DNA of 33,613 bases, taken from NCBI GenBank assembly GCA_021842405.1, contig JAKBZR010000033.1, positions 1 to 33,613 on the forward strand, read 5' to 3'. Shown one piece after another: positions 1 through 33,613 of the stretch. The number at the start of each line of letters is the position of its first letter. The stretch's first letter is position 1. The DNA comes from a bacterium (GTDB lineage Bacteria; Armatimonadota; Chthonomonadetes; Chthonomonadales; JAMCWF01). A program made the translations under genes and the position numbers. Under the pieces are notes generated by a model. It saw nothing but the letters and a program-made list of their open reading frames with translations. It did no database searches and was not told where the DNA came from.

Positions 1-252
1 TTCCCGCCTCGGGAAGGGGGACAGGGGGTTAGGTGTTAAAACAGTGAGAGTATTTTTACATTCAACTCCTCACCCCAAAATCGCCCAGAGAACTGAACTC
101 ATCCTTCAGTTTTGCGGGTAATTTAGGTAGCAGGCTCTTACCCCTATCGCAATTATCAACTCCTTCCCCCTCCTAGGGGGAAGGGTGGGATGGGGGTCAA
201 GCAAAACGCCCTCCAATATCTGCCTAAATTACCCAGAGAACTGAACTCATTC
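1..252. repeat. Two adjacent copies of the GAGTTCAG-ended repeat (family C)
   Basis: A right-end arm (CCCAGAGAACTGAACTC) at 84-100 closes one copy whose left part runs off the window or lies in 1-83. A second copy follows at once, with a degenerate left arm (TTCAGTTTTGCGGGTAATTT) near 105, a G/C-rich palindromic core around 163-188, and a right arm ending in GAACTC at 243-248. The same arms recur at several other places in the window. No coding region is seen here. The right end lies only 9 bp upstream of the glnB promoter. Confidence 0.75.
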
Positions 253-257
253 ACGTA

Positions 258-286
258 TTGACAATTAGGAACATCCTGCCTATAAT
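258..286 (+). promoter_or_regulatory. Consensus sigma-70-type promoter for glnB
   Basis: A perfect -35 box TTGACA (258-263), a 17-bp spacer and a perfect -10 box TATAAT (281-286) are visible. Transcription should start near 293, giving a leader of about 120 nt before the glnB start at 413. Such a full-consensus promoter predicts strong housekeeping transcription. It begins just after the right end of a repeat copy. Confidence 0.8.
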
Positions 287-397
287 GGGAAGGAAATGCG
301 CTCCAGCGTGACGATGAGATGATCAGTCCGCAACAAGCAGGAAGGGAGCATATAATTCGATTCGATCGTATTTTCAATAAGACGAATTGCAAACTGA

Positions 398-754
<357 letters not shown>

Positions 755-901
755 CGGACGCTTTCAAATAGGGACCAAAACTCAGTGTGGGGCGTAGGTT
801 CAGTCGCAATCAGGGTTGAATTACAAAGCGGCGCTTAACATCCGTAAAAACGACCGCCTCACTCGAAGAGTTTCACGAAGAGGTAACTATTTTAGCAATT
901 T

Positions 902-920
902 TATGGTATTATAAACCATA
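902..920. promoter_or_regulatory. AT-rich inverted repeat, possible promoter or operator
   Basis: TATGGT (902-907) and ACCATA (915-920) form an inverted repeat around the palindrome TTATAA. It lies in the 255-bp gap between glnB and the next gene, in sequence that is clearly more AT-rich than its surroundings. It could be an operator or a -10 region for the operon starting at about 1142. No matching -35 box is convincing. Confidence 0.3.
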
Positions 921-1141
921 TAAGGAAGTCGCTTTGGCTGTAAACTTTTCCCTTTCGTTCGACGTCTGAGCTTTATCTACATCCAATAAGCGACTTTCCG
1001 ACGTGGCCGGTGAGCAAACGAGCTCTGACCCATCTGAAATCGTTGGAGCTCGAAGATTGCTCGCGCTTGACTAACGACCCGCCTTATATTGCTGGTTCAG
1101 ATGAGTTAGTAACGGGTTTCGTGAGGAAGCGAGGGATGGGC

Positions 1142-1435
1142 ATGCCTCCGTACGCAAAAACCGATCTGTGTCCGCACTGCGCGGCGCCTAATTTCGCCCA
1201 TCGTCGTGAATGTTGGCGATGTGGGCGCACTCTGCCGATGTCCTTTGCGCTCGAACATAGCGTGGATGAGCCTCCATCATCCCAACCGCCAACCGATAAT
1301 GACGTGAAAGCGGCCTTGGAAAAGGCGATCGCAGTTGACGGCACCCGACCGCTTAAGGCCGAGAGCGACGAAGAGACAGAATCACGGCTCATTCGATGGT
1401 TATTTCCCTGGAGAAACAAGCACACTGAAGCCTGA
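1142..1435 (+). CDS. Small zinc-ribbon protein, first gene of the operon
   Basis: The protein has one zinc-ribbon motif near its N-terminus, CPHCAAPNFAHRRECWRCG: two CxxC pairs about 11 residues apart. An acidic, low-complexity stretch and a basic, tryptophan-containing end (LIRWLFPWRNKH) follow. I chose ATG 1142 because GAGGG (1131-1135) lies six bases upstream and the recognisable part begins there. The frame stays open up to a GTG at 1010, which has no ribosome site, so a 141-residue form is possible. The stop overlaps the next start (TGATG at 1433-1437), which indicates translational coupling to the metallophosphatase. The specific function is unknown; such ribbons bind nucleic acid or protein partners. 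Confidence 0.6.
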   Translation: MPPYAKTDLCPHCAAPNFAHRRECWRCGRTLPMSFALEHSVDEPPSSQPPTDNDVKAALEKAIAVDGTRPLKAESDEETESRLIRWLFPWRNKHTEA

Positions 1436-2172
1436 TGGCCGATCTGACCATTCTCCACACCAATGATCTGCATAACCACCTGAGCGACGTTCAGGCAGCG
1501 AAAATTAAGCGGCACCGAGATTCGATACCGAGTTTCTCCCTCCTGTTTGATGCGGGAGATGCTATATCGTCTAGCAATATCACCTACCATCGGGACGGCG
1601 AGCCGATCCTCCAAACACTGAGTGACGCCGGTTACGATGCGATGGTGATCGGCAATCGCGAGTTTCACTTCACCACTAAGGGATTCGTTGCGAAAATCAA
1701 AAATGCCCGCTTTCCGGTACTCTGCGCTAACATCAAATCCGCCCAATCCCAAGCGCTGCCAGTGAAACCTTCGTTGCGATTTTCCTTCGATAACCGGCAA
1801 GTGTTCGTCTTTGGATTGACGGTTCCGATGATCACCGCGCGGATGGCCTCGCGACACCTCTCCTCCTACCTTTTCGACGATCCTGAATCGGCCGCCTCTC
1901 GGATACTCACAACGCTTGATCCACGACCCGACCTCGTCGTGCTGCTCTCTCATCTGGGGTTGGCTCGCGATCGCGATCTCGCCCGTAAATTTCCCGACAT
2001 TGATCTCATTATCGGCGGACATACGCACTCGGTGCTGCCGGAAGGGGAGTGGGTTGATCGCACCCTGATCGTCCAAGCCGGCTGGTACGCAAAATGGCTG
2101 GGCGAGGTAAGCTGCCGGTTCGATCCGACGAATCGTCATCCCCAACTCAACGCTCGGTTGCTCCCGCTGTGA
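1435..2172 (+). CDS. Metallophosphatase of the 5'-nucleotidase (UshA/YfkN) type, catalytic domain only
   Basis: This 245-residue protein has the dinuclear-metal calcineurin-like core of bacterial 5'-nucleotidases: HTNDLHNH (8-15; Asp11, His13), DAGD (39-42), GNREF (73-77), SHLG (172-175) and GGHTHS (194-199). Family members hydrolyse nucleotides, cyclic nucleotides or related phosphoesters. Three points are odd. The catalytic histidine of GNHE is an arginine here (Arg75). The C-terminal substrate-binding domain of UshA is absent. No signal peptide is visible, so it is probably cytoplasmic. It starts in a one-base overlap with the zinc-ribbon gene and ends in a GTGA overlap with the next gene. 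The metallophosphoesterase fold is secure; substrate and activity are not. Confidence 0.85.
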   Translation: MADLTILHTNDLHNHLSDVQAAKIKRHRDSIPSFSLLFDAGDAISSSNITYHRDGEPILQTLSDAGYDAMVIGNREFHFTTKGFVAKIKNARFPVLCANIKSAQSQALPVKPSLRFSFDNRQVFVFGLTVPMITARMASRHLSSYLFDDPESAASRILTTLDPRPDLVVLLSHLGLARDRDLARKFPDIDLIIGGHTHSVLPEGEWVDRTLIVQAGWYAKWLGEVSCRFDPTNRHPQLNARLLPL

Positions 2173-4148
2173 TTCCGCTGTTTTGGGCCATCGCCATCCT
2201 ATGCGCGTCAACCGGCATCGGGTTGCACGTTTTACGATGGTTTCGGATTGAGAAAATCTCCACTCCGGAGCGGATCGCTTACGCCGGTGCGATCGGACTG
2301 GGAGTTGGCAGCCACGGCGTTCTGCTGATCGGTTTGTTGGGGTTCTACCGATTTCTTCCGATCGCGATCTGGTGGGTCGCTCTGCTGGTGCTGGGATTTC
2401 CAGCGCTGCTCAAACTGATCCGCGAACAATTGCAATTTAAAAAGGGTAGCGTTCAAAACGCCGTTTCTAAACCGGCCGATAAGGATCGAGCATGGGCGCT
2501 TCCCATTTTGATCCTGCTGGGCGGGCTGGCCCTCTTCGCCTGCTACCTGCCGCCCGCCGCTCATGAATGGGATGCCCTTTCTTACCACCTCGCGGCGCCG
2601 AAGGTCTATCTCGCTCATCACCGCGTCATCTTTTTGCGCTACGACTCTCACTCCGACTTTCCGTTCTTAACCGAGATGCTTTATGGCTCGGCGCTGGCCC
2701 TCTCCGGCACCACGCTGGCCGATATGATCCATTTTCTCTTCGGCCTGCTCACCCTATTGGGCACCTACGGATTTGCCCGCCGGCGTTTCTCATCCCGGGC
2801 GGCCTGGGTGGCCGCAATCAGCTTTGCTTCGGCGCCGATCGTGATCTGGGAAGCCGGAATCGCCTACATCGAGCTGGCGCTCACCCTGTACTGCGCCCTC
2901 TCCGTTTTCGCCTATCTGGATTGGGCGGACGAGCAGCAGCCCGGCCGGCTCTGGCTGATTGCCACCATGCTGGGGTTTGGATTGTCGGTTAAGGCGCTGG
3001 CCCTGATTCCGCTCGGCATCATCGGCATCGCCCTGCTCTGGAAGAAGCCGCCGCTCAAGGCTTTGTTAATTGGCATCGGGATTCTACTGGCGGTGGGAAC
3101 GCCCTATTACATTAAATCCTATCTCTTGACCGGCAACCCGATCTACCCATGGTTCTGGGATATATTGGGCGGGAAATATTGGGATCACCAGATGTCGGTG
3201 GCCTATTCGGGCGAGCAGCGCAGCTTCGGGCTAGCCCATCCGCTCACCCAGCCGGGAAAGACCCTGGCCAACCTTTTGCTGGTTCCCTGGTTTCTCATCA
3301 GCCAGCCGGAGCTTTTTTACAACAAGCTGGATCCCGGCATTTTCAACCACGCCGGGTTCATCTTTCTGATACTGCCAGCCGTCTTGATTTTCACCGGCGT
3401 CGAATCCGGCGCCGTCCGGCGCCTGCTGGTGATCGTCGGGATATGGTACCTGGCCTGGTTCTTCTCCATGCAATACGTGCGCTACATCATCCCGATCATC
3501 CCGCTGATGTCGGTGGCGGGCGGGGTGGCAACGACCCAACTGCGCCGATTCGGTAAAACGACGTGTCTCGCTGCGATGATCGCCATTCTGCTCCAGAGCG
3601 GCATCACGCTGGCCTACTTCGGGCGAAACGACCTCAACCGCTCGGCCGAGGCGTGGTCCAGCCGCGCCCGTCACGACTTCCTGCGATCTCACCTCGATGA
3701 CTATGAAGCAATTGAGTGGCTCAATCGCCACGACTCAGCGAGCGGCGGCGTGGTCATCTATGAGGATACGCGCGGGTTTTATCTCAACCGCCCATATATC
3801 TGGGGAAACGGCGAGCATTCGCTCTACATTCCATATTCCGGTATGGCGGACGGCCATGAGATGGAGCAGTGGTTTTGGGTTCACGGCTTCCGTTACGCGC
3901 TGATTAATCTGCGATTTGCGCCGCTGCCGCCGGGAAAGCCCCGGAAATGGCTCGACCAATTACAGCAGGCGGTGGCCGACCCGCAAGCCGCCATGGCGGC
4001 CGTATACCTCTGGTACAATCCCTATGAGCGAAACCTGCCCATCTGGAGGCGGCGGCTGGCCGACTGCATTCAACGCGGCTACCTAGTACCCTGCTATGCC
4101 GCCCATGGCTCGGTGGTGCTGCAGTTCGTTCAGCGGGGAGCACGATGA
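2169..4148 (+). CDS. Multi-pass membrane glycosyltransferase-like protein (GT39/PMT-like)
   Basis: This 659-residue protein is mostly hydrophobic, with about a dozen membrane segments followed by a soluble C-terminal region of roughly 150 residues. After the first few helices comes the loop HEWDALSYHLAAPKVYL, in which the acidic residue next to an aromatic/His cluster is typical of GT-C transferases that use polyprenyl-phosphate sugars. The later motif YLLTGNPIYPWFW is also common in this family. I chose GTG 2169 because it overlaps the preceding stop (GTGA); the frame is open further upstream, but that would overlap the metallophosphatase by about 80 bases. It ends in an ATGA overlap with a second protein of the same type. 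It probably transfers a sugar to a lipid or protein on the outer face of the membrane. Donor and acceptor are unknown. Confidence 0.8.
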   Translation: MIPLFWAIAILCASTGIGLHVLRWFRIEKISTPERIAYAGAIGLGVGSHGVLLIGLLGFYRFLPIAIWWVALLVLGFPALLKLIREQLQFKKGSVQNAVSKPADKDRAWALPILILLGGLALFACYLPPAAHEWDALSYHLAAPKVYLAHHRVIFLRYDSHSDFPFLTEMLYGSALALSGTTLADMIHFLFGLLTLLGTYGFARRRFSSRAAWVAAISFASAPIVIWEAGIAYIELALTLYCALSVFAYLDWADEQQPGRLWLIATMLGFGLSVKALALIPLGIIGIALLWKKPPLKALLIGIGILLAVGTPYYIKSYLLTGNPIYPWFWDILGGKYWDHQMSVAYSGEQRSFGLAHPLTQPGKTLANLLLVPWFLISQPELFYNKLDPGIFNHAGFIFLILPAVLIFTGVESGAVRRLLVIVGIWYLAWFFSMQYVRYIIPIIPLMSVAGGVATTQLRRFGKTTCLAAMIAILLQSGITLAYFGRNDLNRSAEAWSSRARHDFLRSHLDDYEAIEWLNRHDSASGGVVIYEDTRGFYLNRPYIWGNGEHSLYIPYSGMADGHEMEQWFWVHGFRYALINLRFAPLPPGKPRKWLDQLQQAVADPQAAMAAVYLWYNPYERNLPIWRRRLADCIQRGYLVPCYAAHGSVVLQFVQRGAR

Positions 4149-5491
4149 AGGCGCGACATTTTTGGCTCAGCCTGGCCGTAATTCTCGCCGCCGACCTGGC
4201 ACTTTCGATGCTCTATGCTCACCTCACCCCGCTGGGACAAAACGGCTTCGCCAACACTCCGGATGAAGGAGCTCACCTCCAATACGTTCACTATCTGGTC
4301 ACCCATCATTCGCTGCCGGTGTTGGGCCGCTCCAAACATGCCGGCTACGAGGCTCATCAACCGCCATTCTACTACCTGCTTTGTATCCTGCCATATTTGG
4401 TGCGGCCCTCGTGGTGCCGGCTGATCTCCATCTTGGCTGGAATGGGCACCCTCTTATTCATTGCAGTGACCGGACGGAAAGCTTTACCTTTTGATGCGAA
4501 AATTGGCCTCTGGGCCGCAGCGCTGACGGCCGTCATTCCCATGCACATTGCGATCAACTCCGCCGTTAATAACGACAGCTTGAATGAGTTGATATTCACC
4601 ACCGTCTTCTTTCTAGCGGCGGTGGGGATCGTTCAGGGTTTTGATCGGCGCACCGCTTTTGCGCTGGGCGTGCTGATCGGTTTGGGAGAATGGGTGAAGG
4701 CAACCGGCCTGCTGCTCTACCCGATCGGGGCGATTGCCTTCTATCTCAGTTGGCACCGGCAGCCTCAAAAACGATTGCCGGTTAAAACGTGGGTTGGTAT
4801 TGCCGCCATCTCCGTCCTGATTGCGCTGCCCTGGTGGATACACTGCCAGTTGGTCTATGGAGCGCCCATTCCGGCGCAGCGGTTCGCCCAGCAGTTCGCC
4901 GGCACCGCAAAGGCGGAGGCCATGGTCGCGCGCCCCATCGCGGTGGACCACGATTCGGGTAATCTGATTCCGGCCGCCAACGGCGAGCCGCTGGGTTGGT
5001 CGGGGTATATCGGCTGGGTGACCGATTGGACCTTTCGCAGCTTTTTCGCCGCCTATGGAGTGCCCGGCGTCAACGGTCATAAAGGCCCGGCCGACGTGGG
5101 CCTACCTACCTTTTTACCGGCCCCCCTTTACGGCCTGATGCTGGGGTTGATTGTCATCTCGGCAATCGGGCTGGTGATCGCCCACTTTCGGCGAGACCGT
5201 TTGATGAGCCGGGCAGAAATCTCGGTGATTCAGATGCTCGCCTGGGGGTTAGCGCTGGTGGTGATATCATTTATTGTGTTCGTGGCGGTCTATTTTCAAG
5301 CGCAGGGCCGTTATCTGTATCCGGCTATGTTGCCCATCTCGCTTTTGACGGTGCTGGGGTGGAGGCAGGTAGCCGGCGACCGTTACCGGGAGCTGCTTTG
5401 CGGTGGAGTGGTAGGAATTTTGGCGCTCGTCTCGCTGGTATTTATTTTAAACTATGCAGCGCCGGCAGCCGCCCTGTTGAAAGGACATTGA
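4145..5491 (+). CDS. Second multi-pass membrane glycosyltransferase-like protein (ArnT/DUF2142-like)
   Basis: This 448-residue integral membrane protein has about ten helices. The first outer loop carries NTPDEGAHLQYVHYL and, shortly after, YEAHQPPFYYLL. The PDE.AH and HQPPxYY pattern is characteristic of GT-C type and DUF2142-like membrane transferases, where the acidic pair is thought to be catalytic. A later periplasmic segment (roughly residues 250-330) contains few hydrophobic stretches. It overlaps the upstream transferase by ATGA (4145-4148), so the two are almost certainly co-translated and may act on successive steps. Weakly similar polytopic families such as EpsG or O-antigen ligases cannot be fully excluded. 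Confidence 0.75.
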   Translation: MKARHFWLSLAVILAADLALSMLYAHLTPLGQNGFANTPDEGAHLQYVHYLVTHHSLPVLGRSKHAGYEAHQPPFYYLLCILPYLVRPSWCRLISILAGMGTLLFIAVTGRKALPFDAKIGLWAAALTAVIPMHIAINSAVNNDSLNELIFTTVFFLAAVGIVQGFDRRTAFALGVLIGLGEWVKATGLLLYPIGAIAFYLSWHRQPQKRLPVKTWVGIAAISVLIALPWWIHCQLVYGAPIPAQRFAQQFAGTAKAEAMVARPIAVDHDSGNLIPAANGEPLGWSGYIGWVTDWTFRSFFAAYGVPGVNGHKGPADVGLPTFLPAPLYGLMLGLIVISAIGLVIAHFRRDRLMSRAEISVIQMLAWGLALVVISFIVFVAVYFQAQGRYLYPAMLPISLLTVLGWRQVAGDRYRELLCGGVVGILALVSLVFILNYAAPAAALLKGH

Positions 5492-5492
5492 C

Positions 5493-6011
5493 TTGATCGG
5501 CCAACCGTTCAAACCGGTGGCTAAAGGTCCCAATCCACTGGAATGGTTGGAACTGACCTATCACATCCGCTCGCTGGCCGAGACCGATCGTTTCGGGGGG
5601 CGATTGGCGGCTGCCCTCACGGCGGGCGATGTGCTCGGCCTGGTGGGTGAGCTGGGATCCGGCAAGACCACCCTCATCCAGTCCATCGGCCGCGCGCTGG
5701 GCGTCGGCGAGCCGGTTCACAGCCCGACCTTCGTCATCGCGCACCACTACGCTGGAAGGATCCCGATCTATCACCTGGACGCCTACCGACTGGAGACCTG
5801 GGAGATGGCACGCTCGGCTGCATTGGAGGATTACTTTGAGCCGGACGGCATCACGTTGGTTGAATGGGCCGATCGCATCATCGAGCTGCTGCCGGAGCGC
5901 ACCATCTGGCTTTACCTGCAGGTGGATTCGGAGCAGGAGCGCCAATTTCAGCTTTTTCTGCCGCAACCGGTGGAGGCGCGCTGGATTTCGTGGAGGGATG
6001 GGGCGAAATGA
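5493..6011 (+). CDS. tsaE: tRNA threonylcarbamoyladenosine biosynthesis ATPase TsaE
   Basis: TsaE is the small P-loop ATPase that works with TsaB and TsaD to make the universal t6A37 modification of ANN-decoding tRNAs. The Walker A motif is GELGSGKTT (52-60), followed by SPTFVIAHHY, LDAYRL and VEWADRI, all family hallmarks. The start is TTG 5493, one base after the upstream stop, with AAAGGA seven bases before it. At 172 residues it is slightly longer than usual because of about 20 extra N-terminal residues. It overlaps tsaB by ATGA, the common TsaE-TsaB arrangement, and is expected to be co-expressed with it. Confidence 0.95.
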   Translation: MIGQPFKPVAKGPNPLEWLELTYHIRSLAETDRFGGRLAAALTAGDVLGLVGELGSGKTTLIQSIGRALGVGEPVHSPTFVIAHHYAGRIPIYHLDAYRLETWEMARSAALEDYFEPDGITLVEWADRIIELLPERTIWLYLQVDSEQERQFQLFLPQPVEARWISWRDGAK

Positions 6012-6739
6012 GGATACTGGCGATTGAGACGAGCGGCTCCCGTTGCGGCGTGGCGTTGGCCGAAGAGAAACAGGTGATTCGCGCCTCCACCTTTCTCCAC
6101 CGCATGCACCTCAGCGAGCGGCTTTTGGATGAGATAGATCGCCTTTTGCAAGCGGCCGAGATGAACAAAAGCGATATCGAGGGGATTGCGGTGGATGTGG
6201 GGCCGGGCTCGTTTACCGGACTTCGGATTGGGGTGATGACGGCCAAAACGCTCGCCTTCGCCTTGAAGGTGCCGGTGGCGGGCATTTCGAGCTTCGAGGC
6301 GCTCACTCAGGGGATAAAGCTAACGTCCGGCGCTGCGATAGGTTGCTCGATCCGCGCCAAGCGGGGCTGGGTCTATTTTCAGCAATACGGAGTGGATGAG
6401 GCCGAGATAACGCCGATCGGTGATGCGAAGCTGGCGCGCGACGAGGAGGCGCTGCAAGCCTTATTGCAGGCAGGGAACCCAGCGATTTCCGGCCGAGATA
6501 CCGGTTCTGCCACGAGGCCGGTTGTGCTGCTGGGCAACGGTTGGCCTGCCTTTGACGAGTTGAGCGGCACATTGGCGATGGATCGGTTGGTTCAGTTGGA
6601 GGGCGGGGAGCCGCCGGTTGAGAAATTGGCGATGGCGGCGATGCGGCGTTTTGAGGCGGGCCGATCCGATAATCTCCATGCCCTCCGCCCGAACTATATC
6701 GCGCCGCCAGTGACGCTTTCAACTACCACTGCTCGCTGA
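6008..6739 (+). CDS. tsaB: tRNA threonylcarbamoyladenosine biosynthesis protein TsaB
   Basis: TsaB is the inactive ASKHA-fold partner that dimerises with TsaD in t6A synthesis. The protein begins MRILAIETSGSRCGVAL and has the signature GPGSFTGLRIG about 60 residues in. ATG 6008 is chosen because it overlaps the tsaE stop (ATGA) and matches the normal family N-terminus; the frame stays open upstream without support. The length is 243 residues, normal for TsaB. Its 3' end overlaps by 17 bases the end of the convergent terminase gene on the other strand, an unusually tight junction. Confidence 0.95.
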   Translation: MRILAIETSGSRCGVALAEEKQVIRASTFLHRMHLSERLLDEIDRLLQAAEMNKSDIEGIAVDVGPGSFTGLRIGVMTAKTLAFALKVPVAGISSFEALTQGIKLTSGAAIGCSIRAKRGWVYFQQYGVDEAEITPIGDAKLARDEEALQALLQAGNPAISGRDTGSATRPVVLLGNGWPAFDELSGTLAMDRLVQLEGGEPPVEKLAMAAMRRFEAGRSDNLHALRPNYIAPPVTLSTTTAR

Positions 6740-7253
6740 CCCAATTGACGCCCTGATCCAGCTCGGTTGAGATGGCGGCGCTCTCCTCCGTCCGCAGCGC
6801 CCAAAGCATCGCCACCGCATCGGCCCGATCCGGCGAACCCTCACCGCGCCGCCGCATCGCCTCCTTGCTCTCCAACTGCACCTGCCCGCTCGAGGTGAAC
6901 CGGTAGGTCAGGCTCGCAAGCTCCTCTAGCAACGCTCGATCGTTGGGAAGCCGTATCCGGTTTTCAGTCAGCCGCTCCCGCAATTCCCAATATAGCTCCG
7001 CCCTCAAATTGGCGAAACGCTCCGGTTGCCGCGACCGCATGCCCACATTGACGCCGGAAACCCCCTCGATCCCCAGCTCATTCAGCCGATCTACCACCCC
7101 GCCCCCAACGCCCACCACATCCACCATCACGCCCTCCGGCCGCATCTCCCGTGCTACCTCCACGATTCGGCCGGTCAGGTTCATTAAGTCCATGCCGCGA
7201 AATTCTCCAGTCGCACCACCGATTCGCCGCGCCGAACCGCAATCACGCTGCAA
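6723..7253 (-). CDS. Terminase large subunit, C-terminal nuclease part (downstream of a frameshift)
   Basis: This frame continues the terminase that starts at 8221. The meaningful part begins around 7205 with RGMDLMNLTGRIVEVAREM, followed by VMVDVVGVGGGVVDRL and SPDRADAVAML. These carry the second and third acidic positions of the RuvC/RNase H-like nuclease of phage terminases; the first (DVARFGQD) is in the upstream frame. The reading frames overlap between 7184 and 7253. One extra base near 7200-7202 would join them into a 499-residue protein of normal terminase size. It could be a separate translation product from an internal ATG (7193), but it has no ribosome site there. All catalytic motifs are intact, so the break is recent, a sequence error, or a programmed shift. 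Confidence 0.7.
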   Translation of the reverse strand: MQRDCGSARRIGGATGEFRGMDLMNLTGRIVEVAREMRPEGVMVDVVGVGGGVVDRLNELGIEGVSGVNVGMRSRQPERFANLRAELYWELRERLTENRIRLPNDRALLEELASLTYRFTSSGQVQLESKEAMRRRGEGSPDRADAVAMLWALRTEESAAISTELDQGVNWVSEQW

Positions 7254-8221
7254 TCCTGGCCGAATCGCGCCACATCCACCGCCATAAATACCGGCCCGGC
7301 CGGCTCCAACCCGCTCGCCATCGCCCGCTCAATCCATCGCAGCAAGATGAGCCGGTTCTCGGCATCCTCCGGAAACTCACCCAACACTCGCGTTAAAAAG
7401 AGATCGTTGGGGCGGTACCATCGCCCATCCCACTCAAAACAGTCGGCGGCTTGACGAGCGCCCGCGGTCGGCGGCGATATCTCCTCGCACCACTCCGCCA
7501 CCCGATCAGCCACCGTCTCTCGCGTTACCGCACCTTCAATCGCCTCCCCCCGGCCGGTTACGTTCGGGTGCTCCATTGCGCTGACCGTCAATGTCCTCCA
7601 GCGCGATGATCGAAATGCGCGGTAAAACTGCCCGGCCGGCGCCAGCGGATTTCCAATCGCCAACACCCGGTTGTTCCGGCCGACCGCCACCCCTTCGATT
7701 GCGTTCCATATCTCATCCGGTACGCCCGACGCCTCATCCATCACGATCAGCATATTCTCGGCGTGAAATCCCTGAAACCGCACGTCCTCATCGGTAGCCA
7801 GCCCCAGCGCGAACCACCCCTCGCGGATTTGGAGCTTTGTCTTGAGCAGCACGCCCGGCAGTTCGGCATTGGACCGGCGGATGCGCCGTCGTATCTCCTC
7901 CCAGAGCAGGCTCTCAACCTGCCGCCGGGTTGGCGCGGTGGTCAGCACGATGCTGGGCGCGTGACAATAGAGAAACCAGAGCGACAGGTCGGCGGCAAGA
8001 TAGGTTTTACCGACGCCGTTCGCCGATTTCACCACCGTGCGCCGGCTCTGCATCACGCACCTCGCGATATCCCGCTGCCGGGGCCACCAGCGTGAGTTCA
8101 AAATCTCGCCGGCAAACCGCTCCGGGCTTCGCCGATACCGCCGAAAGCGGCTGTCCACCACATCCCCGCCAAAGACCAGCCGCAACCGCCGGCAAAAATC
8201 TTCCAGATGCTGGTTGCCCAT
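7184..8221 (-). CDS. Terminase large subunit, N-terminal ATPase part (ends at a frameshift)
   Basis: This is the DNA-packaging motor ATPase of tailed phages or their domesticated relatives. Walker A is SANGVGKT (66-73), Walker B is MLIVMDEAS (157-165) and the coupling motif is AIGNP. The nuclease domain begins with MAVDVARFGQDCSVIAVRRG and is then cut off a few residues after VRLENF. ATG 8221 is chosen over the TTG at 8227 because AAAGGGG lies six bases upstream of it. The sequence continues in the -1 frame (6723-7253). It is the last gene of a three-gene minus-strand cassette (9140 to 6723). No portal, protease or capsid gene follows, so it is a phage remnant or a domesticated packaging gene. 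Confidence 0.8.
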   Translation of the reverse strand: MGNQHLEDFCRRLRLVFGGDVVDSRFRRYRRSPERFAGEILNSRWWPRQRDIARCVMQSRRTVVKSANGVGKTYLAADLSLWFLYCHAPSIVLTTAPTRRQVESLLWEEIRRRIRRSNAELPGVLLKTKLQIREGWFALGLATDEDVRFQGFHAENMLIVMDEASGVPDEIWNAIEGVAVGRNNRVLAIGNPLAPAGQFYRAFRSSRWRTLTVSAMEHPNVTGRGEAIEGAVTRETVADRVAEWCEEISPPTAGARQAADCFEWDGRWYRPNDLFLTRVLGEFPEDAENRLILLRWIERAMASGLEPAGPVFMAVDVARFGQDCSVIAVRRGESVVRLENFAAWT

Positions 8222-8270
8222 CGCCAACCCCTTTTCTGCCTGCTGCAGGCAATCCCGCCTTTCGGTCGGA

Positions 8271-8597
8271 TCACCTCTCCTCGGTCGGTTCCGCTTGTTC
8301 CAACCGCTGGAGCACCTTTTTCAGCAGCCGGGGCGACGCTTCGTTGAGCGCCTCCAGCACGACCGCTTTAAACCGCTCCACCGACTCGGCCTCTTGCAAC
8401 AATTTCATCGCCCGAATCGCAAGCGCCAAATGCTGCCGAACTTCGGCCAGCAGCGCCCTCACCGCGGTCAAATCCTCCATCGAATTATCGGCCAGCAGCT
8501 TTTCCACCCGCTCGCAGTTGGCTGCCAATCGCCGCCTGATCTCAACCGCGGTGGTCAGGTCGGGATGCTCCATCTCCGGTCGCCTCTTTTCAACCAA
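8271..8597 (-). CDS. Small helical protein of the terminase cassette, function unknown
   Basis: This 108-residue, highly charged, all-helical protein has heptad-like leucine spacing and no motif I recognise. The TTG start at 8597 is supported by AAGGAG six bases upstream, which lies inside the last codons of the preceding gene. It sits between the HTH/zinc-finger gene and the terminase large subunit, the place where phages often encode a small terminase subunit. That role is only a positional guess; I see no HTH in it. Confidence 0.6.
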   Translation of the reverse strand: MVEKRRPEMEHPDLTTAVEIRRRLAANCERVEKLLADNSMEDLTAVRALLAEVRQHLALAIRAMKLLQEAESVERFKAVVLEALNEASPRLLKKVLQRLEQAEPTEER

Positions 8598-8600
8598 TCT

Positions 8601-9140
8601 CTACTCCTTATGCTTTCCTGCCTCCCGGCATCGGTCCGAGCAGTAGATGCCAGAGCCCAATCCAACCAGGAACTCATCCCCGCACCGACGGCAAATCCGC
8701 GAAATGCCGTACTTGTGCGAGTGAACCGGTCGGCGATAGATCACCCGCCGCGAGAACTCCCAAAATGAGAGCGCACCCTCCTCCCAAAGCCGACGCAGCG
8801 CCTGGCGCAATCGCCGTGAGACCGCCTGCTGCTTCACCCCCATCGCCTCAGCAACCTCCTGCTGAGTGTAGCCGTCGAGCCACAGGTCCACGCACAACCG
8901 ATCGGCGCCGCTCAAGCGGCTGGTCGCCAGCATAAAGCGCAGCTCATCGTATCGCATCCTTCGCTCATCCGCCACCCAGTCCTCGATCTGCTCGACCGGC
9001 ATCGCGGCGCGGCCCCGTCGAGCAAGCTGCTTCTCGGTGTAAACCGGACTATCCCCCTCACGCCGCTCACTTCTCAACAGGTCATCCGCTTTTTGCTCCA
9101 GCTCCCATTTCGGCCAAGAGAGCGTCGCCCAGTTATTCAT
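8601..9140 (-). CDS. Sigma-70 region 4-like HTH protein with C-terminal zinc finger
   Basis: The 179-residue protein carries a sigma-region-4/LuxR-like helix-turn-helix (LSGADRLCVDLWLDGYTQQEVAEAMG, followed by VKQQAVSRRLRQALRRL). Near the C-terminus is a four-cysteine zinc finger (CRRCGDEF...YCSDRCREAG). ATG 9140 is chosen because GGAGG lies eight bases upstream; the frame is open for 18 codons further. Such proteins serve phages as late regulators or small-terminase-like DNA-binding proteins. It is the first gene of the minus-strand cassette and probably regulates it or recognises DNA for the terminase. The exact role is inferred from context. Confidence 0.7.
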   Translation of the reverse strand: MNNWATLSWPKWELEQKADDLLRSERREGDSPVYTEKQLARRGRAAMPVEQIEDWVADERRMRYDELRFMLATSRLSGADRLCVDLWLDGYTQQEVAEAMGVKQQAVSRRLRQALRRLWEEGALSFWEFSRRVIYRRPVHSHKYGISRICRRCGDEFLVGLGSGIYCSDRCREAGKHKE

Positions 9141-9174
9141 CCGCTCAACCTCCGATGTATATATTTGTCTACCT

Positions 9175-9202
9175 ATTATACACTGGATTTTCACCCCTAC
9201 AA
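9175..9202 (-). promoter_or_regulatory. Probable promoter of the terminase cassette
   Basis: On the minus strand a perfect -10 box TATAAT (9175-9180) is preceded, after a 16-bp spacer, by TTGTAG as a weak -35 box. Transcription would start near 9168, about 28 bases upstream of the start codon at 9140. The -10 box is the strong part of the evidence. Confidence 0.5.
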
Positions 9203-9356
9203 CCCAACCAGCCGGCCGGCGGCCGAGAAAATGCAGGAAATTCCGTTTTAAACACAGGACATCTCAACCCTGGGAAAGAGCAAGGAATGTTGAGAGGGGG
9301 GGGTAAAATACGTTTAGAAAAATGCGCATATTGGTAGCCGATCAGGAGGAAATGCG

Positions 9357-10301
9357 TTGAGGCACGATCAGATCTGGAAGGAGATACTGTGGAACTTTTT
9401 CGCCGAGTTTATGGAGCTGTTCTTTCCGGAAGTTGCGAAACGGCTCGACTTTAGCCGCATCAGGTTGCTTGACAAAGAGATCTTCACCGATCTACCAGAA
9501 GGAGCCAGGCGTGAGCCGGATCTATTGGTAGAGGCACATACGAGGGATGGCGAGGTCGAGATCATTCTGGTCCATATCGAAATACAGGTAAAGCACGACC
9601 GCAAAGTGCCCTATCGGATGTGGGAGTATTACAATCTGCTACGTTTGCGAAGGAAACACCGGGTCTTCCCGCTGGTGGTTTACCTGGAAGCGAGTGTTGG
9701 CGGTTTGGCTGAAGAGAGATACGTCGAATCCCTGTTGGGTAGAAGCATCTTGAGTTTCAGCTACGCTGTTGTGGCGCTGCCTGATCTGTCCGCCGATGAG
9801 TATATGGAGCGGGAGAACGTACTGGCGCCTGCGTTGAGCGCTTTGATGCAAGGAGAGCAGACCGGCCGGGTGTTACGTAAGTTGCGGGCATATCAGCGGA
9901 TGGCGCGGTCTCATTTGGACGAGGCAAAGCGATCGCTGTTGATGTATGTAATTGATCGGTATGCTAAGCTGAATCGGGATGAAGAGGCGGAGATGAACCG
10001 ATTGATGGAGGGTTCCGAGATGCAAGAGGTCAAAGAGATAATAACCAGTTATGAAGAACGTGGGGTCAAGAAGGGTATCAAACAAGGCATTGAGCAAGGC
10101 ATTGAGCAAGGCATTGTGCGAGGCATTGTGCGAGGGAAGCGAGAGGCGCTGTTGATTCAGATGCGTTACCGATTCGGTGAACTACCTGAAAGCGTAATCG
10201 CTCGGATTGAGCGTATCAAAAGTTCAAAGGAACTGGACGAGCTAGTCCATAAGGTCCTAGACGCCCGCTCGCTTGAAGAGATGGGCCTGTTGAAAGAGTA
10301 G
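9357..10301 (+). CDS. Rpn-family PD-(D/E)XK nuclease (recombination-promoting nuclease/putative transposase)
   Basis: The 314-residue protein matches the Rpn (YhgA-like) family of DNA endonucleases with a PD-(D/E)XK fold. Asp55 in REPDLLVE and Glu75-x-Gln77 in VHIEIQVKHD form the expected active site, followed by MWEYYNLL. The C-terminal third contains tandem four-residue repeats of the type GIEQ (about 240-258, nucleotides 10074-10135), which often vary in number in this family. The TTG start at 9357 has AGGAGGA six bases upstream; a two-codon minicistron (ATG CGT TGA, 9352-9360) overlaps it. Rpn proteins promote RecA-independent recombination and are often scattered in genomes as mobile-like or toxin/defence-like genes. 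It lies divergent from the terminase cassette. Confidence 0.85.
   Translation: MRHDQIWKEILWNFFAEFMELFFPEVAKRLDFSRIRLLDKEIFTDLPEGARREPDLLVEAHTRDGEVEIILVHIEIQVKHDRKVPYRMWEYYNLLRLRRKHRVFPLVVYLEASVGGLAEERYVESLLGRSILSFSYAVVALPDLSADEYMERENVLAPALSALMQGEQTGRVLRKLRAYQRMARSHLDEAKRSLLMYVIDRYAKLNRDEEAEMNRLMEGSEMQEVKEIITSYEERGVKKGIKQGIEQGIEQGIVRGIVRGKREALLIQMRYRFGELPESVIARIERIKSSKELDELVHKVLDARSLEEMGLLKE
10074..10135 (+). repeat. In-frame 12-bp tandem repeat in the Rpn nuclease gene
   Basis: About five 12-bp units of the type GGCATTGAGCAA, with a GTGCGA variant in the last units, lie head to tail. They encode G-I-x-Q/R repeats of a flexible linker. Copy number could change by slippage without breaking the frame. 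Confidence 0.75.
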
Positions 10302-10510
10302 GACCGCTTCAACGGGGTAACGCAACCACAAGAAGAAGGTCGCACTGCATTTTTGATCTTTTCTATATTTGAAGAGGAGTTAATGGGCATTTGGACTTTG
10401 AGTAAGCTCTAAGCTGTGTGATATGCACCAGCTTTGCACCTTGAGATTCATTCAATTTTTTCAACAGCCGCTTCAATCAAGCAACATATTGTGCAAAGGA
10501 ATTCTGGGCA

Positions 10511-11632
10511 GTGAGACCATTTTCGCTCTTATTAAAACCGGCCGGCGCCGATTGCAACCTACGCTGCCGCTACTGCTTTTACCTGGATCGGGCCGCCATC
10601 TACCCTGAAACCCATCATCACCGCATGCCCGATTCGGTGCTGGAGCGAACCATCGCCGGCTACATGGCTACCAATCAGCCCATCTATGCATTCGGATGGC
10701 AGGGCGGCGAGCCGACCCTGATGGGCCTTGAATTTTTCCGAAATGTAGTGGAGCTTCAGCAGCAATACGGTCGTTCGGGCGCCATCGTGACGAACGGACT
10801 GCAAACCAACACCACCCTGCTCAACGATGAGTTCGCCGCTCACCTCGCCCGATACCGCTTCCTCGTTGGCGTCAGCCTGGATGGGCCGCCCGGTATTAAT
10901 GACCGTAACCGCTATACCGTGAGCGGCCGCAGCGTCCATGCAAAAACGCTGGAAGGGGTCGCGGCGTTGCGGCGGAATCGGGTTAACTTCAACGTTTTGA
11001 CGGTGGTCAGCTCCGCCAACGTGAAGAAAGGGAGGACGGTCTACCGGTATCTGAAGAAGTTGGGGTTCGATTACCACCAGTACATCCCTTGCGTGGAGTT
11101 CGATGGAGATGACCGGCCGCTGCCTTTCACTATTACCGGAGAAGAGTGGGGGGAGTTTCTATGCGAGATTTTTGACGAGTGGAAGCAGCAGGATGTCGGC
11201 CGCGTCTCCATTCGGCTGCATGACGACATCCTCAATCGGCTGGTCACCGGTTCGGCATCCACCTGCACCATGCGCAATCACTGCAGCGACTATTTCGTGG
11301 TGGAGCACAACGGCGATGTGTACCCGTGCGATTTTTTCGTGAGGCCGGATTTGCGTCTGGGTAACGTGATGGAAAATACCTGGGAGGAGCTGCAATGCTC
11401 GCCGGATTATCAGCGCTTCGGCCAGATGAAATCGGAGTGGAATCCAAAATGCGAGGCGTGTGATTTTCAAGCGCTGTGCGCGGGAGACTGCCTGAAGCAC
11501 CGCTTCCGTCAAGCCGATGATCCTCGCACATTGAGCTGGCTGTGCGCCGGGTGGAAGCGATTTTACCGGCATGCGTTACCGCATTTCCAGGAGCTGGCGC
11601 GGGAGGCTTTGCCGGAATATGTCAATAAATGA
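10511..11632 (+). CDS. Anaerobic sulfatase-maturating enzyme-like radical SAM/SPASM protein
   Basis: The 373-residue protein begins with KPAGADCNLRCRYCFY, the CX3CX2C radical SAM cluster motif (Cys15, Cys19, Cys22) in its anSME form. WQGGEPTL and GVSLDGP follow. The C-terminal half has the SPASM cysteines (CTMRNHC around 252, YPCDFFV, CEACDFQALCAGDC) that hold two auxiliary 4Fe-4S clusters. Such enzymes convert a Cys or Ser of type I sulfatases to formylglycine without oxygen. The GTG start at 10511 gives the normal family N-terminus, with AAAGGA upstream at a rather long distance. No sulfatase is in the window, so the substrate lies elsewhere or is a different peptide. The 209 bases before it hold no gene I can support. 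Confidence 0.85.
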   Translation: MRPFSLLLKPAGADCNLRCRYCFYLDRAAIYPETHHHRMPDSVLERTIAGYMATNQPIYAFGWQGGEPTLMGLEFFRNVVELQQQYGRSGAIVTNGLQTNTTLLNDEFAAHLARYRFLVGVSLDGPPGINDRNRYTVSGRSVHAKTLEGVAALRRNRVNFNVLTVVSSANVKKGRTVYRYLKKLGFDYHQYIPCVEFDGDDRPLPFTITGEEWGEFLCEIFDEWKQQDVGRVSIRLHDDILNRLVTGSASTCTMRNHCSDYFVVEHNGDVYPCDFFVRPDLRLGNVMENTWEELQCSPDYQRFGQMKSEWNPKCEACDFQALCAGDCLKHRFRQADDPRTLSWLCAGWKRFYRHALPHFQELAREALPEYVNK

Positions 11633-11671
11633 AACATTAAGAGCTTTTTGCAATATCAGCAGTCTATGAGG

Positions 11672-11850
11672 TTGTTGAAAAAGTCATCGAAGTCCGCCGC
11701 TTCATCATTCCCGCTGTCGCCTGTCTACCGTCAGGCAGGGATGCTGATGTTGTGGATTCCGGGTTCCGCTTCGTTGCCCCCTGTCTGCTCAGGCAGGCGC
11801 ACAGGCAAGCGGAATGACGACTCGGTGGGTGTTACCGTATTTTTCAACAA
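11672..11850. repeat. Repeat of family B with TTGTTGAAAAA inverted ends
   Basis: TTGTTGAAAAA (11672-11682) and its exact reverse complement (11840-11850) bound 179 bases. The interior contains CATTCCCGCTGTC and GGAATGACGA arms and a degenerate GTC/GCAGGCAG palindrome. The same ends and CATTCC/GGAATGACG arms recur near 20481, 21534, 27447 and 27906. No coding capacity is evident. It separates the radical SAM gene from the next gene. Confidence 0.75.
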
Positions 11851-11873
11851 TTTCCTATAGGGATAGGAAATTG
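11848..11873. promoter_or_regulatory. Perfect 11-bp hairpin upstream of the 1202-residue exported protein
   Basis: CAATTTCCTAT (11848-11858), a four-base loop AGGG and ATAGGAAATTG (11863-11873) form a perfect stem. It starts on the end of the family B repeat and ends 34 bases before the TTG start at 11908. It has no U-run. It may be an operator, a leader structure or part of the repeat. Confidence 0.5.
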
Positions 11874-11907
11874 AGAGCCAATTGAGATGTGAGAGGAGGA
11901 CATACGT

Positions 11908-14900
11908 TTGAGACCGTTCCTAAAAATTCAATTATTGATTTTCGCAGGGATCGGAATGCTGGCATTTATGGTGCCATGCCGTGGCCTCGAAATTACCTCC
12001 GGATCGGTTCGCATCGTAGCGGTGCAGCAAGCCGGACGCTGGATCGGCTTCGACCTTTATAACCGCAACCGTCTGGTCGCACCGGTACGCTTGAGCAGCA
12101 ATGGCATTTTGGCCGCCGACGTCTGCCGCGCCGAAACAAACTACCCGCGACTGGTCTTCAGCTCGCTTGAGCCATTGCCCGACAGCGGTCTTCAATTGGG
12201 CGAAAACGACTTTATTGAAGTGGCCTTAATTCCAAACCAACCCTACCCCCACGTGGTTTTTCACCTGACCATTAAGGCGTTTGATCCGGCAAAGTGGCTG
12301 GCGACGGTCGGAAAATCACCGTTCCATTTCTTATCCCTCTATATGCCCGATGCGATGGCCTGGCACATTCAAGGCTGGCTCAATGCAACCCCGCTGGCCG
12401 ACCCGTTTCCGCTGCTCATTGACCCGCATGCCGGTACGCCGGAAATTTCGGGCTATCACTACAACCGAAACTGGAGCTACACGCCGCCGCTGGGCGCTCA
12501 ATCTCTCCCTGTCATCGGCCTCTGGGCGCCGCAACGGTCCCTCTATGCCGGGCTGGAGTTTCAGTCCACCCGCCTGCTCACCAACAGCGAAAAGTTTATC
12601 GCGACCGGTTACTGCTGGAAAGAGGCGACGCCGGGTCACCCCGGTCAGTCCGAAGGGCAATTCGTCAGCCTGGTCTATCCCTACGGCGGCCTGGACTACC
12701 AGCAATTGGAGTTTCCAAAGCCCGGCGACGTGATCGCCTCCGACGGTGATCTAATCTGGAGCCAGAACCTACCGGCCACTCGCGACCCCAACGAGCTTCT
12801 CTGGAGCTTTATCTGGAAAAACTATCGTAACGATCTGCCGCGCGTCTCCCAAAGGGTTGACCTCTCCTGGCTTCCGGGCGGAGATCGGATGAAAGATTTT
12901 GATGGCCCGCCCGGCGGCAGCATTATTTATAATTCATCGAGTGGAGATGCCTTCCATACGCCGGGGACCAAAGGACTCAACGGTTGGCGCACCAACAACG
13001 AAAGCATGGTGGATGTTCCAGTTCGTGACAACGATACGAGCCGTATCTCGCAATTGGAAGATCAGGCCGCCTACCTGGTCAAAACCGCGCGCTGGTTTTA
13101 TATTGATGCAGCGGGAGCCTCCCCGAAACGTTTTCTAGCCGCTCCACCGTCGGCCTCCAACCATCTTATCCCCGATAACATTGGCGCCTACTGGTTTCAA
13201 CCGATCAAAGGAAGCTGGACCGCTGCCTTTGGCGGCAAAGCGGTTACCTCATTGCACAACTCCGACGGCTGGGCGGCCGGACGGCTGTTGCTCGATCTCT
13301 ACCGGGATCGCGGTGAAACTCAGTATCTACCCTACGTGGACGGCGTCTTTAACTGGACACGGGCGATCGCCTGGACCCGTAATGAGTTCCCCGATGTGCC
13401 CTCATCCCCCTTTGCAATCGGCGGCACGCTCTCGGCCGCGTTTTGTTTGGACTATTACTTCACCTTCAAGGATGATCCATCTCGAGCTGCCCGCGCAAAA
13501 GAGGCGCTGCAACTTGCCCGCTCCTTCGTCTATCGTTATATGACGATGTGGCCATCCGATAACAACCGCGACGATAATCTGGATTCCTCTTTCCTCTGGG
13601 AGCCCAACTCCGGTCGCGATTGGACCGGCACCGCCTGCGCCAATGAGGTCTTCTGGGATTTGGACACGCTGGGCCAGGTGGCGGTTGAAACCGGCGATCC
13701 GATCTTGATGTACGCTCTGCAGGGTTCGCTGAATCGCTGGTATCAACTTTATAAAGAAGAGTACCACCGCTCGATCGCTGCCTACCCTGGAGATGCGCTG
13801 GGTGAAGAGTACGGCCTGTTTCCCGGTCGCGAATGGTGGCCGGGAAAACATGCCCCTTACGGAACCGGCTCAACCCTCCCGATGGAATGGCCGGTGGGTG
13901 ACAGCCGGGTGCGGGTTCTGGCCGGTGAAAAGGCGGCGATGGCGTTCGATCGGGATGGCGCCGAAACCCGCATCAGCGACTACCGCTACGAGCCGACCGG
14001 CAACTTCTCCTTCCGAATTGACAGCAAGATTCCACACTCGTTCAGCCTATCGCTCACCTGCCCTTATGTTGATTTAAGTCAAAAGCCGGTCTTCATTCTG
14101 AGGGGAACTCGCCGAATTGCACTGACACCGGGCACCGATTTCATCCGTCCGCCCCAGGCGATCTGGTCGCTTACCATCAACAACGTGATGAACGGAGATA
14201 CCATCGTGGTCGGCCAGCCGAGCGGCAGCCTCCCCGTCCTGCCATCGGAGCCGCCCTTGACGGAGGAAGCCGATCCTTCCACCGCTCCAACCGGATTTCA
14301 GTACGGCGATCTCAGTTTTAATACTCAGCCCGACGCCTCTTGGCATGACCTGAGCTCCTGGTCCGGCCTCTGGCGCGGCCCTCGGTGGGTTCTTGGAGTG
14401 CCTTTTACCCTGGCGCCGGCCAGTGTAAAAAGCGCGGTTGCGGGAAAGTCCGACCTACTGCACCCGTTGGTTGCAGATGAGGTTTTCGTGCTCTATAGCG
14501 ACGGCCCCGGTCCGGCGCCTTCACTGATCCTGCAAAACGGCCGCCGCCTGCCCATTACCGATGAGCGGTCCGGGTTGGCGTGGAAGGCATGGCCGCCGAT
14601 TTTCACCGCCCGCCTGCTGGCCGGATGGGTCAATACCGGTGACCAGCCGGTTACTGGGGTGGATGCCGGCAATCGGCTCGTGTTTGCCGTCACCGGCGCC
14701 GCCCGCAATTTGATCAGTCGGGAGGCGCTGCAGTTCGGAATCGACTCTTTGCAGAGCTTGCAGGCGCAGGATCGCTTCGCGAACAGCCTTCGCAATGAGG
14801 CCGCTCCCATTCCGGACGGCAGTTTCGCCATCTTGCCACCTGCTCCGGCCGCATCCTCCATCTCCGCCCTATTCCAGATGTCCGGGCTGAGCAGCAAAGC

Positions 14901-15516
14901 GGTGCGCTTGACGCCGCAGCAGTTGGTGGATTCGAGTCAATTTAATCCTCAGAAAGTTAAAGCCGCCTTCGATTTGGATGATGAGCAATACATTCAAACC
15001 GTCAATACCCCCAACGACGCCGCCGATGCGCTGGTTCAGTACGTGCGGAACGGCGGCGCGCTCATCTTGATGGCCGGCCAGCCCTGGCCGCTCTTCTATC
15101 CGGTCGGCCTCGGCGGGCAACCATTTCCAGCCGATCCGTTGACCGGCCGTCTGGGATTGCCGCTGGTGAACACCATTGAAACGCTTCCCAACGAGGCGCT
15201 CCATATCGAGGAGGCGCCCGGTCAAGCCCTGTTCTCCAGTTTGCCTAAAGAGATTCCCTATCCCACTGATAACCCGCGGCTGCGAGCCATCACCGCCAGC
15301 ACCTTCCCGCCCGGCGTAAAATATCAGCCGATCTACCGGGTTATCGGGGCGAGCGGCAAGGACTACGGGGTGGCCGCCGCCCTGCTCACCTTCCCTGGAG
15401 GCGGTCGCATCCTCTATATCTCGGATGTGCTGACCACTTACCCCGAATACAGCCGACCGCTTGTGGTAGATACTATTCGCTGGTTAAGTCAAATCACAAC
15501 CGGCACCGGAAAGTGA
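11908..15516 (+). CDS. Large exported protein with a probable alpha/alpha-toroid domain and a GATase-like C-terminal domain
   Basis: This 1202-residue protein starts with a signal peptide (hydrophobic LLIFAGIGMLAFMV, then PCRG). The first ~340 residues look like beta-rich structure. Residues about 440-640 contain repeated helical hairpins with aromatic motifs (HNSDGWAAGRLLLDLYRD, FNWTRAIAWTRNEFPD, CANEVFWDLDTLGQVA), which recall the six-hairpin toroids of glycosidases and lyases. The last ~200 residues (DDEQYIQTVNTPNDAADALVQYV in two parts, NGGALILMAGQPWP) resemble the glutamine-amidotransferase-like fold of ThuA-type or BPL_N proteins. The TTG start has AGGAGG (11894-11899) eight bases upstream. 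It probably acts on a polysaccharide outside the cell, but I cannot name a family and the enzymatic role is a guess. Confidence 0.7.
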   Translation: MRPFLKIQLLIFAGIGMLAFMVPCRGLEITSGSVRIVAVQQAGRWIGFDLYNRNRLVAPVRLSSNGILAADVCRAETNYPRLVFSSLEPLPDSGLQLGENDFIEVALIPNQPYPHVVFHLTIKAFDPAKWLATVGKSPFHFLSLYMPDAMAWHIQGWLNATPLADPFPLLIDPHAGTPEISGYHYNRNWSYTPPLGAQSLPVIGLWAPQRSLYAGLEFQSTRLLTNSEKFIATGYCWKEATPGHPGQSEGQFVSLVYPYGGLDYQQLEFPKPGDVIASDGDLIWSQNLPATRDPNELLWSFIWKNYRNDLPRVSQRVDLSWLPGGDRMKDFDGPPGGSIIYNSSSGDAFHTPGTKGLNGWRTNNESMVDVPVRDNDTSRISQLEDQAAYLVKTARWFYIDAAGASPKRFLAAPPSASNHLIPDNIGAYWFQPIKGSWTAAFGGKAVTSLHNSDGWAAGRLLLDLYRDRGETQYLPYVDGVFNWTRAIAWTRNEFPDVPSSPFAIGGTLSAAFCLDYYFTFKDDPSRAARAKEALQLARSFVYRYMTMWPSDNNRDDNLDSSFLWEPNSGRDWTGTACANEVFWDLDTLGQVAVETGDPILMYALQGSLNRWYQLYKEEYHRSIAAYPGDALGEEYGLFPGREWWPGKHAPYGTGSTLPMEWPVGDSRVRVLAGEKAAMAFDRDGAETRISDYRYEPTGNFSFRIDSKIPHSFSLSLTCPYVDLSQKPVFILRGTRRIALTPGTDFIRPPQAIWSLTINNVMNGDTIVVGQPSGSLPVLPSEPPLTEEADPSTAPTGFQYGDLSFNTQPDASWHDLSSWSGLWRGPRWVLGVPFTLAPASVKSAVAGKSDLLHPLVADEVFVLYSDGPGPAPSLILQNGRRLPITDERSGLAWKAWPPIFTARLLAGWVNTGDQPVTGVDAGNRLVFAVTGAARNLISREALQFGIDSLQSLQAQDRFANSLRNEAAPIPDGSFAILPPAPAASSISALFQMSGLSSKAVRLTPQQLVDSSQFNPQKVKAAFDLDDEQYIQTVNTPNDAADALVQYVRNGGALILMAGQPWPLFYPVGLGGQPFPADPLTGRLGLPLVNTIETLPNEALHIEEAPGQALFSSLPKEIPYPTDNPRLRAITASTFPPGVKYQPIYRVIGASGKDYGVAAALLTFPGGGRILYISDVLTTYPEYSRPLVVDTIRWLSQITTGTGK

Positions 15517-15589
15517 GACTTCATGCTTGGAGTAGTTCAGGCATCCGTCCTGGTGGGTTCCCGCTTTAGTTGGAATAACGTAATTCACC

Positions 15590-15849
15590 TTCCCCCTCTC
15601 AGGGGGAAGGGATTCGGATTGGGTTTTGGCGATTACTACGTCGCACCGCATCCTTGCCTTCCACCTTACAACCGTTCCGTGCTCCTTCCCCTCCCAGGGG
15701 GAAGGCTGGGATGGGGGTTGACGGGTGTACTCTAATATTTACTCTTGTTTCTTCCATTGATTGACTCGTACCCCATCCTGGCCTGGGAGAAGAAGGGGGG
15801 GCTGGGGTGGGGGCGAACGAAAATTATTCCCGCAAAACTGAACTCTTAC
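15590..15849. repeat. Family C repeat, long variant
   Basis: The right arm (GCGAACGAAAATTATTCCCG then CAAAACTGAACTC, ending 15845) is typical of family C; the left arm is degraded. The core holds two palindromes of the type CTTCCCC..GGGGAAG. From about 15590 to 15830 the sequence is nearly identical, in inverted orientation, to 29330-29560. Nothing coding is supported here. Confidence 0.75.
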
Positions 15850-15893
15850 CTGGTAGATTCCTCACTGAGCAAGCGGATGGGCATCGGTTGGTC

Positions 15894-16025
15894 GCGCCCC
15901 CCTTTTACTGGACCGGCGGCCCCGGCTGGATATCCATTGAGCCCAAGAAGGGCGAAGGGACGTGGAACGCCGCCGACCATTTCGTGGAGACGGCGCACGC
16001 GCAGGGGATCGAGGTCGTGCCGATA
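15894..16025 (+). pseudogene. Fragment of a glycoside hydrolase-like gene
   Basis: In one frame about 43 codons read APPFYWTGGPGWISIEPK, then KGEGTWNAADHFVETA, then HAQGIEVVPI. The pattern 'IEPxKGxxxWxxxDxxVxxAxxxGIxVVP' is a classic beginning of a TIM-barrel glycosidase (GH39/GH5/GH42 style). There is no start, and the fragment ends where the convergent yihY gene begins. It starts about 45 bases from the end of a family C repeat. It is best read as a relic left after a deletion. Confidence 0.5.
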
Positions 16026-16029
16026 CGCA

Positions 16030-16947
16030 TTAAATGCCTCGACCGGTGTAATCCTTGTCGCCTTTGCCGTCCCCTTTTTGCCGCGGCGAGGTGAGCTGAA
16101 TCGTCTCCCTTACTTCAACGGGGCAGACTTTGTGCTGGTCACAAATCGCGCCGATCTCGGCGCCGACCAGCAAAATGGTTGACGAATAGTAGACCCAGAA
16201 CAGCAAAATGAAAAGGCTGCCCAAGGAGCCGTATAGCTTGGCGTACGAATTGAAGTGAACCAAATAAAAGGTGAAGAGATACTTCGCAATCTCCCAGCAA
16301 AGCCCGGCAAAGAGTCCGCCGGACAGCGAGGCTTTCCAGGAGGTGCGGCGGTGCGGCACCAATTTATACAGAATTGAAAACATCAGCACCGAAAGCACAA
16401 GCGGCGTCAGGGTGCCGACCAAACTCCACAGGATCGGAATGCGATCGGGGGCAATGGAGAGACCCGGCAACTTGAAATGGCGAATGTAGGTGTAAAGGCC
16501 CGAAAGCAGCAACGATAAAATCAATATTAACAGCACCAGTATCGTGATCCCAAGGCCGTAAAGCCGGCGCCATACATAGGAGCGATTTCGGTCAATCACC
16601 CAGATCCGGTTAAACGCAATTTCCAAATTAACCATAACCTGGCTGGCTAATAATAAGACGCCGACCAACCCAACCCCGCCCAAAATTTGCCGATCGGTGA
16701 CGATTTCCCGCACCATATATTTGATAAATTGAGGGCCGACCGGCAGGTTGCGTGTCAGGAACATCCGGATCGCGTGTAGCGACTCCACCGAATTACCCAT
16801 CACGATGCCCAGCGCGCCGATCGCCAGCAGCAGCGCCGGCACCAGTGCAAGCAGCACGTAGTAGGCGATCGCGGCCGCCATCATCCGGCAATCATCCAGA
16901 ATGTAGGCGCTGACTACCTGGCGGACAAATCGAAGTGTTTTTTCCAT
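16030..16947 (-). CDS. YihY/virulence factor BrkB family membrane protein
   Basis: The protein has six hydrophobic helices with the family features MMAAAIAYYVLLALVPALLL near the N-terminus, an internal FNRIWVI segment and SLGSLFILLFWVYYSSTILLVGAEI near the end. The family was once misnamed ribonuclease BN; its transport or envelope role is still unclear. I chose ATG 16947 because the family motif follows at a normal distance; the frame stays open to 16989. The last ~20 residues (PRQKGDGKGDKDYTGRGI) are not family-like. They lie against the glycosidase relic, so the 3' end may have been altered by a rearrangement. Confidence 0.85.
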   Translation of the reverse strand: MEKTLRFVRQVVSAYILDDCRMMAAAIAYYVLLALVPALLLAIGALGIVMGNSVESLHAIRMFLTRNLPVGPQFIKYMVREIVTDRQILGGVGLVGVLLLASQVMVNLEIAFNRIWVIDRNRSYVWRRLYGLGITILVLLILILSLLLSGLYTYIRHFKLPGLSIAPDRIPILWSLVGTLTPLVLSVLMFSILYKLVPHRRTSWKASLSGGLFAGLCWEIAKYLFTFYLVHFNSYAKLYGSLGSLFILLFWVYYSSTILLVGAEIGAICDQHKVCPVEVRETIQLTSPRQKGDGKGDKDYTGRGI

Positions 16948-17222
16948 ACTCAAAACGATCAAATTGGAAGCCGTCAACGAGCATCCCACTCAAGAGCTCA
17001 CCGATGCAGCCTAAACCCAACTTACTACATCCCCCCCTTAACTTTCCGCTGAGTGGGAAGGGATTGATGATTTCTAACCCTGCTCCCGCATTGAGATAGA
17101 TGACCGGGGGCGTAAGAGCTGATAAATCTCCTTACGGGTCCTGGTCTTGACTAATATACGCTAAGAATGATTGTAGAAATTAAACCATAAATAGGTGAAA
17201 TATCGGTATGAGTTGTAGGAGG

Positions 17223-17429
17223 GAATGAGTTCAGTTTTGTGGGAATGATTTTCGTTCGCCCACCCCGGCCTTCCACCTTACGATTGCTCAACTCTACAAT
17301 TGTCCTACTCTTTTCCCCCTCGCAACCGTTCCGTGCTCCTTCCCCCTCCCAGGGGGAAGGTCGGGATGGGGGTCAAGACACACCGCCCTGCAACACCCGC
17401 CTAAATTACCCAGAGAACTGAACTCTTAC
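17223..17429. repeat. Family C repeat copy
   Basis: GAGTTCAGTTTTGTGGG (from 17227) and CCCAGAGAACTGAACTC (to 17425) are inverted ends around a core with the palindrome CTTCCCCCTCCCAGGGGGAAG. The flanking 8-mers (17215-17222 and 17430-17437) do not match, unlike two other copies. The 16948-17500 gap holds this repeat and no gene. Confidence 0.8.
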
Positions 17430-17469
17430 GGGATGAGGTAAATTTCATGCGTAAAGTATTTAAATTTTA

Positions 17470-17487
17470 GAGCGGTCACCACCGCTC
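17470..17487 (+). promoter_or_regulatory. Short hairpin just upstream of the GH99-like gene
   Basis: GAGCGGT (17470-17476) and ACCGCTC (17481-17487) form a perfect seven-base stem with a four-base loop, ending 13 bases before ATG 17501 and directly before the AAGGA ribosome site. It could influence translation of that gene. This is seen in the sequence only. Confidence 0.4.
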
Positions 17488-17500
17488 CAAGGAATAACCC

Positions 17501-19294
17501 ATGCGCCATCCATTAACGCGCCGTGAATTTTTAGGAGGTACGATGCTGAGCCTCGGCATCGGTTCAACCTTATTAACCACCAAGGACGTTCCAAAGGCCA
17601 GAAAGCGGTTTCGCGATCTCTATTCCGACACTTGGGTTGCCACCGACGCGCTGGGGCGAGCACTGCCCTCTTCAACCGAGGCGCCCGCCCCTCGCAAGAA
17701 TCGCTTTGTCGGCATCTTTTACTTCATCTGGCACGGGGCGCACGGAACGCCCGGTCCCTATGACAACACCAAATTGATCGCCGCCAACCCCAGCCATCCC
17801 GATTACGGCCCGGAAGGCGCCTTCCATTGGTGGGGAGAGCCGGCGGTGGGCTACTTTTTGGCCAATGACCCCTGGGTCATTCGGCACAACATCGCGATGC
17901 TGCAGGCGGCCGGCGTGGATGTGCTGCTGTTTGATGTGACCAATGCATTTACCTACCCGGATGAGGTGCACGCATTCTGCCAAGTCGCTATGCGGATGCG
18001 CGAGCAGGGTAACGCCACCCCGCAGATCGCCTACGTGACCCATGCCGCCGGCGCCGAAACGGTAACGAGCCTATACAACAACTTCTATTCAAAAAACCTC
18101 TATCCCGACCTCTGGTTTTACTGGGAGGGCAAGCCGCTCATTCTGGGCGACATCAGCGCCAAGCTGCCGGGCGGCTCGCCGATTGACCCGCACATCCGCG
18201 ATTATTTCACCTGGCGCTACTCCTGGGCATGGGACCCGGGCCAAGATAAGTGGCAGTGGATCGACAGCTACCCCCAGCGCTACGGCTGGCACACCAACCC
18301 AAACGTGGCTGAAGAGGTGCCGGTCTCCATCGCCTCGCACCCCGTCAACGACATCGGCCGCAGCTTTCACAACGGTGCCGAGCCGCCGCTGAACCGTGAC
18401 TTCATCGCCGCTGATGTGAAAAGCGGTCCCTATTTCAATGAGCAGTTGGAGCAAGCGCTCAAACTCGACCCCGATTTTCTATTCATTACCGGCTGGAACG
18501 AGTGGGTCGCGCAGCGATTCATCGTGAAACCGGGCCAGCAGATGAACTTCATGGGGCGGGCGCTCAAGCCGGGCGACACCTTCTTCGTGGATAACTACAA
18601 CGAGGAGTTCAGCCGGGATGCGATGCCGATGAAGGGCGGTTACGGCGACACCTACTATCTTCAGATGGTGAGCGGCATCCGGCGATTTAAGGGGGTGCGC
18701 CCCATACCGATCGCGCGCGGTTTTCATACGATGCCGCCGGCAAGCCAGTTCGCGGCCTGGCAAAAAATCACGCCGGAGTACCGTGACGATATCGGTGACG
18801 TGATTCATCGTGATTGGAAAGGCTGGGGCGACCTCCATTACAGGGACGATTCCGGCCGCAACGATATCGTTCTGGCGAAGGTTGCCTGCGATCAACACAA
18901 CCTCTTCTTTTACGCTCGCACCGCCCAACCGTTGTCGCCGCATACTGATCCGAACTGGATGCTGCTGCTGATCAACTCCGACCTCAACTACAGCAACGGC
19001 TGGCATGGATTTGACTATGTGGTGAACCAGCGGGTTATCGGCGCCACAACCACCACCGTGAAAAACATTTCCAGCGGCAATGAATGGGAGGTGAAATATC
19101 GAGCGACCGGCAATCAGATGGTGATCGAAGTGCCGCGCGCGATCCTGAAACTGGATAATGGGCGCCGAACCGTGTTCGATTTTCACTGGGTGGATAACTG
19201 CCCGATCGGCGGCGATATCAACGATCTCTGGTACATCGGGGACAGCGCCCCGGCCGGCCGTTTCAACTACCGCTTTATCCATGAAACGGTGTGA
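17501..19294 (+). CDS. Tat-exported GH99/GH71-like glycoside hydrolase-like protein
   Basis: The 597-residue protein opens with a twin-arginine signal (TRREFLGG, 6-13). The barrel portion shows FVGIFYFIWHG, then DPWVIRHNIAMLQAAGVDVL followed by LFDVTN, and FITGWNEWVAQRF (about 326-338). The GWNEW motif and the order of strands are like GH99/WbsX and GH71-type TIM-barrel proteins that act on alpha-mannans or alpha-glucans. The last ~200 residues look like a beta-sandwich, perhaps a sugar-binding module. ATG 17501 has AAGGA eight bases upstream. It is a single-gene unit between repeats. The exact family and substrate are not certain. Confidence 0.75.
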   Translation: MRHPLTRREFLGGTMLSLGIGSTLLTTKDVPKARKRFRDLYSDTWVATDALGRALPSSTEAPAPRKNRFVGIFYFIWHGAHGTPGPYDNTKLIAANPSHPDYGPEGAFHWWGEPAVGYFLANDPWVIRHNIAMLQAAGVDVLLFDVTNAFTYPDEVHAFCQVAMRMREQGNATPQIAYVTHAAGAETVTSLYNNFYSKNLYPDLWFYWEGKPLILGDISAKLPGGSPIDPHIRDYFTWRYSWAWDPGQDKWQWIDSYPQRYGWHTNPNVAEEVPVSIASHPVNDIGRSFHNGAEPPLNRDFIAADVKSGPYFNEQLEQALKLDPDFLFITGWNEWVAQRFIVKPGQQMNFMGRALKPGDTFFVDNYNEEFSRDAMPMKGGYGDTYYLQMVSGIRRFKGVRPIPIARGFHTMPPASQFAAWQKITPEYRDDIGDVIHRDWKGWGDLHYRDDSGRNDIVLAKVACDQHNLFFYARTAQPLSPHTDPNWMLLLINSDLNYSNGWHGFDYVVNQRVIGATTTTVKNISSGNEWEVKYRATGNQMVIEVPRAILKLDNGRRTVFDFHWVDNCPIGGDINDLWYIGDSAPAGRFNYRFIHETV

Positions 19295-19393
19295 CGGTCT
19301 GATGAAGATCACGCGATCCTCCGGTTCGGAAGCGTGAGCCGAGGGTGTCAGTTTAGTGCCGCTTTGGTGATTGATGGTGTGGAAGTGAATCCC

Positions 19394-19638
19394 GAATGAA
19401 TTCAGTTTTGCGGAAAATAAAAAGTGAACGGGTAAATCACCTCACCCCCTAACCCCCTCTCCGAACTCGGAGAGGGGGCAGAAGAAAGTATCCGGCTTCC
19501 TTCCCCCTCCGAGGGGGGAGGGGATTAAGAAGGACTGGGGGGCAAGATAAAAGCACCGCCGCTAAACTCCCTCCCCGCTTGCGGGGAGGGCTGGGGTGGG
19601 GTCGAACGAAAATCATTCCCGTAAAACTGAACTATTAC
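19394..19638. repeat. Family C repeat copy
   Basis: GAATTCAGTTTTGCGG (from 19398) and CCCGTAAAACTGAACTA (to 19634) are inverted ends with one mismatch each to the consensus. The interior has G/C-rich palindromes (CCCTCTCCGAACTCGGAGAGGG and others). Its right end touches the HsdS relic. Confidence 0.75.
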
Positions 19639-19720
19639 CCGTTCCACGTCCCTCACCTGTAGCTCACCGGAGATAAGTCTGGGCAGCGGCGCATCGTGCG
19701 CGCGCTGCGCCAGCACCACC
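19636..19720 (-). pseudogene. Remnant of the C-terminus of a type I restriction specificity subunit (hsdS)
   Basis: On the minus strand about 27 codons read VLAQRAHDAPLPRLISGEL then QVRDVERV. The pattern 'LRD.LLPRLISGELxVxDAE' is the very typical C-terminal end of HsdS proteins. No other HsdS sequence, hsdM or hsdR is present. The piece borders a family C repeat whose end falls at 19638. It is a small relic of a lost type I restriction system. The identification rests on one short motif. Confidence 0.5.
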
Positions 19721-19876
19721 TCGCCATAACTTCCCCTCGTCAAACTTTGAGAGGGAGCCAGGGAGAGCGGCTTGCCGTTGGCACCCTTACCGCAGGCGCA
19801 ATAATGTGGCAATATTTCGGATGAAAATGACGATATTTGCGTTTTAAAATTATAGGGTTTTCGCTTCATCTCCCGC

Positions 19877-19904
19877 TTGACAAACCACAAATATCTGTTA
19901 TAAA
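19877..19904 (+). promoter_or_regulatory. Strong sigma-70-type promoter upstream of a repeat insertion
   Basis: TTGACA (19877-19882), a 16-bp spacer and TATAAA (19899-19904) make a near-consensus promoter pointing right. The start would be near 19911. A family C element inserted a few bases downstream (19924-20036) now lies between this promoter and the genes at 20122 and 20184. Confidence 0.65.
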
Positions 19905-19923
19905 ATGATTGAGCATCGTTATC

Positions 19924-20036
19924 GAACGAGTTCAGTTCTCTGGGTAATTTAGGCAGCAGGCTTTACCCCTGCACCCCCTCGGGGAGGGCTGGGGCGGGGG
20001 CGAACGAAAATTATTCCCGCAAAACTGAACTCTTAC
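19924..20036. repeat. Compact family C element with a perfect 8-bp target duplication
   Basis: GAGTTCAGTTCTCTGGG (from 19928) and CCCGCAAAACTGAACTC (to 20032) are the inverted ends of this 113-bp copy. The 8-mer TCGTTATC occurs directly before (19916-19923) and directly after it (20037-20044). This is the expected footprint of a transposase-mobilised non-autonomous element. It has no coding capacity. Confidence 0.85.
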
Positions 20037-20121
20037 TCGTTATCGGTGCCGCTCGGTTAAGTGTCCTTACAGAGGACAGTTCACTTCGTTAGTTGATCAG
20101 ACGATGCTTTGCGGAGAGGAA

Positions 20122-20187
20122 ATGATAACCAAAGCGGAGGCGGAAATGAGATCGAACGGCAATGAGGAGGAGGCGAATAGGCAATGA
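20122..20187 (+). CDS. Possible 21-residue leader peptide coupled to the next gene
   Basis: An ATG at 20122, preceded by GGAGAGG, opens a 21-codon frame (MITKAEAEMRSNGNEEEANR, then Q) whose TGA overlaps the ATG of the next gene (ATGA, 20184-20187). The frame contains the next gene's ribosome site. Short coupled ORFs like this often serve translational control. I cannot exclude chance. Confidence 0.4.
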   Translation: MITKAEAEMRSNGNEEEANRQ

Positions 20188-20411
20188 AAAAAGAGGTTTC
20201 ACCGGTAGTGGCCTGGGTTATCATTGCGATTATCGTGGTGGTGGCCGGATTTCTTGTCTGGCGCTATACCGGCGCAGGCGGTCGAGGCAGCGGTATGACG
20301 CCGGAAATGAGAGCGAACATGAGTAAGATGTTCGGAAACAAGGCGCCGGGAGGAGGGGGACCGCCGAGTAAGGCCACAGCGCCGATACCGCCCGGCGGCT
20401 CAAAACCTTAA
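20184..20411 (+). CDS. Small single-pass membrane protein with a glycine/proline-rich tail
   Basis: The 75-residue protein has one membrane helix (VVAWVIIAIIVVVAGFLVW, residues 8-26), a short linker, a helical segment (MTPEMRANMSKMFG) and a tail rich in Gly and Pro (APGGGGPPSKATAPIPPGG). AGGAGGAGG (20165-20173) is a very strong ribosome site ten bases before ATG 20184. It lies just upstream of a pilin-like gene but is separated from it by a repeat. I do not recognise a family; the size and layout suggest a small envelope-associated or stress protein. Confidence 0.7.
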   Translation: MKKEVSPVVAWVIIAIIVVVAGFLVWRYTGAGGRGSGMTPEMRANMSKMFGNKAPGGGGPPSKATAPIPPGGSKP

Positions 20412-20480
20412 GGGGAGGAATCTTTAAGGGAAGTTTTACTTTCCGAAGGGGGATAATTCTTTATTAAATCCCTCATAAGT

Positions 20481-20627
20481 TGGTGTTGAAAATAGAGCGA
20501 TACCCAGCGGGACGTCATTCTGAGGCCGCGAAGCGGAGCCTATAAGCAAGAACATCAGCATCGGACTGGTTTCCCGCTTTCGCGGGAATGACGAAGCGAC
20601 GGATTTCGGCGATTGTTTCAACAACCA
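20481..20627. repeat. Family B repeat copy, diverged
   Basis: GTGTTGAAAAT near 20484 and GTTTCAACAAC near 20615 are diverged inverted ends. Inside are CGTCATTCTGAGG, and CCCGCTTTCGCGGG followed by AATGACG, which match other family B copies. It fills most of the gap between the small membrane protein and the pilin gene. Confidence 0.65.
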
Positions 20628-20672
20628 CATAAGCACCCATCCAATCAGTCTATAAAGAAAGGATTTTCACTG

Positions 20673-21500
20673 ATGAAAAAAGGTGGATTCACCTTGATCG
20701 AGCTCCTCGTGGTTATCGCTATCATAGCGATATTAGCTGCTATTCTATTTCCTGTTTTTGCGCAAGCCCGCGAGGAAGCTCGAACGATCTCATGCCTATC
20801 CAATGTGAAACAGCTCAACCTGGGTATGCAGATGTATACGACAGATTACGACGAGCATTTTCCCCACTGGAACTGGAATTTCTTCTGCAACGGCGGCAAT
20901 GCCGGAGCGCCACGCGATTCGGCCGCCTTCTGGACGATGGCGATCTATCCCTACGTGAAGAACTTCGGTATCTATCAGTGTCCCGATGATGTCCTGAATT
21001 GGGACGATGCCTGGGCCAACTGTAGCGATGACGGAGGCAGAAACGACCTGTTCGGACCGTTTAACCCGATAACGGGACAAGGCTGCAACTTCTGGGATGA
21101 TTGTAATCCGCACTTCGTCTCTTATGCTCTCAACGAGTGGTTGACCGGCGGCAATACCGGTAATGCGCTGGCCGGCATACCCCAGGTGGCTCGCACGTTT
21201 ATGCTCGCCGACAGTGCATCACAGCTTAGCGGTACATGGGCGGATTACAGCGGCAATTCAGCCAATGGTATTGCCGCGCGCCTCGTATTCAGCAATGAGG
21301 GATGCTGCGATGAATGGAATATGGATTATTGGACGGCCTCGCAAATCTTAGCTCAACGCAGCGAATCGTTCATCGAAACGATGACGAGGCATCATGCGGG
21401 CGACAACGTTACCTTCGTGGACGGCCACGCTAAATGGCTGCGGTGGTCTGCGTTGACCATCGGAAACCTGGAGCCTCAAAGCCGGCCCGGCGGCACGTAG
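20673..21500 (+). CDS. Prepilin-type N-terminal cleavage/methylation domain protein (DUF1559-like)
   Basis: This 275-residue type II secretion/type IV pilin-like protein begins [18 protein letters not shown]. The prepilin peptidase site is after Gly5, followed by a long hydrophobic helix and the [20 protein letters not shown] stretch found in the very large pseudopilin families of Armatimonadota and Planctomycetota-like phyla. The C-terminus has the H-X9-DG motif ([16 protein letters not shown]). ATG 20673 is chosen because the class III leader starts there, with GAAAGGA ten bases upstream. Such proteins are exposed after cleavage and assemble into or decorate pilus-like structures; their specific roles are mostly unknown. 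Confidence 0.9.
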
Positions 21501-21519
21501 ACCAGTTATTCTTATATGA

Positions 21520-21557
21520 TCTGATGGATGTTACAGTATTTTTCAACATCCATCAGA
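21520..21557. terminator. Long perfect hairpin after the pilin gene
   Basis: TCTGATGGATGTT (21520-21532) and its exact complement AACATCCATCAGA (21545-21557) form a 13-bp stem with a 12-base loop, 20 bases after the pilin stop. There is no T-run after it, so it is more likely an mRNA-stabilising 3' structure than a classical terminator. Its loop contains the TATTTTTC of a family B repeat end. Confidence 0.5.
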
Positions 21558-21632
21558 CCGTCATTCCGGCCTGCTTGCGGTAGGCAGGCGGGGATGACGA
21601 GGTGGCAGTATCCAGCGAATTTTTCAATAACC
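21534..21632. repeat. Partial family B repeat
   Basis: CAGTATTTTTCAAC, CGTCATTCC, a GCTTGCGGTAGGCAGGC palindrome, GGGATGACGA and AATTTTTCAATAACC follow one another. They match family B arms, but both ends point the same way, so this copy is rearranged or composite. Confidence 0.6.
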
Positions 21633-21751
21633 TTTTAATTGTCTGAACCGTGATTGGTGGGTGGTGAATCGACCTCAGGCCGAATTGGTGGCGGGGATGA
21701 AGGCGACCGTTTCCCCGCCAATCCTGCTGAACGTACCGGAAGCCTTTTATC

Positions 21752-22075
21752 TTAAAGGATGGTTTCTAACTTTTGTACGATGGTGGACTTTGGAACCGCG
21801 CCGACGATCTGGCCAACCACCTTGCCGCCCTTAAAAAACAGAAGGGTTGGGATTGACATAATGCCGTATTTCTGGGCGATCTCCGGCTCCTCATCCACGT
21901 TCAGTTTTAGAACTTTCACTTTGCCCTGATAGTCGGCTGATACCGCATCCACGTGCGGCGCGATCAACCGGCAAGGGCCGCACCACACCGCCCAGAAGTC
22001 AATCATAACCGGAACTTCGGACTGTAAGACCTCTTGCTCAAAATCGGTGGTGGTGACAGCAGTGGCGCTACTCAT
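21752..22075 (-). CDS. trxA: Thioredoxin
   Basis: This 107-residue thioredoxin has the active site WCGPCR (Cys32, Cys35), the buried Asp26 in MIDFWAVW, and the cis-proline loop MSIPTLLFF. It reduces protein disulfides in the cytoplasm with NADPH via thioredoxin reductase. ATG 22075 has GGAGG about ten bases upstream. It follows the BadF-like gene on the same strand with a gap of 114 bases, so it may be read from the same transcript or from its own promoter. Confidence 0.95.
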   Translation of the reverse strand: MSSATAVTTTDFEQEVLQSEVPVMIDFWAVWCGPCRLIAPHVDAVSADYQGKVKVLKLNVDEEPEIAQKYGIMSIPTLLFFKGGKVVGQIVGAVPKSTIVQKLETIL

Positions 22076-22189
22076 AGATTACATACCTCCATTTGGCTTT
22101 GGAATGGGCTCCAAAACTCTAATCCTTGCTAAGTATTGCGGGGACCTGTATCTCAAAATACGTATGGGGGTATATGAAAGTTCCACCAA

Positions 22190-23113
22190 TTACCCCCACC
22201 CCCTCATTTTACCTTCATCGGCCGCTTCCGCCAATCGCGCGGCCGCCACCGCTGGCGGGATGGCGGCGATTCTGACATCTGCCTTTGGAAATGGTTCGAG
22301 GATCCGCTCCCTTACCCGATTGCTGATCAGCCGACTGCCCTGAAGCACTCCACCGGCCAGCGCAACCGGAAATGGTTCATCACTTTGAAAAAGCTGGCGG
22401 CAAAGATGAAGCGCATCGCCGGCCAGGCTTTCAGCGATCCGCTCGCAAATTTGGACGGCCACTCCATCGCCGTTTTCAGCCGCTCCCACCACCTCGACCG
22501 CGAAGGAGGCCAGGCGAGTCCTGGGAATGGGCGCTTGGCAGCTCAACTTCACAATATCCCAAGCCTGCTTTAACTGAAAGTGCTGAAACATCCGTTCGCT
22601 GAGTTCCGTAACCAGGCCGCGTCCATCGGATGACATGGCTCGCAACGCCGCCTTGATCCCGCGAATGGCCAGATCGAAGCCGCTCCCCTCGTCGCCCAGC
22701 AATGCGCCTAAGCCACCCACGCTGAGATACCGGCAATCCCGGAACCCCCCGAAGCTGGACCCGGTTCCAGCCGTCACCGAAACGCCCAGACGCTCGTACC
22801 AGCCGCACTGCGCGAACGCGATGTCCGATTCACTGAAAACAAAAATTTCGGCCCCTGGCACAAATTTCCGAATCTGCTCGATCACCAGGTCGCCGGATGC
22901 AAGCACTGAAATGCCAACTCGTTTTACTTCATCGGGTGCGGCCGCTTGAAATACCTTTTCCAATGACCGGCGCAGATCGGCTGAGAGCTGTTCGGGGGCG
23001 ATGTAATTCTGATTTGAGCCGGCTTCGCGAGCGATCGCAACGATCTTTGCCCCCTCGATCGCGGCCGACTCGGTTTTACTGCCGCCTCCATCAATCCCCA
23101 GTGTCAGCGTCAT
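22190..23113 (-). CDS. BadF/BadG/BcrA/BcrD-type ATPase, N-acetylglucosamine kinase-like
   Basis: This 307-residue ASKHA-fold protein has the phosphate-1 motif LGIDGGGSKTES at the N-terminus, then VTAGTGSSFGG, GALLGDEGSGFDLAIRGI and the adenosine motif VALAGGVLQGS. This set is that of the BadF-type family, which includes eukaryotic-like N-acetylglucosamine kinases and bacterial sugar kinases used in murein recycling. ATG 23113 gives the normal family start; the open frame upstream overlaps the preceding gene. The gap to that gene is only 34 bases, so they are probably co-transcribed. It lacks the cysteine motif of the 2-hydroxyacyl-CoA dehydratase activators, which favours the sugar-kinase reading. 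Confidence 0.85.
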   Translation of the reverse strand: MTLTLGIDGGGSKTESAAIEGAKIVAIAREAGSNQNYIAPEQLSADLRRSLEKVFQAAAPDEVKRVGISVLASGDLVIEQIRKFVPGAEIFVFSESDIAFAQCGWYERLGVSVTAGTGSSFGGFRDCRYLSVGGLGALLGDEGSGFDLAIRGIKAALRAMSSDGRGLVTELSERMFQHFQLKQAWDIVKLSCQAPIPRTRLASFAVEVVGAAENGDGVAVQICERIAESLAGDALHLCRQLFQSDEPFPVALAGGVLQGSRLISNRVRERILEPFPKADVRIAAIPPAVAAARLAEAADEGKMRGWG

Positions 23114-23147
23114 AGAGGTCTCGGGGCGGTCGGCTGCAACAAGACCG

Positions 23148-24416
23148 TCACTCCTCTTCCTCCTGAAGGGCGACGGTGGGGAGCCGCCGCCTTCTCTCCG
23201 GAGGCAGCAGCCGCTCCAGCGTATCATCCACCGTGATGATGCCCTGCAACCGGTTCTCCTCGTTTACAACCGGCGCCGCCAGTAGATTGTATTTCGTGAT
23301 TATCTTAGCGACCTCGTCGGCGTGCGTGTCCGTATCCACGTGAATCACATTACGAACCATAATATCGGAAATGCTGGTCTCCGGATGAGCCACCACCAGG
23401 TCCCGCAGCGAAAGCACACCAACCAGACGCTCTTCTTCATCCACCACATAGATGTAGTAGATGGTCTCCGCTTTGGGGGCCGTCTCTCGAAGGTGATTGA
23501 TGGTCTCTTCCGCGGTAAGCGTCTCGATTATGGCGATATACTCGGTCGTCATCAACCCGCCGGCCGTCTCTTCATTATAAGAGAGCAGCTCTTTTACGTC
23601 GGCCGCCTCATTCGGCTCCATCTGTTCCAGGAGCTCTTCGCTCCTTACATCCGGCAGATCGCCCAGTAGGTCGGCCGCCTCATCCGGCTCCATCTCCTCC
23701 AGGATGTCGGTTGCCTTCTCATCGCCCAGCGATTCGATAATGGAAAGCTGGACTTCCGGCTCCGCCTCCTCCATCGTATCGGCCGCTTTCTCGATATCCA
23801 GCGATTCAATCACTTCCACGCGCTGTTGCGGATTGAGCTGAGCTACGATCTCGGCTATATCAGCGGGGTGAAGCCGTGCGATCTTTTCGAGGGGCACTTT
23901 AAGCTTTATCCGCCCCCTCGCGCCGCCCCGTTCTAATGTCTCCACATCGTTCCAGGCGATGAGATTGCTGTGAAGGGGGCGGCGTATCAATTTCATCACC
24001 GCCTCCACCGGTCCGGCAATCCCCAGCCGGCGCAGGGTGGCCCTCAATCCGGCATCCACTCCCACCACGCAGATGCGCTCCCCCGACCGCGCCAGGCGGA
24101 TATCGTTCACCCTCACCACGCGATGGCCCTGCACATCCACAATCTGTTTATCCAGCACATCGCGCCTCAACAAAAAATCGTTGGCGTGGGAGCGGTAGTC
24201 GGTAACCGTATCCGGTGCAGCGACCAGCGGATCGTCACGCTCCATCGCATCCACCGGCGGCGCAATCGCGCGGACTCCGGAGGTGGTCTGGACCAGCAAA
24301 TATTCAATGGTCGGCAACAATCCTTCCACCGAAACCACCGCATCCTGCACTTTGCCCAGGCGCTGACCCGTGGTGGTCGCGGCCGATCGGCCCAGAAGTT
24401 GAGTGAAGTACTTCAT
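23148..24416 (-). CDS. Soluble PRC-barrel/MgtE N-domain/CBS-pair protein
   Basis: The 422-residue protein has two PRC-barrel-like segments (about 4-65 and 85-140), then an MgtE N-domain with its helical repeats (LHPADIAEIVAQLNPQQR, EPDEAADLLGDL), and a pair of CBS domains (about 290-405). These parts form the Mg2+-sensing cytoplasmic region of the MgtE channel, but the membrane domain is missing: the protein ends with acidic residues right after the CBS pair. It is likely a sensor or regulator that binds Mg2+ or adenosine nucleotides, perhaps acting on a separate transporter. It is expressed from a good promoter 30 bases upstream and heads an apparent operon with the BadF-like kinase. Confidence 0.85.
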   Translation of the reverse strand: MKYFTQLLGRSAATTTGQRLGKVQDAVVSVEGLLPTIEYLLVQTTSGVRAIAPPVDAMERDDPLVAAPDTVTDYRSHANDFLLRRDVLDKQIVDVQGHRVVRVNDIRLARSGERICVVGVDAGLRATLRRLGIAGPVEAVMKLIRRPLHSNLIAWNDVETLERGGARGRIKLKVPLEKIARLHPADIAEIVAQLNPQQRVEVIESLDIEKAADTMEEAEPEVQLSIIESLGDEKATDILEEMEPDEAADLLGDLPDVRSEELLEQMEPNEAADVKELLSYNEETAGGLMTTEYIAIIETLTAEETINHLRETAPKAETIYYIYVVDEEERLVGVLSLRDLVVAHPETSISDIMVRNVIHVDTDTHADEVAKIITKYNLLAAPVVNEENRLQGIITVDDTLERLLPPERRRRLPTVALQEEEE

Positions 24417-24445
24417 CGGCTTATGCCTGCATCTTCCATTGATTC

Positions 24446-24475
24446 ATTATACGCCCGTTGCGCAAAAAGCGTCAA
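24446..24475 (-). promoter_or_regulatory. Promoter of the MgtE-N/CBS operon
   Basis: On the minus strand TTGACG (24470-24475), an 18-bp spacer and TATAAT (24446-24451) form a good sigma-70-type promoter. The start would lie near 24440, leaving a leader of about 24 bases to the ATG at 24416. Confidence 0.7.
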
Positions 24476-24682
24476 CACGGATAATATGAAACCGGTTTTC
24501 CGGTCTTTCCGTCATGCATTTGTACGGCTGGATAGGGTGATAGCGGCGGTGAATAGTCAGCGTCTCACCCTCAGCCGAAACCCGAACGACTACCCCATTC
24601 GCTTTCAGCGTAGAGGCGGGAGGCCCCCTCTCGATGGGGTTCGACAATCAAATATCATTCGTCTTTTCAGGAGGAGATCGAA

Positions 24683-25840
24683 ATGTGGAAACGAGAATGG
24701 GTTCGGATTTTAACCTTAGCTCTATTGATCACCGGATTTGGAATGCTGGAAAAGGCAGCGTTCGCGGGTGGACTTGTCTTATCCCCGAATGAAACCGCGC
24801 TGGTAAACCAGCCGCTCACCAACAGCATCGAGGGCTGGGTTTCGATGGGAGAGGGTGGTTCAGTTGATCTGGAGCAAGACGTGGTTAACCCCATGGGCGC
24901 TAAAGGTGCGCTCGCATTCCACTATCCGATAGATGGCTCTTCAATTAGTGCGGCCACTTTGCCGACGCCGGATGGATTGGCGGGGATGAAGTCGCTTCAT
25001 TTCTGGATCAAGTGCGATCATACGGCCGCCGTTATCGTCTCACTTAGCGAGAAGGATGGTGGAAGGTACAACGCCACCTTTACCGCTCCGAAAGATCAGT
25101 GGCAGGAAGTTGCGCTGGCGCCTTCGGATTTCGGGTTGGGAACCGAAGCAACCGACCCGCCGGATCCAGACGGGAAGTTGGATCTGGATCAAGTTCAAGC
25201 CATCACCATATTCGACCTCTACCAACTCCTTTCCAAGGTCAAAAATTCCAATCTGGCCGCGGTGATCAACGCTCCGATGGGGCAGCACACCTTCTATTTG
25301 AGCCACCTGACTATCAGCCAGGCTGCCTTACCCACCAAGTTGGTATCGGGCACAAACGTGGTCATTTCGGATTACAGTCGTCCTCAGGTAAATTGGATTG
25401 GGATAGGGGGCGTCACATTGAAACAGGAATCGGCGGACAGTCCGCTTAAACAACCATCGTTGCTGGCGGAATATGAACAGGGGCCGAATCGGATCGTCGC
25501 GCTGATCCATGACATGCATCCGTATCATTTAACGCTGACCAGCCGGTTGCAGTTCGACATGGCCTCCTCGCAAGCTGCCACGCTAGTCGTGCAGCTCGAA
25601 GAAACGGACGGTGGAAAATATAATTCAACGATCAATATGCCCGGCGGTGATCAGGTACAGCATCTTCAATTAAAATACAGCGACTTCACGCCGGCCCAAG
25701 ATTCGCAGGACACAAACGACCGGTTGGATATGGATAAAATTAAGACGCTGACCATCATTGATTTTTCGGGCGCAACGATCTCCACTGAGCAAATAAATCG
25801 GCTCTGGTTGGGAAAGGTGGTTGCGGTAGGAAAGAGTTGA
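24683..25840 (+). CDS. Exported protein with two CBM11-like (galactose-binding fold) halves
   Basis: The 385-residue protein has a signal peptide (ILTLALLITGFGMLEKAAFA). It contains an internal duplication: VSLSEKDGGRYNATFTAP with a later PDGKLDLDQVQAITIFDL in the first half, and VQLEETDGGKYNSTINMP with NDRLDMDKIKTLTIIDFS in the second. The pattern 'L.E.DGG.Y......W..V.L..SDF......D..G.LDLDQV..I.I.D' is that of CBM11/CIA30-like jelly-roll modules, which bind sugars. AGGAGGAG lies six bases before ATG 24683. No catalytic domain is present, so it is a stand-alone binding protein. It lies just upstream of the LiaX-like gene. Confidence 0.7.
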   Translation: MWKREWVRILTLALLITGFGMLEKAAFAGGLVLSPNETALVNQPLTNSIEGWVSMGEGGSVDLEQDVVNPMGAKGALAFHYPIDGSSISAATLPTPDGLAGMKSLHFWIKCDHTAAVIVSLSEKDGGRYNATFTAPKDQWQEVALAPSDFGLGTEATDPPDPDGKLDLDQVQAITIFDLYQLLSKVKNSNLAAVINAPMGQHTFYLSHLTISQAALPTKLVSGTNVVISDYSRPQVNWIGIGGVTLKQESADSPLKQPSLLAEYEQGPNRIVALIHDMHPYHLTLTSRLQFDMASSQAATLVVQLEETDGGKYNSTINMPGGDQVQHLQLKYSDFTPAQDSQDTNDRLDMDKIKTLTIIDFSGATISTEQINRLWLGKVVAVGKS

Positions 25841-25942
25841 TAATTCGTAATGAAAAGTAGAACGGCGTGCCAACCGTAACGGTTCGTTGAGGGAGATGGA
25901 TCGTCTGATCGCCCTTCCATTTCACGTTAGGAGGCTGAAGTG

Positions 25943-27442
25943 ATGGATGAGCATGTATCGCATATCTTAAAGCTGCTGGAGGATGGGAAGATTACCGCTC
26001 AAGAAGCGGAGCGGCTCATCAGCGCACTGAGTGGAACTTCATCGCCCGGTTCTTATGCCCAAGCCCCACCTGAGGGGTCATCGTCCTCCGCTCAACCGAA
26101 GAGCGTTCCACCGGAGGGCAACATTCCACCGGAGGGTGACATTCCACCGGAGGGATCGCCGAAGTCCTTTTCATTTAAGTGGGGATCGAAAACGGTCTTG
26201 CCCGACCTGAAGGCGATCCAGCGTGAGGTGCAGGATGCGGTCAGCAAAATTGATCCGGAGAGAATGGCAAAAGACATCCGGGAAAACATCGAGCGCTCCA
26301 TATCCCGTTCAATGAATTGGGCGGAGGAGTTTGGCTCCCGATTCCGCTTTTATGGGGAGGGCGGAGGGGATATGCCGCCCGAGCCTCCGCCCGGACATCC
26401 GGTGCGCACCGAGACGGAGCACAAAGAGGCCGCTATATCGCCAAACGGTCGGCTGAATATCGCCAATCCATTCGGGGAAGTGACGGTGGAGGGCGGCGGC
26501 GATCGGATCGAGCTGGATATTGAGAAAAAGGTTTGGGCGCCCTCCGACGAGGAATTCAAGCTGGCTTTTATCGCACTGCTGTGCACCGTGCAATCCAACC
26601 CGGGCAGCGATGAAGCCGATGAGGTTACGATAAAGGTGGAGGCACCGGAGGGGTTTCGCCGGGGTCGAGCCCATTTAAACCTGCGGGTGCCGGCTTCGGT
26701 GGTAGTGCAGGTTGAAACCACCTTCGGTATAGTGCAGATTTCCAATCTATCGGGTGTTGCGGAGGTGATATCCACAACCGGCGATATCACCGTCTCCAAC
26801 CTCTCCGGCGGCGGTAAACTAGAGACCCACAGCGGCAATATTAAGGCCGATGCGCTGAGCGGCGGCATCTGGAGCGTCAATTCGGTTTCCGGTCAGCTCT
26901 CCGCCACGAAGTGGTCGAGCGGCGGCACGGTCAGCACGGTGAGCGGGAACATCTTGATGGAGGATGTCGAGAGCGGCGATTACAATTTAAACAGCGTCAG
27001 CGGATGCGTGCGACTGGAGCGCGCCGGTTCCGGCCAGCCGGTCCATCTCAATGCCGATACCGTCAGCGGAGACATTCGGGCGAGTGGATTGATCGGTGAT
27101 CTCGATCTGGAGACGGTTTCCGGTGACATTGCGGTAAAATCCAACCAGCTCCATTCCGGAACCGTATCGTCCACTTCCGGAATGGTGGAAATCGGCGTTC
27201 AAGAGCCGTTTAACGGCAACTTAAAGATAGACACCACCTCCGGTGACATCCGGCTGGAGATTCCGGCCGACAGCGATTCTAAAATTCATATAGAGAGCGG
27301 GTCGGGCAAGGCGCAGTGCAGCTTACCCTCAATCTCCAACCTGCAATCGGATCGAAGATATGACGGGGTGGTGGGCAAAGGCACCGGCGCGATCAACCTC
27401 CATTCCAACAGCGGCAACTTGCTGATTTTGGAAAACCGATAA
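25943..27442 (+). CDS. LiaX/YvlB-like protein with DUF4097 beta-solenoid
   Basis: The 499-residue protein begins with the helical domain MDEHVSHILKLLEDGKITAQ-EAERLISAL, known from YvlB and LiaX. A Pro-rich linker with three PPEG repeats follows (about residues 55-72). From about residue 155 on there are many beta repeats of the type TVSGDI, LSGG, TTSGDIRLE, the DUF4097 solenoid. In Firmicutes such proteins belong to cell-envelope stress regulons (Lia), where LiaX senses antimicrobial peptides. There is no signal peptide or membrane segment, so export is not evident. ATG 25943 has AGGAGG eight bases upstream; a GTG directly before it is less well spaced. No Lia two-component genes are nearby. 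Confidence 0.8.
   Translation: MDEHVSHILKLLEDGKITAQEAERLISALSGTSSPGSYAQAPPEGSSSSAQPKSVPPEGNIPPEGDIPPEGSPKSFSFKWGSKTVLPDLKAIQREVQDAVSKIDPERMAKDIRENIERSISRSMNWAEEFGSRFRFYGEGGGDMPPEPPPGHPVRTETEHKEAAISPNGRLNIANPFGEVTVEGGGDRIELDIEKKVWAPSDEEFKLAFIALLCTVQSNPGSDEADEVTIKVEAPEGFRRGRAHLNLRVPASVVVQVETTFGIVQISNLSGVAEVISTTGDITVSNLSGGGKLETHSGNIKADALSGGIWSVNSVSGQLSATKWSSGGTVSTVSGNILMEDVESGDYNLNSVSGCVRLERAGSGQPVHLNADTVSGDIRASGLIGDLDLETVSGDIAVKSNQLHSGTVSSTSGMVEIGVQEPFNGNLKIDTTSGDIRLEIPADSDSKIHIESGSGKAQCSLPSISNLQSDRRYDGVVGKGTGAINLHSNSGNLLILENR
26105..26158 (+). repeat. Three in-frame 18-bp tandem repeats in the LiaX-like gene
   Basis: Three consecutive units of the type ATTCCACCGGAGGGTGAC encode VPPEGN, IPPEGD and IPPEGS. 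They lie in the Pro-rich linker between the N-terminal helical domain and the solenoid. Near-identity at the DNA level suggests recent expansion. Confidence 0.8.
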
Positions 27443-27565
27443 ATGGTTGTTGAAAAATTGTTGGATACCGCCGCACCGTCATTCCCGCATGGCTCCACTC
27501 CAGTGGAGTGGATGGCGGGAATCCAGTTCCTTGACTTTCGGCAGGTATAAATACTGATATTCTAT

Positions 27566-27657
27566 TGTCATTGCGAGAAGCCGCGTAGCGGCGACAAAGC
27601 AATCTCATCTTTTCGGAAGGGGATTGCTTCGCTCCCTGCGGTCGCTCGCAATGACAA
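27566..27657. repeat. 92-bp inverted repeat with GTCATTGCGAG ends (family D)
   Basis: TTGTCATTGCGAG at the left and CTCGCAATGACAA at the right are perfect inverted ends. Inner arms include GCCGCGTAGCGGC, AAGCAATC and GATTGCTTCGC. Repeats of this type are scattered in intergenic regions of many bacterial genomes. Only one copy is in this window. Confidence 0.75.
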
Positions 27658-27665
27658 GACTGCGA

Positions 27666-27811
27666 GAATGAGTTCAGTTCTCTGGGTAATTTAAGCAGCA
27701 GGCTTTTACCTCTATAGCAATAATCAACTCCCTCCCCCCCTCGTGGGGGAGGGTTGGGGTGGGGGGCGACCAATGCTGCTAGAAAACATTCCCCGAAAAT
27801 TGAACTCTTTC
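27666..27811. repeat. Family C element with a perfect 8-bp target duplication
   Basis: GAGTTCAGTTCTCTGGG (from 27670) and the diverged right arm ending TGAACTC (27807) bound this 146-bp copy. The 8-mer GACTGCGA occurs directly before (27658-27665) and directly after (27812-27819). The offset from GAGTTC/GAACTC is four bases on each side, exactly as at 19924-20036. Confidence 0.85.
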
Positions 27812-27926
27812 GACTGCGAAGCATTCTCATTTCCGATAGATACTCAACTGGATTCCGGGTTCCGCTCTGCGGCCCCGGAATGACGATCCGGTGGATGCTG
27901 CTGTATTTTTCAACAATCACTTAGTA

Positions 27927-29180
27927 CTACTCGATGCCCACCTGCTTTAATGCATCCAGATACGACTGCTTTTCATGGGCGCCGACCAGGTAGCCTCGAA
28001 CGATCCCATTCTTATCAATGATTAACGTGGTCGGTATTCCGGTCACATCATAGAGGGTGCCGGCGATGCTTTTATCGGGCTGGGACTGACCGGCCGGGTC
28101 AATTAAGATCATAAAGGTGTACATAGAGCCGTTCTCCTTTTGCCAGGCGCCAAACCCCTTGGGCGTGTCCCAGGTATCCACCCCCACTACGATCAATCCC
28201 TTGCCGGCGAAATCTTTATGAAGCTGCTGAAAGATCGGCATCGTCATCTGGCAGGGACCGCACCAGCTTGCCCAGAAATCCAGCAGCACCGGATGCCCTT
28301 TTAAGCTGGAGAGGCTCACGCTCTTGCCGCTCAGATCCTTGAGCGTAAAGTCCGGCGCCGGCTTCCCCACGTATCTAGCGGCCACCTGCTTTTCGGACTG
28401 CTGCTCCGGGCTGGTGAACTGGGCCACCTTTTTCGCGGCGCTGGGCGGCTTGTAGCTGAATAGCGAGGCCGGCAGCGGCTGATTGAGGGAGAGAACCTTT
28501 ACGTCCTCGGTCATCTTGGCGGGAGGGGCATTCATTACCAATCGGCTGAGCAAATCCGATTTCGAGTTGATCCAGATCTCCAGCGCCGAATTCGCGGGTG
28601 CGTTTTGATCCGCACTGGGCTTAAACGCGATAACCCGGTAGTCCACTCCGTCCAAAGCTTGGCTGGATACCGACACCGCTGACTGAGCCATTATGTCCTT
28701 GAATGCGTTTTGACTTGCGGCGCCGCCCGCCAACAGACTCAGGGTCAATTGAACCGACGGCGACATGGCGTTGATCCCCGTCGAGTTCATATCGAATTTG
28801 GAGATATCAGTCGGCGAGGTCTCGGCGGTGTATTGACCGTAATCCGAGCTGTAGGTAATCAGCCGGCGACCGTCGCTGCAAATAACCCAAGTTGTTTTGT
28901 TGCTCCCCGCCGATTCGATCATTTTGGCGATCATGCGGTTCGGACGCATCAAGGCCAGCGAGCTGTTGATGGCCTCCTTGTGGCCCATCGCGCTGATCAC
29001 CAAGGTGCTTTGGAGGTGGATGGAGTGAATCTTGTTGTAGGTGGCCTGGACCTGCTTGATAAGCTGCATGGCCAGCGAGTTGGCGCCTGCCTCCGCTCCG
29101 CTGGGCGCCGCTATTGCCAGAGCTGCAGTTGATGTTGCTGATACCAACACAAATACCAGAGCTGCGATTTTTAGTTTCAT
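27927..29180 (-). CDS. LolA-like domain fused to a TlpA/ResA-type thioredoxin domain
   Basis: This 417-residue exported protein starts with a signal peptide (MKLKIAALVFVLVSATSTAA). The first ~220 residues resemble the LolA/DUF2092 lipoprotein-carrier-like fold (VQATYNKIHSIHLQSTLVIS, LEIWINSKSDLLSRLVM). From about residue 265 a TlpA/ResA-like domain follows (VGKPAPDFTLKDLSGKSVSL) with the active site FWASWCGPCQM (Cys307, Cys310) and the GIPTTLIIDKNG cis-proline loop. It probably works as a thiol-disulfide oxidoreductase outside the cytoplasm, in cytochrome maturation or disulfide handling. ATG 29180 is chosen because GAGG lies eight bases upstream and the signal peptide begins there. Confidence 0.85.
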   Translation of the reverse strand: MKLKIAALVFVLVSATSTAALAIAAPSGAEAGANSLAMQLIKQVQATYNKIHSIHLQSTLVISAMGHKEAINSSLALMRPNRMIAKMIESAGSNKTTWVICSDGRRLITYSSDYGQYTAETSPTDISKFDMNSTGINAMSPSVQLTLSLLAGGAASQNAFKDIMAQSAVSVSSQALDGVDYRVIAFKPSADQNAPANSALEIWINSKSDLLSRLVMNAPPAKMTEDVKVLSLNQPLPASLFSYKPPSAAKKVAQFTSPEQQSEKQVAARYVGKPAPDFTLKDLSGKSVSLSSLKGHPVLLDFWASWCGPCQMTMPIFQQLHKDFAGKGLIVVGVDTWDTPKGFGAWQKENGSMYTFMILIDPAGQSQPDKSIAGTLYDVTGIPTTLIIDKNGIVRGYLVGAHEKQSYLDALKQVGIE

Positions 29181-29290
29181 CGGATTTACCTCATTTGTCA
29201 ATGCACGTCAGATAGGGCGTTAAATCTTCTCAAAGCAATTATCGTTGCCTTGTCCACCAGTATACAACGATCGCCCAATATGTTCAACCC

Positions 29291-29663
29291 GAAAGAGTTC
29301 AATTTTATGGGAATGTTTTATAGCAGCATTGGTCGCCCCCCACCCCAACCCTCCTTCTTCTCCCAGGCCAGGATGGGGTACGAGTCAATCAATGGAAGAA
29401 ACAAGGGTAAATATTAGAGTACACCCGTCAACCCCCATCCCGGCCTTCCCCCTGGGAGGGGGAAGGAGCACGGAACGGTTGCGAGGGGGAAGGCAAGCAT
29501 GTGATGCAACGTAGTAATCGCCAAAACCCAGTCCGAATCCCTTCCCCCTCCCAGGGGGAAGGCTAGGATGGGGGTCGGCCTAATGCACTCCCAAGCCCCC
29601 CTTCTTCTCCCAGACCAGGATGGGGGTCGAACGAAAATCATTCCCATAAAACTGAACTCATTC
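29291..29663. repeat. Long composite family C repeat, inverted relative to the 15.6-15.8 kb copy
   Basis: GAGTTCAATTTTATGGG (from 29295) and CCCATAAAACTGAACTC (to 29659) are the outer inverted ends. Between them are three G/C-rich palindromes. The part 29330-29560 is almost identical to 15590-15830 read on the opposite strand, including the non-palindromic stretch with CTAATATTTAC. No gene is seen between 29181 and 29691. Confidence 0.8.
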
Positions 29664-29691
29664 GGGCTTATGGCCATAAGCCCTACCATGA

Positions 29692-32600
29692 TTATTCCAC
29701 CACAAATTGGTAGTGACCGGCCCCCACCTCAAAGGCGGCAAAGGAATCGCTCATCCCTTTGAAGGTTATCCCTTCATCATGTCCAACGGCCTGACCGTTA
29801 TGAACCAGAAGTCTGCCGCTTTCCCATATCGCTGCATTTCGGTTGCCCAAGATTGGAACATTGATGGTTGCGCTGGTATTGGGCGGCACCAGCGCGGCCA
29901 ATGTAAAGCGGCGCTCCTCCAGTTTCCAATGCACCGCAATCAGGCCGTATTGAGTTCGGTGAGAGGCGCGAACCCATTTCAGATCACCGGCCGGCTGAGG
30001 GTGGATCGTGAAATGTTTAAAGCCAGGCCGCTCGAATTCGTACTGGATGCCGGCCAGATGCTCGTAAAACCAGGCCGCGATCTCCTCAAACAGAATATGG
30101 TTCCGCGAGTTCATCGCGGGGCCTTGAGTGTCGCTGTTCCAAAGCTCCCACATGGTGGTGGCGCCCTTTTTCACCATATAACCCCACGAGGGATAGGTGG
30201 TCTGTGTTGTCAGCGCATAGGCGACATCGTGGTGGCCGGTTGCCTCCAGCGCCGGCAGCAGGTAAGCGGTGCCGACCAGCCCGGTGGAGAGGTGGTTGCC
30301 GCGCGCTGCAATATCCCGCACGATGTTTGCCGCCACCGCCGCCCTTCGATCGGCCGGCACCAACCCGAAAGCGAGCGGCACCACATCGGCGGTCTGAGTG
30401 GCGCTTAAGTAGTTGTTGGTCTTCGGATCAAAATATTTTGCGTTGAAGGCAGCGGCAATTTTTATCGCCAGATCCGCGTATTTCGTCGCCTCCGCTTCGC
30501 GACCGATCACCTTAGCCATTTTGGATACCAGCATGCAATCGTAATAGAAATAGGCGGCCGCGATCGGCTCGGCCGGTGACGGCACCACCGATACCCAATC
30601 GCCGAACCCGCCCGCTTCAAACAGCAAGCCGCCCTGGCTGTTGGCCCGCATGTACTCGATCCATCCCACCATCGTATCGAAATAGCGCTTGATGATCCGG
30701 CCGTCCCCATAATGCAGGTAGGTGAACCATGGGATCAGAACCGCCTCATCGCCCCAGGCCGGCGAGGCCGGCCCGATCACGACGATCGGCGGGCTGATGT
30801 TCTCCACCGCGCCGTTCGGCAACCGCCCATCGGTGATATCATCCATTCGCTTGAAGTAAAAGGATGCCATCTCCATATTCCAGCAGCAGGCATCCGATTC
30901 CACCTGCGCGTCCCCCATCCAGCCAAGCCGCTCGTCGCGTTGAGGGCAATCGGTAGCGACGCTGTACATGTTGGACCGCAAGCTCCATAGGCAGTTGTGG
31001 TTGATCCGGTTGATCAGCTCATTGGAGCACTCAAACCCTCCGGTAGAGGGCGCTGCCGTATGGATGAAGCGGCCGGTCAGCGTCTCCAAGTCGGGCGTTC
31101 CGGGAAAGCCGATCATTTCAACATACTGAAAACCGTGGTAGGTGAAGCGCGGCTCCCATTCCTCCACCCCATCGCCCTTTAAGATGTAGGTGTCGGTCGC
31201 CCGTGCCGATCTCAAGTTGGCGGTATAGAGGGTGCCATCCGGGTTGAGTACTTCAGCGTGCCGTAAGACCACTTTGGCGCCGGCCGGTCCGCTCACCCGC
31301 AGCCGAACCCGACCCGCGAAATTCTGTCCGAAATTCACCCCATAAGACCCACCCGAAAGCCGATTGATGGAAACCGGCTTCAGCTCCTGAGTGCAGCGAA
31401 TCGGCTCCTCTCGCTGCGCGACCAGGCGACCAATCGGCGGACTGTCCAATAGGTGAACGGGCACCCACCCGTCGCCGCTGAAATGGGGCAGGTCCCAGCC
31501 CGGCTGTTCCAATCTCGCGTCATAGGTTTCACCGTTGTACATGGAATCGTACACAATTGGCGAATCGTGGGCGGTCCAGGAGCTGTCGGTTATCACGGTG
31601 CTCTCTGATCCGTCGGTGTAGCGCAGGACCAGTTGCAACAGAAATCGGAGCGGCCCTTCACTGTAATACCAGCCCTGATCGGGGCCCAACCCGCTGCTCC
31701 ACCACATATTTCCCAAGATTGCGGCCACCGCATTTTGCCCATGCCGAATGAGTGTGGTCACATCGTAAACTTGATAGGAGATTCGTTGTTGATGGGTTGT
31801 CCAGCGGTCGGTGGGATAGTTCGTCCAGCCCGGAGAAAGCAGGTCTGGGCTGACTTTTCGCCCGTTCATCACCAGCTCGTAAGATCCAAGCCCGGTCACA
31901 TAAGCTCGGGCGCCGGCGACTCTCTTGCTGATTTGAAACTCCTTACGGAGCATGATCGAGCGGGCGGGGTGGTGGATTTCACCGGCCTTCCCCCAGGAAC
32001 CGCCGCCATACGGGGCGATGATCTCCGGCTTATCCCAACCGCTGTCGTCGAATGAGGGCAGCTCCCATCCGGGCGATTTCACCGCACTGGTGCGTACGTC
32101 GGCATCCGATAGTTCTGAAATTACTTTTCCGTTTGACAGGTGTCCCTGTAGGCTGAAGAGAAGCCCGTAGGGGCCGCCGTCATTCACCGCCGCCGCCGCA
32201 ATGACATTTTTCCCCGGCCGCAGCAAGCTGCCGACACGGTACGAATAGATCATGTTCCAGTCGCTGCCGGAACCGATCTCGTTGCCGTTGATGGAGAGAG
32301 TGAAGCGGTCATCAGCCGTGATGCGGATCTCTGCATCGTGGACGGTGACGCCGGCCGGCAGCGTGAACGTTTTCCTGAAATAGGCGGTGCGGTTTGCCTC
32401 CGCTTCGACCGGGTTGCCGATCCATTCGCCCCAGGTCCATGGGGGCTGCTTCGGTTGTTCTCCGACGGCGCCGATCCAGTGCGCTTTCCAATCGGAGGGC
32501 TGGAGGAAACCCATCTCCCACCACGCCGGCTCGCTCCAGGGAGATGCTTGTCCGTTTTGATCCCAGATACGCACCTTCCAGTAATATCGTCGGCCTGTCT

Positions 32601-32946
32601 TCAGCTCCGATCCCCTGTATTCGATGAGAGCCGACCTTTCAGAACTTACTTTACCGGAATCCCAAATTTCTCCTTGATGCCGATTTAAATAGCTCGCATC
32701 GCCGGCGACCAATACGCGGTAAGCGGTCTGCCTGGCTCCACGGCGTGGGTCGTTGAGCTTCCAAGAAAGGCGCGGGGACCGCTCATCCAGGCCGAGGGGG
32801 TTGACCCGGTATTCACAGCGTAGATCATACGGAGCGCCGGACGGGGCCGATGGTTCATCCCTTTCAACGGCTTGTGCTCCCTCATTTTCAAGCGCCAGTG
32901 AGGAGATTAGGCCGGCCGTGCCCAGCAAAAACTCACGCCTTTTCAA
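29692..32946 (-). CDS. Alpha-L-rhamnosidase, GH78, Tat-exported
   Basis: The 1084-residue protein has a twin-arginine signal (KRREFLLGTAG) and the standard GH78 plan: an N-terminal Ig-like domain with VNPLGLDERSPRLSWKL, two beta-sandwich domains (about 135-520), the (alpha/alpha)6 barrel (about 640-980) and a C-terminal beta-sandwich. Barrel motifs are DCPQRDERLGWMGDAQ (about 664-680), with the conserved acidic residues of the active site, SPAWGDEAVLIPW, and ATTMWELWNSD (about 932), with the proposed second catalytic Glu. It removes terminal alpha-L-rhamnose from plant or microbial polysaccharides and glycosides. The start is TTG 32946, with GAAAGGCGG some 11 bases upstream. It is a single-gene unit. 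Confidence 0.93.
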   Translation of the reverse strand: MKRREFLLGTAGLISSLALENEGAQAVERDEPSAPSGAPYDLRCEYRVNPLGLDERSPRLSWKLNDPRRGARQTAYRVLVAGDASYLNRHQGEIWDSGKVSSERSALIEYRGSELKTGRRYYWKVRIWDQNGQASPWSEPAWWEMGFLQPSDWKAHWIGAVGEQPKQPPWTWGEWIGNPVEAEANRTAYFRKTFTLPAGVTVHDAEIRITADDRFTLSINGNEIGSGSDWNMIYSYRVGSLLRPGKNVIAAAAVNDGGPYGLLFSLQGHLSNGKVISELSDADVRTSAVKSPGWELPSFDDSGWDKPEIIAPYGGGSWGKAGEIHHPARSIMLRKEFQISKRVAGARAYVTGLGSYELVMNGRKVSPDLLSPGWTNYPTDRWTTHQQRISYQVYDVTTLIRHGQNAVAAILGNMWWSSGLGPDQGWYYSEGPLRFLLQLVLRYTDGSESTVITDSSWTAHDSPIVYDSMYNGETYDARLEQPGWDLPHFSGDGWVPVHLLDSPPIGRLVAQREEPIRCTQELKPVSINRLSGGSYGVNFGQNFAGRVRLRVSGPAGAKVVLRHAEVLNPDGTLYTANLRSARATDTYILKGDGVEEWEPRFTYHGFQYVEMIGFPGTPDLETLTGRFIHTAAPSTGGFECSNELINRINHNCLWSLRSNMYSVATDCPQRDERLGWMGDAQVESDACCWNMEMASFYFKRMDDITDGRLPNGAVENISPPIVVIGPASPAWGDEAVLIPWFTYLHYGDGRIIKRYFDTMVGWIEYMRANSQGGLLFEAGGFGDWVSVVPSPAEPIAAAYFYYDCMLVSKMAKVIGREAEATKYADLAIKIAAAFNAKYFDPKTNNYLSATQTADVVPLAFGLVPADRRAAVAANIVRDIAARGNHLSTGLVGTAYLLPALEATGHHDVAYALTTQTTYPSWGYMVKKGATTMWELWNSDTQGPAMNSRNHILFEEIAAWFYEHLAGIQYEFERPGFKHFTIHPQPAGDLKWVRASHRTQYGLIAVHWKLEERRFTLAALVPPNTSATINVPILGNRNAAIWESGRLLVHNGQAVGHDEGITFKGMSDSFAAFEVGAGHYQFVVE

Positions 32947-33081
32947 TATGATGTAAACCGCCTTTCTTTGATAAATCGCTCAACCGGCTCAAAGATTGAT
33001 ACTTAGACCCGATTGAACTAAATTCCTTGCTGTGAAGGGAAATTAAACTGGATAATTAAGATGGATGGTTTTCGCCCATTG

Positions 33082-33120
33082 TAGTGGCAATTTCATGAAT
33101 CGCCACTAACGAGATATAAT
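33082..33120 (+). promoter_or_regulatory. Promoter -10 box with an overlapping inverted repeat, upstream of the sigma factor
   Basis: TAGTGGC (33082-33088) and GCCACTA (33102-33108) are perfect inverted half-sites with 13 bases between them, about two helical turns centre to centre. A perfect TATAAT follows at 33115-33120. The half-sites flank the place where a -35 box would be expected (about 33092-33097, which is not consensus). This looks like an operator on the sigma-factor promoter, about 155 bases before the start codon. Confidence 0.45.
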
Positions 33121-33275
33121 TCCCACAGACCTGAAGTCGGTAGGACATTTCAATAAGACCATCGCGATGCCGGTTTGTGGTAATTTTTCACGGAAGGATC
33201 TCGTTGCGCCTCGCCTGTAACCATCGCTCGCTTGAACTCGTCTAAAATGGTTGAATGGGGGCGAAGGACGATCCG

Positions 33276-33611
33276 ATGAGAAACGGAGCGCAGGCGATTG
33301 CGGGATACAAACTGGGTACCCAAGTGAACGTCGGCAGAGTAGCTGAAATGCCGATTGATACCGATGCCTCTCTGGTTGAGCGTTTTTTGGGCGGCGACAC
33401 CACCGCTTTCGATGCGCTTTTCGACAAATACCAATCCTACGTCTACCGAATCGTGTACGGCATATTGGGCAATGCGGCCGAGGCGCAGGATGTGACGCAA
33501 GATGTATTCGTGCAGGTCTATCGCTCATTTCATCAATTCAATCGAACGGCCCGCTTTGCGACCTGGTTATATCGGATCGCGGTGAACCGTTCAGTGGATC
33601 GCACCCGATAG
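33276..33611 (+). CDS. ECF sigma factor (RpoE-like), ends after region 2
   Basis: The frame encodes sigma region 2 of an ECF factor: DASLVERFLGGDTTAFDALF, DKYQSYVYRIVYGILGNAAE, AQDVTQDVFVQVYRSF and FATWLYRIAVNRSVDRTR. A TAG stop follows immediately at 33609-33611. Normal ECF factors continue with a linker and region 4 (about 80 more residues), which would lie beyond the window in another frame. The gene is therefore truncated or frameshifted here. ATG 33276 is chosen because AAGGA lies seven bases upstream; ATG 33255 and ATG 33348 are alternatives. The product would bind core RNA polymerase and a -10 element but lacks the -35-binding region. Confidence 0.75.
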   Translation: MRNGAQAIAGYKLGTQVNVGRVAEMPIDTDASLVERFLGGDTTAFDALFDKYQSYVYRIVYGILGNAAEAQDVTQDVFVQVYRSFHQFNRTARFATWLYRIAVNRSVDRTR

Positions 33612-33613
33612 AT

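What the first reader, a model, noticed from the sequence alone, without database searches (positions are those of the whole stretch)
19916..20044. Transposing MITE-like family with 8-bp target duplications
Two copies of the GAGTTCAG-ended element (19924-20036 and 27666-27811) are flanked by different but perfect 8-bp direct repeats (TCGTTATC; GACTGCGA). In both cases the duplication begins exactly four bases outside GAGTTC and GAACTC. The agreement of offset and length is hard to explain by chance and shows that this intergenic repeat is, or recently was, mobilised by a transposase making 8-bp staggered cuts. The copies vary in the G/C-rich core but share arms, as expected of non-autonomous elements. 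No transposase is in the window.
Basis: partly seen in the sequence, partly recalled or inferred. Interest (0 to 1): 0.65.

Follow-up and report, generated by a model that had tools for sequence, protein, structure and literature searches.

The report
High-copy IS66-derived MITEs with 8-bp duplications
The short repeat is a real, non-coding mobile element present in roughly 250-340 copies in this bacterial genome; its ends match those of IS66-family insertion sequences in other genomes of the same phylum, so it is a large but ordinary case of small DNA parasites that borrow another element's transposase.

Summary
Both window copies (19924-20036 and 27666-27811) carry perfect 8-bp direct repeats starting exactly outside a terminal G-W-A-N. 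In the rest of the genome, arm pairs show 8-bp duplications at the same offset: 33 of 88 pairs match at 6/8 or better, 21 perfectly, against about 1.1 and 0.3 expected from shuffling. About 670 arms lie in the 3.5-Mb genome, against 2 for the reversed-pattern control. Empty sites exist: two orthologous in a same-genus genome, and uninterrupted copies of the dispersed repeat that window copy 2 split. I add the likely mobiliser. The 21-bp end GWAWSAGTTCAGTTYTNYGGG occurs, with matching 8-bp duplications, in other families of the phylum. There it bounds an intact single-ORF IS66-family insertion sequence (G239, 1534 bp, 470-aa transposase, one end 21/21) and a broken copy in G243 whose two ends share an 8-bp repeat. 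It also bounds an internally deleted copy. No IS66 transposase is found in the window's own assembly. Verdict: IS66 (ISBst12-group)-type MITEs with interchangeable half-elements; present activity unknown.

The parts
19916..19923 (.). left 8-bp target-site duplication TCGTTATC of copy 1
19924..20036 (+). MITE copy 1 (113 bp): class A arm (GAACGAGTTCAGTTCTCTGGGTAATTTAGGCAG) and class B arm (GTAAGAGTTCAGTTTTGCGGGAATAATTTTCGTTCG), GC-rich core
20037..20044 (.). right 8-bp target-site duplication TCGTTATC of copy 1
27658..27665 (.). left 8-bp target-site duplication GACTGCGA of copy 2
27666..27811 (+). MITE copy 2 (146 bp): class A arm and class C arm (GAAAGAGTTCAATTTTCGGGGAATGTTTTCTAGCAGCATT); inserted in a dispersed repeat whose uninterrupted copies lie in L006 and L034
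27812..27819 (.). right 8-bp target-site duplication GACTGCGA of copy 2
17223..17429 (+). further full-length copy, two intact ends, no matching duplication
19394..19638 (+). further full-length copy with degraded ends, no matching duplication
29291..29663 (+). longer composite copy (373 bp), two intact ends, no matching duplication
15805..15849 (-). right arm of a further copy (GTAAGAGTTCAGTTTTGCGGG end); inner boundary arbitrary; the partner arm is not recognisable within 700 bp
1..252 (-). contig end lies inside a composite copy: ends at 252 (GAATGAGTTCAG) and an internal arm at 104, the same junction as in the long copy of L048 (around 2478-2864)

Best explanation
The repeat is a non-autonomous miniature transposon (MITE). 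An IS66-family DDE transposase of the single-ORF (ISBst12-like) kind would bind the 21-bp inverted ends GWAWSAGTTCAGTTYTNYGGG, join the element to a target cut with an 8-bp stagger, and host repair would then duplicate those 8 bp. The elements carry no gene and would be moved in trans. They have reached roughly 250-340 copies between genes. The transposase can ignore the interior, so half-elements with different interiors (classes A-I, joined at GC-rich hairpins) have been recombined and the hybrids still transposed. Shown from sequence: ends, 8-bp duplications, copy number, empty sites, intergenic bias, hybrid copies with duplications, and an IS66 element with the same ends in the same phylum. 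Inferred: that this transposase (or a lost or unassembled sister) moved the copies in this genome, the chemistry, and the order of recombination and transposition.
For: 8-bp duplications at fixed offset, 33/88 arm pairs against ~1.1 expected; 674 arm matches against 2 in the reversed-pattern control. Orthologous empty sites in same-genus G001 for L008:170 and L008:1501, and uninterrupted copies of the repeat split by window copy 2. Same 21-bp ends in 16 of 291 genomes of the phylum, with high counts only in G000, G001, G239 and G240 and controls essentially zero; perfect 8-bp duplications there too. IS66-family IS in G239 (L164:1-1534, 470-aa ORF, NF033517 250.6 bits against a cut-off of 180; PF03050 E=8e-41) with ends matching 21/21 and 19/21. 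In G243, C71:1-126 encodes an IS66 transposase C-terminus next to a 21/21 end, and the same 8-mer AATCATTG flanks this end and the matching end on C252. Internally deleted 421-bp IS66 copy with the same kind of ends in G239 (L199:305-725). Literature: IS66 has 20-30-bp ends beginning GTAAGCG and 8-bp repeats (PMC11946415); ISDge4 of the ISBst12 group has one 449-aa transposase, an end GTAACTGCTCAGCA and an 8-bp repeat (PMC12898284).
Against: No IS66 transposase in the window's own assembly or in same-genus G001, which is only 64% complete. The outermost bases are often GAAT or GAAA rather than the canonical GTAA. No intact autonomous copy with both 21-bp ends and a complete 8-bp duplication was seen in one contig: the G239 IS starts exactly at a contig end and the G243 copy is split over two contigs. 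More than half of the nearest arm pairs (37 of 68) show no duplication.
Confidence: 0.9

Rival explanations
1. A MITE family moved by a transposase of another family that also makes 8-bp duplications (for example IS256).
For: 8 bp is not unique to IS66, and no IS66 transposase is in this assembly. IS256-type transposases occur in the phylum.
Against: PF00872 finds no IS256 transposase in G000 or G001, and none of the 30 IS256 loci fetched from the phylum has these ends with a matching duplication. IS66 elements in the phylum do have these ends. Other 8-bp families (IS1595, ISL3, IS6, IS1) were not searched.
Confidence: 0.06
2. REP/BIME-type palindromic repeats spread by a TnpA-REP (Y1) enzyme or by replication slippage, without target duplication.
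For: Intergenic, GC-rich, strongly folding (z -2.6 and -4.8), very many copies.
Against: Perfect 8-bp duplications at fixed offset, conserved 21-bp ends identical to those of an IS, and empty sites lacking the second copy of the duplication.
Confidence: 0.02
3. The copies are kept because they act on RNA (terminators or processing hairpins), and mobility is secondary.
For: Almost all duplication-bearing copies lie between genes (1 of 33 inside an ORF of 200 aa or more, although such ORFs cover 70% of the sequence), and both window copies fold better than shuffles.
Against: Purging of insertions in genes explains the bias equally well; long inverted repeats fold well regardless of use; no Rfam match in the window; arms differ between copies while only the outer 21 bp are constant, as expected of transposase binding.
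Confidence: 0.05
4. Chance: inverted repeats and matching 8-mers in a repeat-rich genome.
For: None beyond the richness in repeats.
Against: 21 perfect matches against 0.3 expected, concentrated at one offset and one length.
Confidence: 0.001

Closest known systems
IS66 family, ISBst12 group (for example ISDge4 of Deinococcus geothermalis, PMC12898284)
   Same: Single transposase ORF of about 440-470 aa matching NF033517/PF03050, terminal GTAA...TCAG-type ends, 8-bp duplication.
   Different: The window elements have no ORF and are 113-441 bp; outer bases vary (GTAA, GAAT, GAAA, GTAT); the inner part of the end, TTYTNYGGG, is specific to this phylum's lineage.
Bacterial IS-derived MITEs (for example MITECca01 from ISCca4/IS982, PMC9769881; Chunjie and QMITE families reviewed in PMC10969869)
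   Same: Short, non-coding, ends shared with an IS, target duplications, mainly intergenic, size variants and degraded copies.
   Different: Parent is of the IS66 family, which I did not find named as a MITE parent in the papers I could search; copy number lies between the 150 ERIC copies of Salmonella and the 711 of Photorhabdus cited in PMC10969869; half-elements occur in many combinations.
Tn3-derived TIMEs that generate mosaic non-autonomous transposons (PMC4133298; title and start of abstract only)
   Same: Non-autonomous elements whose content between ends recognised in trans can be exchanged.
   Different: Different transposase family; here the mosaics are among short half-elements rather than composites carrying other genes.

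Membership tests
MITE (non-autonomous miniature transposon) | short element without transposase gene | tested here: met
   duplication-bearing copies are 113-441 bp including ends
MITE (non-autonomous miniature transposon) | terminal inverted repeats | tested here: met
   21-bp consensus over 186 arms
MITE (non-autonomous miniature transposon) | target-site duplication of fixed length | tested here: met
   8 bp at fixed offset, 33/88 pairs against ~1.1 expected
MITE (non-autonomous miniature transposon) | empty sites | tested here: met
   two orthologous in G001; uninterrupted paralogues for window copy 2; no orthologue of the flanks of copy 1 found in G001
MITE (non-autonomous miniature transposon) | ends shared with an autonomous element | tested here: met
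   IS66 element in G239 and G243, same phylum; none in the own genome
MITE (non-autonomous miniature transposon) | mobilised in trans by that transposase | not testable with these tools
   needs an assay
IS66 family / ISBst12 group (for the G239 element, the proposed parent type) | IS66-type DDE transposase | tested here: met
   NF033517 250.6 bits (cut-off 180), PF03050 E=8e-41; D234, D283, E400 invariant in A1
IS66 family / ISBst12 group (for the G239 element, the proposed parent type) | single ORF, no TnpA/TnpB accessory genes | tested here: met
   only one ORF of 150 aa or more in L164:1-1534, and it spans 9-1421; shorter ORFs were not examined
IS66 family / ISBst12 group (for the G239 element, the proposed parent type) | 8-bp target duplication | tested here: inconclusive
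   the G239 copy starts at a contig end; the G243 copy shows AATCATTG at both ends but on two contigs; the related IS in L110 has CGTATTCT on both sides
IS66 family / ISBst12 group (for the G239 element, the proposed parent type) | ends begin GTAA (GTAAGCG in classical members) | tested here: inconclusive
   related IS in L110, L115, L117, L124 begin GTAA; G239 begins GTAT/GAGT; MITEs GWAW
REP/BIME | palindromic repeat spread without target duplication | tested here: not met
   8-bp duplications
IS256-derived MITE | ends shared with IS256-family elements | tested here: not met
   no IS256 transposase in G000 or G001; none of 30 fetched loci has these ends with a duplication

The most novel reading that the evidence does not exclude
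A phylum-restricted IS66 (ISBst12-type) MITE superfamily that has outlived its own transposase in this genus, reached hundreds of copies, and diversified by shuffling half-elements: at least eight arm combinations carry their own target duplications, meaning that hybrids formed by recombination were themselves transposed.
Probability: 0.35. Interest if true: 0.45.

Novelty: new member of a known kind. Interest (0 to 1): 0.33.

Why it matters
It explains a dominant repeat of this genome, gives it a likely transposase, and suggests why contig ends fall inside copies. IS66-derived MITEs are little described in the papers I could search, and the many hybrid copies with their own duplications offer a natural record of how non-autonomous elements recombine and stay mobile.

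Tried and rejected
IS256 as parent: end sequences looked possible, but none of 30 IS256 loci has these ends with a duplication. Autonomous copy in the own genome: no arm pair 500-6000 bp apart with a matching duplication among 511 pairs in the loci fetched by then; no IS66 transposase by Pfam model, by protein or by profile. Exchange of flanks between copies by reciprocal recombination: 1 non-adjacent flank match against 0.26 expected, no support. Target preference: no clear consensus in 21 perfect duplications. Orthologous empty site of window copy 1: flanks not conserved in G001. Rfam: no match. The first 30 loci were picked by similarity to copy 1, so the sample is not random.

Full report
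Observation. Both copies are as described. Copy 1 is TCGTTATC | GAACGAGTTCAG...CTGAACTCTTAC | TCGTTATC at 19916-20044; copy 2 is GACTGCGA | GAATGAGTTCAG...TTGAACTCTTTC | GACTGCGA at 27658-27819. The window is contig C54 of a 3.5-Mb, 174-contig, 97%-complete assembly. The arm pattern GAGTTCARTTYTNTGGG with up to two mismatches occurs 336 + 338 times there, against 1 + 1 for the pattern read backwards. Two ends per element would give at most about 340 elements; in the sample 136 of 186 arms had a partner, which suggests about 250 paired elements plus solo arms.

Test of the duplications. In the fetched stretches I paired facing arms less than 700 bp apart (88 pairs). At offset 4, 21 pairs have identical 8-mers and 12 more match at 6 or 7 of 8; shuffled partners give 0.3 and about 1.1. 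Other symmetric offsets, and lengths over 8, give no comparable excess. The four bases outside GAGTTC are conserved (G, A/T, A, A/T), so the element ends are GWAW + SAGTTCAGTTYTNYGGG and the duplication abuts the element exactly. With nearest-partner pairing, 31 of 68 elements keep a duplication. The duplications share no clear consensus. The first 30 loci were chosen by similarity to copy 1 and the rest by place; the sample is about 10% of the genome.

Empty sites. Joined flanks of duplication-bearing copies were compared with all fetched sequence. Two insertions in L008 have continuous orthologous sites in the same-genus genome G001 (L069). Window copy 2 sits inside a dispersed repeat whose uninterrupted copies in L006 and L034 align across the junction at 78% and 85%. 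The flanks of copy 1 have no counterpart in G001.

What moves it. PF00872 (IS256) transposases occur in the phylum, but none of the 30 fetched loci has these ends with a duplication. IS66 (PF03050) elements in the phylum include several with GTAASAGYTCAS ends; one of them (L110) is intact, with a 442-aa ORF and a perfect 8-bp repeat CGTATTCT. A scan of 291 genomes of the phylum with the full 21-bp end (one mismatch allowed) found 577 matches in the own genome, 100 in G001, 29 in G239, 61 in G240 and a few in one further family, with essentially no control matches. Elements in those genomes also carry 8-bp duplications. G243 and G239 are decisive. In G243 a contig starts inside an IS66 transposase C-terminus, followed by a 21/21 end and AATCATTG; the other end, on a second contig, is preceded by the same AATCATTG. 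In G239 a 1534-bp IS has a single 470-aa IS66 transposase (NF033517 250.6 bits against a cut-off of 180) and ends matching the MITE consensus at 21/21 and 19/21; a second copy of its end is on another contig. G239 also has a 421-bp copy whose transposase gene has lost its middle but keeps both ends, a plausible stage in MITE birth. Published IS66 elements have ends beginning GTAAGCG and 8-bp repeats (PMC11946415), and ISDge4 of the single-ORF ISBst12 group has a 449-aa transposase, an end GTAACTGCTCAGCA and an 8-bp repeat (PMC12898284).

What is missing. No IS66 transposase is found in the window's own assembly by Pfam model, by protein or by profile, and no long autonomous pair was seen in the fetched stretches. 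Multi-copy insertion sequences are often lost from such assemblies (general knowledge), so this does not show true absence.

Anatomy. The interior is not one sequence but a set of half-elements (classes A to I, by the sequence after the common end). A-B, A-C, B-D, B-E, B-F, A-D, C-E and A-I combinations all occur with their own duplications; window copy 1 is A-B and copy 2 is A-C. The simplest reading, an inference, is recombination between copies at their similar GC-rich cores, followed by transposition of the hybrids. Copies avoid genes: 1 of 33 lies in an ORF of 200 aa or more, although such ORFs cover 70% of that sequence. Both window copies fold more stably than shuffles (z -2.6, -4.8), which long inverted repeats do anyway.

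Conclusion. The most likely mobiliser is an IS66-family transposase of the ISBst12 kind. This is a new member of a known kind. The copy number, the apparent orphan state and the mixing of half-elements make it a good example rather than a surprise.

Noticed in passing
window 11664-11851, 20582-20631, 27445-27924: A second dispersed repeat family with ends like GTTGTTGAAAAAT...ATTTTTCAACAATCAC, probably another MITE or IS remnant; window copy 2 of the GAGTTCAG element is inserted inside one copy.
   Followed up: partly
window 27565-27657; also inside copies in L014, L023, L026, L032: A palindromic repeat around GTCATTGCGAG...GCGAAGCAATC that occurs alone and inside some of the longer MITE copies.
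   Followed up: no
window 1-252; starts of contigs C13, C20, C28, C32: Arms of the family lie within about 300 bp of several contig ends, so copies of the family probably break the assembly.
   Followed up: partly
L199:305-725 (G239:C446): IS66 copy with both ends but an internal deletion joining about residue 63 to about residue 387 of the transposase profile: a possible intermediate between insertion sequence and MITE.
   Followed up: partly
L164:1535-1560 (G239): Right next to the G239 IS66 element lies a second, different IS66-type end (GTAATAGTTCACTATTGGTGAGTAC), suggesting insertion beside another IS66 relative.
   Followed up: no
L010:1500-1820: Composite copy: an outer pair of ends with a perfect duplication GTCAAATC encloses a further facing end at 1631 followed by other sequence.
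   Followed up: no
window 11908-15516: A 1202-aa ORF without any Pfam match at E 1e-5.
   Followed up: no
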